The position numbers and the translations under genes are program-made. Shown in pieces: positions 1 to 58,232 of a stretch of 58,232 nucleotides of DNA (the stretch's first letter is position 1; every line of letters begins with the position of its first letter). The notes under the pieces are model-generated. The model saw nothing but the letters and a program-made list of their open reading frames with translations, was not told where the DNA came from and made no database searches. Location: NCBI GenBank assembly GCA_903881475.1, contig CAIRTK010000023.1, positions 1 to 58,232 on the forward strand. Direction: 5' to 3'. This DNA comes from an uncultured Opitutia bacterium (GTDB lineage: Bacteria; Verrucomicrobiota; Verrucomicrobiia; Opitutales; Opitutaceae).

Positions 1-862
1 CGATTTTCTCGGCCTGAAGAATCCGCTCCCGGAGAAAAATATCTGGGAGGATATCGTCCGCCGCATTCTCACGCCGCGGCACGAGGTCACGATCGGCGTT
101 GTCGGCAAATACATCGAGCTCCAGGACGCCTACAAATCCGTCTACGAATCCATCACGCACGCCGGCATCGCGAACAACTGCCGGATCAATGTCATCCGGA
201 TCGACGCCGAGGACCTGGAGAAGAAGGGCGGGCTGGCGCGGCTGAAGCGGCTCGACGGCATCCTGGTCCCGGGCGGTTTCGGCGACCGCGGCACCGAGGG
301 CAAGATCGCGGCGGCCCGCTATGCGCGCGAGCACAAGATCCCCTATTACGGCCTGTGCCTCGGCCTGCAGATCGCGGTCATCGAGTTTTCCCGCAACGTC
401 CTGAAGCTAGCCGGAGCGAACAGCACCGAGTTTGACGCCAATCCCCGCCATCCCGTGATCAACATGATGGAGGAGCAGAAGAAGATCCTGGACAAGGGCG
501 CGACGATGCGGCTCGGCAGCTACGATTGCGCGCTGACCCCCGGCACGCTGGCGGCCAAGGCCTACGGGGTGGCGAGCGTCCGCGAGCGCCACCGGCACCG
601 CTACGAGGTGAACAACGCATACGTCGACCAGCTCAAGCGCGCCGGCATGGTGATCAGCGGCATCAATGCGCGCCGGAACCTGGTCGAGATCATCGAGCTG
701 AAGAACCACCCGTGGTTCGTGGCGGTGCAGTTTCACCCGGAGTTCCAGTCGAAGCCCAACCGGGCGCACCCGCTGTTCGCGGCGTTTATCGGCGCGGCGA
801 TCCGGCACCATGGGCCCGCGAAGGCGGGAAATTCGAAGGTCAAAGCCCGAAGCTCGAAATAA
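1..862 (+). CDS. pyrG: CTP synthase, 3' portion (5' end outside window)
   Basis: CTP synthase makes CTP from UTP, using ATP and glutamine-derived ammonia, in the cytoplasm. The window opens in frame 2 inside the synthetase domain, so about 286 C-terminal residues of a usual ~540 are visible. The glutamine amidotransferase part is clear: VPGGFGDRG near 270-296, the nucleophile Cys in YGLCLGLQ (codon 356-358), and the His-Glu pair in QFHPEFQSKP near 730-747. The common GMQ after the Cys is GLQ here. The last ~11 residues (GNSKVKARSSK) are encoded by an intergenic hairpin arm and are not expected to be conserved. kdsA follows 68 bp downstream on the same strand. Confidence 0.96.
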   Translation, partial: DFLGLKNPLPEKNIWEDIVRRILTPRHEVTIGVVGKYIELQDAYKSVYESITHAGIANNCRINVIRIDAEDLEKKGGLARLKRLDGILVPGGFGDRGTEGKIAAARYAREHKIPYYGLCLGLQIAVIEFSRNVLKLAGANSTEFDANPRHPVINMMEEQKKILDKGATMRLGSYDCALTPGTLAAKAYGVASVRERHRHRYEVNNAYVDQLKRAGMVISGINARRNLVEIIELKNHPWFVAVQFHPEFQSKPNRAHPLFAAFIGAAIRHHGPAKAGNSKVKARSSK

Positions 863-906
863 GCCGCGCCAAGCTACCTCACTCCGGCCTTTCGAATTTC
901 GGGCTT
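843..906. repeat. TTCGAA-word inverted repeat between pyrG and kdsA
   Basis: The 17-nt arms at 843-859 and 890-906 are reverse complements with two mismatches, around a ~30-nt loop. The arm is built of CCGAAGCTCGAA-like words. The left arm lies inside the pyrG reading frame and reaches to its stop, so the repeat shaped the protein end. Related TTCGAA-word repeats flank the first SSS transporter gene (22124-22256 and 24022-24175). Confidence 0.75.
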
Positions 907-930
907 CGAGTTTAGTGTTTCCTGACGCCG

Positions 931-1722
931 ATGCTCTTTAATCCCAAAAAACTTCTCCTCATCGCCGGGCCGTGTTCGCTGGAAAACGAACGCGTGTGCC
1001 GGGCCGTGGCCGAAGTCCTCGTGAAGCTGGGGAAGAAGCACCCGGAGCTGAACCTCGTGTTCAAGGGTTCGTTCGACAAGGCCAACCGCACCTCGGCCAA
1101 GGGCGCGCGCGGCACTGGGCTGGAGGAGGGCCTCGCGCTCCTCGCCCTGGTCAGGCGTGACTACGGCCTGCCGGTGCTGACGGACATTCACGAGCGCGAG
1201 CAGGTGAAGCCGGTCGCGGCGGTGTGCGACGTGCTGCAGATTCCCGCGTTCCTCAGCCGCCAGACGGACCTGCTCCTCGCCGCCGCGGCCAGCGGGCGGA
1301 TCGTCAATGTGAAGAAGGGCCAGTTTCTTTCCCCGCAGGAAATGGTGTTCGTCACCGGCAAGCTGCGCGAGGGTCGGGCAAAGGAGATCTGGCAGACCGA
1401 GCGCGGCACGACCTTTGGCTACAACAACCTGGTCGTGGACATGCGCTCATTCCCGATCATGAAGCTGAACGGTTATCCGACGATCCTCGACGCCACGCAC
1501 AGCGTGCAGCTGCCGGGCGCGGCCGGCGGCAAGAGCGGCGGGCAGCGCGAGTTCGTGGCGCCGCTGTCCAAGGCCGCGCTCGCGGCGGGCGCCGACGGGC
1601 TGTTCCTGGAGACGCACCCGAACCCGGACAAGGCGATCTCGGACGGTCCGAACATGATTCCGCTCGCGGACTTGCCGGCGCTGATTGCTGACTGCCTCGC
1701 CGTGTGGCGGGCGGTCAGGTAG
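931..1722 (+). CDS. kdsA: 3-deoxy-8-phosphooctulonate (KDO-8-P) synthase
   Basis: This enzyme condenses phosphoenolpyruvate with arabinose 5-phosphate to give KDO-8-phosphate, a precursor of the lipopolysaccharide inner core, so a Gram-negative-type envelope is implied. At 263 aa it is close to the usual KdsA length. Family hallmarks include [11 protein letters not shown] near the N terminus, [29 protein letters not shown], and [11 protein letters not shown]. The ATG at 931 gives the normal N terminus, although no strong ribosome site is visible. The TAG stop is formed by the GTAG head of a REP palindrome. It follows pyrG in the same direction, a common pairing. Confidence 0.97.
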
Positions 1723-1791
1723 CGCAGGCATCCTGCCTGCTTTGGAGCGGATGCAGGCAGGATGCCTGCGCTACGGGAACGCCGTCCCTAC
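1719..1791. repeat. REPIN-like element: two or three GTAG-headed palindromes
   Basis: A perfect 22-nt inverted repeat (1719-1740 and 1753-1774) surrounds a 12-nt spacer. Each arm starts with GTAG on its own strand. Each is itself a small palindrome (GCAGGCA-TCC-TGCCTGC). This is the architecture of paired REP sequences mobilised by RAYT transposases. A third, weaker GTAG-headed unit (GTAGGGACGGCGTTCC) reads on the minus strand from 1791. The element overlaps the kdsA stop codon. No RAYT gene is in the window. Confidence 0.8.
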
Positions 1792-1838
1792 CTTGACCAG
1801 GTCCGCGCCCGCCCCACACTCCCGGCAACAAAACTGCC

Positions 1839-2309
1839 ATGGACACCTTCATCATCGACGTCCCCGTCCCCTCGATGGGCGCGACCGTCAGCGAACTCAA
1901 TGTCATCGTCATCAAGGTCAAGCCGGGCGATCGCGTGGCCAAGGGCCAGCGCCTGGCCGACTTGGAAAGCGACAAATCCGCCTTTGAATTCGAAAGCCCC
2001 TGCGAGGGCGTGATCCGGGCCATGCTCGGCCAGCCGGGCGCGACGATGACCTCGGGGCAGACCTTCTGCCAGATCGAGACCAGCGACAGCACCCAGCGCC
2101 ACCTGGAGTCGAAGTCCGCCCCGGCGGCAGGAGCCGTGGCGGCCGCGCCGAAGCCGGCGACAGCCGTGATCTGGACCCCGCGCGCCACGAAGCTCGCGCA
2201 GGAGGCCGGCTTGGATCCGGCGAAGCTCACGGACATCGAGGCGACGGGCCCGGGCAACCGGGTCTCGGGTGACGATGTGCAGAAATATCTGGCGCAGCGG
2301 AAAGGCTGA
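1839..2309 (+). CDS. orphan lipoyl-domain plus E3-binding-domain protein
   Basis: This 156-aa protein looks like the N-terminal half of a 2-oxoacid dehydrogenase E2 subunit. A lipoyl domain spans residues ~3-80, with the lipoylation lysine at K46 in DLESDKSAFEFESP. An Ala/Pro-rich linker follows at ~90-110. A peripheral subunit-binding domain lies at ~112-152 (TPRATKLAQEAGLDPAKL, then GPGNRVSGDDVQKYL). The acyltransferase catalytic domain is absent: the frame stops cleanly and no catalytic-domain remnant follows. No E1 or E3 gene is in the window. It may be a swinging-arm or protein-X-like subunit for a complex encoded elsewhere. Function is inferred from domains only. Confidence 0.85.
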   Translation: MDTFIIDVPVPSMGATVSELNVIVIKVKPGDRVAKGQRLADLESDKSAFEFESPCEGVIRAMLGQPGATMTSGQTFCQIETSDSTQRHLESKSAPAAGAVAAAPKPATAVIWTPRATKLAQEAGLDPAKLTDIEATGPGNRVSGDDVQKYLAQRKG

Positions 2310-2315
2310 CCGGAT

Positions 2316-2498
2316 TTTTTAACCACGAAGGGCACAAAGTCCGGAAAGGTGGAGCGCGTCGGCCTCAACGCGCTGAACATCGCGATCAGGAGCTAATCGT
2401 CGATGGGGCGAATCAACGCATTGGGGGCAATGCATTCCACCTTCACCGCACGATTCCGTCTGAGTCTTCGTGTCCTTCGTGATCTTTGTGGTTAAATT
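2316..2498. repeat. CACGAAG-word inverted repeat enclosing a REPIN-like pair
   Basis: The left arm at 2316-2340 (ending TTAACCACGAAGGGCACAAAG) is matched by an inverted right arm at 2462-2498 containing CTTCGTGTCCTTCGTG and GTGGTTAAATTT. The ~120-nt interior holds a separate pair of palindromes, listed as its own entry. The right arm ends just before the rsmE stop codon. The gap between the lipoyl gene and rsmE is therefore entirely repeat-derived. Confidence 0.75.
2349..2440. repeat. GTGG-headed REPIN-like pair
   Basis: On the plus strand GTGG at 2349-2352 is followed by AGCGCGT/ACGCGCT arms (2353-2359 and 2368-2374). In inverted orientation GTGG on the minus strand (CCAC at 2437-2440) is followed by a palindrome at 2415-2436 with AATGCATTG/CAATGCGTT arms. 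Two inverted palindromes with the same head and a ~40-nt spacer match a REPIN layout with a GTGG instead of a GTAG head. Confidence 0.6.
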
Positions 2499-2500
2499 TC

Positions 2501-3259
2501 CTATGCCGGATTCTGCAGTTCGTAGCTGAGGACGCTGAGGGCGTAGGTGGCGGCGGTTTCGCAGCGGAGGACGAGCGGGCCGAGGGTGATCGGCTCGAAC
2601 CCGCAGGTCCGGGCCTGGCTCAGCTCGGCGGGCGTGAAATCGCCCTCGGGGCCGACGAGCCAGAGCACTTTTTTCGGCGTCCGGCCCTGCGCGGCCTGAA
2701 AGGCGGCCAGCACCGTCTGCAGCGATTTTGCCCCGGGTTGGAGACTGGCGATGAGCTTCAGGTCGTAGCCGCGCGCGCCCTCCATGAACGCGGAGGCCTG
2801 CTGGACGGGCGTGATCTCGGGGAGGAACGGGTTGCCGCACTGTTTCGCGGCCTCGAGGGCGGCGGTCTGCCATTTTTCGATTTTCTTGTCCGAGCGATCG
2901 CCCTCGAGATGGACCTGGGTGCGCTCGCTCTCGAGTGGGACGATGCGCGCGGCGCCGATCTCGGTGGCCTTGCGCACAATGGCGTCCATCGACGGGCCTT
3001 TGGGCAGGGCTTGGCCGAGCGTGATTTCATAGGACAGCGGTTTCGCCTTCTGCCGGAAGCGCACCTTCAGCACCGCGGCGTTTTTACGCTGGTTGGTGAG
3101 CTCGCAGATCCACTCGGTGCCGCGGCCGTCGAAGGCCACGACCGTGTCGCCGGCCCGCGCGCGGTTCACGGTGATCAGGTGGTGCGACTCGTCGGCACTG
3201 AGCATGAGTTCGGCCGGCTCGGCCGTGGGTGGCGTGCAGTAGGCGCGAAAGTCGGGCAT
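2501..3259 (-). CDS. rsmE: 16S rRNA (uracil-1498-N3)-methyltransferase
   Basis: RsmE uses S-adenosylmethionine to methylate N3 of U1498 in the decoding region of 16S rRNA. From the ATG at 3259 (MPDFRAY) the protein has 252 aa, the usual length; a longer frame upstream adds unconserved residues. An N-terminal PUA-like part is followed by a SPOUT knot with QALPKGPSMDAIVRKATEIG, WLVGPEGDFTPAEL and LGPLVLRCETAA, the SAM-binding signatures. The family GPEGGF appears as GPEGDF. It points away from its plus-strand neighbours. A terminator-like hairpin lies 50 nt upstream on the same strand. Confidence 0.95.
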   Translation of the reverse strand: MPDFRAYCTPPTAEPAELMLSADESHHLITVNRARAGDTVVAFDGRGTEWICELTNQRKNAAVLKVRFRQKAKPLSYEITLGQALPKGPSMDAIVRKATEIGAARIVPLESERTQVHLEGDRSDKKIEKWQTAALEAAKQCGNPFLPEITPVQQASAFMEGARGYDLKLIASLQPGAKSLQTVLAAFQAAQGRTPKKVLWLVGPEGDFTPAELSQARTCGFEPITLGPLVLRCETAATYALSVLSYELQNPA

Positions 3260-3581
3260 GGCCGGAAAGTGGAGAGCGCAGGCTGGCGGCTGACAAGCCC
3301 GGGGCGGCAAAAAACAAAAGGGCGCCAGACTTTTGGTCCGGCGCCCGATTGAACTACAAACAATCTACCAACTATGGGTAACTATTACCGGGAAAGACGC
3401 AGGGCCGGCCGGGACGTTCAAATTTTCGGAGATCAAATTACGATTTATCCCGCCTGGGGTGACGGCCGGTTGAGGAGTGGGCATGACCCCCTATTTCGGG
3501 CTCAGAGGGGTGGGTTGAGCCCGGCGGTTGTCAGTCGGGCGGACCCGTGCTAAAGTCGGCAGGAATCATTTAATCATTCCC
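3260..3581. other. 322-nt gene-free region with candidate leader or ncRNA
   Basis: This region separates divergent rsmE and the cytochrome-dehydrogenase gene. It contains a strong minus-strand terminator (3309-3346), a 7-bp stem GGGCTCA/TGAGCCC at 3498-3522, and AT-richer stretches near 3350-3375 and 3418-3450 unlike the surrounding coding DNA. A minus-strand transcript starting here would end at the terminator before reaching rsmE, so an attenuated leader or small RNA is possible. No known RNA family was recognised. Confidence 0.4.
3309..3346 (-). terminator. Rho-independent-type terminator upstream of rsmE
   Basis: Read on the minus strand, a GGGCGCC/GGCGCCC stem (3346-3340 with 3326-3320), extended by a GAC/GTC pairing, is followed by TTTTGTTTTTT (3319-3309). 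On the plus strand there is no T-run after the stem. It would stop minus-strand transcripts about 50 nt before the rsmE start codon. Confidence 0.75.
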
Positions 3582-5327
3582 ATGCCATTCCTCGCCCGCG
3601 TGCTCGCCCGCAACAGCCTCTTTCTGCTCGTGCTCGGTTTGGTGAGTGAAGGTGCTGATCAGCCTCAGCTCCCGGGCAACGCCGTCCATGGGAAGATCGT
3701 GTTTCAGCAGAGCTGTGCGCTCTGTCACGCGGCCGGCTTGGGTGCGGGCAATGCCGCGATTTCGGGCCAAGGGCCCAGCTTGGTCGGAGTCCTGGGCCGA
3801 CGGGCGGCCACGGTGGCTAACTTCAGCTATTCGCCGGCCCTGAGCGAATCGGGACTCACGTGGGATCCGGCCACTTTGGAACGTTTTCTTGCGAGTCCGA
3901 TCGCGGTCGTTCCCGGAACCAGTATGCCGGCGACCGTCTCCCTGGCCTCGGATCGCCACGACCTGATCGCCTATCTCTCGACCCTCAGGGCCCCGGCCGG
4001 GGTTGCCGCAGTCAACCCGGGCCCGACGCCGCCCGCGGCTTCACCCGATACCGACCCGGGTGACTGGCACCATGATGTCCCGGGCGTTAAACACGTGGTC
4101 ACGCTGGCATCCCTGCCCGCGCCCTACAGCACGACCTCGGCTGGAAACGGCCCCCGGGTGATCAAGCGACCGGCGAATGCCGCGTTGTCCGTACCGCCGG
4201 GCTTCACGGTCCGGCTGCTGGCCGCGGGGTTGTCGGGGCCGCGGCTGCTGCGGGTGGCGCCCAACGGGGATATTTTCATCGCCGAGACCCGCGTGAACCG
4301 CATCCGGGTGATCCGGGCGGCGGACGGGGCGGACACGCCGTCGGAAAGCCAGGTGTTTGCCGCCGGCCTCGACCGGCCGTTCGGCATCGCCTTCTATCCG
4401 GCGGGTGAAGACCCGCAGTGGATTTATGTGGCGAACAACAACGCGGTGGTCCGCTTTGCCTACCACAGCGGTGATCTGAAGGCGCGCGGCCCTGCGCAGG
4501 TCATCGTGCCGAGCCTGTGCGAAAGCACCGGCGGACACTCCACCCGTGACGTCGCCTTTTCCCGGGATGGCCGGCGTCTCTTCATCTCGGTCGGGTCCGG
4601 TTCGAATGTCGCGGAAGGCATGCGAATCAAGAGTCCCGCGGATATTGGCCGCTGGGAAGCCGGTCACGGGCGCGGCGCGGCGTGGGGCGCCGAGACAAAC
4701 CGGGCGGATATTCTCGTGACCGATCCCGAGGGCCGCGAGCCCTTGCGAACCTTTGCGACCGGGATTCGCAACGGCGTGGGGCTGGCCGTGGACCCGGCGA
4801 CGGGTGAGTTGTGGACCTCGACCAACGAACGCGACGGCTTGGGCGACGATCTGGTTCCGGATTACATCACGCGGGTGAAGGAAGGAGGCTACTACGGGTG
4901 GCCGTGGTATTACCTCGGCCGCCACGAAGATCCCCGTCATGCCGGCGAGCGTCCGGACCTGGCCGGCCAGGCGATCGTGCCCGATGTGCTGCTGCAGTCG
5001 CATTCCGCATCGCTGGAGATGGCTTTTTATACTGGCACGACCGGAGTGGCGGCCTTTCCCGCGGAGTACCGCGGGGATATCTTTGCGGCCTTTCACGGTT
5101 CCTGGAACCGAAGCGCGCGCACCGGCTACAAGGTGGTGCGCGTGCACCTGGACCATGGCGTGCCGACCGGCGGATATGAGGATTTCCTCACGGGCTTCGT
5201 GGTCGATGACCGCAACGTCTGGGGCCGGCCGGTCGGCGTGGCCGTGGCCCACGATGGGGCTCTGCTCGTGACCGAGGATGGCAATGGCACGCTCTGGCGG
5301 GTGGCGTACTCGGGGCGCCAACACTAG
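3582..5327 (+). CDS. secreted cytochrome c fused to a sorbosone/PQQ-type dehydrogenase propeller
   Basis: The 581-aa protein starts at ATG 3582, which gives an immediate signal peptide (MPFLARVLARNSLFLLVLGL). A class I cytochrome c domain follows, with haem attachment C45-A-L-C48-H49 and a candidate distal Met in GTSMPAT. The rest (~residue 195 on) is a beta-propeller of the L-sorbosone/soluble glucose dehydrogenase type: PPGFTVRLLAAGLSGPRLL, NGDIFIAETRVNRI, GLDRPFGIAFYP, GGHSTRDVAFS, and FHGSWNRSARTGYKVVRV. It probably oxidises a sugar or alcohol in the periplasm and passes electrons to the attached haem. The substrate cannot be read from sequence. The upstream in-frame GTG at 3528 is not supported. 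Confidence 0.88.
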   Translation: MPFLARVLARNSLFLLVLGLVSEGADQPQLPGNAVHGKIVFQQSCALCHAAGLGAGNAAISGQGPSLVGVLGRRAATVANFSYSPALSESGLTWDPATLERFLASPIAVVPGTSMPATVSLASDRHDLIAYLSTLRAPAGVAAVNPGPTPPAASPDTDPGDWHHDVPGVKHVVTLASLPAPYSTTSAGNGPRVIKRPANAALSVPPGFTVRLLAAGLSGPRLLRVAPNGDIFIAETRVNRIRVIRAADGADTPSESQVFAAGLDRPFGIAFYPAGEDPQWIYVANNNAVVRFAYHSGDLKARGPAQVIVPSLCESTGGHSTRDVAFSRDGRRLFISVGSGSNVAEGMRIKSPADIGRWEAGHGRGAAWGAETNRADILVTDPEGREPLRTFATGIRNGVGLAVDPATGELWTSTNERDGLGDDLVPDYITRVKEGGYYGWPWYYLGRHEDPRHAGERPDLAGQAIVPDVLLQSHSASLEMAFYTGTTGVAAFPAEYRGDIFAAFHGSWNRSARTGYKVVRVHLDHGVPTGGYEDFLTGFVVDDRNVWGRPVGVAVAHDGALLVTEDGNGTLWRVAYSGRQH

Positions 5328-5340
5328 CGGCCACGGTTGC

Positions 5341-5397
5341 AGCTCATCCGGAGGATTCGCCCTACCAAAATGCCAGCGGGGTGAGGGCACCCCGCCC
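5341..5397. repeat. REP-like palindromes after the dehydrogenase gene
   Basis: A GC-rich 8-bp hairpin, GCGGGGTG at 5376-5383 and CACCCCGC at 5388-5395 with a 4-nt loop, is preceded on the minus strand by a GTGG head. Next to it, a minus-strand GTAG head (CTAC at 5362-5365) precedes GGCGAATCCTCCGGATGAGC. There is no T-tract, so this is more likely a repeat than a terminator, though it may stop transcription of the upstream gene. Confidence 0.5.
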
Positions 5398-5494
5398 ACA
5401 ATTCGTACCTAAGACTTGGTTGAATTCGTCAGCGGGCATTTCCTTGTGATTTTTTGTGCCTCTTCGTGGCTAGAATCGTTTCAGCCTCGCGGAC

Positions 5495-5521
5495 CAGCCT
5501 CCTGACGTCGGCTGCTACTGG
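5495..5521. repeat. GTAGCAGCC repeat, copy 1
   Basis: Read on the minus strand it begins CCAGTAGCAGCCGACGTC and ends AGGAGGCTG, with CAGCC/GGCTG arms behind a GTAG head. A second copy differing at one position lies at 51490-51516 on the plus strand, 46 kb away. It directly abuts the DUF1501 stop codon. Confidence 0.7.
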
Positions 5522-6943
5522 CTATGCCATGAAACCGAGGTTGGGGCGCGCGAAGCGGCCGATGTTCGGGAGGATCACGGGCAGGTCGCCGGGTTTCACG
5601 CCAAACCAGGTGGCGAGGGTGGCGTTGTACTCGTCCACGCTCGTCGCCGGAATCCAGCGGCCGCGGCCGGTGTCGTCGGGGCCATTGAGCACGAAGTCGG
5701 GCATCTTCCCGTAGATGTAGCCGCCCTTGACCGCGCCGCCCATGATCAGGTGATGGGAGCCCCAGCCGTGATCGGAGCCGTCGCCGTTGGTCGTCCAGGT
5801 GCGGCCGAAGTCGGAAGCGGTGAAGGTGGTCACTTGGTCACCGATCCCGAGTTCGCCGGTGGCCTTGGCAAAGGCGGCCAGGCTCTGGCTCACGTCGGCC
5901 AGCAATTTGGCGTGCGCGCCGGTGGCGGTGGCGCCCGCGACGACCTGGTGGTCGTGCAGGTCCCAGCCGCCGACCCGCGCAAAGAAGATCTGCCGGCGCA
6001 GCCCGAGGCTGGGCGCCACCGCGGCGAGGCGCGCGATCATCCGCAGCTGCTGGCCGAGGTTTGACTTGGGGAACTCGGCCTTGAAGGGGACTTCCTTGGC
6101 GAGGATCGAGGAAAGCAGGGCGCTGTCCGTGACCGCGTCCTTGGTCAGTCCGGCGAACGCCGTGGCGAAGAGGTTTTCATCCGGGGTGCCGAGCAGCTCC
6201 CGCCGCGCCTTCGACCGGATCGCGCCGAGGTTGCCGCCGGTGGCGTTGGGCTGGATCGCGCCGTTGGGGCTGACGGCGTACTGGCTGACCTGCCGGCCGA
6301 CCTGGAAGGAATTCTGGCCCGCCAAGCTGATGGACATCGAGATCGTGTGGTTGTCGTTGAACGCGTTGGTCAGGTCGGCGAGCCGGCCGCCCCAGCCGGT
6401 GGTGAACAGCTTGCTGTCGGGCAGGCTGCTCTGCCACTGGACCTGCTGGTCGTTGTGGGAAAACAGCGCGTTGGGCAGCGGCACCGACTTGGTTTGGAAC
6501 TGGGCCTTGGTGGTGGGCACGGCGAGCGTGCCGACGTTGGCGAGGATCGCGAGTTTGCCGCCGGCAAAGAGATCGCGCAGCTCGGGCGTGGCCGGATGCA
6601 GGCCGAACGTGCGGCCGTCCGAGGTGCGCGGGGTCAACCCGAGCAGGCTTTCCCGCGGCAGCGCCAGCGCGCCGCGGCCCTTGGCGTAGGTGGCATAGGT
6701 CGCGGCATCGGCGGGCACGACCAGGTTGTTCGCGTCGTTGCCGCCGGCGAGGAAGAGGCAGACCAGCGCGCGATAGTCCGGCTGGCCGGAGGGCGTGGTC
6801 GCGGACAGCGAGGGCTGCTCGGCCAGCGCGCCGATCAGGCGGAGCTGCGCGAGGGCGGAGAGCAGGCCCGTCGTGCCGACGGCGGCGCAGCAGCTGCCAA
6901 TGAATTTGCGCCGGGACAGATCGAAGGAGGAAGGAGAGTTCAT
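5522..6943 (-). CDS. Tat-exported DUF1501 family protein
   Basis: This 473-aa protein begins MNSPSSFDLSRRKFIGSCCAAVG, a twin-arginine signal (SRRKFIG), so it is predicted to be exported folded. The body matches the DUF1501 (sulfatase-like) family: VCLFLAGGNDANNLVVP, LFSHNDQQVQWQS, GWGGRLADL, FTASDFGRTWTTNGDGSDHGWGSHHLIMGG. Biochemical function is unknown. These proteins are regularly encoded with DUF1800 partners in Planctomycetota, Verrucomicrobiota and Proteobacteria. Here the DUF1800 stop lies 10 bp upstream of this start, so the two are almost certainly co-transcribed. The longer upstream frame overlaps the DUF1800 gene and is rejected. Confidence 0.92.
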   Translation of the reverse strand: MNSPSSFDLSRRKFIGSCCAAVGTTGLLSALAQLRLIGALAEQPSLSATTPSGQPDYRALVCLFLAGGNDANNLVVPADAATYATYAKGRGALALPRESLLGLTPRTSDGRTFGLHPATPELRDLFAGGKLAILANVGTLAVPTTKAQFQTKSVPLPNALFSHNDQQVQWQSSLPDSKLFTTGWGGRLADLTNAFNDNHTISMSISLAGQNSFQVGRQVSQYAVSPNGAIQPNATGGNLGAIRSKARRELLGTPDENLFATAFAGLTKDAVTDSALLSSILAKEVPFKAEFPKSNLGQQLRMIARLAAVAPSLGLRRQIFFARVGGWDLHDHQVVAGATATGAHAKLLADVSQSLAAFAKATGELGIGDQVTTFTASDFGRTWTTNGDGSDHGWGSHHLIMGGAVKGGYIYGKMPDFVLNGPDDTGRGRWIPATSVDEYNATLATWFGVKPGDLPVILPNIGRFARPNLGFMA

Positions 6944-6953
6944 GACGAGGGAA

Positions 6954-9365
6954 TCAGCGCTGGATGGCCGCCTCGGGGGAGGTGACGACGAGGTCGAGGG
7001 CGCAGCGGACGCGCTCGAGGTCGCTGGTGTTGGGCGGAAGCTGGGCGACGGTGTTGACGGCGATCGCCCGGGCGGGCTCCGACATGGCGCCGGTGCAGAA
7101 CACCAGGTCGAGATAGTCGATGAGCTGGGCCGGCGTCCGGGCAAGCGCCAGCAGCGGGTCGAGCTTCAGCACGAGGACATTCTCCTTGGGTTGCGCCGGG
7201 GTATGGATGAAGTTCCGGAGCTGGTTCGGGATCGAGATGGCGGTCGTGTCGGTGAAGATCTGGTACTCGGGTGCATGGAGGCCGGCCGCGGCCAGCGGGC
7301 CGGGCAGGACGTAATCCGGCTCGAAAAAATTGAAGACCGTCGGGGAGCGCAGCGCCGCCTGGCCGAGCGAGCCCTCGGGATTGGGCAGGTAATAGCGCCC
7401 GTTGGCGGCAGTCGCATTAAAGGCCCTCAGCAACGCGGTGGCCTGCAGTAGCGGCTCCTTCATCTTGCCATAGCCGATGTTGTTCAGCACGTCGGGCGAA
7501 CGGGCCTCATAGTCGAGCAGGATGGCGCGCACCACGGCGCCGAGGTCACCCCGCTCGCCGTGCCCGTTGTGGGCAAAGACCTGGGCCACGCGGTAAACAT
7601 AGCCGGGGCTGGGATTGCTGGTGACGAGCCGCTGGATCAGCTGGCGGCAGATGAACGGTCCGGTGTTGGGATGGCGGAAGAATGCATCCAGCGTCAGGCG
7701 GAGATCGTTGGCGCCGCCGAGCTTGGCTGGGATCCTGATGCCGCCGACGATGGTCTTGGGGCCGTCGTCGTGCTGCTCGGGGTAAAGCATCATGGGCTGG
7801 AAATAATTCTGCCGGGCGCCGAAGAAATTGGGCTTGGGCTCGGGCGAGTAGAAGCCCCAGCCGGTGAAAATCTTGGCCGTTTCCACGACGGTGCCCTGAT
7901 CGTACGTGGCGATGGGCAGGCCGTCGCGGCCGAGGCGGTAGGTGCCGTCGGGCTGGAGCTCGTTCAGGCCGATGGTGAACAGCTGCATGACCTCGCGGGC
8001 ATAGTTCTCGTCGGCGCTCGTACCGCGCTTTTCGTCGGCCTTGGGGCTTTTCAGGTGGCTGAGGTACGCGCCCATGACCGGGCTCAGGGTCACGTCCTGC
8101 AGGAGCTGGCGGAAATTGCCGAAGGCGTCGCGCGCCAGCATGTCGTAGTAGGCCGCGGCGGCCTCGGGATTGTTGGCGAGGGCGTCGTTCACGTCGGAGA
8201 CGACGAAGATCTCGCTGAGCGCGAAGGCGACGCGCTGACGCAGCTGGTCGGGGGCGGTGAGGGCGGTCTGCCACCAGGCGACCTGGCGGTTGGCGTTGTT
8301 GATGCGCGGGCGCGGATTGTTCGGCGGGAAGGCGCGATAGTCGGCGCGCATCGCCTCCAGTTGCGAGCTGGGTGGGATGGCCATCTGCTCATTGATCCAA
8401 TTGTTGAAGTTCTGGGGCTTTGGCGGCGGCTCGTTGGGGCGGGGCGTCGGGTGGACGAATTCGTCGATCTCGGACTTCGTCGGCCCGAAGGTCGCCTGGG
8501 TAAGGAAGCGGGCCACATCGCGGACCGTCGGCGGCGTGTTGGGCAGCTTGGGCGGGTTGGCGGGCGGCTGGAACTTCACCGAGCCGGTGGCGTGGATGAA
8601 ATTGCCGCGCAGTTCGCCGGTCGGATGGTTCTTGGTGTCGATCGCGGCATAGACCAGCCCGCGATCCAGCGCGGCGGCGAGGGCTTCCGAGGTGAATTGT
8701 CCCGTCGGCTGCATCGTCCAGTCGAAGCTGACACGCTGATCCGCATGGAAATTCATCAGGTACGCGCCCTCATGGCCCGGGTCGCCGAGCTTGAGATGGG
8801 CGACGACGAAGGGGGAAGACAGGTTGGCGTGGGAGACCGTCACGCGGGCCCGGGAATGGTCGGGGGCCAGCAAGAGCACGGCGGTACCATAGGCTGTGGA
8901 TTCGGGGGCCTCGGCGGTCGGCCGGAGGGCGGCGACGAACAGCTCGGGCGGAGCGTCGGTGATCGTGACGATCGCGCGGTCGGACGGGCCCACCTGGTAG
9001 CTGCGGTCGGACCGCAACGAGCAGAACACCGTGCGCAGCGGGTCCTTTTCGAAGTTGCCGATGGCCGTGATCGCAGCGGTGGCGGTGGCGGCTCCGGCCG
9101 GGAAGGTGAGCGTGGTGGGGATTTCGTGGTAATCCACGCCTGGTTTCGCAGTGCCGCCCAGGTCGAAACTGACCGTGAGCGCGGTGGAGAGATCGCCGGA
9201 GCGGGTGAAGGTGACGACACCCGGTTTCGCCGCGGTCTCGTCGGTGGTGGCGACCGAGGCGGTCAGCGTGACTACCGGTTTGACCGGATCGGCGGCGTGG
9301 GCAGAGGGCAGGCCAAGCCAGAGCAAACCAAGGCAGGGCAGGGCGAGGCGGAAGAGGGAGCGCAT
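6954..9365 (-). CDS. secreted DUF1800 protein with Calx-beta and CHRD domains
   Basis: From the ATG at 9365 the protein has 803 aa and a clear signal peptide (MRSLFRLALPCLGLLWLGLPSAHA). A Calx-beta-like region spans ~28-135 (TFTRSGDLSTALTVSFDLGG, GVDYHEIPTTLTFPAG). A CHRD domain spans ~140-260 (AEAPESTAYGTAVLLL, HPTGELRGNF). A DUF1800 domain runs from ~280 to the end (ARFLTQATFGPTKSEIDEF, NYAREVMQLFTIGLNELQPDG, FICRQLIQRLVTSNPSPGYV). It is the first gene of the DUF1800-DUF1501 pair. A role at the cell surface is inferred from the Ca-binding-type and CHRD modules; no activity is known. The upstream extension to 9590 enters the tRNA region and is rejected. Confidence 0.9.
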   Translation of the reverse strand: MRSLFRLALPCLGLLWLGLPSAHAADPVKPVVTLTASVATTDETAAKPGVVTFTRSGDLSTALTVSFDLGGTAKPGVDYHEIPTTLTFPAGAATATAAITAIGNFEKDPLRTVFCSLRSDRSYQVGPSDRAIVTITDAPPELFVAALRPTAEAPESTAYGTAVLLLAPDHSRARVTVSHANLSSPFVVAHLKLGDPGHEGAYLMNFHADQRVSFDWTMQPTGQFTSEALAAALDRGLVYAAIDTKNHPTGELRGNFIHATGSVKFQPPANPPKLPNTPPTVRDVARFLTQATFGPTKSEIDEFVHPTPRPNEPPPKPQNFNNWINEQMAIPPSSQLEAMRADYRAFPPNNPRPRINNANRQVAWWQTALTAPDQLRQRVAFALSEIFVVSDVNDALANNPEAAAAYYDMLARDAFGNFRQLLQDVTLSPVMGAYLSHLKSPKADEKRGTSADENYAREVMQLFTIGLNELQPDGTYRLGRDGLPIATYDQGTVVETAKIFTGWGFYSPEPKPNFFGARQNYFQPMMLYPEQHDDGPKTIVGGIRIPAKLGGANDLRLTLDAFFRHPNTGPFICRQLIQRLVTSNPSPGYVYRVAQVFAHNGHGERGDLGAVVRAILLDYEARSPDVLNNIGYGKMKEPLLQATALLRAFNATAANGRYYLPNPEGSLGQAALRSPTVFNFFEPDYVLPGPLAAAGLHAPEYQIFTDTTAISIPNQLRNFIHTPAQPKENVLVLKLDPLLALARTPAQLIDYLDLVFCTGAMSEPARAIAVNTVAQLPPNTSDLERVRCALDLVVTSPEAAIQR

Positions 9366-9531
9366 AATCGGACGGCCCGGAATGGGCGGCAGGAACCGAG
9401 ACGAGGCCGCGGGGGGAAGGTTACTGGATTCGCCGGCCGCGGGTGAATGTGCGGATCGGTTGCCGGACGGGCCGCCGCCTTGATTCGCGGCTTGCCACGG
9501 ATTTTTTCTTCGCGTGGCATGACAGCTTATC

Positions 9532-9618
9532 GCCCGGGTGGCGGAATTGGCAGACGCTGCAGACTCAAAATCTGCCGACAGCAATGTCATGTGGGTTCGA
9601 CCCCCACCCCGGGCACCA
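9532..9618 (+). tRNA. tRNA-Leu, anticodon CAA
   Basis: The 87-nt cloverleaf has acceptor GCCCGGG/CCCGGGC, a GCAGA/TCTGC anticodon stem with loop CTCAAAA (anticodon CAA), a long variable arm typical of leucine tRNA, a T arm with GGTTCGACC, and an encoded CCA end. Its 3' end is the integration site of the mini element that follows. The element regenerates an intact gene. Confidence 0.96.
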
Positions 9619-10777
9619 GTTCACCATTTGGACTGCTTTGGACAACATGCTCCAAAGTGGGACAATTACCCTCAGCTCCAGCGGCTTCCGTAATGAAACT
9701 TTCCGTACCGGATTTTTCGCGACGGACAGGTTTGGACAACGAAACCCCATCTTGGCCGGAAAAACGTGGAGAACTGCGTGGAGAAGCTATGGCCGACAAT
9801 TTGTCGATTCCTTCCTGCAATGGCAGCTTGGTCGTATCGGTATAGGTCCAATCAGTCAGGCGAAGACTCTTGTGCCGGGCCAGCTGCTTTATCACCCGCG
9901 AATGCGCATCGGTGTTTTGCAGGAAAGTTATGAATGTGCGGCGGAAAGTGTGTATGCCCGCTGGCCGGCCTTCGTTGTCCTTGAGCGGAATACCGGCTTT
10001 ATCCATGTCACGGTGTAACGTGTCCACATCCGGAACGCCGCGTGGGAAAACCAGCATATTTGCTTTCCAGTAAGGTGGGCGAAATTTACGCATCTCCTCT
10101 AGGATCACGGAGAGAAGCGGCAATCGGTCAGCTCGACGCGCTTTGGTCGCCTCTGCCCGGAGAAATAAGCCCGGGGCATCATCCAAATGCACATCACCCC
10201 AAACAAGCCGCTTGGATTCAATGCGTCTCAGTCCGGTAAACGCCATGAATCGATAGAACAAGGCCCGCTTGGGCTTCGCTACGGCACACAGCTTGTCCAA
10301 TTCATCTTTTGTGAATGCGCGTGGCCCGTCTGGATACCTTGGTGTCACTTCTACGGTTTCAATCCGCTTCAGTGGGTTCGGAATTTCGTAACAACGGTCT
10401 ACCCAATTGAAAAATGCCCGAGCCGCCTCAAAGAAATTGTTGAGCGTACGCGCCTGATACTTGGTCTGGGCATTCCGCCAATCAATGAAACCACGGGGCG
10501 TGACATCTGCCATACAGGACCACCGGCAATCCTTCGCTAGCTTTAGAAACCGGCTCTTGACGACGCGCATATGGTCATGAGTGCGGCCATTCTTCCTCAC
10601 GTCCTCCAAGTATTCCTCCAGAAGCTCAGTGAATGGCCGCCGTTTGGTTTTCCGTGTAAGTGCCGAAGGAATGAGGTCGACGGACTCACGCTGTGCGTCT
10701 TCATAAGACTCATTGAAGAGCTTCGCCGCCACTTCTTTGACGGTCGTATGTAATGGCCGCTCACCGGACGTGCTCAT
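9587..10777 (-). CDS. tyrosine recombinase/integrase of a tRNA-Leu mini element
   Basis: This 396-aa tyrosine recombinase has a SAM-like N-terminal region (~48-130) and the full catalytic set: R184 in TGLRRIES, K212 in ATKARR, H276 and R279 in HTFRRTF, H302 in LARHKS, and nucleophile Y312 in DWTYTDT. Its ATG at 10777 is preceded by AAAGGAGG with 9-nt spacing. It points at the tRNA and its last codons (VPGVGVEPT) are read from the antisense of the tRNA-Leu 3' end, so the stop lies inside the tRNA gene. It probably catalyses integration and excision at the flanking 16-bp repeats. It carries no recognised cargo. Confidence 0.93.
   Translation of the reverse strand: MSTSGERPLHTTVKEVAAKLFNESYEDAQRESVDLIPSALTRKTKRRPFTELLEEYLEDVRKNGRTHDHMRVVKSRFLKLAKDCRWSCMADVTPRGFIDWRNAQTKYQARTLNNFFEAARAFFNWVDRCYEIPNPLKRIETVEVTPRYPDGPRAFTKDELDKLCAVAKPKRALFYRFMAFTGLRRIESKRLVWGDVHLDDAPGLFLRAEATKARRADRLPLLSVILEEMRKFRPPYWKANMLVFPRGVPDVDTLHRDMDKAGIPLKDNEGRPAGIHTFRRTFITFLQNTDAHSRVIKQLARHKSLRLTDWTYTDTTKLPLQEGIDKLSAIASPRSSPRFSGQDGVSLSKPVRREKSGTESFITEAAGAEGNCPTLEHVVQSSPNGELVPGVGVEPT
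9607..9622. other. attL core of the mini element
   Basis: The 16-bp sequence CCCCGGGCACCAGTTC spans the 3' acceptor end and CCA of tRNA-Leu. An identical copy occurs at 10988-11003 in the same orientation. The integrase gene lies between them, 1381 bp apart. Confidence 0.85.
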
Positions 10778-10872
10778 GTGGCATCGCCTCCTTTTGCGGC
10801 TTCAACAAGCGCGAGAATCGCAGCGCGAACCGACTGAGGGAGCTTTGCCCAAGCGAGGACAACGCTGGCCAC
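10774..10872 (-). CDS. tiny ORF overlapping the integrase start (ATGA)
   Basis: A minus-strand reading frame ends ...VEAAKGGDAT with its TGA overlapping the integrase ATG (ATGA), which suggests translational coupling. The nearest start is a GTG at 10872, giving 32 aa with the run VLAWAKLPQSVRAAILALVE. The frame stays open upstream through attR (reading GVEPNRQIEEGIED), so it could be the remnant of a longer gene whose start was lost. Function is unknown; an excisionase-like or integrase-accessory role is only a guess. Confidence 0.4.
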   Translation of the reverse strand: MASVVLAWAKLPQSVRAAILALVEAAKGGDAT

Positions 10873-10987
10873 GTCTTCCCCAGCTTGACCGGGACTACGT
10901 GGAGAACTACGTGGAAGGGCTACCTCGCAGTCTTTCGCAAACTGCCCGTCTTCAATTCCTTCCTCAATCTGCCTGTTGGGTTCGACC

Positions 10988-11003
10988 CCCCGGGCACCAG
11001 TTC
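10988..11003. other. attR core of the mini element
   Basis: This is an exact second copy of CCCCGGGCACCAGTTC. It is preceded by GGGTTCGACCCC at 10978-10989, which mimics the T-arm of the tRNA but lacks the rest of the gene. This is the expected footprint of a tRNA-targeting element and marks its right boundary, 29 bp before folC. Confidence 0.85.
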
Positions 11004-11031
11004 CTAACCGGCATCCCCGCCGCTTCCAACG

Positions 11032-12342
11032 ATGCCGCCTTCCTCATCTCCCATTTCACTTCGGCCCGCGGAGGAATATCTGTGCGAGCTGAAGAAATCA
11101 GGGGTGCGGCTTGGCCTTGATCGCATGCTGGAGCTGGCGGAGGCGCTGGGTCATCCCGAGCGGCGCGTGCCGTGCGTGCATGTGGCCGGGACCAATGGCA
11201 AGGGCTCGGTCAGCGTTATGCTCGAGGCGATCTTCCGGGCGGCCGGCTGGCGGACGGGGCTCTACACGTCGCCGCATCTGGTGCGGCTCGGCGAGCGGAT
11301 CCAGGTGAACCGGCGGGCCCTGGAAACGGCGGCACTCGACGCCTATGTGGGCGAGCTTGCCGATGTGGTCAGGGCGATGGTCGTGGCCCGCGGGCCGGAG
11401 GTTCGGCCGAGTTATTTCGAATTCATGACCGGGCTGGCCTTCGCGCACTTTGCCCGGGAGCGCTGCGACATCGCCATCATCGAGACGGGCCTCGGCGGGC
11501 GGATCGACGCCACCAACATCGTGGTGCCGGAGGTGAGCGTCATCACGTCCATCGGCTTCGACCACTGCGATTTCCTGGGCGACACCCTCGAAAAAATCGC
11601 GGCCGAGAAATCCGGGATCATCAAGCCCGGGCGGCCGGTGGTGCTCGGCCGGTTGCCGGCCGTAGCGAAACGGACCATCCGAGCCATCGCGGCGGAGAGG
11701 GAAGCCCCGGTCTTGTCGGTCACTGAGGAGTTTGGCACCGCGGCAGAGGATTGTCCGTCCACGAATCTGGTTGGTGAGCACCAGCGGTGGAATGCAGCGA
11801 CGGCCGCGCTGGTGGCGCGGACGATGGCCGCGCGCTGGCGATTGGACGGGGCCGGGATGGCGCGAGCGTTGAGGGAAGTCGACTGGCCGGGGCGGTGGCA
11901 GGAACTGAGCGTCGCGGGCCGGCGCGTGATCGTGGACGCGGCGCATAACGCGGAAGGCGCCGTTGCACTGGAGAGCAATTTGGTCCGGCTGCGGAACGAG
12001 ACGGGCCGGGCGCCGATCATCATCGTGGGCGTGCTCGGCGCCTCGCGGGCCGGGCCGCTGCTGGCGGTGATTGCGCGGCAGGCGCGGGAGATTCACCTGG
12101 TCGTGCCGCAGCAGGCAAGGGCCTGCACGCATGACGAGCTGGCGGCGTTGCTGCCCGCCGGTTTTTCCGGCGAGGTGCATCGTTCGACGGTCGACGCGCT
12201 GTTTCCCGGGCCGGACAATTGCGGGCCGGGCGCGCCGGGCGATGTGGTGGTGGTTGCAGGGTCGCTTTATCTGGCCGGGGAAGTCCTGGTGCGACTAGAG
12301 CCGGCCCGGGGACCGCTGGAGCCTCACCTGCAGGATTTTTGA
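11032..12342 (+). CDS. folC: bifunctional folylpolyglutamate/dihydrofolate synthase
   Basis: FolC adds glutamate to dihydropteroate and to folates in an ATP-dependent ligase reaction, in the cytoplasm. The 436-aa length is normal. The Mur-ligase-type P-loop VAGTNGKGSVSVML lies near residue 51. YTSPHLVRLGERIQVN, ETGLGGRIDATN, SIGFDHCDFLGDTLEKIAAEKSGI and the C-terminal IVDAAHNAEGAVAL are all family signatures. The start ATG at 11032 lies just after the mini element's right end, so the element inserted between the tRNA and the folC promoter or leader. Confidence 0.95.
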   Translation: MPPSSSPISLRPAEEYLCELKKSGVRLGLDRMLELAEALGHPERRVPCVHVAGTNGKGSVSVMLEAIFRAAGWRTGLYTSPHLVRLGERIQVNRRALETAALDAYVGELADVVRAMVVARGPEVRPSYFEFMTGLAFAHFARERCDIAIIETGLGGRIDATNIVVPEVSVITSIGFDHCDFLGDTLEKIAAEKSGIIKPGRPVVLGRLPAVAKRTIRAIAAEREAPVLSVTEEFGTAAEDCPSTNLVGEHQRWNAATAALVARTMAARWRLDGAGMARALREVDWPGRWQELSVAGRRVIVDAAHNAEGAVALESNLVRLRNETGRAPIIIVGVLGASRAGPLLAVIARQAREIHLVVPQQARACTHDELAALLPAGFSGEVHRSTVDALFPGPDNCGPGAPGDVVVVAGSLYLAGEVLVRLEPARGPLEPHLQDF

Positions 12343-12484
12343 AGGCGATGGCCCTGCGGAAGGCAGGCCCATCCAACAACGCGGGCCAAGCGACATCAAT
12401 CAGTGTCCGGAGCCGGCTTAGGCTTTTGGGGAGAGCGACAATCTGATTGCGCTTTCGCGACGGGCCCGGCTGGTTCGGGCGGTC

Positions 12485-13213
12485 GTGAACCTTAAGCCCA
12501 ATCAGCCGCACAAGGTGGCAATTGTGACTGCAGCCAGCCGGGGAATTGGCGCCAGTTGCGCGCGGGTGCTGCATGAGCGCGGCTACCGGTTGGCCGTGAT
12601 GTCACGGACGCCCGCGATCCACGGCATCGCGACCGAACTCGGGGCAATGGCCGTGGTCGGCTCTGTGTCGGAAGCGGCCGACTTGGACCGCCTCGTCGGG
12701 CTGACGATGGAGCGATACGGGCGGATCGACGCGGTGGTGAACAATTCGGGCCATCCGGCCGGCGGCGAGATCGTGACGATTCCCGATGCCCAGTGGCTGG
12801 AGGTGTTCGAGATGTATTTGCTGAGCGTCGTGCGGATGAGCCGCCTGATCGCGCCGGTCATGACCGCGCAGGGGGGCGGAGCGATCGTGAATATTTCCGG
12901 CAACAGCGCGCTTGAGCCGGATGTACGGTTTCCGGTGGCCGACACGATCCGGGCGTCGCTCGCGGCCTATACGAAGTTGTTCGCCCGAACCTATGCGGAG
13001 AAAAATATCCGCATGAACTGCGTGGCGCCGAGCGTGGTATTCGATCACGATCCGGGCAGCGTCCGGGAGGACCTGAAGAATGAGATCCCCATGCGGCGGC
13101 CGGCGCACTATCGCGAGGTCGCGGAGGTGGTGGCGTTCTTGCTGTCCGGCGAGGCTTCGTACGTCACCGGTGAAACGGTCCGGGTCGACGGCGGGGTCTC
13201 ACGCGGCCTGTGA
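12485..13213 (+). CDS. short-chain dehydrogenase-like protein with altered active site
   Basis: This 242-aa Rossmann protein starts at GTG 12485. The cofactor motif is VTAASRGIGASCARVL and the NNAG equivalent is NNSGH. The end shows the usual SDR tail (SYVTGETVRVDGG). The catalytic region reads IVNISGNSA then PVADTIRASLAAYTK. Aligning with FabG, Ser is Gly, Tyr is Ala and Lys of YxxxK is Arg, so the normal Ser-Tyr-Lys triad is not present. It may be a non-reducing SDR or use other residues. It lies between folC and lysA on the same strand, with no clear pathway link. Confidence 0.85.
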   Translation: MNLKPNQPHKVAIVTAASRGIGASCARVLHERGYRLAVMSRTPAIHGIATELGAMAVVGSVSEAADLDRLVGLTMERYGRIDAVVNNSGHPAGGEIVTIPDAQWLEVFEMYLLSVVRMSRLIAPVMTAQGGGAIVNISGNSALEPDVRFPVADTIRASLAAYTKLFARTYAEKNIRMNCVAPSVVFDHDPGSVREDLKNEIPMRRPAHYREVAEVVAFLLSGEASYVTGETVRVDGGVSRGL

Positions 13214-13370
13214 CCAGATAATCCGCCGGGTAAGGGGATTTGGACGGGCCAAGTGGCCCGATTTTGACGGACGGCACCGGAGCAATGACGCGCGCTGCAT
13301 CGTCGGCTTGAAGCGGATCTTCCGTTGACAGCATGGACGCGCCTTGGGTCTGCTAGGCCTTTTACGCACC

Positions 13371-14630
13371 ATGGCCGACAAATCCCTGCCCTTCACCCCA
13401 GCCCAACTGGAAGCCATCGCTTCCCAAGTGCCCACGCCTTTTCACCTCTATGACGAGGCGGCGATGCGCCGGAACGCCCGCGCCTTTTACCAGGCTTTTT
13501 CCTGGGTGCCGGGCGGGTTCATCAACCACTATGCGGTCAAGGCCCTGCCGAATCCCTACGTCCTCGAGGTCCTGAAGCAAGAAGGCCTGGGCGGCGACTG
13601 CTCGTCGCTGGCGGAGCTGCAGCTTTGCCAGGCAGTCGGAATCAAGGGGGAGGCGATCATCTTCACCTCCAATGACACGCCGGACTACGAGTTTCAGAAG
13701 GCCTATGAGCTCGGCGCGATCATCAACCTCGATGACATCAGCCACATCGCCTTCCTGGAAAAGAGCCTCGGCGGAAAACTGCCCGACATGCTGTGCTTCC
13801 GGTACAACCCCGGCCCGCTGAAGGAAGGGAACGCGATCATCGGCAAGCCCGAGGAGGCGAAGTACGGCTTCACCCGCGCGCAGCTGTTCGAGGGCTACCG
13901 CACGCTGCGCGACCGCGGCGTGAAGCGGTTTGGCCTGCACACGATGGTGGCCTCGAACGAGCTCAACCCCGACTACTTCGTCGGCACGGCCGAGATGCTC
14001 TTCGAGCTGGTGGTCGAGCTGAACCGCGAACTCGGGATCCGGTTCGAATATCTCAACCTCGGCGGCGGCATCGGCATTCCCTACCGACCGAACCAGACCG
14101 CCGTGGACCTCGCCGCGCTTGGCGCGAGGATCAAGGCAGTCTATGACCGCACGATTACGGCGGCCGGCCTCGGTCCGATCCGCATCGCGATGGAGTGCGG
14201 CCGGATGATCACGGGCCCGTACGGCTACCTCGTCACCCACGTGCTCCACAAGAAGGCGACGTACAAGGACTACGTCGGCCTCGACGCGTGCATGGCCAAC
14301 CTGATGCGGCCGGGCATGTATGGTTCGTACCACCACATCACGGTTCCAGGAAAGGAGAACGGCCCGAAGAAGGTCTACGACGTCACGGGTTCGCTCTGCG
14401 AAAACAACGATAAGTTCGCGGTGGACCGGGAGATTTCCGACCCGGCGATCGGCGACCTGCTCGTGATCCACGACACGGGCGCGCACGGCCATGCGATGGG
14501 TTTCAATTACAACGGCAAGCTGCGCTCGGCCGAGGTGCTCTGGCAGGGCGGGGGCAAGTACAAGGTGATCCGACGCGCGGAGACGCTCGCCGATCATTTC
14601 GCGACGCTGGATTATCCGGGGCTGGGCTGA
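13371..14630 (+). CDS. lysA: diaminopimelate decarboxylase family (fold III PLP) enzyme
   Basis: This is a cytoplasmic PLP-dependent decarboxylase of the alanine-racemase-like fold. It most likely converts meso-diaminopimelate to lysine, with carboxynorspermidine decarboxylase as an alternative. Start ATG 13371 gives 419 aa. The PLP lysine is K57 in NHYAVKALPNP. GGDCSSLAELQ, LGGGIGIPYRP (phosphate loop), MECGRMITGPYG and the active-site Cys in GSLCENNDKF match the family. An in-frame TTG at 13344 would add nine residues but is less likely. Confidence 0.88.
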   Translation: MADKSLPFTPAQLEAIASQVPTPFHLYDEAAMRRNARAFYQAFSWVPGGFINHYAVKALPNPYVLEVLKQEGLGGDCSSLAELQLCQAVGIKGEAIIFTSNDTPDYEFQKAYELGAIINLDDISHIAFLEKSLGGKLPDMLCFRYNPGPLKEGNAIIGKPEEAKYGFTRAQLFEGYRTLRDRGVKRFGLHTMVASNELNPDYFVGTAEMLFELVVELNRELGIRFEYLNLGGGIGIPYRPNQTAVDLAALGARIKAVYDRTITAAGLGPIRIAMECGRMITGPYGYLVTHVLHKKATYKDYVGLDACMANLMRPGMYGSYHHITVPGKENGPKKVYDVTGSLCENNDKFAVDREISDPAIGDLLVIHDTGAHGHAMGFNYNGKLRSAEVLWQGGGKYKVIRRAETLADHFATLDYPGLG

Positions 14631-14971
14631 GGCTCGGGCGACGAATTTGTTTTACAGGAGGCAACGGAGGGAACGGAGAGGGTCAGGGCTGGGGAGTTGA
14701 ACACCAAGAACGCGAAGTGAGCGAAGGACGGCAGGTTTGCTCCGATCTTTGCGGCGCTTTGCGGTCTTCGTGTTAGGGGCTCGGAAGGTTTTTCTCCCAT
14801 CTCAGTTTCCTCCGCTACCTCCTGTAAATTGTCCGGTGGTTGGGTGACCGGTTTTCGTGTGCTTCGCGGTTAAAATTGAACCCTGTCTGGGCGCGCCGCG
14901 TTTTAGATGGATTTCCAGGGGCGTTGCCCCAAAAAGCGGGCGTCCTTTCAACGTCGCTTCCCTTCCCAACC
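14631..14971. repeat. 341-nt gap filled by nested word-repeat hairpins
   Basis: The outer pair at 14648-14681 and 14801-14829 (left arm TTTTACAGGAGGCAACGGAG) matches its reverse complement at about 24 of 28 positions. Nested inside is a different family: 14701-14729 (ACACCAAGAACGCGAAGTGA) with 14744-14775 (CTTTGCGGTCTTCGTGTTA). A third half-copy (GTGTGCTTCGCGGTTAAAATT) lies at 14857-14877. No open frame here looks like a gene. Confidence 0.75.
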
Positions 14972-16000
14972 ATGCCCCCGCCCGTCGTCTGGCAGCAGCG
15001 CTGGCATCCGCTCCGCGAGGAATGGGTGCTCTTCACCTCGCATCGCGGCGGACGGCCCTGGATTGGCGATACGCACAAGCCCGCCGTGGCGGCGGTGCCC
15101 GGCTACGATCCGACCTGTGCGCTCTGCCCGGGCAACCGGCGCCTGCACGGCGAGAATCCCCGTTACCCGGGCACCTATTGTTTCACGAACGACCTGCCAT
15201 GTTTTTCCGCGGAGGCGCCGGCACCCGTGGGGGGCGACGATTTTTACCGGACGCGCCCGGCGACCGGCACGGCCGAGGTGGTGTGCTACAGCCCAGACCA
15301 CGCGAAGACGTTCGTCGACCTGACGGATGAGGAGTGCCGCGCGGTGGTGGACCTCTGGGCGGAGCGCACCGTGGTGCTGGGTGCCCGGGCGGACGTGGAC
15401 CATGTGCTGATTTTTGAGAACAAGGGTTCGCTCGTCGGCACGTCGAACCCGCATCCGCACTGCCAGATTTACGCGGGCAACCTCATCTATGGGTTTACGG
15501 CGCGCGAAGTGGAGAGCGGGCGGAAGTTTTTTCAGGGCACGGGCCGTTGCCTCGGCCAGGAGATTCTCGCGCGCGAGGCGGCGGGGCCGCGGGTCATCAC
15601 GCAAAACGACGCCTGGCTGGCCTGCGTGCCGTGGTTTGCGCGCTATGCCTACGAGGTGTTCATCCTGCCGAAGCGGCCGGCGGCCTCGCTGGCTGACCTC
15701 ACGTCGGCCGAGCGGGCGTCGCTCGGGCTAATGGTGCGCGAGGTCGCCACGCGCTACGACAACCTCTGGCGGCTTCCGATGCCTTACGTGATGGCGGTGC
15801 ACCAGGCGCCGTGCGACGGGCCGGACTATGCGTTTTATCCCTTTCACCTCGAGTTCCACCCGCCGCTGCGGAAGCCGGACACGATGAAGTACCTGGCGGG
15901 CCCGGAAATCGGCGGGGGGTCCATGACGAACGAGTCCGACCCGGACGAGAAGGCGGCGGAGCTGCGCGCGGTACCGTCGGTGCACTACAAACGTTCCTGA
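14972..16000 (+). CDS. galT: galactose-1-phosphate uridylyltransferase
   Basis: GalT exchanges UMP between UDP-glucose and galactose 1-phosphate in the Leloir pathway. From ATG 14972 (MPPPVVWQQRWHPL) the protein has 342 aa, the usual size. The Zn ligand pair C49-x-x-C52 (CALCPGN) and the active site H161-P-H163-C-Q (TSNPHPHCQIYA) are present, with H163 the likely uridylylated histidine. C-terminal HQAPCDGPDYAFYPFHLEFHPPLR also fits. It lies upstream of a galactokinase-like GHMP gene and a ROK kinase, which supports a hexose-activation role. The frame extending upstream to 14840 is repeat DNA. Confidence 0.93.
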   Translation: MPPPVVWQQRWHPLREEWVLFTSHRGGRPWIGDTHKPAVAAVPGYDPTCALCPGNRRLHGENPRYPGTYCFTNDLPCFSAEAPAPVGGDDFYRTRPATGTAEVVCYSPDHAKTFVDLTDEECRAVVDLWAERTVVLGARADVDHVLIFENKGSLVGTSNPHPHCQIYAGNLIYGFTAREVESGRKFFQGTGRCLGQEILAREAAGPRVITQNDAWLACVPWFARYAYEVFILPKRPAASLADLTSAERASLGLMVREVATRYDNLWRLPMPYVMAVHQAPCDGPDYAFYPFHLEFHPPLRKPDTMKYLAGPEIGGGSMTNESDPDEKAAELRAVPSVHYKRS

Positions 16001-16002
16001 CA

Positions 16003-16078
16003 TTTTACAGGAGGTAACCGAGAAAACGGAGAAGACATTCCCCCGCCCCTCTGTTATCTCCGTTTCCTCCTGTGAAAA
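16003..16078. repeat. GGAGGTAACGGAG-word hairpin, containing the next gene's start
   Basis: The left arm at 16003-16032 (begins TTTTACAGGAGGTAACCGAG) pairs with the right arm at 16051-16078 (ends TTTCCTCCTGTGAAAA). The arms are similar over ~28 nt with a few mismatches. The GTG start of the next gene (16072) lies in the right arm. The same family occurs at 14648-14829, 43070-43141 and inside 41723-41797. Confidence 0.75.
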
Positions 16079-17082
16079 CCAATCCTCGGCAGCTCGAACA
16101 AGCCCGTCAATTGCTCTGTGCATTGCAGGTCGACCTGCGCGACACGCTTATCGTGGCGCGGGTGCAGGGCGGGAAGTCGTTTGCGAAGATCGCGGCGGTC
16201 ACCGCCGCCGACACCATCTACCAGGTCGATAAGATTTCGGAGGCGGCGATCTTCGCCTGGTTCGAGCGGCACTGGCCGCGCGCCTGGCCCGTCGAGCTGG
16301 TGATGGAGGGCGTGGAGGACGGCGAAGAGGTGACGTTTCCCCGCGGTACGCCGGTGGCGAAGACGGTCTTCAAGTGCATCCTCGACCCGATCGACGGCAC
16401 GCGGAACCTGATGTACGACAAGCGCTCCGCCTGGGCGCTGGCGGCGCTGGCGCCGCAGCGCGGGGCCAGGACCCAACTCGGCGACATCGTGGTTGCGGCG
16501 ATGACGGAGCTGCCCACGAGCAAGCAGTGGCGGGGCGACCAGATCAGCGCGGTGCGCGGCCGGGGCGTCGTGGCGCAGCTGCACGACCTGCGCACGGGCC
16601 GGCGCCGGCCGTTCAAGCTGCGGCCGTCGGCGGCGAAGCATTTCGAGCAGGGCTTCGCGTCGATCGCGAAGTTCTTCCCCGAGGGCAAGGCGTTGCTGGC
16701 GACGGTGGAGGAGGCGCTCTGGCGGGAACTCGGTGTGCTAGGGAAGAACGGCGGGCAGCTGGTGTTCGACGACCAGTACATTTCCACGGGTGGCCAGATT
16801 TATGAACTCGCGGTCGGACACGACCGGATGCTCGGCGACCTGCGGCCGCTGGCGTACGCGAAGCTGAAGCTCGGGAGCGCGTCGCTGTGCTGCCATCCCT
16901 ACGACATCTGCACGGCGCTGATCCTGAGCGAGGCGGGCGGGATCGTCGAGACGCCGGAGGGCCGGCCGCTCGACGCGCTCCTCGACACGACCACGCCGGT
17001 GGTGTGGATGGGCTATGCGAATCCCACGCTGGCGCGCACGGTGCGGCCGGTGCTGCGGAAGCTGCTTAAAAAATATTTCTGA
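16072..17082 (+). CDS. inositol monophosphatase family protein
   Basis: This Mg-dependent sugar phosphatase family member has 336 aa from the GTG at 16072. The metal-binding motif CILDPIDGTRNLMYD and the C-terminal CCHPYDICTALILSEAGGIVETPEG (equivalent of the WDxAAG motif) are present. No in-frame ATG lies before residue ~83, inside the fold, so a GTG or TTG start is needed. The chosen GTG lies in a repeat arm without a Shine-Dalgarno site, so the true start may be slightly downstream. Substrate is unknown. Between galT and a GHMP kinase a sugar phosphate is plausible. Confidence 0.85.
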   Translation: MKTNPRQLEQARQLLCALQVDLRDTLIVARVQGGKSFAKIAAVTAADTIYQVDKISEAAIFAWFERHWPRAWPVELVMEGVEDGEEVTFPRGTPVAKTVFKCILDPIDGTRNLMYDKRSAWALAALAPQRGARTQLGDIVVAAMTELPTSKQWRGDQISAVRGRGVVAQLHDLRTGRRRPFKLRPSAAKHFEQGFASIAKFFPEGKALLATVEEALWRELGVLGKNGGQLVFDDQYISTGGQIYELAVGHDRMLGDLRPLAYAKLKLGSASLCCHPYDICTALILSEAGGIVETPEGRPLDALLDTTTPVVWMGYANPTLARTVRPVLRKLLKKYF

Positions 17083-17086
17083 GTCT

Positions 17087-17231
17087 CCCGCGAATGGCGC
17101 GGATCAGCGCGAATTCGAACCTCAAGCCATTTTTAACCACAGATTTCACGGATGGACACGGATTCAATCGACGGAATTTTAAACCGGATGAAGTGGGTTT
17201 TATATTTGCGCCGATTCGCGAGATTCGCGGG
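17087..17231. repeat. CGCGAAT-word inverted repeat with ACAGATT-type insert
   Basis: Arms at 17087-17115 (CCCGCGAATGGCGCGGATCA...) and 17206-17231 (ends GAGATTCGCGGG) pair over ~26 nt. Between them lies an unpaired copy of a second word family at 17131-17168 (TTTTTAACCACAGATTTCAC, then GGATGGACACGGATT). The right arm ends 12 nt before the GHMP kinase ATG. Confidence 0.7.
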
Positions 17232-17243
17232 TAAGGCTTGGTT

Positions 17244-18428
17244 ATGAAGACGGTTTTCGGCGAGGCTCCGGGGCGGCTGGATTTCATGGGCGGCGTGGCG
17301 GACTACAGCGGGTCGCTGGTGCTCGAGATGCCCCTCTCGCGGACCACGCGCGTGACGCTCAAGGAACAGGCGGCGCGGGAGTGGGTTTTCACGAGTCCAA
17401 CCGAAGGACGATGTGTCGTGGCGGTCGGAACGCCGCCGGCCGAGGTGCCGAAGTGGGTGCGTTATCCCTATGGCTGCCTCCTGCTGGCAGGCCGGGCCTG
17501 GCGCTGGCGGCCGCGGGCGGGGCTGGTGTTCTCCATCCGCTCACGGGTGCCGGTATCCATGGGGGTGAGCAGCAGTGCGGCGCTGGAGGTGGCAACGCTG
17601 CGGGCGCTGGAAAAACTCGCGGGCCGGCGCTTCACGGGCACGGCGCTGGCGCGGCTCGCGCAGCGCGCGGAAAATGAAATCGTCGGCGCGCCCTGCGGGC
17701 TGATGGACCAGCTGGCCTCGGCGCACGGCGTGCGCGGGGCGCTGCTGCCGATCCTGTGCCGGCCCGACGTACTGGGCGACCCGGTGCGGCTGCCGCCCGG
17801 AGTGGTGGCGGTTGGCTGGCCGAGCGGGGTGAAGCACGCGGTGACGGCGTCGCCGTATGCGACGGCGCGGGCAGGGGCGTTCATGGGCAAGAAGCTGATC
17901 GAACGCGCGACCGGGCGCCGGCTGGCGCATGCCGCCGAGCTTACGCCCGGGGAGGTGCGGTCGTTTTCAAACGCGGTGCTGCCGGAGGCGATCAGCGGCC
18001 GGGCGTTCCTGGCCCGGTGCGGAGGCGTGGATGATCCGCTGTCCCGGATCGATCCGGCCAAGGTTTATGGCGTGCGGGCGGCGGTGTCGTTTCCGGTGGA
18101 GGAGAGTTTCCGGTCGCAGGCCGTGGTCGCGCTCCTGCGCGGGGCGACCGCGAAGCACCGCGAGGAAATGCTCCGCGCCATGGGTGAACTGCTGTTCCAG
18201 TCGCATGCGGGGTATTCATCGATCGGGCTGGGTTGTCCCGAGACCGACGAGATGGTCGCGGCGGTGCGGGCACTGGGTCCGGCGCGGGGATTCTACGGGG
18301 CACGGGTGAGCGGCGGAGGCAGCGGCGGCACGGTGGTCGTGCTGCTGAAAAAGACCGCGATGGCGGAGTTGGCGCAGCTGGCGGCCCAGCTCCGGTTCAG
18401 CCGGGAAAAGCTGCCGTTGCTCCAATGA
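17244..18428 (+). CDS. galactokinase-like GHMP sugar kinase
   Basis: This 394-aa GHMP-superfamily kinase shows all three family motifs: APGRLDFMGGVADYSGS (galactokinase-like N-terminal signature), PVSMGVSSSAALEVA (ATP-binding GLSSSA loop), and GARVSGGGSGGTVVVLL near the C terminus. In galactokinase the first motif is GRVNLIGEHTDY; here GEH is replaced by GGV, so the substrate may be galactose or a related sugar such as arabinose or galacturonate. It would yield a sugar 1-phosphate, matching the upstream galT. ATG 17244 is preferred over TTG 17238. Confidence 0.85.
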   Translation: MKTVFGEAPGRLDFMGGVADYSGSLVLEMPLSRTTRVTLKEQAAREWVFTSPTEGRCVVAVGTPPAEVPKWVRYPYGCLLLAGRAWRWRPRAGLVFSIRSRVPVSMGVSSSAALEVATLRALEKLAGRRFTGTALARLAQRAENEIVGAPCGLMDQLASAHGVRGALLPILCRPDVLGDPVRLPPGVVAVGWPSGVKHAVTASPYATARAGAFMGKKLIERATGRRLAHAAELTPGEVRSFSNAVLPEAISGRAFLARCGGVDDPLSRIDPAKVYGVRAAVSFPVEESFRSQAVVALLRGATAKHREEMLRAMGELLFQSHAGYSSIGLGCPETDEMVAAVRALGPARGFYGARVSGGGSGGTVVVLLKKTAMAELAQLAAQLRFSREKLPLLQ

Positions 18429-18471
18429 GGGCTGGCCACAAAAAGGCGCAAGGGAGATTCGAACCGGAGAT

Positions 18472-18618
18472 CACCACGAAACACACTAAAAACACGAAAG
18501 GAATACCACCGGCAGGGATCAGAGGCAGCCCGGCATTTCATCGATCAATTTCCTGGTCCAAAGCCATGGGTTTCCTGAAACCTTCACCTTTCGGGCACTT
18601 GGTGTTTTTCGTGGTTAA
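18472..18618. repeat. CACGAAA-word inverted repeat
   Basis: The left arm at 18472-18501 (ACCACGAAACACACTAAAAA...) is inverted at 18587-18618 (...TTGGTGTTTTTCGTGGTTAA). The 85-nt interior holds a small GGTTTC/GAAACC hairpin. It fills most of the gap between the GHMP and ROK genes. Confidence 0.7.
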
Positions 18619-18688
18619 ATCCTGCTGAATCGTTTCGGCTAAGCTCCGAACTATCCGCTTTCCGGTATCCGCCCTCCGCAATTTCCCC

Positions 18689-19609
18689 ATGAACATCATC
18701 GGCCTTGATATTGGCGGCACCAAATGCGCCCTCAGCGTGCCGGCCGGCCCGGACGGGGTGCGCGAGGTGGTGCGGTTCGCGACCACGGATGTACGCGGGA
18801 CGCTCGACCGGCTGTTCGCGGAGGTGGCGGCGCTGGCGCCGTCGCGGGACACGGTCTTCGGCGTGTCGTGCGGCGGACCGCTGGACAGTGCCAGGGGACT
18901 GATCCTGTCGCCGCCGAACCTGCCGGGCTGGGACCGCATCGCGATTTGTTCACTGCTGACGGAGCGGTTCGGCGGGCGGGCGTTCCTGATGAACGATGCC
19001 AACGCGTGCGCGCTGGCGGAATGGCAGTTCGGGGCGGGGCGGGGCTGCCAGAGCATGATGTTCCTGACGATGGGCACGGGCATGGGCTCGGGGCTGATCC
19101 TCGACGGCCGGCTCTACGAAGGCGTGTCGGGCAACGCGGGCGAGGTCGGCCACATGCGGATGGCGGCGGACGGCCCGGTGGGCTATGGCAAGGCGGGCTC
19201 GTTCGAGGGGTTTTGCTCCGGGGGCGGCATCGCGCAGCTGGCCCGGCGGCGGGTGGCGGAATTTGCAGGCGAAAGTGTGCTGAAGAAACTAGCGGCGGAC
19301 CAGCTCACGGCGCGCGCGGTGGGAGTCGCGGCGGAGGCGGGCGACGCACTGGCGCTGGCGCTCTGGCGCGAGGTGGGCGAGCGGCTCGGCGAGGCGCTGG
19401 CGGTTTTCATCGATGTGCTGAATCCCGGGCGGATTGTGATCGGCAGCATTTACCAGCGGTGCGAGCGGTTCATCGCCCCGGCGATGAACACGGTGATCGC
19501 GCGCGAGGCGCTGCCCGCGAGTGCGCGCGACTGCGTCGTCGTGCCGGCGAAACTGGGGGATGAGATCGGCGCGTGCGCGGCGGTGGCCATCGCGCGGTAT
19601 CATGGTTAG
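18689..19609 (+). CDS. ROK family sugar kinase
   Basis: This is a cytoplasmic ROK-family protein of 306 aa, probably a glucokinase-type kinase. It begins MNIIGLDIGGTKCALSV (phosphate 1 motif) and contains SCGGPLDSARGLILSPPNLPGW, LMNDANACALAEWQFGAG with the catalytic Asp, and MGTGMGSGLILDGRLYEG. The ROK zinc motif CxCGxxGCxE is replaced by GPVGYGKAGSFEGFCSG, so the zinc site is missing. There is no N-terminal DNA-binding domain, so it is a kinase rather than a repressor. It ends the galT-IMPase-GHMP-ROK series. Confidence 0.88.
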   Translation: MNIIGLDIGGTKCALSVPAGPDGVREVVRFATTDVRGTLDRLFAEVAALAPSRDTVFGVSCGGPLDSARGLILSPPNLPGWDRIAICSLLTERFGGRAFLMNDANACALAEWQFGAGRGCQSMMFLTMGTGMGSGLILDGRLYEGVSGNAGEVGHMRMAADGPVGYGKAGSFEGFCSGGGIAQLARRRVAEFAGESVLKKLAADQLTARAVGVAAEAGDALALALWREVGERLGEALAVFIDVLNPGRIVIGSIYQRCERFIAPAMNTVIAREALPASARDCVVVPAKLGDEIGACAAVAIARYHG

Positions 19610-20005
19610 GACAGCGGCTCGGATTTTTTGCCCGCGAATCGACGCGAATGAAACCGAATTTGGAGCCAGGCTGGGAAGAACCGGGTCGAATTTAACCACG
19701 AAAGACACCCAACACACGAAAGGAGAAAGCTTCAGAAACCCCCAATATCTTGGACCGTACCCGGGTCGTGGGATGGCTGCCTTTCGTACGTTTAGTGTTT
19801 TTCGTGGTAATGGATCAGAGTTAGTTTCGAACTTAATTGGTGCCAGTGAGCGTGCATTCGCGGGTAAAATTCCGGTTTCGGGAGGCCTCCATGTGATTAT
19901 TCCGCGGGAAAACTGGCGTACGACCTGCTTTTGCCATGACAGCCGCGGGGGCCTGCCTACGGTCGGCGCAGTGCTGCGTGTGCCGCCCGTCCGGTTCAAA
20001 TTCCC
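19610..20005. repeat. 396-nt gap with nested CGCGAAT and CACGAAA hairpins
   Basis: The outer arms at 19630-19650 (CCCGCGAATCGACGCGAATG) and 19849-19868 (contain GCATTCGCGGGT) belong to the CGCGAAT family. The inner arms at 19690-19722 (TTTAACCACGAAAGACACCC...) and 19780-19810 (...TTAGTGTTTTTCGTGGTAA) belong to the CACGAAA family. The stretch 19869-20005 has no recognised feature; it is upstream of the heparinase-like gene and presumably holds its promoter. Confidence 0.75.
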
Positions 20006-22120
20006 GTGAATCCCAACCACCAATCCCGCCGCGATTTCCTGCAAAGCGCCTCGCTGCTGGCCGCGGCCCTGCCGCTGGCCGGCGTGCGGCTGGGTGCCGC
20101 TGAATCTTCTTCCATGACTCCGACCACTGCCTCCTCTCCCAAACTCCATCGCGGTCTGCTGTTTGACGCAGCCGACCAGCCGCGCATCAGCGCGAATACC
20201 AAGGATCCGCGGTTCGCGGAACTCTGGAAGACCATGCTCGAGGGGGACATTGCCGCCGACACCGAGTTTCTCGAGCACAAGCTGAAGTTCACCAATCACG
20301 TGATCGACCTGCTCCGCCTGCAGAAGATCATGGAGCGCTCGTCGTTCATTTATTTCGTGAACCGCGATCCCGCGAACCTCGCGCTCGCCAAGCTCGCGAT
20401 GCGCAAGATGACGGAATTCCCGGAATGGGACAGTTTCGTGGAGGGCGGCCGGCAGGTGCTGGCGCTGCAGCGCGCCAGCGAGGGCACGGTGGCGCTGCTG
20501 CTGACGATGGACTTCCTGGGCGACGCCGTGACGCCGGCCGAGCGTGAGGCGGTGGAACAGGCGATCCTGGCGAAGGGCATCCCGGCGTGCCATGCGACGG
20601 TCTACGGCCTGAAGTATCCCGACCGGGTGCAGGGCTGGGGCTGGAATCCGCGCAGCGAGGTGGACGAGTTCCGCAACATCAGCCTCAAACGCTGGCCGAT
20701 CATCCTCAACGCAACGAACCTCAAAATCATCCCGACGGCGTCACTCGGCATCGCGGCCTGCTATTTCCGCGGACGGCTGCCCCAGGCAGAAAGCTGGCTG
20801 GAGCTGGCGCGCTCGAGCGCGAAGTCGTTCTCCACGATGTACGGCAGCGACGGCTGCTACGACGAGGGGGTGAGCTACTGGGGCTACACGACGCTGTACC
20901 TGGCGCTGTTCGCCGAGACGCTGTGGCGGACGCAGGGCATCGACGACCGCCAGCTCATCAACTATCCGGGCTCGGTGCGGTACGCGCTGGCCATGACCCT
21001 CCCGCGGCTCGACGACCACCGCAAGATGACGGATTTCACGCACGTGCAGGGCTTCATCATGCCGGTGGTCAAGCCGGGGTTCGACATCGTGAACTTCGGC
21101 GACGCGAACGGCGCGGTGGACGTGTCGGTGGCAGCGTGGGTGCGCCGCACGCACGGGGACGAGCTTTCGCAGTACGTAGCGCGCGAGATCGGCGAGGCCA
21201 AGTTCCACTACGGGATGATTTGGTACGACCCGACGGCCTCCGAGGTCGCACCCGAGCCCGCGCTGCTGGATCACCGCATGGCCAACGACCTGGTCGTGTC
21301 TCGCACCGGCTGGCATGCGCCCGACAACGTGCTGGCGCTGCGCAGCGGCGGTCCGGGCAACCATGAGCATGCGGACCGCAACAGCGTCATCTTCAAGGCC
21401 TATGGCGAGCGCCTGCTGCACGATCCGTTTCGCGCGGCGTATGTCCGGACGCAGCCGCGCTGGCTGCTGCGCCTGACCGAGGCACACACGGCGGTACTGA
21501 TCAACGGGAAGGGCCACCAGTACCACGACGGCAGCGAGGGCACGAACGCCTCGTGGGCGATGGCGGCCGTGACCGATTTCCGCACCGGACCGGGCTGGAT
21601 GACGGTGACCAGTGACGCGACCGATGCGTACCAACTGGTCAACGCGACGGTGACGCGCGTGCACCGCACGCTGGTCTATCTCAAGCCCGATATCGTCGTC
21701 TTTCTCGACCGCGTCGCGCTCAAGGACGCAAAGGCGTCGGTGCAGGTGCGGTTCCAGGCATTCAACGAGGACCTCGCCGGCCGGGTCACGGTGGAGGGCG
21801 ATGACTTCACGATCACGCGGCCGCATGCGACGCTGCTGGGCCGCGTGGCGCCCGCGGCGGGGCGGACGGTCATCGCGAGCAAGCTCAACCTCGAGGAGAA
21901 GGACGGCATCTATCCGTTTGCCGAGGTCCAGTCGGCGGAATCCGCCGAGCATGAAATCCTCACGGTGTGCAGCGCCCAGCCCAAGGGCGGCACGCACGGC
22001 CGGCTGCAGGTCACGTCGTCGGCCGGCCAGTGGCGGGTGCAGGGCACGCATGGCGGACTGGCGGTGGAGGTGAGCCTCGCGGCGACGGCCAACGGTGCGC
22101 CGGTGATCAAGATAGCCTGA
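20006..22120 (+). CDS. Tat-exported heparinase II/III-like polysaccharide lyase
   Basis: This 704-aa protein begins at GTG 20006 with a twin-arginine leader (NHQSRRDFLQSASLLAAALPLAG). An all-alpha toroid-like region (~50-400; DEGVSYWGYTTLYLALFAETLW) precedes a beta-sandwich heparinase II/III domain (RSGGPGNHEHADRNSVIFKAYGERLLHDPF, ~450 on). These lyases cleave uronic-acid polysaccharides such as heparan or alginate by beta-elimination. Candidate catalytic Tyr/His residues lie in the YWGYTT and NHEHAD segments. Two sodium-sugar symporters follow in the same direction, which suggests import of the products. The true substrate is unknown. Confidence 0.85.
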   Translation: MNPNHQSRRDFLQSASLLAAALPLAGVRLGAAESSSMTPTTASSPKLHRGLLFDAADQPRISANTKDPRFAELWKTMLEGDIAADTEFLEHKLKFTNHVIDLLRLQKIMERSSFIYFVNRDPANLALAKLAMRKMTEFPEWDSFVEGGRQVLALQRASEGTVALLLTMDFLGDAVTPAEREAVEQAILAKGIPACHATVYGLKYPDRVQGWGWNPRSEVDEFRNISLKRWPIILNATNLKIIPTASLGIAACYFRGRLPQAESWLELARSSAKSFSTMYGSDGCYDEGVSYWGYTTLYLALFAETLWRTQGIDDRQLINYPGSVRYALAMTLPRLDDHRKMTDFTHVQGFIMPVVKPGFDIVNFGDANGAVDVSVAAWVRRTHGDELSQYVAREIGEAKFHYGMIWYDPTASEVAPEPALLDHRMANDLVVSRTGWHAPDNVLALRSGGPGNHEHADRNSVIFKAYGERLLHDPFRAAYVRTQPRWLLRLTEAHTAVLINGKGHQYHDGSEGTNASWAMAAVTDFRTGPGWMTVTSDATDAYQLVNATVTRVHRTLVYLKPDIVVFLDRVALKDAKASVQVRFQAFNEDLAGRVTVEGDDFTITRPHATLLGRVAPAAGRTVIASKLNLEEKDGIYPFAEVQSAESAEHEILTVCSAQPKGGTHGRLQVTSSAGQWRVQGTHGGLAVEVSLAATANGAPVIKIA

Positions 22121-22123
22121 GCT

Positions 22124-22256
22124 GGGAAGCTCGAAGGATGAAGTTCGAAATTCGAAAACAAACCTTGGAAAACAGAAGGGCTCGGATGAGCGGTTTGACG
22201 CGCGGGAAAATATCGGGGCCGAATTCCTGACCCTTCCTCGAATTTCGGATTTCTGC
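22124..22256. repeat. TTCGAA-word inverted repeat
   Basis: The left arm at 22124-22160 contains GAAGCTCGAAGGATGAAG and TTCGAAATTCGAAAAC. The right arm at 22232-22256 contains CCTCGAATTTCGGATTTC. The pairing is imperfect. It occupies the whole gap between the heparinase-like gene and the first transporter gene. Confidence 0.6.
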
Positions 22257-22258
22257 CG

Positions 22259-24037
22259 ATGCCTACCTTCAACACCGTCAACGCGATCGACTATGTCCTG
22301 ATCGCGCTCTATTTCGTCATCGTCATCTGGGTGGGGTTTTACGCGGCGCGGAAGAACAAGGGCACGGACGATTTTTTCAAGGCGAGCGGGCAGGTGCCGT
22401 GGTTCATGGCGGGGGTGTCGAGCTGGGTGGCGGGGTTTTCCGCGTTCATGTTCGTGGCGGCGGCGGGTTACACCTACAAGCACGGCTCGGGCGCGCTGAT
22501 CATCTTCACTGGGGCGTTCTGGGCCTACCTGGCCGGCTATTTCTATTTCGCGCCGATGTGGCGGCGCGCGCGGATCGCGGCGCCGCTGGAGTTCCTGACG
22601 CGGCGGTATTCGCCCTCGACCACGTATTTCTACACGGTCACGGCCATCGTGCCCCAGATCGTCGGCGTGGCGCAGGGGCTGTACATCCTGTGCATCTTCG
22701 TGTCGGCGGCGCTCGGATTTGACCGGCAGGCCTTCGGGTTCATGGGTGTTTCACTCACGGGACTGCAGGCCACGATGCTGGTCGTCGGCGCGGTGATGAT
22801 CCTCTACAGTGTGGTCGGCGGCCTCTGGGCGGCGGTACTGTCGGACGCGATCCAGGGCGTGATCATCCTGGTGATGTCATTGATCATCCTGCCCGTTTCC
22901 CTGGCCTACGTGGGCCAGGGCGGCGGCCTCCTGGCCGGCGTGAAGCGCCTGGTGCACGAACTGCCCCACGACTATCTGGTGCCCAGCGGGCAGCCGGTGG
23001 AGTTCTGGTTCCTCTCGGCGTACCTGATCAGCGGGCTGCTCGGCTACAACGTCGCCTGGCATTTTGCGCAGCGCTACAACAGCGTGCCGAGCGAGCGGGA
23101 TGCCAAGAAGATGGCGATGCTGGGGGCGTGGCTCTCGCTGATCGGCCCGCTGATGTGGACCCTGCCCGTGATGGGGGCGAAGTTGATCTTCCCGGACATG
23201 CACGCGCTGTGGCCGAACCTGCAGGCGCCGGAGGAGGCCTCGTTTGTCAGCCTCGCCATGCTGCTGCTGCCGCACGGCATGGTCGGCTTTGTGGTCGCGG
23301 CGATCCTGTCGGCGACGCTCGGCCAGGCGAACGACGCGTTCAACTGGCTGTCGGCGGCGGTGACGAAGGATGTCTATGTACCGCTGCGCAAGCGGCTGGG
23401 CTTCGCGCCGGCGTCGGACCTGCACCAGATGCGCACCGCGCAGGTGACGATGCTGGTGATCGGGGTGAGCGGCGTGGCGCTGGCCTTCGTGATCTCGAAG
23501 CTCGGCGGCGCGTTCGCCTTCGGCCTGAAATACTACTCGATCGTCGGCCCGAGCTTCAGCATGCCCGTGGCGCTCGGGCTGATCTACCGGAAGACGCCCT
23601 GGTGGTCGGGCACCGCCGCGTGCGCGGCGGGGTTTGCCACGACCTTCGTGATGCTGTGGCTGGACCCGTGGCCGGGCCAGGACTATGCGCGCAATGTGCT
23701 CAGCGCCGTGGTTGGCTCGACGGTGGTGTTCGTGATCTCGGCTTGGTTCTGGCGGCCGGACGACCCGAAGAGCGCCGGGGCCATCCGGCTCGACCGCGAT
23801 CTGCGGACGCCGGTGGTGGAGGACAACCGTCCGGGCGGCCACGGCGCGATGCAGGTGTACGCCGTGATCGGCAACCTGAGCCTGATCATCGGGCTGGTGC
23901 TGCTGGCCTGCTGGTTCGTGCCGGCGACGCGGGTGGCGCCGGCGTTCATCAACGTGATCGGCGGCGGCCTCCTGATCGCGATCGGGCTGGCCCTGCGGTG
24001 GGTGGCCAAGCCGCCAGGCGGCAAGTTCGAAGGTTGA
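22259..24037 (+). CDS. sodium:solute symporter (SSS family), paralog 1
   Basis: This 592-aa integral membrane protein of the SSS/SLC5-like family begins YVLIALYFVIVIWVGFYAARKNKGTDDFFKASGQVPWFMAG, the typical first helix and loop. About 13-15 hydrophobic helices follow. Characteristic runs include RRYSPSTTYFYT, LYSVVGGLWAAVLSDAIQG and LSATLGQANDAFNWLSAAVTKD. It likely imports a sugar or sugar acid with sodium. The last residues (GGKFEG) and stop are encoded by a TTCGAA-word repeat. It is highly similar to the next gene, a tandem duplication. Confidence 0.92.
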   Translation: MPTFNTVNAIDYVLIALYFVIVIWVGFYAARKNKGTDDFFKASGQVPWFMAGVSSWVAGFSAFMFVAAAGYTYKHGSGALIIFTGAFWAYLAGYFYFAPMWRRARIAAPLEFLTRRYSPSTTYFYTVTAIVPQIVGVAQGLYILCIFVSAALGFDRQAFGFMGVSLTGLQATMLVVGAVMILYSVVGGLWAAVLSDAIQGVIILVMSLIILPVSLAYVGQGGGLLAGVKRLVHELPHDYLVPSGQPVEFWFLSAYLISGLLGYNVAWHFAQRYNSVPSERDAKKMAMLGAWLSLIGPLMWTLPVMGAKLIFPDMHALWPNLQAPEEASFVSLAMLLLPHGMVGFVVAAILSATLGQANDAFNWLSAAVTKDVYVPLRKRLGFAPASDLHQMRTAQVTMLVIGVSGVALAFVISKLGGAFAFGLKYYSIVGPSFSMPVALGLIYRKTPWWSGTAACAAGFATTFVMLWLDPWPGQDYARNVLSAVVGSTVVFVISAWFWRPDDPKSAGAIRLDRDLRTPVVEDNRPGGHGAMQVYAVIGNLSLIIGLVLLACWFVPATRVAPAFINVIGGGLLIAIGLALRWVAKPPGGKFEG

Positions 24038-24175
24038 AGCGCGAGATCCGAGGGAGACGGAAAATCTCAAAGATGAAAACCAATCCAGGCCCGGCCGATC
24101 CGCGAGTTCCGTGATCCGGCGAGATCGGCGACCGCCATGGTTACGAATTTCGAATTTTAACCTTCGGATTTCCGC
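24022..24175. repeat. TTCGAA-word repeat overlapping the SSS paralog 1 stop
   Basis: The left part at 24022-24051 (GCAAGTTCGAAGGTTGAAGC...) contains the stop codon of the upstream gene. The right part at 24142-24175 (TTACGAATTTCGAATTTTAA, then CCTTCGGATTTCCGC) reaches the start of the next gene. The pairing is degenerate but the words match the 843-906 and 22124-22256 copies. Confidence 0.55.
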
Positions 24176-25945
24176 ATGCCGGCCATCAATACGGTCAACG
24201 GGATCGATTACGGGCTGATTGCGCTCTATCTGGGGGTGATCGTCTGGGTGGGGTTCTACTCGGCGCGGCAGAACCGGAACTCGGACGATTATTTCCGCGG
24301 GGGCGGCAAGGTGCCGTGGGTGCTGGCGGGCGTGTCGAACTGGGTGAGCGGATTCTCGACTTACATGTTCGTGGTCGCCGCGGGCTTCGCCTACCGGAAC
24401 GGGCTCGGCTCGCTCCTCCTTTATACCTCGGGGTGCTGGGGCTACCTGATCGGCTACCGTTGGATCGTACCGCTGTGGCGTCGCACGCGGATCGAGGCGC
24501 CGTTCGAGTTCCTGACACGGCGGTATTCCCCCTCGACGACGTGGTTCTACTCGGTGATGTCCATCCCGCCGCAGGTGGCGGGACTGGGGCAGGGCATCTA
24601 CATCCTGTGCATTTTCGGCTCCACGGCGCTGGGGTTCAACAACGCCACGTTTCACTTCGCCGGCATCGCCCTGGCCGGGTGGCAGCTGTGCATCCTGATC
24701 ATCGGCGCCGTGCTGATCCTTTACTCGATGGCGGGGGGATTCTGGGCGGCGGTGCTGAGCGACTCGATCCAGAGCATGATCATCCTGGTCATGACGCTGA
24801 TCATCTGTCACGTGGCCTACCTTTATCTGGGCCACGGTGACGGACTGGCGGCGGGATTCCGTCGGATGGTGCACGAGGTCCCAGCGGGCTACCTCACGGC
24901 GCTGAACGGCCCGCTCCAGTCATGGGTGTTCATCGTGGCGTGGGTGATTAGCGGGATCATCGGCTACAATTTCAACTGGTCCATGGTACAGCGCTACCAG
25001 TCGGTCGCGGATGAACGCGGGGCGCGGAAGATGGCGCTGCTCTGCGCGGTGCTGATCGTGGTCGGGCCGCTGATGTGGGTGCTGCCGTCGATGGCGTCGC
25101 GGGTGATCTTCCCGGACATCGCGACGGCGTGGCCGGCGTTTCCGGAGCCGACGGAGGCCTCGTTCGTCGGGCTGGCGCTCACGCTGCTGCCGCACGGGCT
25201 GATCGGATTCGTGGTGTCGGCGATCCTGTCCGCCACGCTGGGCGCGGACAACGCCACGCTCAACTGGCTCTCGGCGACCATGACGCACGACCTGTACGTG
25301 CCGGCGCGGCAGCGGCTCGGGTTCCAACCGGCGGGCGACCGCCACAAGCTCAAGGTGGCGCGCTGGACGATGTTCGCCCTCGGGGTGCTCGGGGTGGTCG
25401 TGGCGTTCCAGGTGCCGCGGTTTGGCGGGGCCTTCAAGTTTGTGGCGGTGCTGTCCTCGATCATCGCCGGTTTCATGATGCCGGTCGGGCTGGGACTGAT
25501 CTACCGGAAGACCCCGTGGTGGTCGGGCATGGCGGCGTGCGCGGCCTTTCTCGTTGCGGTGCTGGTCTGCATCCTGGCCGGGTGGGGGGCGGGCCGGGCG
25601 TTTGAGCGCAACATGTTCCTGGCGGTGGGCGTGACCAGCGCGGTGTTCTTCGGCTCGGCCTACTGGTGGGATCCGGCCAACCCGCGTCACGCGGAAATCC
25701 TCCGGCTCGACACCGACCTGCGCACGCCGGTGGTGTCCACGGCCGGGGGCGACGAGACGGTCCGGCGGGGAGGACTGAAGTTCTTCCTGATGCTGGGCCG
25801 GCTGTGCTACGTCTTCGGCGGGGTGCTGCTGGCGTGCCGCCTGGTGGTGCCGTCCACGGCCCTCGTCTCCTCGAATCTCAACGTCGTGGCCGGCGCGCTG
25901 CTGCTGGCGCTGGGCTGGATTTTGTGCAGGGTAGGCCAGTCATAA
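24176..25945 (+). CDS. sodium:solute symporter (SSS family), paralog 2
   Basis: This 589-aa protein matches its neighbour along its length: NTVNGIDYGLIALYLGVIVWVGFYSARQNRNSDDYFRGGGKVPW, RRYSPSTTWFYSVMSIPPQVAGLGQGIYILCIF, LYSMAGGFWAAVLSDSIQS, LSATLGADNATLNWLSATMTHD. Divergence is spread over the whole protein rather than clustered, so the duplication is not recent and the two may carry different sugars. ATG 24176 is well placed at the end of the repeat. It is probably co-transcribed with paralog 1 and the following hydrolase. Confidence 0.92.
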   Translation: MPAINTVNGIDYGLIALYLGVIVWVGFYSARQNRNSDDYFRGGGKVPWVLAGVSNWVSGFSTYMFVVAAGFAYRNGLGSLLLYTSGCWGYLIGYRWIVPLWRRTRIEAPFEFLTRRYSPSTTWFYSVMSIPPQVAGLGQGIYILCIFGSTALGFNNATFHFAGIALAGWQLCILIIGAVLILYSMAGGFWAAVLSDSIQSMIILVMTLIICHVAYLYLGHGDGLAAGFRRMVHEVPAGYLTALNGPLQSWVFIVAWVISGIIGYNFNWSMVQRYQSVADERGARKMALLCAVLIVVGPLMWVLPSMASRVIFPDIATAWPAFPEPTEASFVGLALTLLPHGLIGFVVSAILSATLGADNATLNWLSATMTHDLYVPARQRLGFQPAGDRHKLKVARWTMFALGVLGVVVAFQVPRFGGAFKFVAVLSSIIAGFMMPVGLGLIYRKTPWWSGMAACAAFLVAVLVCILAGWGAGRAFERNMFLAVGVTSAVFFGSAYWWDPANPRHAEILRLDTDLRTPVVSTAGGDETVRRGGLKFFLMLGRLCYVFGGVLLACRLVVPSTALVSSNLNVVAGALLLALGWILCRVGQS

Positions 25946-26006
25946 ACTTCCTTTTGTCCTTTCCAGTCAGGACGAATGAGCCCTAATCCGCCGCCGCCAT
26001 TCCGCC

Positions 26007-26825
26007 ATGAATCCCGTCAAAATCCCGACCCAGCATTACCAGCAGTTCGATGCCGACTACGCACGTGACGTGCCCGCAGAAGGCTACGGCGGGTGGAAGC
26101 GCGCCGAGATCGACTTCTCGCCCGCGCACACCGCGGTCGTGGTCATGCATGCGTGGGAGTGCGGCACGATGGAGGACTGGCCGGGCTGGCGGCGCTGCGT
26201 GGAATATCACCCGCGGGCGCTGAAAATCCTGGCGGAGGTTTTTCCGCCGCTGCTCGGCGCAGTGCGCGCCTCGACCCTGCCGCTGTTTCATGTGGTGGGT
26301 GGCCGTGACTACTACTCCCATCTGCCGGGCTACCAAAACACGCTGAAGCTGGCCGGGCCCTCGCCGAAGTACGAGCAGGTGACGAAGGACCCGGTGTACG
26401 ACCGGCTGCAGGATTTCCGCGGGAAGAACGTCTTTGTGGGCGAGCGCAACCGGCCCGATGTCGATGCCGGCTGGAAGTTTCTCGACTTCGCGCCCGAGGC
26501 CCGGCCGGTGGGCGACGAGCCGATCGCCGAGGATGGCCATCAGCTTGCGGCGGTGTGCCGGGCACACGGCATCAATCACCTCGTCTACATCGGCTTCGCG
26601 ATCAACTGGTGCCTGCTGATGTCGCCGGGCGGCATGGTGGACATGGGCCGCTATGGCGTGCTGTGCTCGACGATTCCCGAAGCGGTAACGGCCGTGGAAA
26701 ATGCCGCGACGGCGCGGGAGGAGCGCGAGAAGGCGCAGGCGCTGTGGCGCGTGAGCATCAATTCCGGGTTCATCTTCGGATTGGATGATTTCACCAAGAT
26801 GGTGAAGGCGCTGCCGCGGAGATGA
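26007..26825 (+). CDS. isochorismatase-like cysteine hydrolase family protein
   Basis: This 272-aa cytoplasmic protein has a Rossmann-like layout similar to isochorismatase/cysteine hydrolases. A hydrophobic strand AVVVMHAWEC lies at ~43-52, LPLFHVVGGRDYYSH at ~91-105, and the likely nucleophile C202 in YIGFAINWCLLMSPGGM. The Asp usually found in the first strand (VVDMQ) is replaced by MH, so the triad is not standard. It lies 61 bp downstream of the second transporter on the same strand. Its role could be in breakdown of the imported compound, but the substrate is unknown. Confidence 0.65.
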   Translation: MNPVKIPTQHYQQFDADYARDVPAEGYGGWKRAEIDFSPAHTAVVVMHAWECGTMEDWPGWRRCVEYHPRALKILAEVFPPLLGAVRASTLPLFHVVGGRDYYSHLPGYQNTLKLAGPSPKYEQVTKDPVYDRLQDFRGKNVFVGERNRPDVDAGWKFLDFAPEARPVGDEPIAEDGHQLAAVCRAHGINHLVYIGFAINWCLLMSPGGMVDMGRYGVLCSTIPEAVTAVENAATAREEREKAQALWRVSINSGFIFGLDDFTKMVKALPRR

Positions 26826-26832
26826 GGTTTGG

Positions 26833-26927
26833 GATTAACTGCGAAGAGCGCAAAGGGCGCGAAGCACAAACCGCGAGGACCCGATTTGCCTGGCGGCGCG
26901 CTCTTTGCGCTCTTGGCGGTTAATTTT
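26833..26927. repeat. GCGCAAAG-word hairpin
   Basis: The left arm at 26833-26864 (ATTAACTGCGAAGAGCGCAA...) is inverted at 26897-26927 (...TTGCGCTCTTGGCGGTTAAT). It lies between converging genes and abuts the desaturase stop codon, so it might act as a bidirectional terminator. A half-copy (AGCGCCTTGGCGCTTAATTT) lies at 33646-33667. Confidence 0.7.
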
Positions 26928-28027
26928 CAGGCCTGCTGCGAGGCTTCGCGCAGGAGGGTGCGGTCGTCCGCGCGGTCGCCTTCGTTGCTGGGCAACGGTG
27001 GCACATAGACGTAGCCCGGGTCCTCGCGCTGGCGACGTAGGATCGGGAGCAGTTCCTGCCAGGTGGCCCAGAGGCCATGCGGGGCGGGCGGAAGGTCATG
27101 CGCGATGGCGGCCCGCAGCCGGGGCAGGTTGTAGAAGGGCACGGCGGGAAACATGTGGTGCTCCACGTGGTACTGCATGTTCCAGTAGAAGAAGGCCGGC
27201 AGCCAGCTGCAGGTGTAGGTGCGGCAGCAGAGGCGGAAGTCGGGCGTGTTCGGCGAGAGGCCGACATGCTGGGCGGCGCCGCAGAGCACGACCAGCCAGC
27301 CGCAGTAGAGGCAGCCGAGGTTGACGATGACGATCAGGAACCAGTGGCCGGTAAGGATGAAGAGGGCGGCGAGGGCGAGGTGGCCGAAGAGGACGACGCG
27401 GGCCCAGCGGATGATCTCGCGGCGCTGCTCGACGTTGGATTCCGGCACGACCTGCTGGAGCCACTTGGCCCGGAAGAAGCCGTCCTTGGTCAGGTCGCCG
27501 CAGGCCGCGGCGATCCAGAAGCGAAAGAGTTTGAGCATGCCGGTGGGACTGAAGGTGAGCGCGGTGACGACGAATCTCACCCCATGCCAGTCGAGGCCCT
27601 GCGGCAGCACGACTTCGCCGTCATAGTCCGCATGCGTCGTGGTCTGGTGATGCCGGATGTGGCTGGCCCGGTAGCCCGTCGGATCGAACCAGCCGAGGAA
27701 GGAGTAGACCCTCAAAAAAAACGCATTCCAAAATTGCGTGGCAAACGGAGTCTTGTGGCAGAGCTCGTGGCAGGCGATCCCGCCGAAGAAACTGCCGTTG
27801 GTACCGTGGACAAAGAGCGCGAGCAGCAGGAGCGGCAGCGCCCAATGCCACGTGTCGGCGTGGACCCGCAGGAAGGCGAGGTAGGCCAGCGTGCCGGTGA
27901 CGGCGAAGAGCAGCAACTGCGACCCGGCCTGGAGGAAGCCGCGCGCGTCGCTTTTGCGCATGAGCTCGCTCATGACCGCCTTGTCCACTTTGCAACGGTA
28001 CCAGTTGATTTTGATTTGCTCGGTCAT
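26927..28027 (-). CDS. membrane fatty acid desaturase/hydroxylase family protein
   Basis: This 366-aa di-iron membrane enzyme has the three histidine boxes of the family: CHELCH (HxxxH), ASHIRHHQTT (HxxHH) and YHVEHHMFP (HxxHH). Four or more hydrophobic helices surround them (LLLFAVTGTLAYLAFL, WALPLLLLALFVHG, LFGHLALAALFILTGHWFLIVIV). Start ATG 28027 (MTEQIKINWYRCKVD) is chosen over an upstream frame overlapping the propeller gene. It is the last gene of a minus-strand run behind two secreted propellers, 64 nt downstream of the second. The substrate could be a lipid or a hydrophobic small molecule. Confidence 0.88.
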   Translation of the reverse strand: MTEQIKINWYRCKVDKAVMSELMRKSDARGFLQAGSQLLLFAVTGTLAYLAFLRVHADTWHWALPLLLLALFVHGTNGSFFGGIACHELCHKTPFATQFWNAFFLRVYSFLGWFDPTGYRASHIRHHQTTTHADYDGEVVLPQGLDWHGVRFVVTALTFSPTGMLKLFRFWIAAACGDLTKDGFFRAKWLQQVVPESNVEQRREIIRWARVVLFGHLALAALFILTGHWFLIVIVNLGCLYCGWLVVLCGAAQHVGLSPNTPDFRLCCRTYTCSWLPAFFYWNMQYHVEHHMFPAVPFYNLPRLRAAIAHDLPPAPHGLWATWQELLPILRRQREDPGYVYVPPLPSNEGDRADDRTLLREASQQA

Positions 28028-28091
28028 CGGGGTAAGGAATCGCTGGCGGCGCGGGGCGCCGGAATGGCATGACGGTGAGCCGGCGGCCGGA

Positions 28092-30062
28092 TCACGGCAA
28101 ATCAATGTAGCGCAGTTTCCACCGGGTGCCGAAGAACAGGCGACGGCCGACCAACGGGCCGGTGACGTCGATCTCGCCGTCCGGGATCCGCCAGGCCGAC
28201 GAAACGCCGCAGGTGTCGGGATTTACCCGGTAGACCCCGCTGGCGAGTACGAGGTAGACGGTGCCGTCGCCGGCGAGGCGCAGACTGTCGACGCTGAATT
28301 TGGGCGTCAGGCCGAACGCGGCGGGGACCACGGCGGAGGCGACGATGCGCCGCCGGGCGGGATCGAGCAGGGCGACCGTGGTCGGGGCGGGTTGGGCGGA
28401 GTAGTCCTTGATGAGGTAGGCTGGGCGGCAGCTGAGGGCGTAGACCAAGCCGTCATGGCCGGCGGGGACCAGGGAGCAGACATCGGCCAGGTCCTTGAGG
28501 CCAAAATCACCGGCTTGCACCAGCTGATCGCGGGCGGGGTCCCACAACGCGAAGGCGCCCGCCGGGCGCTGCACGGCGACGCCGCTGCCGGGTTCCGTGC
28601 CCAGGCCGACGAGGAGCTGTTTCAGCTCCGGCAGCCAGAGCAGGCAGTTGGGCGAGGTGTCGGGCACAACCTCGCGGTGCAGGCCGCGATGGCCGGTCTT
28701 CGGATCATACCAGCCAAGCGGGCCGCCGCGGATTCCGTAATTCGGGGCGGCGCCGATCCAGATTTTGCCGTCCGGGGTCACGGCCATCGCGTGCGGACGG
28801 TAGGCGATTTCCTTCGGGTCGAGCGGGCCGATGTCGAGCGGGTTGCTGCCGGGTCCGAGGCCGAAGCGGTAGGGCAGTTTCGGATCGTAGAGCGAAATGC
28901 GGGCGGCGGGATATGAGGCCAGGGCGATGAGTCCGTCACCGTAGGCGGCCATGGAATACGCCTCACCGAGCGAGAGGCTGCACTGGCCCAGGTTGACGAG
29001 GCCGGTCCCATCCCATTCGCAGCGGAAAAGGTGCTCGGGCAGGATGCTGGAGCCGTAGACCCGGTGGTCGGGCCCGAGCCCGATCATGAAGAGCTCGGTG
29101 CCGCCGCCGACCCAGTCGAGTGTGAGGTGCCGGGTGGGAATCGAGGGGTCGGTGTTGGTGAGGTCGAGTTTGCGCGGGGCGCCGCCATCCTCAGTGAAGG
29201 CTGCGCGCCAGCCGCCGGGCATGGTGAGGTCGACCTGGTAGCCGTGCTTGTAGGTGGCGTGGATGCCCGGCATCTGGTCCGGCACGGTGTCGACCGGCGT
29301 CGCGGTCATGCCTTGCAGGCGGAATTTGCCCATGTCGCTGTCGAGATAGAGCAGGCCGTCGGTGCCCTTGAAAAAAAGGAAGCGGCGCTCGGGATTGTTG
29401 GGGTCATCGAGGACCGGGCCGACCGGCACATGCGCGCCGGTCTTCGGATCGAACATGATGAGGTGATAGCGGGTGGTCTTGGTCTGCGCCGCGATGGTGC
29501 CGTCGTCGCCGCACAGCGGATAGAGGTACTTGTCCGTTTCATCCAGGCGGCCGTAACGCTTGAATTCGCCCGTGATGGGATCGAAGCGGGTGAGGCAGGC
29601 CGCGGGGTACGCGCCGATCCAGATGCCGCCGTCGGGCGCTTCCTGGATGCCGGTGGGGAAGGTCGCTGAGCCCGGGTCGATGGAGCCGAGGTCCTCGACC
29701 CCGCGCTCGGGATGCGCCGGATCGAAACGGTGGAGGCGTCCGTCCCAGGACGATCCCAAGTAGAGGATGCCCGTGCGGAGGCTGCGCATGGAGCAGATCG
29801 GGTAGTCGGCGTCCTTGGCCTGGGCGTTGAATTGCCGGCAGTGGCCGGTCGCGAGGTCGACTTCAAAGACAAACAGGCCGCCGTTGTTCTGGCCCATGGA
29901 GCCGAGCAGCGAGGGCCGGCCGTCGGCGGACCGGCCCGGATGGAGCCGGACCCAATTGACGCCTTTTACCGGGATGCCGATTTCGTGCAGGTCAGACGCG
30001 GAGGTGAGGAAAGAGGAGATCATGAGGCAAACGGGCAGAGTGAGACGATGCAGGAGATTCAT
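28092..30062 (-). CDS. secreted beta-propeller protein, paralog 1
   Basis: This 656-aa protein has a signal peptide (MNLLHRLTLPVCLMISSFLTSAS) followed by a repeated-blade region. Short strand repeats of the form GxLYLGSSxDGRLHRFDPAHP, IWIGAYPAACLTRFDPITG, KIWIGAAPNYG and LGWYDPKTG recur every ~45-60 residues, as in SMP-30/NHL or virginiamycin-lyase-like propellers. No enzyme motif is evident. It shares extended similarity with the upstream gene, including VKxVNWVRLHPGR, GSMGQNNGGLFVFE, LATGHCRQFNA and LPEHLFRC. The two are separated by 19 nt and probably form an operon with the desaturase. Confidence 0.8.
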   Translation of the reverse strand: MNLLHRLTLPVCLMISSFLTSASDLHEIGIPVKGVNWVRLHPGRSADGRPSLLGSMGQNNGGLFVFEVDLATGHCRQFNAQAKDADYPICSMRSLRTGILYLGSSWDGRLHRFDPAHPERGVEDLGSIDPGSATFPTGIQEAPDGGIWIGAYPAACLTRFDPITGEFKRYGRLDETDKYLYPLCGDDGTIAAQTKTTRYHLIMFDPKTGAHVPVGPVLDDPNNPERRFLFFKGTDGLLYLDSDMGKFRLQGMTATPVDTVPDQMPGIHATYKHGYQVDLTMPGGWRAAFTEDGGAPRKLDLTNTDPSIPTRHLTLDWVGGGTELFMIGLGPDHRVYGSSILPEHLFRCEWDGTGLVNLGQCSLSLGEAYSMAAYGDGLIALASYPAARISLYDPKLPYRFGLGPGSNPLDIGPLDPKEIAYRPHAMAVTPDGKIWIGAAPNYGIRGGPLGWYDPKTGHRGLHREVVPDTSPNCLLWLPELKQLLVGLGTEPGSGVAVQRPAGAFALWDPARDQLVQAGDFGLKDLADVCSLVPAGHDGLVYALSCRPAYLIKDYSAQPAPTTVALLDPARRRIVASAVVPAAFGLTPKFSVDSLRLAGDGTVYLVLASGVYRVNPDTCGVSSAWRIPDGEIDVTGPLVGRRLFFGTRWKLRYIDLP

Positions 30063-30081
30063 GACTGAACGACAAATGAGT

Positions 30082-32085
30082 TTACGGCAGTGTCAGGGTC
30101 CGGAGGCGCCAGCCGGTCGCGAAGTAGAAGGTCCGGCCGATCCACGGTCCGGCGGTGTCCAGTTGGTCGCCGACGGGGGCGCGCCAGACGACTTCCAGGT
30201 CGCAGGTGCCGGGTTTCACCCGGTAGAGCACGCGTTCCGTGATGCCGTAGGTGGCGTCGGGTCCGCGGAAGAGGGAGAACTGGACCTGTTCGGGCATCCG
30301 GCCGAAGCCCGCGGGGAGCGGAGTTTCGGCGATGACCGTCCGCGTGGCGGGATCGATCAGCGCGACCCGGGTCGCGCCGGCGGCAGCGGCTCCGAGTTGG
30401 TCGGAGGTGTAGCGCGTATGGCCGAGCAGGGCGTAAACTTGGCCGTGGTCCGCCGGAGTGAGCGCAATCACATCCGGCATGTCCTTGATCCCGAAGTCGC
30501 CGGTGTAGAGCGGCTGATCGTTGATCGGATCCCAGAGCACGAACGCGCCATGCCGGGCCTTCGACCGGGTGCCCGTACCGCCCTCGATGCTCATGCCGAC
30601 GAGCAGCTGCTTCGGGCCGGGCAGCCACAGCAGCGAAAAAGGCGAGCAATCCGGGATCAGGTTGCGGTGGCTGCCGGAGGCGAGGGTCTTGGGGTCGAGC
30701 CAGGTGAGCGTGCCGCCCCAGGTGCCGTAGTCGGGCAGGTTGGCCGCCCACATCCGCTCATGCACGACGGTGCCGTCGAGTTTCGCCAGGGTGGGGACGA
30801 TGGCCATGCCGATGGGCCGGATGCCGACCTCGTCGAGCCGACCGATGTCGCGCGGGTTTCCATCGGAATCGGCGCCGAAGCGCCACGGCCGGCGCGGATC
30901 GTAGAGGGAAATGTTGGCGTGCGGATAGGAGCCGAACACCATCGTGCCGTCGCTGAAGTTGCCGATGGTGTAGGCCTCGCCGAGCATGAGGCTGCAGCGG
31001 CCCAGGTTGATCATCCCGGAGCCGTCGGGCGCGCAGCGGAAAATGTGCTCGGGCAGGAAACTCGAGCCGTACAGGTTGCCGTCCGGACCCAGATGCACGA
31101 CGAAGAGGTTTGTGCCCCGGCCCTGCCAGTCGAGCGGGAGGATGCGCGTGGCGACGGTCGGGTTCGTGCTGGTAAGGCGGATTTTCCGGAACGTGCCCGC
31201 GCCCTCATCGCCGTCATCCCACTGGGCGACGGAGCCGTCGGGCATGGGCACCGCATCGCGGAACGGAATCGCCTGAATTCCGGCCGCATAGAACGGCGGC
31301 AGGGGGGACGGTACATAGGTGACGGGTTCCAGCCGGTCGCCCTGCACGCGGAAATTACCGGTGTGGGTCTCAAGGTAGAGCAAACCGTCGAGGCCCTTGT
31401 AGAAGAGGAGCCGCTTGGTTTTGTCCTCGGGCGAGGTCACGGGCCCGACAGTTTTCTGCGCGCCGGTCTTTGGATCGATAACAATGAGGTGCGGATGCAC
31501 GACCCGGGTAAGGGCGGCGAGAGTGCCGTCGGCGCCGGCCAGCGGGTAGAGATATTTGTCCACGGTATCCACCATCCCGAAGCGGGTGAACCGGCTGGTG
31601 GCCGGATCGAAGCGGGTGAGGGAGCAGTCGGGATAACCGCCGATCCAGATGAGGCCGTCGGGCGTCTCGGCTATGCCGGTGGGAAAGGTGGCATGGTCGC
31701 CGTCGATGGCGCCGAGGTCCTCGAGTCCGCGGTCGGAATGCGCGGGATCGTAGCGGAGAAGATGGCCGTCGGTGTGCGAGCCGAGGTAGAGCACACCGGT
31801 GCGCGGGCTCCGGAAAGAGGCGGTGGGATACTGCTGCTTGCCCGAGGGGGCGTTGAACTGCCGGCAGTGGCCGGTGGCGAGATCGATATCGAGGACGAAA
31901 AGGCCGCCGTTGTTCTGGCCCATGGAGGCGAGCAACGAGGGCTTGCCATCGGGGCCGCGGCCCGGGTGGAGGCGGACCCAGTTGACGGCCTTCACAGGCA
32001 CGCCGAGGTCGCGGACGATGGGTTCGGCGGCGAGGAGCGCGGCGAAGGAGGCGCAGAGCAGGCCAAGGATACGCAGGGGAATCAT
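30082..32085 (-). CDS. secreted beta-propeller protein, paralog 2
   Basis: From ATG 32085 this 667-aa protein has a signal peptide (MIPLRILGLLCASFAALLAA) and the same propeller architecture as its downstream paralog: VPVKAVNWVRLHPGRGPDGK, SMGQNNGGLFVLDIDLATG, LIWIGGYPDCSLTRFDPATS, SSFLPEHIFRCAPDGSG, SLLWLPGPKQLLVGMS. It is the first gene of the minus-strand run. Its partner, ligand and location beyond export are unknown. The long upstream extension to 32280 is unsupported. Confidence 0.8.
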   Translation of the reverse strand: MIPLRILGLLCASFAALLAAEPIVRDLGVPVKAVNWVRLHPGRGPDGKPSLLASMGQNNGGLFVLDIDLATGHCRQFNAPSGKQQYPTASFRSPRTGVLYLGSHTDGHLLRYDPAHSDRGLEDLGAIDGDHATFPTGIAETPDGLIWIGGYPDCSLTRFDPATSRFTRFGMVDTVDKYLYPLAGADGTLAALTRVVHPHLIVIDPKTGAQKTVGPVTSPEDKTKRLLFYKGLDGLLYLETHTGNFRVQGDRLEPVTYVPSPLPPFYAAGIQAIPFRDAVPMPDGSVAQWDDGDEGAGTFRKIRLTSTNPTVATRILPLDWQGRGTNLFVVHLGPDGNLYGSSFLPEHIFRCAPDGSGMINLGRCSLMLGEAYTIGNFSDGTMVFGSYPHANISLYDPRRPWRFGADSDGNPRDIGRLDEVGIRPIGMAIVPTLAKLDGTVVHERMWAANLPDYGTWGGTLTWLDPKTLASGSHRNLIPDCSPFSLLWLPGPKQLLVGMSIEGGTGTRSKARHGAFVLWDPINDQPLYTGDFGIKDMPDVIALTPADHGQVYALLGHTRYTSDQLGAAAAGATRVALIDPATRTVIAETPLPAGFGRMPEQVQFSLFRGPDATYGITERVLYRVKPGTCDLEVVWRAPVGDQLDTAGPWIGRTFYFATGWRLRTLTLP

Positions 32086-32395
32086 ATGCGGGAGGGGGCG
32101 AAGACGGGAATGGGACACAGCGCCTTTCGGGCCGGCACATGGACTGATTTCGTCATAAGCAGGCAAGCTCCGCCGGACGCGAGCGGCAACGTGGTTTTTG
32201 TGTTTATTCAACCGGCTGCGGGTGTGCGGTGATGGTGCGGGTGACCCGGTCGAAGGATCCCCGGGTTCCGCCCGATTCATTTCGCCGTCCTTTGGTTTCG
32301 CTCAGGATGACGGCAGGCAAGGCTGCCACTCAGGCCCCGGGCGGATGCCTGATTTCTGATTTGTCATTCACGGCGCATGGTAAAATGACTGTGGC
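32086..32395. repeat. 310-nt divergent region with CATCCTGAGCGAA-type repeat
   Basis: This gap separates divergent propeller and aminotransferase genes and must hold both promoters. A repeat at 32249-32312 has a left word GTCGAAGGATCC and a right unit TCCTTTGGTTTCGCTCAGGA, with CCGTC/GACGG ends at 32285-32289 and 32308-32312. A small GGCAG/CTGCC hairpin follows. An AT-richer patch near 32192-32212 could be promoter DNA. No small gene was recognised. Confidence 0.5.
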
Positions 32396-33637
32396 ATGAC
32401 TGCTCCCGCCCTCCGTCCGCGTCCGGTTCCAGGCCTTGGCTTCCAAGCCATCGGCGTCGAGGAGGAGACCTTGGTCCTCGACGTGCTGCGCCGGAAGGAG
32501 CCGTTCCGCTACTACGGGGTGGATCCGGCCAGGCCGCCGCCGATGACCGCTCAGCTGGAAAAGGAATTCCGCGAGTACATCGGCACGGATTACGCGCTGG
32601 CGGTGACCAGCGGGTCGGCGGCGCTCGAGGTGGCGATGGCGGCGTGCGGCATCGGGCCGGGCGACGAGGTGATCGTCACGGCGTGGAGCTGGATCGCGTG
32701 TTTCACCACCATCGTGCGGGTGGGCGCGCGGCCGGTGCTGGCCGAGATCGACGAATCGCTGAACCTGGACCCAAAGGAGATCGCCCGCCTGACCACGCCG
32801 AAGACCCGCGCCGTGATCGTGGTGCATTACCAGGGGGTGGCCGCCGCGATGGAACCGATCGAGCTCGAGGCGCACCGCCGCGGGCTCTACGTGATCGAGG
32901 ATTGCGCGCAGTCACTCGGGACGCGCTACCGGGGCCGGCAGATCGGGACGTGGAGCGACATCGCGACCTACAGCTTCCAGTACAACAAGGTCGCGACCTC
33001 GGGCGAGGGCGGCATGATTGTGACGCGGGACCAGCGGCTCTACGAGCGCGCGGTACGGATGAGCGACCTGGGCAGCTACCGGCCGGTGCACGCTGCGCAG
33101 GTGCCGGCGAAGGAGCCGGCGTTTGCCGGCGGGCAGTTCCGCATGTCAGAGCTGACGGCGGCGGTCGCCCTCGCGCAGTTGCGCAAGGTGGACCGGATCC
33201 GGGCGCATTGCCGCGCGCTGCAGGCGCGCATTGTCCCGCGGCTCCAGGGCCTGCAGGGCCTGAGGCTGCGCCCGGTGGCGGACCCGGCGGGGGATTTCGG
33301 GTTTGAGCCCTATTTGCTGCTGGATGATCCGGCGCGGGTGGGGCCGTTCCGGGACAAGCTGGACGCGCGCAATGTCAACTGCGGCCAGCGCACCGGGACC
33401 TACCCCCAGTACAACCGGGATTATGTGAAGACCGGCCTCGCCCATGCGCCAGCGGCGTCGCCTTTCCGGGAGTTCAAGGACTGGCCCGCACCCGGTTACC
33501 GGGCGGAGGATTTTCCGCGGACGGAGAACCTGACGAAGCGCTTCATCGCGCTGCCACTGGGCTGGCTCTATACCGAGGCGGATGCCGACTACATCGCGGA
33601 CGCGGTGCTGGCCGTGCACCGCGAGATGTTCGGCTGA
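32396..33637 (+). CDS. DegT/DnrJ/EryC1/StrS family aminotransferase
   Basis: This PLP enzyme of 413 aa belongs to the sugar aminotransferase family, which aminates keto-sugars, usually nucleotide-linked. Key residues are the SGSAALEVA loop (~72-80), D169 in VIEDCAQSLGTRYRG, and the PLP lysine K198 in YSFQYNKVATSGEGGMIVT. RMSELTAAVALAQLRKVD also fits. ATG 32396 is in a short AT-richer context. It lies alone between divergent and convergent neighbours. A second, less similar DegT gene lies at 41843. No nucleotide-sugar partner is adjacent, so the pathway is unknown. Confidence 0.9.
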   Translation: MTAPALRPRPVPGLGFQAIGVEEETLVLDVLRRKEPFRYYGVDPARPPPMTAQLEKEFREYIGTDYALAVTSGSAALEVAMAACGIGPGDEVIVTAWSWIACFTTIVRVGARPVLAEIDESLNLDPKEIARLTTPKTRAVIVVHYQGVAAAMEPIELEAHRRGLYVIEDCAQSLGTRYRGRQIGTWSDIATYSFQYNKVATSGEGGMIVTRDQRLYERAVRMSDLGSYRPVHAAQVPAKEPAFAGGQFRMSELTAAVALAQLRKVDRIRAHCRALQARIVPRLQGLQGLRLRPVADPAGDFGFEPYLLLDDPARVGPFRDKLDARNVNCGQRTGTYPQYNRDYVKTGLAHAPAASPFREFKDWPAPGYRAEDFPRTENLTKRFIALPLGWLYTEADADYIADAVLAVHREMFG

Positions 33638-33709
33638 GTGGAATCAGCGCCTTGGCGCTTAATTTTCCAGCCTCATTGCCAGGCCGCTACCGGGAAACCT
33701 TGGCGGCGC

Positions 33710-35662
33710 TCACGTGGCGCGGAAGTTGCCCTTTTCCAGGGGAAAGATCGGGCGGCCGAGACGTTTGGAACTCACGCGCTCGAGCTCGAGGGCGACGGTG
33801 TAGTTGTGGGTGACGAACCGCAGGAATTCGACCCGGGAGATGCTCAGGCAACGGGTGCCCTGCCTGGCGCTGACGCGCGCGTTGGACGTGCTGTTTTGCA
33901 GCAGGCCGATTTCGCCAAAGAAATCCCCCGCATGGATCACGGCCACGCGCCGGGCGCTGCGGCTGACCAGGGCATCGCGCTCGAAGATGATGAAAAACTC
34001 CTGATTGAACTGGTCCTCGGGGAAAATGACCCCGCCATCGGGAAAGTCGGTGATAGTGGAGAGATGGGCGAAGCGCTCGACCGCCTGGATGTGCCAGTTT
34101 TGGCACAGGGAAGTCCGGCGGAGGAACGGGAGCTTCAGGATGGTGTTGCTGAGCGTGGAGCGGAGCATGCGGTGGACGGCGATCTCCTCGGCCGCCGCCC
34201 GATCCAGCGTGAGCAGGGTCACGGGGCTCAGGGTCCGGACGAAGTAGTCCGGATGCTTGGGATCCGCGAGGTCCTGGAGCCCGACCACATCGCCCTCGGC
34301 GAGCACCTGGGCGCGGCGGAGGCGGCCGGAAGGCAGGCGGCGATACAGGCCGACCGTGCCGCTCACAATCAGGGAGACCTGCACGGGCACCCCGCCGTAT
34401 TCCGGCAAGGGCTGCCAGGCGCCATGGTGCGTGGTCTGCATGGCGCGCGCGAGCTGCTGGCGCTCCGGCGGCGGCAGCGAGCGGAACAGCGGGGAGTCGG
34501 CCACGGCCTTGAGCCGGGCTCCCTCCAACAGGACGAGTTTCCTGCCGCTCCACCAGCGCTGCTTCCAGAGCCGGAAACCGCGGCGCAGTGCCCGGGCGTG
34601 ACGCCGGAGGAAATAATAAGACTCCCAGGCGAAATAACCCGCGCCCAGTGCCGCCAGCGACGCACCGATGGCAAGGGCGACGCGACTGCCGTTGGTTTCC
34701 CAGAATCCAAGGGTCCACGGTGGCGTATCGGTCAGCCGGCCGCCGGCATAGATCAGGGCCAGGGTCCAGATCACCCCGTAGGCGACGCGGACCCAGGTGT
34801 CGGGATGCCGCAGGGCGAGCCGGAGCGTCCGCCAGCGTATCTGCGGCCTTTGGTTGGGCAGGAAAATGTACGAGTGTTCCGCGTCGCTGAGCCGGACCTT
34901 GTGACTGAAGCGGAAAAGGGTGTAGAAATGTCCGCCGAAGATCGGCCGCAGGTTGATGATCAGCGCGAGCAGGGGAAAGAAACTCCAGGCCGGTTTCTGC
35001 CAGGTCATGATGCCGGCGGCGGCGGCCAGGATGGCGGACCGGGCCATGACGACCGCCTGCTTGGCTTGGATCGACAGCATCACGACATCGCCCGTATCCA
35101 CTTCGAAACAGGGGGGCAGGCTCCACCAGTTCCACCGGGGGCGGTACACTTCCCCGCCGCCGCCACGGACGATGCAGGCGGCCAGGGCCGCTCCCAGGCT
35201 CAAGGCCGCGCTGACGGTGACGAGACCGATGAGGACACCGGGCACGGACGAGGGAAGGAGGGGCGGAAAGGCGAAGGCCAGCACGATGCCGGTGACAAGC
35301 AGCGCGGCGAGCGGCCGTATCACATGGCGCGGGCGGATGCCCACGCGCCAGGCATGGACCGGGGTGGGGGGAATGAGCGCACCGGGCTCCACGAGGATGT
35401 GCTCGCGGACGGCCTTCAGGATCAGCTCATAAAATTCGCCGAGCGGCAGGCAGACGCGCTCGTCCAAGGCCTGGGCCAGGGCCGTGGGCACGGTGGAGGG
35501 CGAGGAGAAAAGCTCCAGCAGCCGCCATTGGGCGGACGTCACCCGCAGATAGGTTTTCGCCGACGCGTTCTTGACCACCCGCAGGCCATGGACCGGTTCG
35601 CTGTGCTGCAGATTGGGCGCCAGGGTCAGGCTCTGGGCGGAAAGCGTGAGATTCGTGTCCAT
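33710..35662 (-). CDS. PqqD-like/pseudo-site-2-protease/tandem cNMP-binding membrane protein
   Basis: This 650-aa protein combines three parts. Residues ~18-95 look like a PqqD/RiPP-recognition winged helix (VVKNASAKTYLRVTSAQWRLLELF). Residues ~110-350 form about six membrane helices resembling M50 site-2 proteases of the PqqD-fused type. CFEVDTGDVVML (185-196) and INLRPIFGGHF (236-246) match the second and third M50 motifs, but HExxH is replaced near 154-160 (LSLGAAL), so proteolysis is not expected. Residues ~385-500 and ~520-625 are two cyclic-nucleotide-binding-like domains. The second keeps GDFFGEIGLLQNSTSNAR (579-596), a phosphate-binding cassette. A single-domain receiver gene is 12 bp upstream. 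Role is inferred: signalling. Confidence 0.72.
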   Translation of the reverse strand: MDTNLTLSAQSLTLAPNLQHSEPVHGLRVVKNASAKTYLRVTSAQWRLLELFSSPSTVPTALAQALDERVCLPLGEFYELILKAVREHILVEPGALIPPTPVHAWRVGIRPRHVIRPLAALLVTGIVLAFAFPPLLPSSVPGVLIGLVTVSAALSLGAALAACIVRGGGGEVYRPRWNWWSLPPCFEVDTGDVVMLSIQAKQAVVMARSAILAAAAGIMTWQKPAWSFFPLLALIINLRPIFGGHFYTLFRFSHKVRLSDAEHSYIFLPNQRPQIRWRTLRLALRHPDTWVRVAYGVIWTLALIYAGGRLTDTPPWTLGFWETNGSRVALAIGASLAALGAGYFAWESYYFLRRHARALRRGFRLWKQRWWSGRKLVLLEGARLKAVADSPLFRSLPPPERQQLARAMQTTHHGAWQPLPEYGGVPVQVSLIVSGTVGLYRRLPSGRLRRAQVLAEGDVVGLQDLADPKHPDYFVRTLSPVTLLTLDRAAAEEIAVHRMLRSTLSNTILKLPFLRRTSLCQNWHIQAVERFAHLSTITDFPDGGVIFPEDQFNQEFFIIFERDALVSRSARRVAVIHAGDFFGEIGLLQNSTSNARVSARQGTRCLSISRVEFLRFVTHNYTVALELERVSSKRLGRPIFPLEKGNFRAT

Positions 35663-35674
35663 GGATCGAAGACG

Positions 35675-36118
35675 TCAGCGCTCGCGGCTGGCTTCAGTGA
35701 GCCCCTCGTTCACGGCTAGAATCAATTCATCATGGGCAAAGGGTTTTTTCAGCAACCTCAGTCCGCTGAGGTCTTCCGGCCACCAGGCGGAATCGCTGAG
35801 TTGTCCGCTCATCAGGATCACCTTCAGCCGGGGCAGGCGGGCCAGCATCCGCCGCGCGAGGCTGAGTCCGTCGATGCCCGGCATCATGACATCGGTGATC
35901 AGAAGAATGGGCGGAGTCGGCGCAGATTCCACGATGGCTAGTGCGGCCATGCCGCTCTCAGCCGCGCGCACGGTCAGCTTGGCCCTGCTCAGGATCATTT
36001 CGATCAGTGAGCGAACCGACGCGTCGTCGTCCACGAGCAGAATCCATCCCGTCAGTGTAGCGGCACTGCCGCCGGCATTGGGATTCGGAACGGGAACGGA
36101 TTGAGCTGGGTTTTGCAT
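35675..36118 (-). CDS. single-domain response regulator receiver
   Basis: This is a CheY-like receiver with no output domain. From ATG 36118 it has 147 aa; an upstream GTG at 36133 would add five. It shows the acidic pocket LLVDDDASVRSL, the phospho-acceptor Asp in LLITDVMMPGIDG, the conserved Ser in VILMSGQ, and Lys in RLLKKPFAHDEL. It is followed 12 bp later by the pseudo-protease/cNMP gene and probably co-transcribed with it. No cognate kinase is next to it. The hybrid kinase at 48659 is 12 kb away. Confidence 0.9.
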   Translation of the reverse strand: MQNPAQSVPVPNPNAGGSAATLTGWILLVDDDASVRSLIEMILSRAKLTVRAAESGMAALAIVESAPTPPILLITDVMMPGIDGLSLARRMLARLPRLKVILMSGQLSDSAWWPEDLSGLRLLKKPFAHDELILAVNEGLTEASRER

Positions 36119-36133
36119 ATCGAATGCACGCAC

Positions 36134-36328
36134 GACCCAGTCACAGACTCGTTTGAGCCGGTTAGGTTCGGGGTGGGCACGCGATATATATGAGTATTTT
36201 ACCCTATATTATATAGGGTATAATACTAATATTATATAAACAATTAAAGGCAAATATCTTATAACACATTTTAGCCGCTATTTTGCCCCCTAAAATGGCA
36301 GCGGCGCCCTCAGGGCGCGGTCAATCGG
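36134..36328. promoter_or_regulatory. AT-rich region with 33-nt palindrome upstream of the receiver operon
   Basis: The stretch 36183-36280 is strikingly AT-rich in a GC-rich window. It contains a near-perfect palindrome at 36193-36225: GTATTTTACCCTATA and its inverse around TTA, with one mismatched pair. TATAAT-like hexamers occur on both strands within it. As the only gap upstream of the receiver gene, it is the likely promoter, and the palindrome a possible operator. It could also be a foreign or fragile-DNA insertion. Confidence 0.55.
36274..36318 (-). terminator. possible terminator of the PhyH gene (paired hairpins)
   Basis: Two adjacent hairpins follow the minus-strand gene end: GCGCCC/GGGCGC (36304-36318) and GCCGCT/AGCGGC (36274-36305, with ATTTT/AAAAT inner pairing). 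Downstream on the minus strand the DNA becomes T/A-rich but has no clean T-run directly after the stem. Confidence 0.4.
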
Positions 36329-37120
36329 TCAACCGTACGCCCCGATGGGATGAAACCCGAGCAGACGCTTGCGGCGCGGCGTGGCGCGGGCGATCACAGC
36401 CTCGGGCATATGATAATTGACATGCGGCCAGTAGCGCAGGCCGATCGCGCGGCGAGCAAAGGGCGTCTGGATGACCCAGCGAATGCGTCCCTGCGAAAGA
36501 TTCGGGCCGCCCCGGTGCCAGGTCTGGTCGTTCCAGAGGACGAGGGTGCCGGCCTTCCCCGCCGAGCTCACCATGGTGCGGCCTTCGAAGACCGGGTTGC
36601 CGTTGGCATCGTTGTCCTCGGGGCGCGGAACCCGGCCGGCGCGGTGGCTGCCGGGAATGAACTGGGTGGGCCCGAGTTCCTCGTCCACGTCGCACAGGTA
36701 GTAGTTCATGTTGATGACGTAGGTCGGCATCGGGATGCCCGGGTTGAGTTTCTGCCCCTCGGGAATGGGGAACCGGCAGGTGTCGTCGAGATGCCAGAAC
36801 GTGATGGTCTTGCCGGGCGAGGTCTTCAGGCCGGTCTGGGCGATCATGTGGCAGTCATTGCCGAGTACCGCCTCGGTGAAGTCGGCGATGCCGGGATGGT
36901 CGATGAGCGCCTCAAATTCCTCGCCGTGCTCAAACATCTTGGGCCGCCAGATGTCCTGCATGTGATAGATCTCGGCCTCCGGGGAATACTGGTTGAACAC
37001 CCGCTCCAGGCCGGCACGCAGGGTGGCGACCTCGGCGGGCGTGAGGACGTCGGGCAGAACGAGAAATCCGTCGCGATTGAACTGGTCGAGCAGTTCAGGG
37101 GTGGGGGTGACAACGCTCAT
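36329..37120 (-). CDS. phytanoyl-CoA dioxygenase (PhyH) family protein 1
   Basis: This is a non-haem iron, 2-oxoglutarate-dependent oxygenase of 263 aa. The iron triad is H110-L-D112 in TFWHLDDTCRF and H202 in DQTWHRGGPN. R212 in SQGRIRW is the likely 2-oxoglutarate anchor. The N-terminal FNRDGFLVLPDVLTPAEVATLR is typical of PhyH. It is encoded after a GH38 gene and a pentapeptide gene on the same strand, with 43 bp to the latter. A paralog lies at 39939. The substrate is unknown; bacterial PhyH enzymes hydroxylate diverse small molecules. Confidence 0.88.
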   Translation of the reverse strand: MSVVTPTPELLDQFNRDGFLVLPDVLTPAEVATLRAGLERVFNQYSPEAEIYHMQDIWRPKMFEHGEEFEALIDHPGIADFTEAVLGNDCHMIAQTGLKTSPGKTITFWHLDDTCRFPIPEGQKLNPGIPMPTYVINMNYYLCDVDEELGPTQFIPGSHRAGRVPRPEDNDANGNPVFEGRTMVSSAGKAGTLVLWNDQTWHRGGPNLSQGRIRWVIQTPFARRAIGLRYWPHVNYHMPEAVIARATPRRKRLLGFHPIGAYG

Positions 37121-37163
37121 GGGGAAAGGGCAGGGAGCAGGGGCAGGGCAAGAGGTAACGGGC

Positions 37164-37424
37164 TCATTTGCCGCTAGTGTTGAGGAGGTCGGTCACCAGC
37201 TGACCGTCGATGCGAAGGCCGTCAATATTGCAGTCGCGGATGTCGACGTTGGTGAGGTTGACGTTGGTGATGCGGGTGCCGGTGAAATTGATGTCGGTGA
37301 AGCGACTGGCGCTGAGATTGACGTTGGTGAACTGCGCCGCGGCGAGGTTTACGTCGTTGAAGACGGAGCCGGACAGGTTGGCGCGGGTGGCGTTGAGCTG
37401 GCTGGTGGTCTGCGTGATGTCCAT
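37164..37424 (-). CDS. small pentapeptide-repeat protein
   Basis: This 86-aa protein is almost entirely pentapeptide repeats of the A(D/N)LxX type: ANLSGSVFNDVNLAAAQFTNVNLSASRFTDINFTGTRITNVNLTNVDIRDCNIDGLRI, about twelve units. That predicts a short right-handed quadrilateral beta-helix. There is no signal peptide. Members can mimic DNA or act as scaffolds; nothing here tells which. It lies between the GH38 and PhyH genes on the same strand. Confidence 0.88.
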   Translation of the reverse strand: MDITQTTSQLNATRANLSGSVFNDVNLAAAQFTNVNLSASRFTDINFTGTRITNVNLTNVDIRDCNIDGLRIDGQLVTDLLNTSGK

Positions 37425-37453
37425 GGGAGAAAGGGGAAGGCCGTGGAATATTA

Positions 37454-37531
37454 TCGCGGAAGCGCGAAGGAGCGGAAGCGCTGAAAGGACGGGTTGGTTT
37501 CCGTGTTTCCGCCCCTCCGCGTTTTCGCGAC
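37454..37531. repeat. GCGGAAGCGCGAAGG-word hairpin
   Basis: Arms at 37454-37486 (TCGCGGAAGCGCGAAGGAGC...) and 37499-37531 (...CCTCCGCGTTTTCGCGA) match at about 26 of 33 positions. The loop is ~12 nt. The repeat lies between the GH38 stop and the pentapeptide gene. Confidence 0.75.
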
Positions 37532-37555
37532 GGGATTGGGCTCAGCGCTGCGCGC

Positions 37556-39706
37556 TCACGCCGGCCAGGCCGGATCGTCCTTGTAGGGACGATAGGGCAT
37601 GCCGCGGGTGAGGTCGGCAACGACGGGCCGCTGCTGGAGGAGGAGGGCGTGGCGGTCGAGTTCCTTCGCGGATACCTTCCCGGCGGGAAAATAGCGGAAT
37701 GTGAAGGTGTGCTCGCCCTGGTCCTGCCAGGCGTAGTGCTCGAGCTTGGGCGGCAGGATCCTCGGGTCGTGGTGCGCGAAGGGGCAGGAGCGCAGCAGCG
37801 TGAGGTGCACGGCCCCCGCATCACCGCTCAGGGCGAAAACCTCCGGGGCGACGATGCCGGCCCGCGCGCCACCCGCGAGCTGGAGCAGGGTGCGGTCGCG
37901 GAGGGGAAGCTCGCGGCCGTCGCTGGCCCGCGGCAGGCCGCCGCCGGAGATGCCGTCCTCGCGCCGAAGAATGTCAGCGCCGGGCGCCCATGAGAGCCGG
38001 AGCAGCTTGTGCTGCTCGTGCCATGTCACGCGCAGGCGGAGCTCGTAAAAATCCCGGCCCAGGTAACGGCGCCAGTCGGCGCAGATGCGGCTCTGGCCGA
38101 TGGTGCCGTCGATCCGCCACATCTGGCGGATTGGGCCGGTCTCGACCTGCACGGGTTCGCTCCAGTGCGCATGGTCGAGCTGCGGGCCGGCAAAGCGGTC
38201 GAGGCCGTGCGACCAAGTATCGGATTTTTCCTCGATGAGCCGGAGTTCCGGCAGCGGGCAGGCCGGGCCGGCGGCGGGCTGGAGCGTGCCGCTGCCGTCG
38301 GGCCGGGTGAGCAGCGTGAAATCGGGCTTGGTCCCCATGAGCCGGGCGGTCCGGCCAGACGGATTGCGCGCGACGCGGACGGTGTGGAAGGCGCCGGGAG
38401 CGATCTCGGCGGGAAAGAGCAGGCGCATCGTGTCGGGCATGAGCGTCTCGGGCTCGATGAGCTGGTGCGGGACGGGGCGGTTGCGTTCGTCGAGCAGGCA
38501 CCAGTCGGGCTTCCAGTGCGTCCACTCCAGCCAGGGCTCGTGCTCGATGAAGTCGGAGAATTTTTCCCCGGAGTAATTCGCCAGGACGATCCGCTGGCGG
38601 GGGTCGGCGGGCAGCGCATGGGCGCGGCGGCGGAAGGTTTCGCTGAGCACGGTCTCGGCGCCGGCCTTGACGCCGGCGAGTTGGTCGTCTGCCGCGCGGG
38701 CGGCACTGGGCGTGCAGCTGCCGCCGAGGGTGTCGTGAAAGGAGTTGAAGCAAAGCGTCCGCCACGACTCGTCGAGCACGGGCGCGGCGGCGCTGCGCTC
38801 GGCCGGTGTCGCCTTGGCCAGGGCGCGCTGGGCGAGCGCGAGCATGTTCTCGGCGCGGCGCACGCCGAGTTTCACCGGGCGGTGGCCGGTGTAGCACCCG
38901 ATGGCGTGCATCTGGAGTTCGCCGGTGACGAGCGGGAGGTGCCTCAGCTCCGGGGTGAGGGCGCGGAAGAAGCGCTCGGGGGAGGAGAACTCGAGCTTCG
39001 CGCCGGGAATGGCGTCCCGGTTGTCCCGGACCCACTGGATCATGTGCTCGTTGGGCCCGCCGCCGTGGTCGCCGACGCCGAGGAAACACATCGTATGGGT
39101 GACGCCGTGGGGCAGCGGCTTGAGGGAGGACTCGACCCATTCGAGGTTGGGCGGGAAGATCGTGGCGTAGCCATAGGAGATGCGGAAGGCCGTGACGGTT
39201 TTGCCGCCGGGCCGGCCGCGCCACCGGAAGACATTGGCCGGGAGCACGGTCTCGTGCGCCATCGGGCGCATGAAGACGTAGTTGTTCTGGCCGTGGGCGG
39301 AGAGGACGTCGGGCAGCGCGGCCGTGTGGCCGAAGGAGTCGACGTTGTAGCCGATCTTGGGGAAAAGCCCGAGGTGCTGCTCGAACCAAGCGCGGCCGAT
39401 CGAGATCTGCCGGTGCATGTTCTCGAGGCCGGGAAGATTGCAGTCGGGCTGGATCCACCAGCCGCCGACGACGGACCAGCGGCCCGCGCGGATGTGTTTC
39501 ACGATGCGCTTGAAGAGCGCGGGATCATGGCGGCGGACCTGCTCGTAGACCCAGGCCTCGCCGCGGGTGAAGACGATGTCGGGGTGGCGGTCGAGCGTGT
39601 TGCACATGGTGTAACACGTATTGAGGGTCTCATCGACGCCGGCCGTCCACGGCCAGAGCCAGACGGGATCGATGTGGGCATTGAAGACGATGTGAACAGT
39701 ACGCAT
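37556..39706 (-). CDS. GH38 alpha-mannosidase family glycosidase
   Basis: This 716-aa glycoside hydrolase family 38 protein has the N-terminal zinc motif FNAHIDPVWLWPW (H11, D13) and the nucleophile region GYNVDSFGHTAALP with D123. A further active-site segment contains FNSFHDTLGGSCTPS. It lacks a signal peptide, so it should act in the cytoplasm on imported mannosides or other alpha-linked sugars. PhyH2 is upstream (232 bp) and the pentapeptide gene downstream (131 bp) on the same strand. The family is large, so the exact linkage is uncertain. Confidence 0.92.
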   Translation of the reverse strand: MRTVHIVFNAHIDPVWLWPWTAGVDETLNTCYTMCNTLDRHPDIVFTRGEAWVYEQVRRHDPALFKRIVKHIRAGRWSVVGGWWIQPDCNLPGLENMHRQISIGRAWFEQHLGLFPKIGYNVDSFGHTAALPDVLSAHGQNNYVFMRPMAHETVLPANVFRWRGRPGGKTVTAFRISYGYATIFPPNLEWVESSLKPLPHGVTHTMCFLGVGDHGGGPNEHMIQWVRDNRDAIPGAKLEFSSPERFFRALTPELRHLPLVTGELQMHAIGCYTGHRPVKLGVRRAENMLALAQRALAKATPAERSAAAPVLDESWRTLCFNSFHDTLGGSCTPSAARAADDQLAGVKAGAETVLSETFRRRAHALPADPRQRIVLANYSGEKFSDFIEHEPWLEWTHWKPDWCLLDERNRPVPHQLIEPETLMPDTMRLLFPAEIAPGAFHTVRVARNPSGRTARLMGTKPDFTLLTRPDGSGTLQPAAGPACPLPELRLIEEKSDTWSHGLDRFAGPQLDHAHWSEPVQVETGPIRQMWRIDGTIGQSRICADWRRYLGRDFYELRLRVTWHEQHKLLRLSWAPGADILRREDGISGGGLPRASDGRELPLRDRTLLQLAGGARAGIVAPEVFALSGDAGAVHLTLLRSCPFAHHDPRILPPKLEHYAWQDQGEHTFTFRYFPAGKVSAKELDRHALLLQQRPVVADLTRGMPYRPYKDDPAWPA

Positions 39707-39938
39707 GGGGAGGGGGTTGTCTGGTCAGCTGGGGGACGGGGCACGTTACCTCTTGGCAGGAAATGCGGACCGACCGCAAGCCGCATGCGGGCGATGACGC
39801 ATTTGTCCGGGAGAGGTGGGGTGGATTCTCGCTGAGCCGCCGCGTTTTGTTCCGGCAGGCTCCAACCGGCGCGTGAGGGATCCCCGTTCGCTCGGGCCAA
39901 CGCGGGACAAGCAACGCGCCCGACCTATCGGCGTTTTC

Positions 39939-40712
39939 CTACAGGCTGTTGGCTACGTGGCGGCTCATGCAGTGGTTCCGGCCGCGGAGGACCAGGCGCA
40001 CGTTGGGATGGTAGTTTTTGTCCTCGATCTCGTCGTGGCCGGCGTGCATCTGCACGAGCACGGTTTTGCGGAGCTGGTTGGAGCGGTTGTGCTTGGACCC
40101 ATGGAGGGTGAAATAGTGGAAGAAAAGCACGTCGCCGGGCTGGGCCTCGAGCACGGTGGCCTTTTCCAGGGGGTAGTGCTCGAGCAACTCCGAGGGCTCC
40201 TGTCCGCCGGTGTGCGCGGCCCGGCCGAGCTTGTGCGAGCCGGGATAGACGCGCAGGCAGCCCATCTCGTCGGTGGCGGGCGAGACATGGATGATGCCGG
40301 CGATCATCGTGTCCTTGACCGAGGGAAAGTAGGACCAGTCCTGGTGCATGGTGAACGGCATGCCGTTTTCCCGGGGTTTTTGAAACAGCTTGGTGTGGTG
40401 CAGGATGATATCCGGCCCGAGGATGGCCTCGGCGACATCGAGGAAGGCCTTCGCCTGGCAGGCCTGCAGCCACGCGGCGGAGAAGCACTGCACGTTGTGC
40501 GTGTGCGTGATCATGCTTTTCTCGCCGCCGATCTTTTTCTGGAGTTCGCCGCCCCATTGCGTGTTGTCGATGTCGCCCGTGCGGGCGAGCTCGCCGATGA
40601 TGAAGTCGAATTCCTTTTCCAGCGCGGCGATTTCCGCGGGCTTGAACAGGCCGCGCGCGAGATAGTAGCCGTTGGCTTCGAAGAACGCCTTGATTTGCTG
40701 GGGAGTGTCCAT
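39939..40712 (-). CDS. phytanoyl-CoA dioxygenase (PhyH) family protein 2
   Basis: This 257-aa Fe(II)/2-oxoglutarate oxygenase has H123-Q-D125 in PFTMHQDWSYFPS, H204 in FTLHGSKHNRS and R215 in NQLRKTVLV. GCLRVYPGSHKLG is the conserved PhyH strand. Start ATG 40712 (MDTPQQIKAFFEANGYYLARG). It is only distantly similar to PhyH1 at 36329. It heads a minus-strand series (PhyH2, GH38, pentapeptide, PhyH1) and is transcribed divergently from an AraC regulator, which suggests control by that regulator. Confidence 0.88.
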   Translation of the reverse strand: MDTPQQIKAFFEANGYYLARGLFKPAEIAALEKEFDFIIGELARTGDIDNTQWGGELQKKIGGEKSMITHTHNVQCFSAAWLQACQAKAFLDVAEAILGPDIILHHTKLFQKPRENGMPFTMHQDWSYFPSVKDTMIAGIIHVSPATDEMGCLRVYPGSHKLGRAAHTGGQEPSELLEHYPLEKATVLEAQPGDVLFFHYFTLHGSKHNRSNQLRKTVLVQMHAGHDEIEDKNYHPNVRLVLRGRNHCMSRHVANSL

Positions 40713-40834
40713 GGGGGAAGCGGAGGAGATGCGAAAGAGGGGTGCGGGTGGCGCGGCCAGCGGAGCGGGTCGGCGCCGAGGCGGAAAGAAAAAGCGGTTG
40801 TCGAATTCCGCTTCCTATTGTCCAATTTCAACAC
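40713..40834. promoter_or_regulatory. divergent promoter region, PhyH2/AraC
   Basis: The 122-bp gap between divergent genes must hold both promoters. An inverted repeat AAGCGG (40792-40797) / CCGCTT (40808-40813) with a 10-nt spacer lies 22-43 nt before the araC-type gene's start. Its position fits an autoregulatory operator, but binding is not shown. Confidence 0.45.
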
Positions 40835-41680
40835 ATGGCCCCTTCCACCCTGACGCTGAACTGGCCGCGGGACAGCCGCCCCGTCCTGCTGAGCGGAGGA
40901 CGATTCCCCATGTTGGCGCACAACCCGGGGCTGGTGTATGTGACCCCGGGGGCGGTGGCGCTTCACTTGCACAATTACGCCGGAAAAATGTGGCTGGGGC
41001 ACCGGCTCGTGCGGCTGCAGCCGGGGGACTTCACGCTGACCCCCGCGCGGATGCCCTCGCATTACGACCTGGATCAGGCGGGGCACCACTGGTGCGTGCA
41101 TTTCGAGGCGGCAGCGGCGGGCGGGGCGGCCTTTCGGTTGCCATTGCACTGGCGGCCGGGCGCGCAGGCCCGGCGAATCAGCGAACGCCTGCAGGAAACC
41201 ATCCATCTTTTCCGGCTGGGAACCGGGGCCGGCGCCGAGGCGCGGCTGGCGCAACTGGCCGCGGGCGCGGCGCTGCAAGGCCTGCTGCTCTGGGTGGCGG
41301 TGACCGCGGGCCCGCGACGCCGTGCCGCCATGGCGGCGCCGACGCGGGTGGATGCGGCGCTGGACGAGGTGCGCCGGCAGCTTGACGAGCACGGGCGCGA
41401 GCCGCTGGACGTGCCGGCCCTGGCGCGCCGGGCGGGGGTGAGCCAGAATCACCTTTCGCGGCGCTTCCGCGCCAGGCATGGCATGACCTTGCAGCGCTAC
41501 CTGCTGGGCCGGCGGATCGAACTCGCGCGCCATTTGCTCGCGGTCACGCGGTTGCCGCTGAAGGCGGTGGCGATCGAGGCGGGGCTGGGCAACCCGCAGT
41601 ATTTTCACCGCCAGTTCCGGCGTGCCACCGGGCACAGCCCGTCGGAGGAGCGGAAACTGAGCGCAGCGCAGACGGTTTAA
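40835..41680 (+). CDS. AraC family transcriptional regulator
   Basis: This 281-aa regulator has an N-terminal cupin-like sensor region (residues ~20-95; VYVTPGAVALHLHNY, RLVRLQPGDFTLTPARMPSH) and a C-terminal pair of helix-turn-helix motifs (~185-275). These read LDVPALARRAGVSQNHLSRRFRARHGMTLQRYLLGRRIELA and LKAVAIEAGLGNPQYFHRQFRRATGHSPSE. AraC regulators of this layout usually sense a sugar. It is divergent from the PhyH2/GH38 series, its probable target. The TAA stop lies in a CACGAAG repeat arm. Confidence 0.92.
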   Translation: MAPSTLTLNWPRDSRPVLLSGGRFPMLAHNPGLVYVTPGAVALHLHNYAGKMWLGHRLVRLQPGDFTLTPARMPSHYDLDQAGHHWCVHFEAAAAGGAAFRLPLHWRPGAQARRISERLQETIHLFRLGTGAGAEARLAQLAAGAALQGLLLWVAVTAGPRRRAAMAAPTRVDAALDEVRRQLDEHGREPLDVPALARRAGVSQNHLSRRFRARHGMTLQRYLLGRRIELARHLLAVTRLPLKAVAIEAGLGNPQYFHRQFRRATGHSPSEERKLSAAQTV

Positions 41681-41848
41681 CCACGAAGGGCACGAAGAAC
41701 ACGAAGGCCAAGCCGCGGACTCTTTACGTGAGGCAACGAAGGTAACAAAGGAAAAGTCGGAGTCTGGAACCTCGGTTTTCTCCGTTACCTTTTGGAAGAC
41801 CAATTCCGGTCTTCGTGCGCTTCGTGTCCTTGGCGGCGAAAATTATTT
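41678..41848. repeat. nested CACGAAG (outer) and GGTAAC (inner) hairpins
   Basis: The outer arms at 41678-41709 (TTAACCACGAAGGGCACGAA...) and 41812-41848 (GGTCTTCGTGCGCTTCGTGT...) pair imperfectly. The inner arms at 41723-41751 (...GGCAACGAAGGTAACAAAGG) and 41772-41797 (TTTTCTCCGTTACCTTTTGG...) belong to the other family. The left arm supplies the AraC stop and the right arm runs into the end of the DegT gene. Confidence 0.7.
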
Positions 41849-43057
41849 CCCAAGCCGACGGGCGACAGTCGTCACGGCGCGGGCGACTTTTTCGAGATAG
41901 GAGTCGGACATGGCCTCGTTGAGTTTCAGCACAAGGCAGTCCTCGAGGATGGCCTCGGCCACGGGGCAGGAGACGGCGCGGTAATCCATGGCGGTGTGGC
42001 CGGCGTCACGGGCCGGCCACGCGCCGCCGAAGAAATTGTGGTTTTGGAAGACCGGGTAGCGATAGACCGCGGTCGGGATGTAACCGGAGGTCGCCGCCAG
42101 GCCCTCGGCATTGAGCGCGGCCGTGAGTTCGGCGCGCGGCACCGTGAACCGCGCGAGATCGAGCCGCAGCATGTAGAACCAATAGCTGTGGGTGTCGCCC
42201 GCGGCGACGCGGGGCGGAATCACGCCCGGGGCGCCGGCGAGGAGCGAGGTCAGCAGTTCGCCGGCGTGATGGCGGCGGGCGACGATGTCGGTGAGCTTGC
42301 CCAGCTGCGCCACGGCCACGGCCGACTGCGGTTCGCTGATGCGGTAGTTGGGCGCCAGTTCCTCGGGGGCGCGGCCGCCGGCAACGCGGTCGTAGGATTT
42401 GTCGCCCCATTTGGACAGGCCGGGGCCGTAATGCTCGCTGTTGGTGCCGATGATGCCGCCGTCGCCGCAGGCGATGTGCTTGAAGTCGTTGAACGAGTAG
42501 CAGCCGAAATCGCCGACCAGGCCGACGGGTGTGCCCCGGTGGCGGGCGCCCCACGATTGCGCGCAATCCTCGATGAGGGCGATCCCGTGCTCGCGAGCGA
42601 GGGCGGCGAGCGCGGTGAGGTCGCACGGGTTGCCGGCGAGGTGCACGGCCGTGATGGCGCGGGTTTTGGCCGTGATGCGACGCCGGACATCGGCGGGATC
42701 AAGGTTGTAGGTGTGCGGGTCGAGGTCGGCGAAGACCGGGACGCCCTGCTGGTAAAGGATGCCGATGACGGAACCCATGTCGGTAATCGGGGCGACGATG
42801 ACCTCGTCGCCGGGACGCAGGCGCAACGCGGCGACGGCGATGTGCAGGGAGGCCGAGCCGGAGGAGCACGGGAAGCAGTACTTCAGCGGATAGTGGCGGC
42901 GGAATTCGTCAACGAGCGCCGTGGTCTGCGGGCCCTTCCAGTAGAAGAGCGAGGATTGTTGCACCATGGCGGTGAGCCGCGCGAGTTCCGCGGCGCCCCA
43001 GCGGGTGAGCGGGGGCACGGGTTCGTCGACGATGGGACGGGCGGGGGGCGTGCTCAT
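41843..43057 (-). CDS. DegT/DnrJ/EryC1/StrS family aminotransferase 2
   Basis: This 404-aa PLP enzyme has the SSGSASLHIAVAAL loop (~65-78), D164 in LIEDCAQSWGARHRG and the Schiff-base K193 in CYSFNDFKHIACGDGGII. It belongs to the same superfamily as the gene at 32396 but is clearly a different subgroup. It follows two amidohydrolase genes on the same strand, with a hairpin repeat in the 89-bp gap. Together with the divergent epimerase-like and DapA-like genes it suggests an amino-sugar or sugar-acid pathway. That link is an inference. Confidence 0.9.
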   Translation of the reverse strand: MSTPPARPIVDEPVPPLTRWGAAELARLTAMVQQSSLFYWKGPQTTALVDEFRRHYPLKYCFPCSSGSASLHIAVAALRLRPGDEVIVAPITDMGSVIGILYQQGVPVFADLDPHTYNLDPADVRRRITAKTRAITAVHLAGNPCDLTALAALAREHGIALIEDCAQSWGARHRGTPVGLVGDFGCYSFNDFKHIACGDGGIIGTNSEHYGPGLSKWGDKSYDRVAGGRAPEELAPNYRISEPQSAVAVAQLGKLTDIVARRHHAGELLTSLLAGAPGVIPPRVAAGDTHSYWFYMLRLDLARFTVPRAELTAALNAEGLAATSGYIPTAVYRYPVFQNHNFFGGAWPARDAGHTAMDYRAVSCPVAEAILEDCLVLKLNEAMSDSYLEKVARAVTTVARRLGK

Positions 43058-43069
43058 GGGACGGATTTG

Positions 43070-43141
43070 TTTTTACAGGAGGAAACCGAGAGAGCGGAGG
43101 ATTTGCTCGCGGCTCGGTTGCCTCCGTTTCCTCCTGTAAAA
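43070..43141. repeat. GGAGGAAACGGAG-word hairpin
   Basis: Arms at 43070-43100 (TTTTTACAGGAGGAAACCGA...) and 43113-43141 (...CCGTTTCCTCCTGTAAAA) share a perfect 16-nt outer stem, with weaker inner pairing and a ~12-nt loop. It lies between co-directional genes. Confidence 0.8.
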
Positions 43142-43146
43142 CAGGC

Positions 43147-43902
43147 TTAGAGATTGAAAAACCGCCGCGCGTTTTCGGAGCCGATGAGCGCCTTGGTCCG
43201 GGCCGGGAGGCTGGCGCGCACGAGCTTGTCGGTTTCGGCGCGGGTGGAAAGCAGCGGGGTGCAGGTGCCGAGCATGAGGCGGTTCGCGGGGATCTTCTTC
43301 AGCAAATGCTCGAGCGTGTTGGTCCACTCGCAGAAGGCGATGTCGGCGGAAAAATTGGTGTGCTCCGGCGCGAGCTTTTCCAGGTCCGGCTTGTAGAGGC
43401 CGGTGAGCAGGACGTGGTGCGACGGGAAGCGCCGCAGGAATCCGCCGAGGGCGGCCGCGGGCACGCCTTTCATGCGCAGCGCGAAATATTTGTGTCGCTC
43501 ATCCTCGAGGCGGACGTTGAGGACCAGCTTCAGCTTCGCGGCGGCCAGCGCGGCCATGAATTCGTCGAGGGCGGGCGCCGTGAGGGTGTAGTTGTGGTAA
43601 TTGGGCAGGAGCTTGACGGCGCGGATCGGCGCGGCGGCGCGGCATTCGGCGAGCTGCTCGGGCCAGGTGCGGAGGGCGGGATTCAGGATCGGCACGGGCA
43701 GCAGCGCGGGCGTGCGCCTGACCGCGGCGAAGAGCCGGCGGTTGGCGGGCGTGGGGTCCGGGAGGAAGACGGCGCCGAGATGCGAGACGAGCGCGCGGCG
43801 GATGCCGCTGGCCGCGAGGTGCGCGGCGAGCTGCGGGCCGGTGTAGTCGGGCAGCGGGGAGAACGGCCATGGGCCGAGGTGGGCGTTGGTGTCGATCAGC
43901 AT
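43147..43902 (-). CDS. amidohydrolase-2 family protein 1
   Basis: This 251-aa TIM-barrel protein of the amidohydrolase_2 type starts MLIDTNAHLGPWPF. The usual metal-binding HxH after the first strand is NAH here, so one ligand is missing. ILNPALRTWPEQLAECRAA, AVKLLPNYHNYTL and the terminal ALIGSENARRFFNL match family strands. The expected downstream metal Asp is in LMLGTCTPL, where it is replaced by Thr-Cys. It may be a decarboxylase or hydrolase homologue with reduced metal binding. Its start is 8 bp from the end of the second amidohydrolase gene. Confidence 0.75.
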   Translation of the reverse strand: MLIDTNAHLGPWPFSPLPDYTGPQLAAHLAASGIRRALVSHLGAVFLPDPTPANRRLFAAVRRTPALLPVPILNPALRTWPEQLAECRAAAPIRAVKLLPNYHNYTLTAPALDEFMAALAAAKLKLVLNVRLEDERHKYFALRMKGVPAAALGGFLRRFPSHHVLLTGLYKPDLEKLAPEHTNFSADIAFCEWTNTLEHLLKKIPANRLMLGTCTPLLSTRAETDKLVRASLPARTKALIGSENARRFFNL

Positions 43903-43910
43903 GGCGCGGC

Positions 43911-44681
43911 TCAGTTGAGATTCAGCAGGCGGGCGGTGTTGCCGTAGAGCATCTTTTGCTTGTCGGCGGCGGAAAGGCGGGCGCCGAGAATGCGGCCGAT
44001 GGTCACGGTGTTCTCGCGGATGGGCAGGTCGGAGCCGTAGAGCACGTGGTCCGCGCCGAGATGCTCGGCGGCGTACTCGACCAGGCCCTCCTCGGGATAC
44101 CCGCCGGAGGTGTCGATGTAGAGGTTGGCGCAGCCCTTGGCCTCCAGCACGCCGCGGAAGCCGCAGCCGGTGAGGTGGGCCATGATGATCTTCACGTCGG
44201 GATGGCGGCGGGCGAGGGCGGCGGTGTCGGCGGGATCGCTGTGGAAGCGGCGGAGCTTCAGGTTCACCATGCTCCAGCTGTGCTGCAGCACGACGAGGCC
44301 GAAGCGGCGCGCGGCCTCCATCACGGGCTTCATGCAGGCGTCACGGGCGTTGTTGGAGATCTCGAGCTTGATGCCCTTGAAGCCGTACTTCGTGACGCAG
44401 CGCTCGACCTCCTTCATCACGGCCCGCTCGCCGAGCACGGGGTTGAGCATGCAGAAGCTCGAGAAGAAATCGGGGTGCCACGACTGCACCCGGGCATTGT
44501 CGTCATTCAGCTCCGCGACCTGCGCGGCGGTGGGGTGCGCGCCGTGGAACAGCACGTCGCCCAGGGAGACCATCCGGACGATGCCGAGGGCGCGGCTTCG
44601 GGCCACCAGCCGGGCCACCTCGGGACGCTTGGCGCCGCTGCCAAAGAAAATCGGATGGGTATGGACGTCGATGATGCGCAT
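43911..44681 (-). CDS. amidohydrolase-2 family protein 2
   Basis: This 256-aa TIM-barrel protein has the intact metal motif H7-T-H9 in MRIIDVHTHPIFF. Other metal-ligand positions are IIMAHLTGCGF (His) and VLYGSDLPIRENTV (the catalytic Asp). GFKGIKLEISNNA is a family strand. Unlike its downstream neighbour it keeps the full metal set, so it is the likely active member, perhaps acting on a lactone or carboxylate. It starts the minus-strand run (amidohydrolase 2, amidohydrolase 1, DegT2), divergent from the epimerase gene across 96 bp. Confidence 0.85.
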   Translation of the reverse strand: MRIIDVHTHPIFFGSGAKRPEVARLVARSRALGIVRMVSLGDVLFHGAHPTAAQVAELNDDNARVQSWHPDFFSSFCMLNPVLGERAVMKEVERCVTKYGFKGIKLEISNNARDACMKPVMEAARRFGLVVLQHSWSMVNLKLRRFHSDPADTAALARRHPDVKIIMAHLTGCGFRGVLEAKGCANLYIDTSGGYPEEGLVEYAAEHLGADHVLYGSDLPIRENTVTIGRILGARLSAADKQKMLYGNTARLLNLN

Positions 44682-44777
44682 GAAAGATCAGGAAAGAAGG
44701 GACGATTTGTGCCGACCGTGCGGCAGAGAAAACGGAGTGACAAGACCGATTGCACCTTGCACATTCCGGCACTTTTC

Positions 44778-45806
44778 ATGCCAACGCCCTCCCTGAACGA
44801 TCACGAAATCGAGCAACTTCTTTCGGAGCCGACGGTCGACGCGATTGACGCGGTGAAGCAGCTGGAGGGCGACTACATGGTCCTCGGGGTCGGCGGCAAG
44901 ATGGGCACGACGACCGCGGTGATGCTGCGGCGCGCGCTCGATGCGGCCGGGAAAGAGGCGAAGGTCTACGGCGTGTCGCGCTTCAGCCGACCCGAGGCGA
45001 AGGCGGAGCTCGAGGCCTGCGGCATCCTGCCGCTCTCGTGCGACCTCGCGGATGCGGCCCAGGTGGCGAAGCTGCCCGAGGTCGCCAACGTGGAGTATCT
45101 CGCGGGCCAGAAGTTCGGCACCGACTCGGCGCCGGACGAGACGTGGATCCAGAACACCGTGGTGCCCTCATTGGTGGCCCAGAAATTCCGCGCATCGCGG
45201 ATCGTGGTATTCTCGACGGGCTGCGTCTATCCGTTCACGCCGGTGTCCGGCCGCGGCGCGCACGAGACAACGCCGCTCGCCTTCATGGGCGAGTACGCCA
45301 GCACGTGCGTGGGGCGCGAGCGGGTGTTCACGCACTACGCGCGGAAATACGGCACGAAGCAGCTGATGTACCGGTTGAACTACGCGGTGGAGCTGCGGTA
45401 CGGCGTGCTGGTGGACATCGGCCAGCGCGTGCTCGCCGGCGAGCCGGTGGACATCACGATGAACGTCTTCAACCTCATCTGGCAGGGCGACGCATGCGCG
45501 CGGGCGATCCAGTGCCTGCTGCACGTCTCGAATCCGCCGAAGCTCCTCAATGTTACCGGCCCCGACCGCATCGCCCTGCGCGATGTCGCGGAACGCTTCG
45601 GGAAAGTCTTCGGCCGGACGCCGGTGTTCACCGGCACGCCGGCGGATGCGGCATGGCATTCGGACGCCACGGAGTCGCTGCGGCTGTTCGGCCCGGTGAC
45701 GAAGTCGCTCGACGAGATGATCGCGATGGTCGCCGGCCATCTCCAGGCCGGCGGCAAGCTGCTGGGCAAGCCGACGCATTTCGAAACCCGCGACGGAAAA
45801 TTCTGA
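44778..45806 (+). CDS. NAD-dependent epimerase/dehydratase-like protein
   Basis: This 342-aa extended-SDR-like protein starts at ATG 44778. The nucleotide-binding loop is MVLGVGGKMGTTTAVML (residues ~34-50). IVVFSTGCVYPFTPVSG is the expected strand with Ser/Thr. The Tyr of YxxxK is in GEYASTCVGRER, but the Lys is replaced by Cys, so the chemistry may differ from classical epimerases. MNVFNLIWQGDACARAI fits the substrate-binding part. Only 3 bp separate it from the DapA-like gene, so they are an operon. Substrate is unknown. Confidence 0.8.
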   Translation: MPTPSLNDHEIEQLLSEPTVDAIDAVKQLEGDYMVLGVGGKMGTTTAVMLRRALDAAGKEAKVYGVSRFSRPEAKAELEACGILPLSCDLADAAQVAKLPEVANVEYLAGQKFGTDSAPDETWIQNTVVPSLVAQKFRASRIVVFSTGCVYPFTPVSGRGAHETTPLAFMGEYASTCVGRERVFTHYARKYGTKQLMYRLNYAVELRYGVLVDIGQRVLAGEPVDITMNVFNLIWQGDACARAIQCLLHVSNPPKLLNVTGPDRIALRDVAERFGKVFGRTPVFTGTPADAAWHSDATESLRLFGPVTKSLDEMIAMVAGHLQAGGKLLGKPTHFETRDGKF

Positions 45807-45809
45807 TCC

Positions 45810-46856
45810 ATGGACCTTCGCCACCATCTCCACGCCGGCCAGGTCATCCCGGCGCAACCGCTCGCCCTCGACGCGAACCGCAGATTCTCCGAGCGCCACC
45901 AGCGCGCCATCACGCGCTACTATGTGGCCGCAGGCGTCGGCGGTCTCGCCGTCGGCGTGCACTCGACGCAGTTCGAGATCCGCGAGCCGCAGCACGGCCT
46001 GTTCAAGCCGGTGCTCGAGCTCGCGTCGCGCACCATTGACGAGGAGCTGGCGAAGTCGCCGCGTCCCTTCATCAAGATTTCCGGCATCTGCGGCCGCACC
46101 GACCAGGCGGTGCGCGAGGCCGAACTGGCGAAGTCGCTGGGCTACCAGGCGGGCCTGCTGAGCATGGCGGCGTTCAAGGCCGACACCGAGGATGCGATGA
46201 TCGCGCATTGCCGCGCAGTCGCGGAGATCATCCCGGTCGTGGGTTTTTACCTGCAGCCGTCGGCGGGCGGGCGGCTGCTCGGCTATTCGTTCTGGCGACG
46301 GTTCGCGGAGATTCCGAACGTGATCGCGATCAAGCTCGCGCCGTTCAACCGCTACCAGACGATCGACGTGATGCGCGCGCTGGCCGAGTCAGGCCGCGAG
46401 GATATCGCGCTCTACACCGGCAACGACGACAGCATCGTGGTGGATCTTTTCACGCCGTTTACCTTCGAGCAGAACGGCAAGAAGGTCACGCGTCGGATCG
46501 TCGGCGGCCTGCTCGGGCACTGGGGCGTGTGGACGCGGAGCGCGGTGCGGCTGCTGGAGGAGATCAAGCAGGCGCGCACGTCGGCGACGCTCGATGTCCT
46601 CTGGCTGGAACGCGCGATCGCGGTGACCGACATGAACGCGGCGCTTTTTGACGCGGCCAACGGCTACCGCGGCTGCATTCCCGGAATCCTGGAAGTCCTG
46701 CGGCGTGGCGGGCTGGTGCCGACGATCCACTGCCTGAACCCGCACGAGGTGCTGTCACCCGGCCAGGCGGAGGAGTTGACCCGGGTGGCGCGGGCCTATC
46801 CGGAGCTGACCGACGAGGCGTTTGTGGCGGCGAACCGGGACAAGTGGCTGAGCTGA
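45810..46856 (+). CDS. dihydrodipicolinate synthase (DapA) superfamily protein
   Basis: This 348-aa class I aldolase-type TIM barrel has the Schiff-base lysine K175 in VIAIKLAPFNRY and the catalytic Tyr Y147 in VVGFYLQPSAGG. It is longer than typical DapA (~290) and lacks the GTTGE signature, so it more likely acts on a sugar acid or related pyruvate-yielding substrate than in lysine synthesis. It is the second gene of the epimerase-DapA pair and is transcribed divergently from the amidohydrolase/DegT2 run. The combined cluster suggests a catabolic route ending in an aldol cleavage. Confidence 0.85.
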   Translation: MDLRHHLHAGQVIPAQPLALDANRRFSERHQRAITRYYVAAGVGGLAVGVHSTQFEIREPQHGLFKPVLELASRTIDEELAKSPRPFIKISGICGRTDQAVREAELAKSLGYQAGLLSMAAFKADTEDAMIAHCRAVAEIIPVVGFYLQPSAGGRLLGYSFWRRFAEIPNVIAIKLAPFNRYQTIDVMRALAESGREDIALYTGNDDSIVVDLFTPFTFEQNGKKVTRRIVGGLLGHWGVWTRSAVRLLEEIKQARTSATLDVLWLERAIAVTDMNAALFDAANGYRGCIPGILEVLRRGGLVPTIHCLNPHEVLSPGQAEELTRVARAYPELTDEAFVAANRDKWLS

Positions 46857-46902
46857 GGGCGGGGAATCGCGGACCGTGACATCGCGAACGATGGATCTTG
46901 AA

Positions 46903-46925
46903 GTAGGGCGGGTCTTTGACCCGCC
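46903..46925. repeat. GTAG-headed REP palindrome
   Basis: GTAG at 46903-46906 is directly followed by an 8-bp perfect hairpin GGCGGGTC-TTT-GACCCGCC (46907-46925). The head-plus-palindrome layout matches REP elements. It is a single unit in a 90-bp gap between co-directional genes. Confidence 0.7.
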
Positions 46926-46946
46926 TTCCGTTACCCCACTGCGATC

Positions 46947-48104
46947 ATGAGCACTTTGAGCAACACCCCGGCCTCCCTGGAGGAACTGCTGGCGCAGATG
47001 GTGTCGTTCGACACGGTCAATCCGCATTTTGGCGGACGCACGGGGGGTGAAGAGGCTCTCGCACTGCACTTGGAGAAACTTGCCCGCGGCTGGGGTCTGG
47101 CGACCCGTCGGGCAGCGGTCGAAGGCAATGTCGTGAGCAACCTGATCGTGACCTGCGAGCCGGTGCCGGGCGGGGAGTGGCTGCTGTTCGAGAGCCACCT
47201 CGACACGGTGAGCACCGCGGGCATGACCGTGGCGCCGCTGGGTGGAAAGATCGAGGGCGGCCGGATGTACGGACGCGGGGCCTGCGACACGAAGGGTTCG
47301 GGGGCGGCGATGCTGTGGGCGCTGCGCGAGTATGCGCGCGATGCGCGGCGGCCGCGGAATGCGGGGCTGATCTTTGCGGTGGACGAGGAGGCGCGCATGA
47401 CGGGCGCGCAGGCGTTTGCCCGCAAGGAGCTGAAGGATTTTCTGCCGCGGCTGCGCGGGGTGATCGTCGGCGAGCCGACGCTGCTGCGGCCGATCGTGGC
47501 GCACAACGGCGTGATCCGCTGGAAGACGACCACGCGGGGACGCGCGGCGCATTCGTCGGATCCCAGCAAGGGCGTGTCGGCGATCTCGGCGATGCTGCGC
47601 GTGATGGAGACGCTGGAGTCGAATTACTTGCCGTCAGTGACACGGAGCCACCCGATGACGGGCCGCGCGGCGGCGAGCGTGAACGTGATCCGCGGCGGGA
47701 CGGCGGTGAACATCATCCCGGCGGCGTGCGAGATCGAGTGCGACCGTCGGACGGTGCCGGGCGAAACGGCGGAGCAGGTGCTGCGCGAGCGGGACGAGGC
47801 GCTGGCCGGTCACGTGGTCGAGCATGACTCGCTTTATGTCGTGCCGGCGCTGGACGAGGCGCTGGGCCGGGAGTTTCACCGCTGGATCAGCCTGGTGCTG
47901 GAACGCCACGGGTGCGACGCCACGCCACGGGGTGCGCCGTACGTGACGGATGCGAGCCATTACGCCGCGGCGGGCGCGCCGACGATCGTGCTGGGGCCGG
48001 GGGACCTGGCCCAGGCGCACACGAAGGACGAATGGGTAGCGCTGGAGCAGTTGCAGAGGGCGTCGGCGGTTTACTTGGATTTGCTGCGGGTGCAGGTCGG
48101 TTAG
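46947..48104 (+). CDS. M20 family metallopeptidase/deacetylase
   Basis: This 385-aa zinc enzyme resembles ArgE/DapE/carboxypeptidase G2. The metal set is visible: H84 and D86 in FESHLDTVST, D114 in GRGACDTKGSG, and E147-E148 in AVDEEARMTG. The dimerisation domain contains HNGVIRWKTTTRGRAAHSSDP, and VNVIRGGTAVNIIPAACEIECDRRTVP follows. It hydrolyses an N-acyl amino acid or small peptide; the specificity cannot be read. It follows the DapA-like gene in the same direction and could deacylate an intermediate of that pathway or be independent. Confidence 0.88.
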   Translation: MSTLSNTPASLEELLAQMVSFDTVNPHFGGRTGGEEALALHLEKLARGWGLATRRAAVEGNVVSNLIVTCEPVPGGEWLLFESHLDTVSTAGMTVAPLGGKIEGGRMYGRGACDTKGSGAAMLWALREYARDARRPRNAGLIFAVDEEARMTGAQAFARKELKDFLPRLRGVIVGEPTLLRPIVAHNGVIRWKTTTRGRAAHSSDPSKGVSAISAMLRVMETLESNYLPSVTRSHPMTGRAAASVNVIRGGTAVNIIPAACEIECDRRTVPGETAEQVLRERDEALAGHVVEHDSLYVVPALDEALGREFHRWISLVLERHGCDATPRGAPYVTDASHYAAAGAPTIVLGPGDLAQAHTKDEWVALEQLQRASAVYLDLLRVQVG

Positions 48105-48133
48105 AGGACGTCAGAGGATGAGGGATGGGCTTT

Positions 48134-48165
48134 AGGCCGAAAACGTCCGGCCTTTCGCACTTTTG
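48134..48165 (+). terminator. weak terminator after the M20 gene
   Basis: The stem AGGCCG (48134-48139) / CGGCCT (48148-48153) is followed by a T-rich stretch TTTCGCACTTTT (48153-48164). The spacing and interrupted T-run make this a weak candidate. Confidence 0.4.
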
Positions 48166-48260
48166 GCGGGCCAGGTTTTCCCGCAACATTCCTCGGAGAG
48201 CGTGTCACCGGCGATACAAGAAAACGGAGCACTGGACATCAGTACTGTTGTGCGAAGTAG

Positions 48261-48506
48261 GGCCCGGCGCCGAGTAACAGCCGTGTGCGCGGAGGGTACG
48301 ACGCTTACTTTGGTACCTTTGCGATGGATGAAGCCGCAGGGACCGTGACGACCACGCTGGTGGGCGCGCTCTTGCTGGAAAATGTCGGCCAGGCTTTCAC
48401 CTGCACGATCAGCGTAGCCGGCGATGAACTTACCCTGCGCCGCGCAACGGCCTCGACGGACGGAGAACCGATCACCCGGACCCTGCGCTGGAAGCGGGTC
48501 GGGTGA
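48261..48506 (+). pseudogene. N-terminally truncated lipocalin-like protein
   Basis: The open frame from 48261 to 48506 encodes GYDAYFGTFAMDEAAGTVTTTLVGALL and GDELTLRRATASTDGEPITRTLRWKR. This resembles the C-terminal half of bacterial lipocalin-like (Lipocalin_5 type) proteins, which normally have ~130-150 residues. A stop codon lies just upstream at 48258, and no N-terminal strands are recognisable before it. A GTG at 48285 could start a 73-aa product. It is most likely a gene remnant. Confidence 0.55.
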
Positions 48507-48658
48507 TCGGGCAATCCGCGTGAGGGCCGGACCGGCGCCGGCCCCCACGCGCTGCCCGGACAGGACCGGCCTTGGGGATTCAGCGGGAATCCCTGGCCCA
48601 GCGGCCTGCAATCGGTTCTTTCCTGTTGGTCATTTGGCGGTAACCTGACGCCTGTCGA

Positions 48659-51403
48659 ATGAGCAAACCGCTCTGTTGGTTTCCGTTTTTACTCCTCTGC
48701 GTCCTGACCGCCCCGGCCGCGGCGCCGGTGCTGCGGATCGGTGTCGAGCGCAACTCCGCTCCGCTTTCCTTCCGTGATGCCAAGGATCAGCCGACCGGGT
48801 TCTCGGCGGAGCTGATCCAGGAAATGACCAAGCACGGGGATTTCCAAGCGAAGGTCGTCTCGAACTATTGGGCAACCATCCTGCGCGACTTCCAGGCCGG
48901 CAAGCTTGATGCCCTGGCGAATGTGAACATCACGGACGAGCGCCGGGCGACGATGGATTTCTCCATCTCCCACGCCTATCTGCACGGCATCGTGTACCTG
49001 CGGCGGGACCATGCGCCGATCGTCAAGACAGCCGATTTTATCGGCCTGAAACTCGCTGTTCTCGAGGGCAGCGTGACCTTCTATACGGCGCAGGAACACC
49101 AGGGGTGGGGCGCGACGATCCGGGGGTTTGATTCGGTACCGGCGATGCTGGTGGCCGTGGAAAAAGGGGAATGCGACGCGGCCCTCCTGATGCTGCCGCT
49201 GGCGAAGGAGGTGGACGATCACGGGCTGCGCAGCCAGTTCCTGGATGACATCATCTATCAGTTTTATTTCGCCGTCCACAAGGGCGACACCGAGACCCTG
49301 GCGCGCCTGAACGAGGCGCTGGCCACCGTTCGGCACAACGGTCAGTTCGACCGGCTCTGGAGCAAATGGATCGGTCCGATCGAGCCGCATCCAATCCGGC
49401 TTGCGGACCTGCGCCCGTACTTGCTCCCGATGATGCTGGCACTGATCGCCGTGGCGGCCCTCTTTGTGTGGCAGCGGCGGGTACTGGCGAGGGTTTCCGC
49501 CCAGGCCCGGGCGCTGCAGGAAAGCGAGGCCCGCTTCCGCTCCACCTTCGACAACGCCGGCACCGGCATGGCGCTGGTCAGCACCGCCGGGCAACTGCTG
49601 CAGACGAACGCCATTTTCCAGAAGATGATGGGTTACTCCGAAGCCGAGTGCGCCGAGCTGACGTTCATGGACATCACGCATCCGGAGGACCTGGAGAAGG
49701 ACGTGATGCTTTACCGGGAGGTGCTGGCCGGGAAGCGGGATACCTATCAGGTGGAAAAGCGGTACATCCAAAAGAACGGCGGGATCATCTGGGGGCATCT
49801 CACGGTTTCCCCCGTCAAGGGGCCGGACGGTAAGATGCAATATGCGGTCGGCATGGTGGAGGACATCACCGAGCACAAGCGGATCGAGGATGCGCTGCAC
49901 CTGACGCAGGAGCGGCTGCAGGCGATCCTCGACCACAGCCCGGCCATGATCTACGTGAAGAACCTGGAGGGGCGCTACCTTCTGACCAACCGGCTGTTCA
50001 ACGAGAAGTACCAGCACGGCGGCGCGAGCATGATCGGGATGATGATCCGGGACCTGGTGCCGCCGGCGGTGGCGGAGCTGCGCGAGAGCCACGACCGCCT
50101 GGTGGTGGAAAAGGGCGCCCCGATCACGATGGAGGAACGGAGCGAGGAGAACGGGGTGATCAAGACCTACCTCGCCGTGAAGTTTCCCCTCCGCGACGCG
50201 CACGGGAAGATCTATGCGATCGGCGGCGTCGATACCGACATCACGGAATACCAGCTGCTGCAGACCCAGTTTGTGCAGGCCCAGAAGATGGATGCGTTTG
50301 GCCAGCTGGCCGGCGGCATCGCGCATGACTTCAACAACATCCTCGCCGTGTTCATGATCCAGCTGAGCCTGCTGGCGGCCGATACCAGCCTGCCGGCGGC
50401 GACAGTGGAGAAATTGAGGGGCCTGGAGGACATCACGCAGAAGGCCGCGCGGCTGACCCGCCAGCTGTTAATGTTCAGCCGGCGGGAGGCGACCGACATG
50501 CAGCCGATGGACCTCAACCAGGCGCTCATTGATGTTTTCAAGATGCTGGGCCGCATCCTGGGCGAACACATCGATCTGAGAGTCCGCAACCGCGGGCTGC
50601 CGATGTGGATCAATGCCGATGCCGGCATGATCGAGCAGGTGGTCATGAACCTGGCCGTCAATGCGCGCGATGCCATGCCGAACGGCGGCCAGCTGACCGT
50701 GGACACGGAGCTTGCGATATTCGACGCCAGCTCCGCGACCGACAACCGCCGTCCGGGCCGGTTTGTCTGCCTGACCGTGGCCGACACCGGCCACGGAATG
50801 GACGCGACCACGCTGAAGCGGATCTTCGAGCCGTTCTTCACCACCAAGGAGGTGGGCAAGGGCACCGGCCTGGGCTTGGCGACCGTTTATGGCATCGTGA
50901 AGCAGCACGGCGGCTGGGTGGAGGTGGAGAGCGCGGTCGGCAAGGGCAGCGTTTTCCGCGTCTATCTGCCTGCCGTGGAGCGCCCCGTCGGCAGCGCGTC
51001 GGGTTTCGACGTCCCGGAAGCCCGGGGTGGGCGCGAGCGGATCATGATCGTCGAGGACGACGATGCGGTCCGGGAAATCTCCACGATGTGCCTTGAGCAG
51101 GTGGGCTACAACGTCGTGGCGGTGCCGAATGCCATCGAGGGCCTGAAGCAATGGCAGGAGCAGGGGCAGCGGTTTGACATGCTGATCACGGACATGGTGA
51201 TGCCGGGCGGGATGAGCGGCTTGAAACTGGCCACGATGCTGAAGGAGATGAAAAGCGCCCTGAAGGTGATCATCATCAGCGGCTATTCACCGGAAGCCTC
51301 GGACTCGCGGACGCCGTTCACCAAGGTCGGCACGTATTTGTCCAAGCCGATTGACCGCCTCACGCTCCTGAACACCGTGCGGCGCAGTCTCGATGAGCCT
51401 TAA
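48659..51403 (+). CDS. hybrid histidine kinase with periplasmic solute-binding sensor
   Basis: This 914-aa hybrid kinase of the BvgS type has a signal peptide (residues 1-25), an SBP_bac_3 sensor (~25-240; [32 protein letters not shown]) and a transmembrane helix (~256-275). Two PAS/PAC domains lie at ~290-410 and ~415-540. The HisKA domain has H556 in [13 protein letters not shown]. An HATPase domain follows ([43 protein letters not shown]), and a C-terminal receiver has D845 in [11 protein letters not shown] and the Lys in YLSKPI. It likely senses a small ligand in the periplasm. No output regulator is adjacent. Confidence 0.95.
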
Positions 51404-51680
51404 CCGCGGCGTGGGATCTCGGTTGCAGGCGAAAGGAGAATGGAGAAAAGAGCGGGGATGAAGAGGAGTCCTTCAGGCGCTGGAACGCGCCAGTAGCAGC
51501 CGACGTGAGGAGGCTGGGTTTGGGGCGAGCCTCGGTCGCTTGAACCGCCCAATTTAATCCTTGGCCCTTATGCCTGTCTCCCTTCCCGCCTTGCCTCTTT
51601 CCATCAACCGGGTTCCCAGTGTTGCCTGCCCCGGTTTCGTCTGTTGAACCCCTTGCCCGCAACTTTATTCCATTCCTCTC
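51404..51680. repeat. 277-nt gap with GTAGCAGCC repeat copy 2
   Basis: At 51476-51491 there is a GGCGC/GCGCC hairpin, then at 51493-51516 a GTAG-headed palindrome (GTAGCAGCCGACGTGAGGAG...). This is one mismatch from the copy at 5495-5521. The rest (51517-51680) shows no feature; it may hold the promoter of the following DUF2127 gene. Confidence 0.6.
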
Positions 51681-52184
51681 GTGATTTCCCGCACCGCATC
51701 CCGCACCATGGTCAAGTCGGTGGCCATTTTCGAAGCCATCAAGGGTGGCATCGTGCTGCTGGCGGGTTTTGGCGTGCTCTCCCTCCTGCACCGCGATCTC
51801 CGGGCGCTGGCGCTTGCACTGGTGGGCCGGCTGCACCTGAACCCGGCGAAGCATTATGCCAGCGTCTTCGTGGAGGCGGCCTCCCGCGTCACGGACAGCC
51901 GGCTCTGGTTCATCGCCGGCTTCGGCTTCATTTATGCGGCGTTTCGGTTCACCGAGGCTTACGGCCTGTGGAAGGCCAAGGCCTGGGGCGAGTGGCTCGC
52001 GTTGCTCAGCGGCGCGATTTACCTGCCCATCGAGTTTTATGAGCTGATGGACCGTTTCACTTGGATCAGGATCAGCGCCTTTGCCCTCAACCTGGTCGTG
52101 GTGATCCTGATGGCCGTGGTGCTGTGGCAGAACAAGCAGCGTCGCTGTCCGCCGGAGCCCGCGCCGGATCTTCCCGCCCATTGA
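51681..52184 (+). CDS. DUF2127 family membrane protein
   Basis: This 167-aa protein has four predicted membrane helices (VAIFEAIKGGIVLLAGFGVL, SRLWFIAGFGFIYAAFRF, WGEWLALLSGAIYLPIEFYEL, ISAFALNLVVVILMAVVLW). The motif WKAKAWGEWLALLSGAIYLPIEFYEL is characteristic of DUF2127. The start could be GTG 51681 or ATG 51708 (MVKSVAIFEAIKG). Neither has an obvious ribosome site, and the ATG gives a tighter fit to the first helix. Function is unknown. Confidence 0.85.
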   Translation: MISRTASRTMVKSVAIFEAIKGGIVLLAGFGVLSLLHRDLRALALALVGRLHLNPAKHYASVFVEAASRVTDSRLWFIAGFGFIYAAFRFTEAYGLWKAKAWGEWLALLSGAIYLPIEFYELMDRFTWIRISAFALNLVVVILMAVVLWQNKQRRCPPEPAPDLPAH

Positions 52185-52295
52185 GCCCGCAGACGGTCCT
52201 GGCGCAAGTCCCGGTCCGCAGCCTCGAGGAGCGCACGCTGGATCGGGGCTCGCCGCCTGCGCCAGCATTCGCCCGCGACCGGGGCGGCCGCAGGC

Positions 52296-52649
52296 TCACG
52301 GTCCGTACGTGATGGTGCGGAGACCCGCCACGCCGCTGATCGTGAGCGTCGTGCCCTGCGTGAAGCTGTCGGGATAGCTTTCATGGGCGATCAGGTTCAG
52401 GGCCTTCACGTAGTTCGACGGCCCCACGATGTCGTCGATGGCCACCGTAGAGTTGCCGCTCTCCAGGAAATATTGGTCCGCCGCGGACGAGAGCTGGCGG
52501 GCGTTGTTGAGGACCGCCTTGTCCTGTGCGGACTGCCGAATCCGGTTGAACGCCGGCAGTGCCATCGCCGCCAGCAAACTGATGATGGTTACGACGATCA
52601 TCAGTTCGACGAGAGTGAAGCCCGGGACGGAACTGGAGATGGGCTTCAT
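52296..52649 (-). CDS. type IV pilin-like/pseudopilin protein
   Basis: This 117-aa protein begins MKPISSSVPGFTLVELMIVVTIISLLAAMALPAFNRI, a class III signal. Prepilin peptidase would cut after Gly10, leaving N-methyl-Phe, with Glu at +5. The hydrophobic helix continues into a short globular domain (~60 aa after the helix). It could be a minor pilin, a type II secretion pseudopilin or one of the many verrucomicrobial solo pilins. No secretion genes are adjacent. It converges with the DUF2127 gene and diverges from the phosphatase gene across 247 bp. Confidence 0.92.
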   Translation of the reverse strand: MKPISSSVPGFTLVELMIVVTIISLLAAMALPAFNRIRQSAQDKAVLNNARQLSSAADQYFLESGNSTVAIDDIVGPSNYVKALNLIAHESYPDSFTQGTTLTISGVAGLRTITYGP

Positions 52650-52896
52650 GGCTATGCCGCGTCGAGCCGGCGCGACAACGATCCATGTTTATCGGCACGG
52701 TTTGCCGGAAGCAAAGTGAAACCTCCGGCAGTGGCGTTTCCTGGAGGCGGACTCCGGCTAGGGAGGATTACCCATGCGCTGGGCCCGACTCCAGGCTGGC
52801 GTTGTGCCGTGCAGCCATGACTCCGATCTCTCAAAGACACCTTGAAAGACGCCGGTTCCGCACCAAGACACCGGGCTGCACGTTCACCCACAATCC
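52650..52896. promoter_or_regulatory. divergent region with strong GCCGGA-rich secondary structure
   Basis: The 247-bp region between the pilin and phosphatase genes contains three successive stems on either strand: CGGC/GCCG (52693-52707), GCCGGA/TCCGGC (52704-52729, 14-nt loop), and CTGGAG/CTCCGG (52741-52757). The order resembles a cis-acting RNA leader. No known riboswitch consensus was matched. Both gene promoters must be here. Confidence 0.4.
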
Positions 52897-53610
52897 ATGA
52901 AACGTCCTCTTTTGTTCGCGGGAATGGCCTCGGCCTTCCTGTTTCTAACTGCGGCTTTGACCGTCGCCCCCGGTGCGCCGGCCGTCCCGCCGGCTTCACC
53001 TGCGGTGACGCCGGGTTTCACGCGGACGATCTATTTGGTCCGACACGGGGAGTACGACCTCAAGCCGGAGGGCGATGAGGACGTGATCAATGGACTGACG
53101 CCGCTGGGGTTCATGCAGGCCCGTTTGATCGCAGCCCGGCTTCGGGGAATGCCGGTGGAGTTTTCATCGCTCACGTCGAGCACCATGACCCGCGCGCGCC
53201 AGACGGCGGAGGTTATCGGCGAATCGTTTCCGCGGCTCAAGCTGCAGACCACGCCGCAGTTGCGCGAATGTCTGCCGCGCACGCGACGCATAGAGGCCAT
53301 GAAAGGGGCCACTCCGGCGGAACTCGATGCCGCGGAGGCCCAGCTCAACCAGGCCTTTGCGACTTGGTTTGTCCCGGCCCGGGGCGCCAACCAGCGCGAC
53401 ATCATTGTCTGCCACGGCAACGTGATCCGCTATTTTGTCATGAAGGCCCTGGGCGTGGATCCGCAGGCCTGGTTGGGGCTGTCCGTTGCCCACTGCAGCC
53501 TCACGATCATCCAGGTGTCGCCATCCGGCGCCTTCAAGGTGCTCGCGGTGGGTGATAGCGGACACATTCCGCCCAAGCTCCTGAGTGGCCTCGCCCACAC
53601 CCATGATTAA
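52897..53610 (+). CDS. secreted histidine phosphatase family protein
   Basis: This 237-aa protein has a signal peptide (MKRPLLFAGMASAFLFLTAALTVAPGAPA) and a phosphoglycerate-mutase-like domain. The phosphohistidine is H50 in IYLVRHGEYD. SSTMTRARQTAEVIGESF carries the conserved Arg, and the second catalytic His is in IIVCHGNVIRYF. The layout is close to PGAM5-like or SixA-type phosphatases. Export predicts a periplasmic role, perhaps on phosphoproteins or organic phosphates. Confidence 0.88.
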   Translation: MKRPLLFAGMASAFLFLTAALTVAPGAPAVPPASPAVTPGFTRTIYLVRHGEYDLKPEGDEDVINGLTPLGFMQARLIAARLRGMPVEFSSLTSSTMTRARQTAEVIGESFPRLKLQTTPQLRECLPRTRRIEAMKGATPAELDAAEAQLNQAFATWFVPARGANQRDIIVCHGNVIRYFVMKALGVDPQAWLGLSVAHCSLTIIQVSPSGAFKVLAVGDSGHIPPKLLSGLAHTHD

Positions 53611-53809
53611 ATTAACGGCTTTCCGGCCTTTGTCCCGGGCCGGGCGGCCGTTCCTCCTTAGATAGGGCCGTGAAATTCCCGCACCCCCAATCTCGTTCAA
53701 AGCGCAATCCCCTCGGGCATACACTCCCGCGCGGGCGCAGTCTTTTTTGGCGGATTGGCTGCGCCTGAATCCAACGAGTAGTTTGGCCAGTTCCTTTGGC
53801 GGAGTGTTG

Positions 53810-55033
53810 CTACTTCGAATCGCCGATCTCTTCGACGATCCGTCGCCAAAGGGTGACGTCCATGTGGTGCACTTTGGCCGCCCGCTCGTACTCGATCGCG
53901 ATGGGTGGATTCTTTTGGTTCCAGTTGGCTGCGGTTTGCAGGCCGAAATGAGCGTCAACCCGAAGCAATCGGCATGGATAAGCTTTCTGGTAGAGACTGC
54001 GAACAAGCAGGTAGCCGTCGGGCAGCAGGATCATCTGTACGGAAGTGTTCTGGAAATCATCGCTGAATGTGATGCTGCGAAAAGACGCGTCGGGCTTTAA
54101 TCCAAAGAACGCCGCCACGCCCGGTGGCAGCGTGTAATCATGGCCATCCGCGCCCTTGGCCATCTGGCGCAAGCGGTCAATTTGGGCTGAAGTGATCAAT
54201 TCCGCCGGCGAAGGAATCACCTCGAAGCTGTCGCCCGAGGCAGTCAGATGACGGATCTCATAAGCCTTTCCGTCCACTTGGAAAGGCAGGTTGGCGGGAA
54301 AGAGCGGTTGCACGACCAGTTTCTGGTCCACCTGCCGTTGGACTTTGCCCACTCCTGCGGTGTCGACGAATAGCTGGATCGTGGGCGTGGCCATGCTGGT
54401 GGCTGACAGGCGCTCACCGCCGTCGCTGTCCATGTTGCGGAAATCTCCCGAGCCGATCTCATCGATAAGCGTCACGGGATAGGTTTTACCATCCAAGGTG
54501 ATGTTCCCGATCCTCGCATAGTCCGGATAGTAAAACATCACGGTCTTGAACTGCTCGTAGCGTGGAGAGCCACGGACGAAGCGATAGAGGCAGATATGCA
54601 GGCCAACGGGCTCCTTGCCGTAATTCACGAGGGGATCGGCTCCGGTCAGGTACGTGGCGATCGCTCCTTTGATCACGATGGGTTTCAACTCGAGCGGAGC
54701 ATCGTCGGTCAGGTCGCCGTTGCCATTGGCGTCGAAGAAAATTCGCAGCGGACCGTCTTCGGGTTCATCGACGATGACGGCGAAGGTGTTGGGCCAGTCG
54801 GTCGGGCCGACCTTCACCACGCCGTAAAGCGGGGCCTTCAAGTCAGGCGGCACCACCTTGATTGTCGCGGGACGGGTCGCGGACAGGGCGATGCTGGCGG
54901 GAATGTAGAATCCGAGCCGCTGGTTCACCGCACCGCTGGTCAGCCACTCGAGTCGAACGACCTCAGCTTGGGCGATGATCGCGGCCAGGCAAAGCACCGC
55001 GCAGGGAAGCAGAATGCGGGAGCGGGGATTCAT
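53810..55033 (-). CDS. secreted hypothetical protein with DxNGNGD motif
   Basis: From ATG 55033 this 407-aa protein has a signal peptide (MNPRSRILLPCAVLCLAAIIAQA). Its recognisable features are FFDANGNGDLTDDAPLEL (~residue 100), an EF-hand-like calcium loop typical of dockerin-type or secreted proteins, and DSDGGERL (~residue 205). No enzyme family was recognised. Its start overlaps the stop of the upstream membrane-protein gene by 4 nt (ATGA), so the two are translationally coupled and may act together at the envelope. Confidence 0.7.
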   Translation of the reverse strand: MNPRSRILLPCAVLCLAAIIAQAEVVRLEWLTSGAVNQRLGFYIPASIALSATRPATIKVVPPDLKAPLYGVVKVGPTDWPNTFAVIVDEPEDGPLRIFFDANGNGDLTDDAPLELKPIVIKGAIATYLTGADPLVNYGKEPVGLHICLYRFVRGSPRYEQFKTVMFYYPDYARIGNITLDGKTYPVTLIDEIGSGDFRNMDSDGGERLSATSMATPTIQLFVDTAGVGKVQRQVDQKLVVQPLFPANLPFQVDGKAYEIRHLTASGDSFEVIPSPAELITSAQIDRLRQMAKGADGHDYTLPPGVAAFFGLKPDASFRSITFSDDFQNTSVQMILLPDGYLLVRSLYQKAYPCRLLRVDAHFGLQTAANWNQKNPPIAIEYERAAKVHHMDVTLWRRIVEEIGDSK

Positions 55034-55404
55034 GGTGCGAAGGGAAGGAGCGGAGGGTGCGGTTCCGCCGGGCCTAGAGATCGTAGCCCTTGCTGGCGCA
55101 GGAAGGAGCGGAGCCAGAGGTAATATCCGACGGCACCGGCGACGATGGAAAGCATGACCGCGATAAAAATCCATTCTCGCCACGGCCGTGGCATGCGGCC
55201 ATCGGGACTGGGAGCCGATACTGAAGCGGGCCCGATGGGGAGCAAGGCCACGGCGCCAAGCAGGACAAACACGGCGGATAAAACGATCCCCTTGAGGCTC
55301 AGGCTCACATCGGGACAGCTGTTGACGGCCGCATGCCGAGGCAGGTAACCGAAGGCAAATAATCCCAGTGAGCCGGTCATCAGGATCACGACCCCGAAGA
55401 CCAT
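55030..55404 (-). CDS. small membrane protein coupled to the secreted protein
   Basis: This 124-aa protein starts at ATG 55404 (MVFGVVILMTGSLGLFAFGYL). It has three hydrophobic helices: ~2-20, ~40-60 (GIVLSAVFVLLGAVALLPIG) and ~80-98 (WIFIAVMLSIVAGAVGYYLWL). A short basic/Pro-rich tail follows. It belongs to no family I recognise. The TGA stop overlaps the downstream ATG. An upstream frame to 55617 contains no extra recognisable sequence and is not included. Confidence 0.65.
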   Translation of the reverse strand: MVFGVVILMTGSLGLFAFGYLPRHAAVNSCPDVSLSLKGIVLSAVFVLLGAVALLPIGPASVSAPSPDGRMPRPWREWIFIAVMLSIVAGAVGYYLWLRSFLRQQGLRSLGPAEPHPPLLPFAP

Positions 55405-55638
55405 AGGGTTTCGCTTGGATGTCTCCGCCACGACAGTCCGACAGTGATTGCCTCGGTTGTACGTGTCGAATGGGAAAAACTTCGCTGAAGCCCGCAGCGT
55501 CTTGTGGGGAAGGATTCGGCCCGGCGATGGGCGAGAAGGCAGCATACGCGCATGCTGCTGGCGAAATTGCTTGTCACTCTTCCCGGGCAAAGCGTAATAC
55601 CCAGCACTCGTTCCCACACGATAACAGCCCTTTTTTTT

Positions 55639-55714
55639 GCCGAGCTAGCTCAGTTGGTAGAGCAACGCTTTCGTAAAGCGTGGGTCGTCGGTTCAAATCC
55701 GATGCTCGGCTCCA
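55639..55714 (+). tRNA. tRNA-Thr, anticodon CGU
   Basis: The 76-nt cloverleaf has acceptor GCCGAGC/GCTCGGC, D arm GCTC-AGTTGGTA-GAGC, anticodon stem ACGCT/AGCGT with loop TTCGTAA (anticodon CGT), T arm GTCGG-TTCAAAT-CCGAT, then T and encoded CCA. Eight T residues lie just upstream (55631-55638). No integrase or direct repeat was found beside it. Confidence 0.96.
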
Positions 55715-55750
55715 TTTCCCATCCCCGCCCGGTTCGCCGCGGCGGGGATT

Positions 55751-56434
55751 TCAGTTGTCCGAGATCCGGTCGTCGGGAAGTCCGCCCTGAAGCCTCTGGC
55801 GCAGCCGGATCGTCTCGATGTCCGCGCGCAGCTGCCGGGAAAAAAGCTCAAGCCGGCGGCCCACGTTCAGCGTCTCCAGGAGCCGCTGTTTCAAGGCGCT
55901 GTTCTCGCACAGGCTGAAGGCCGCGAGGTCGATGAAGACTTCCGGGTCCTCGACGGTCCGGAGAAATTCCGCCATCTCCGCCGGTACCGGCGCGCCGAAT
56001 TTCTGCTTGAGCGTGATCAGCCGGGCGAGCTCGGTGCGGAGGCGGAGGTTTTCGGCCGGGTCGGTGACAGGTTCGCTCGCCAGGGCGCGGATGCGGACGC
56101 GCCGGTAGGGCTCGTCGGTCAGAATCTCCGTGAATTCCACCCGGCAGATTCCCTGCAGCAGGAGGTTGGACGTGCCGTTGTCGTTCTTCTGGCAGGCCCG
56201 GACGATGCCGACGCTCGCGATGCGGTGGGGCGGTTCAAACTGGCCCGCCTGGTCGGCCAGCTTGGGATTGAGGCCGGTGACCGCGAAGAGGCGGTTGGTG
56301 GCGAGGACATCCCGCAGCATATTCCGGTAACGCGGTTCGAAGATATGGAGCGGCAGGAGGGCCTGCGGAAAGAACGTCATGTTGGGCAGCGTCATCACCG
56401 GTACTTCGTCCGGCAGCGTGATTTCCATCTCCAT
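55751..56434 (-). CDS. stand-alone LON substrate-binding domain protein
   Basis: This 227-aa protein matches the N-terminal LON domain of Lon protease: VPVMTLPNMTFFPQALLPLHIFEPRYRNMLRD, HRIASVGIVRACQKNDNGTSNLLLQGICRVEF, PYRRVRIRAL. A C-terminal helical part follows. There is no AAA ATPase or protease domain. Such proteins are widespread, with possible chaperone or quality-control roles, but their function is not settled. It is divergent from dnaK across 211 bp, which is a suggestive context. Confidence 0.88.
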   Translation of the reverse strand: MEMEITLPDEVPVMTLPNMTFFPQALLPLHIFEPRYRNMLRDVLATNRLFAVTGLNPKLADQAGQFEPPHRIASVGIVRACQKNDNGTSNLLLQGICRVEFTEILTDEPYRRVRIRALASEPVTDPAENLRLRTELARLITLKQKFGAPVPAEMAEFLRTVEDPEVFIDLAAFSLCENSALKQRLLETLNVGRRLELFSRQLRADIETIRLRQRLQGGLPDDRISDN

Positions 56435-56645
56435 GTCGACATGATAGGAGATCCTTTGCGAAATTCAACTGTGCCAGCGCTGTCACACTTGTGCGGTGCG
56501 CGCAGTAATGGTGCGCCAAAGTGGCCTGTTTGAGGGTCGGTGGAGGCGCCTGGTTTGGCCTCTGAAATCTTTTAAATATCAGTATATGAATACTTAAAAA
56601 AACTGACGGAATGCAGGCATGAGCATTGCTCAATGGTTGATCTCT
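56435..56645. promoter_or_regulatory. divergent LON-domain/dnaK promoter region
   Basis: This region must hold both promoters. It shows an AT-rich patch at ~56570-56600 with a palindrome AGTAT-ATGA-ATACT (56581-56594) and a TGAGCA-T-TGCTCA palindrome at 56620-56632 next to the dnaK start. No CIRCE element (TTAGCACTC-N9-GAGTGCTAA) was seen, so HrcA control is not evident. Confidence 0.5.
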
Positions 56646-58232
56646 ATGAGCAAAATTTTAGGCATCGATCTCGGCACCACCAACTCCTGTATGGCCGTCA
56701 TGGAAGGCGGCGAGCCCGTGGTCATTCCCAACGCTGAAGGCGCCCGCACGACGCCCTCGGTCGTCGCATTCACCAAATCGGGCGAGCGTCTCGTCGGCCA
56801 GGCCGCGAAACGCCAGGCCGTCACCAACCCGCGCAACACGGTGTTTTCCGCCAAGCGGCTGATCGGCCGCAAATTTTCCGAAATCAGCGCCGAGGCCAAG
56901 AACATGCCGTTCAAGGTCGTCGAGGGCAAAAACGGCGACGCTTACATCGAGGTCCAGTCCGGCGAGAAGACCGAACAATTCGCGCCGCAGCAGATCGCGG
57001 CCTTCGTCCTCGGCAAGCTGAAGGCCGATGCCGAGGCGTTCCTCGGTGAAAAGGTCACGCAGGCCGTGATCACCGTGCCCGCCTATTTCAACGATTCGCA
57101 ACGCCAGGCCACGAAGGATGCCGGCAAGATCGCCGGCCTCGACGTGCTCCGCATCATCAACGAGCCGACGGCGGCCTCGCTCGCCTACGGTCTCGACAAG
57201 AAGAAGGACGAGAAGATCGCGGTGTTCGACCTGGGTGGCGGCACGTTCGACGTGTCCGTGCTCGAGATCGGCGACGGCGTCTTCGAGGTGAAGGCGACCA
57301 ACGGCGACACGCACCTCGGCGGTGACAACTGGGACGACGCCCTCATTGGCTGGCTCGTCGATACTTTCAAAAAGGAAAACGGCATCGATCTCCGCAAGGA
57401 CCCGATGGCACTCCAGCGCCTGAAGGAAGAGGCCGAGAAGGCCAAGATCGCGCTGTCCTCCACTCAGTCCGTGGACATCAACCTGCCATTCATCACGGCA
57501 GACGCGTCCGGCCCGAAGCACCTGAACGTGCAGCTCAGCCGCGCGAAGATGGAGCAGATCTGCGACCCACTCTTCGAGCGCTGCATCGCGCCGTTCAAGA
57601 GCTGCCTCAAGGACGCGGCCCTCACCTCCGCCCAGATCGACGAGCTGGTGCTGGTCGGCGGCATGACCCGCATGCCCAAGGTCGTGGAGATCGCCAAGAA
57701 CCTGGGCGGCAAGCCGCCGCATCAGGGCGTGAATCCCGACGAAGTCGTCGCCGTGGGCGCCGCCATCCAGGGCGGCGTGCTGAAGGGCGACGTCCGCGAC
57801 GTACTGCTCCTCGACGTCACCCCGCTTACCCTCGGCATCATGACCGCCGGCGACGTGTCGACGGCGATGATCCCGCGCAACACCACCATTCCCTCGAAGA
57901 AGACGCAGGTTTTCTCGACCTACAGCGACAACCAGCCGGGCGTCGAGATCGTCGTCCTTCAGGGCGAGCGTTCGATGGCCAAGGACAACAAGACGCTGGG
58001 CACGTTCAAGCTCGACGGCATCCCGCCGGCGCCCCGCGGCGCCCCGCAGATCGAGGTCACCTTTGACATCGATGCGAACGGCATCCTCCACGTTTCCGCG
58101 AAGGAGAAAACCACCGGCAAAGAGCAGCGCATCTCCATCCAGGGCAGCTCCGGTCTCAGCAATGACGAGATCGAAAAAGCCAAGCGCGATGCCGAGGAGC
58201 ACGCCGAGGAAGACCGCAAGCGCAAGGAGTCC
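56646..58232 (+). CDS. dnaK: molecular chaperone DnaK (Hsp70), 5' portion
   Basis: DnaK binds unfolded polypeptides with ATP-driven cycles, with DnaJ and GrpE. The 529 visible residues begin [42 protein letters not shown] and include [50 protein letters not shown] and [12 protein letters not shown]. The substrate-binding domain is entered ([31 protein letters not shown]). LGIMTAGDV differs from the usual LGIETxGGV. An in-frame ATG at 56619 would add nine residues. The gene runs off the window end. Confidence 0.95.

Follow-up and report, generated by a model that had tools for sequence, protein, structure and literature searches.

Several kinds of small or reduced mobile elements resemble the locus described here in one respect or another. 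The IMEs of streptococci encode relaxases related to rolling-circle initiators, and many of them are integrated at the 3' end of a gene for a tRNA or a ribosomal protein (PMC5357655). CIMEs and decayed integrative elements are described as att-flanked remnants that are left after gene loss (PMC5704250), and MITEs as deletion derivatives that have kept their ends (PMC11389934). In E. coli, integrase-only islands have been reported in which an integrase is the sole recognised mobility gene and the cargo is defensive (PMC10121019). The sizes given for dusA islands are 4758 bp and up (PMC4482086). With regard to the recombinases themselves, a survey of tyrosine recombinases presents the arm-binding domain as essential to the mobility function of those encoded by mobile genetic elements (PMC8138268). 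In the portion of the literature that was searched, in which subscription journals are thinly represented and bioRxiv preprints absent, no description of the Opitutae element family treated below was found.

The window, i.e., the whole stretch of 58,232 nucleotides that was analysed, is contig C23 of genome G000 (3.2 Mb). The host probably belongs to Opitutae, and there likely to Opitutaceae; the FolC protein beside the element shares 82% identity with that of an uncultured Opitutae MAG (CAIONS010000061.1). The window holds a 1381-bp insert between a tRNA-Leu(CAA) gene and a displaced tRNA 3' end. In the following, this insert is compared with relatives from the same bacterial family, from which it emerges as very probably a tRNA-targeting integrative element that has been reduced by an internal deletion.

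An integrative element at tRNA-Leu(CAA)

The features of the locus and its immediate surroundings are as follows.

6954..9368, minus strand: left flanking host gene, encoding a DUF1800 protein (Pfam)
9532..9618, plus strand: target tRNA-Leu(CAA), its 3' end part of attL (ARAGORN; Rfam RF00005)
9587..10777, minus strand: tyrosine recombinase ORF of 396 codons, with its stop within the tRNA gene (ORF call, Pfam, alignments)
9592..9622, plus strand: attL copy of the repeat, the tRNA 3' end plus GTTC (local alignment; exact 16-mer)
9766..9784, plus strand: putative left arm-type site GTGGAGAACTGCGTGGAGA
10751..10766, no strand: deletion junction at which 2962 bp of the G193 element are absent (blastn blocks against G193)
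10774..10914, minus strand: conserved small ORF at the attR end, ...GEDVASVVLAWAKLPQSVRAAILALVEAAKGGDAT, its stop overlapping the integrase start
10775..10795, minus strand: presumed integrase start, ATG at 10775-10777 with the likely ribosome-binding site AAAAGGAGG at 10787-10795
10899..10915, plus strand: putative right arm-type site GTGGAGAACTACGTGGA
10977..11003, plus strand: attR, the displaced tRNA 3' end, with a 4-nt gap relative to attL (local alignment)
11032..12342, plus strand: right flanking host gene folC (NCBIfam TIGR01499, E 3.8e-96)

The original prediction had rested on an identical 16-bp repeat, 1381 bp apart. This repeat is present (9607-9622 and 10988-11003, with no further exact copy in the whole window), and the true repeat proved to be longer: local alignment pairs 31 bp with 27 bp through 27 matched bases and one 4-nt gap. 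When the downstream 10 kb were shuffled by dinucleotide 300 times, the alignment score of 21 was never reached, the top shuffle scoring 15.5; a chance repeat is thereby ruled out, and the repeat is tRNA-derived. The tRNA gene is restored at one end of the insert and its 3' end is copied at the other. In 500-bp windows, GC content is 53-54% within the element, as compared with 65-71% on either side (7000-9499 and 11000-12499). We consider the feature to be a real tRNA-targeting integrative element. The integrase frame crosses attL into the tRNA gene (window 9587-9640). The last integrase codons and the stop thus come from the target tRNA and would change on excision.

A catalytic integrase with a replaced N-terminus

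The recombinase matches Pfam Phage_integrase (E 4e-9) as well as PHROG 1, integrase. In an alignment of 12 sequences, the window protein and 11 relatives, R184, K212, H276, R279, H302, and Y312 occupy invariant columns; we take these to be the active-site residues. The prediction of a full-length recombinase with all catalytic residues is accordingly half right. For the other half, the integrase on G193:C44, which is 68% identical and also sits at a tRNA-Leu gene, is instructive. Leu9 of the window protein corresponds to Leu32 of the G193 integrase, the 31 residues at the N-terminus of the latter being swapped for 8 unrelated ones, such that the segment before LHTTVKEV reads MYRHLIPPSAKHRTYRGRYRVGDNPKVHEVT in G193 and MSTSGERP in the window. 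By eye, an N-terminal stretch (e.g., RVFKxKGSRxYRxRYR) ahead of the helix LxTxxKxVA can be recognised in 22 of 23 printed relatives and is missing in the window; L038, the single exception among the relatives, is shortened as well. Position 50 of the integrase family profile aligns to lambda Int residue 74 onward, an alignment that would place the missing stretch in the arm-binding domain. The ORF thus comprises core-binding and catalytic parts and lacks the N-terminal portion of the arm-binding domain. An intact, full-length integrase, as the prediction also had it, is ruled out by the comparison with relatives including G193, and the window element does not carry a complete recombinase with its arm-binding domain.

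The stop of the small ORF overlaps the integrase start in the sequence ATGA. Counterparts of this ATG and of its presumed ribosome-binding site, namely an ATG and GGAGG, occur where the small ORF of G193 ends; there, the ATG opens a 42-codon frame that is distinct from the rep gene. The small ORFs themselves end in AGAGGAGGCCAGCCATGAGC in G193 and AAAGGAGGCGATGCCACATGAGC in the window. Across relatives, the motif VVxAWxxLPxxxRAAIxALVxAxxGG recurs at the attR end of several elements, and this small ORF lies near attR in larger elements, for example those of G010, G009:C10, G067, G181, and G193; it matches no Pfam family above its cut-off. The contents of the element had been given as just an integrase and one tiny ORF, and the latter is now better described as a conserved attR-end ORF of several relatives. 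As for the putative arm sites, a GTGGAGAACTGCGTGGAGA-like motif lies near the attL end in G008, G193, G190, G159, and G033, and GTGGAGAACTACGTGGA has a counterpart in the right end of G193.

Probable origin by internal deletion

The G193 element measures approximately 4.3 kb, with a degenerate att copy some 4.33 kb from the tRNA-Leu gene. Two blastn blocks, window 9590-10750 and 10767-10915, are 69% and 78% identical to its ends and collinear with them, and the 2962 bp between are absent from the window. This middle region of G193 contains a xis gene (profile match of E 1e-22), a gene for a 335-aa protein with a REP_ORF2-G2P match of E 1e-5, under the curated cut-off (HUH-type replication protein), and a gene for a DKNYY-family protein. 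In the window element, xis had no match up to E 1, and tblastn with four rep sequences returned no match to an HUH-type rep. The window element therefore has the form of a deletion derivative, its ends collinear with a larger element and its middle missing. G193 serves here as a stand-in for the ancestor and is not the ancestor itself, its integrase being just 68% identical. The differences between the two integrases are mostly synonymous (dN 0.195; dS 2.59, near saturation), and triplet arithmetic assigns a higher dN to the window branch than to the branch of G033 or G193.

In the same bacterial family, the related elements usually have an integrase together with a xis-like HTH gene; cargo, a replication or relaxase-like protein of the HUH type, and a small ORF before attR are often present as well. 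From the ends, the repeat, the collinearity with G193, and the missing middle, which are directly readable, we infer that the window element inserted as a larger one. In the proposed course of events, a larger element would have inserted at tRNA-Leu. A deletion would then have fused the end of the small ORF, with its overlapping ATG and ribosome-binding site, to about codon 32 of the integrase, the frame staying open. This would have removed everything but the two att ends, the putative arm sites, and a catalytic integrase that can still be translated. Lacking xis and part of the arm-binding domain, the product should be incapable of self-reliant, regulated excision or integration. The window element is most likely immobile by itself and probably no self-moving minimal element.

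Of the two options that the original prediction had left, cargo loss finds good support in the collinearity with the G193 element and agrees with the graded sizes of the relatives. The other option, an autonomous element, conflicts with the truncated arm-binding domain, the lack of a xis match (E up to 1), and the 4-nt gap in the right att copy. Two observations count against decay: the integrase still has an uninterrupted frame of 396 codons, and most of the changes that separate it from G193 are synonymous. Furthermore, elements of 4537, 6007, and 9502 bp are likewise without xis and rep matches, so a missing match alone is no proof of decay.

Related elements across the family

Integrase matches of E 1e-40 or better were obtained in 51 of 252 genomes of the family, taken as one per species; the matches were picked by E-value, and at least one listed match (G125:C447) is not among the longer stretches analysed. 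These stretches yielded 98 integrase rows, some of which come from overlapping stretches (L148, L175, and L252) or enter a broken gene a second time (L189, L197, and L169). In 68 rows, a tRNA or tmRNA 3' end lies within 700 bp of the C-terminal side of the integrase, and in 32 of these a second copy of that 3' end defines a bounded element of 897-9502 bp, the window element included. The 66 unbounded rows consist of 30 without a tRNA or tmRNA gene within 700 bp and 36 whose stretch contains no att copy. A search of plasmid and phage records gave no relatives at E 1e-5, and a first integrase scan of the genome contigs produced no confirmed match.

Among the 32 bounded elements, 26 have a xis match and 16 an HUH (rep) match. 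Seven sequences went into the xis profile, those of G197 and G178 among them, so that the census matches of these two are circular; Pfam HTH_17 independently finds all three xis proteins of the tRNA-Pro elements described below. HUH calls combined Pfam REP_ORF2-G2P, which exceeded its cut-off in one of four proteins tested, with tblastn using four rep sequences. Neither gene was matched in five elements, of 897 bp (G009:C22), 1381 bp (the window element), 4537, 6007, and 9502 bp. The two smallest of all 32 are the first two of these, and both have N-truncated integrases; in the three larger ones the integrase is not truncated, and these elements may contain genes that the queries missed. The 897-bp, att-flanked element (L106) lies at tRNA-Ser(CGA). 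In another instance, a 1864-bp element in G102 combines a truncated integrase with a rep match and has no xis.

Larger relatives carry further genes. For example, the 7.7-kb element of G010 (L102) contains an MT-A70 methylase and a DndB-like protein, and the 7.3-kb element of G067 (L109) an MvaI/BcnI-type restriction enzyme, both cargoes being defence-like. The integrase of G033, a near relative of that of the window, adjoins an HTH_17 protein and a TrwC relaxase. Within G000 itself, a 2847-bp element at tRNA-Ser(GGA) (L094; C10, approximately 47981-50917) encodes an integrase, a 412-aa HUH-type protein, and an attR-end small ORF, together with a weaker xis match (1e-9). Related integrase genes or fragments also occur in G000 near tRNA-Gly, tRNA-Val, tRNA-Gly, and tRNA-His (C11, C81, C55, and C62; L095-L098), with no detectable att copy at these four loci. 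In G197, several related integrase genes lie a few kb apart in a tandem-array-like arrangement (L252; C1, 3100000-3116000).

Candidate minimal int+xis elements at tRNA-Pro

Three elements at tRNA-Pro, in G188, G197, and G178 (L153, L160, and L182), measure 2023, 2032, and 2033 bp and are bounded by perfect repeats of 28-33 bp. Each contains an integrase with the N-terminal stretch and a xis ORF; there was no rep match in them, nor any recognised replication, transfer, or cargo gene. G188 and G197 share approximately 66% nucleotide identity over the integrase side and have patches in common at the other end. Their insertion site is apparently the same tRNA-Pro(CGG) gene, and this pair may descend from a single insertion; G178 belongs to another genus. 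The search for empty sites of the G188 element covered 21 genomes including G188, and the listed loci of nine others were examined. tRNA-Pro(CGG) is without an integrase in eight of these nine other genomes of the genus (L258-L266, with at most about 1.5 kb a side), G197 being the one that has it. The matches at L258-L266 mostly consist of the tRNA and promoter-side sequence (the tRNA alone for L266), and the far flanks are unmatched. Another search of the family gave 30 loci, in which the same three tRNA-Pro elements and that of G251 reappeared and none was new. These int+xis elements, and not the window element, are the better candidates for a minimal autonomous element. At about 2.03 kb, they raise the question of whether an integrative element can persist with its recombination module alone.

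tRNA-Leu(CAA) sites in related genomes

G008 is the single close relative in the genome set, and it holds a related integrase fragment at the same tRNA. The left block of G008 is 87% identical to the window at the nucleotide level, and its folC 82.7%; the integrase fragment is 75% identical to window 9791-10030. Synonymous divergence is likewise higher in the 77 codons of the catalytic part that could be compared (38.2 differences over 58.3 sites, dS 1.54) than in folC (135.8 over 357.7 sites, dS 0.53). Simple vertical inheritance from an ancestor shared with G008 is thus disfavoured. On the basis of these 77 codons, separate or exchanged insertions at one tRNA gene would appear to fit better than one old insertion.

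The G008 locus is itself interrupted (L092 and L091). Its integrase fragment breaks into a sequence whose last 75 bp are the exact end of the folC contig; judged by eye, this 75-bp end common to two contigs is probably an IS end. The tRNA at the element site ends in CTA rather than CCA, and the gap that precedes folC contains no attR by the four short exact patterns searched for.

No syntenic, unoccupied tRNA-Leu site was found, the one close relative being G008 with its related fragment. In eight other members of the genus, the stretches fetched contain no family integrase beside tRNA-Leu(CAA), with a downstream span of 402 bp in G007 and 1020 bp in G005. The flanks of the window are unmatched at these sites, and the neighbourhood differs. 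In G003 (L115, 6224-6357), a window match of 82% over 134 bp continues beyond the tRNA for about 47 bp that correspond to the left end of the element, with no integrase; this 47-bp stretch looks like a possible relic of a related element. Given the differing neighbourhoods, the short downstream spans, and the left-end match in G003, those tRNA-Leu sites are not clean empty sites.

Alternative explanations

Since attL, attR, and the arm sites are kept, the window element could be read as a MITE-like mini-element that is unable to move alone and is moved instead by an intact, related integrase and Xis acting in trans. Both ends and the putative arm-type sites are present, and the arm-proximal segment 9619-9790 is 84% identical to G008, as against 75% for 9791-10030. 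Six further integrase matches occur in the same genome. This reading is nevertheless improbable: attR has a 4-nt gap, the element is single-copy in this genome, and in the protein search of the 252-genome family no second integrase came nearer than 79% identity. A broader proposal joins it to the tRNA-Pro elements. The family would then have a real minimal int+xis form. The window element would lie one step beyond it, as a derivative of less than 1.5 kb that is ended by att sites and depends on such relatives for mobilisation in trans, and site-specific integrases would possess a MITE-like tier. We put this forward tentatively and regard it as rather unlikely.

A minimal autonomous element consisting of an integrase alone is very improbable. 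The open frame, the catalytic residues, and the att pair agree with it, as does the existence of slightly larger int+xis elements at tRNA-Pro, but the domain truncated here is the one called essential to mobility (PMC8138268), xis has no match, and attR is imperfect. The notion that the integrase gene is vertically inherited or domesticated, and the repeat due to chance, draws on the presence of a related fragment at this tRNA in G008, the closest relative. It is hardly credible in view of a tRNA-derived repeat far beyond chance, an element GC content that differs from the flanks, and a catalytic-part dS relative to G008 that exceeds that of folC and points to separate or exchanged insertions. 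Internal deletion thus remains the preferred explanation, and the feature amounts to commonplace decay that came with a neat fusion. It illustrates how an element can shrink with its ends kept and how a deletion can give a recombinase a new start codon. The surrounding family, above all its int+xis forms, is of greater interest.

Comparison with known systems

Like IMEs, the elements considered here are small, and their larger relatives pair a tyrosine integrase with an HUH-type protein (16 of 32) or, in G033, a TrwC relaxase. The window element differs from IMEs in having no relaxase or RCR-type gene (no rep match), no replication gene, and no cargo. It resembles the integrase-only islands of E. 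coli in that the integrase is the sole mobility gene, and differs from them in being without defence cargo. With recombinases of the lambda Int type, it shares a family profile that aligns from residue 74 and putative arm sites at both ends, whereas its protein is without the first part of the arm-binding domain. Unlike those of MITEs, its ends are att sites for a site-specific recombinase and not transposon ends, and mobilisation in trans is putative. Finally, the window element is, like CIMEs, an att-flanked remnant; a CIME is without integration genes, whereas the window element has kept most of its integrase gene.
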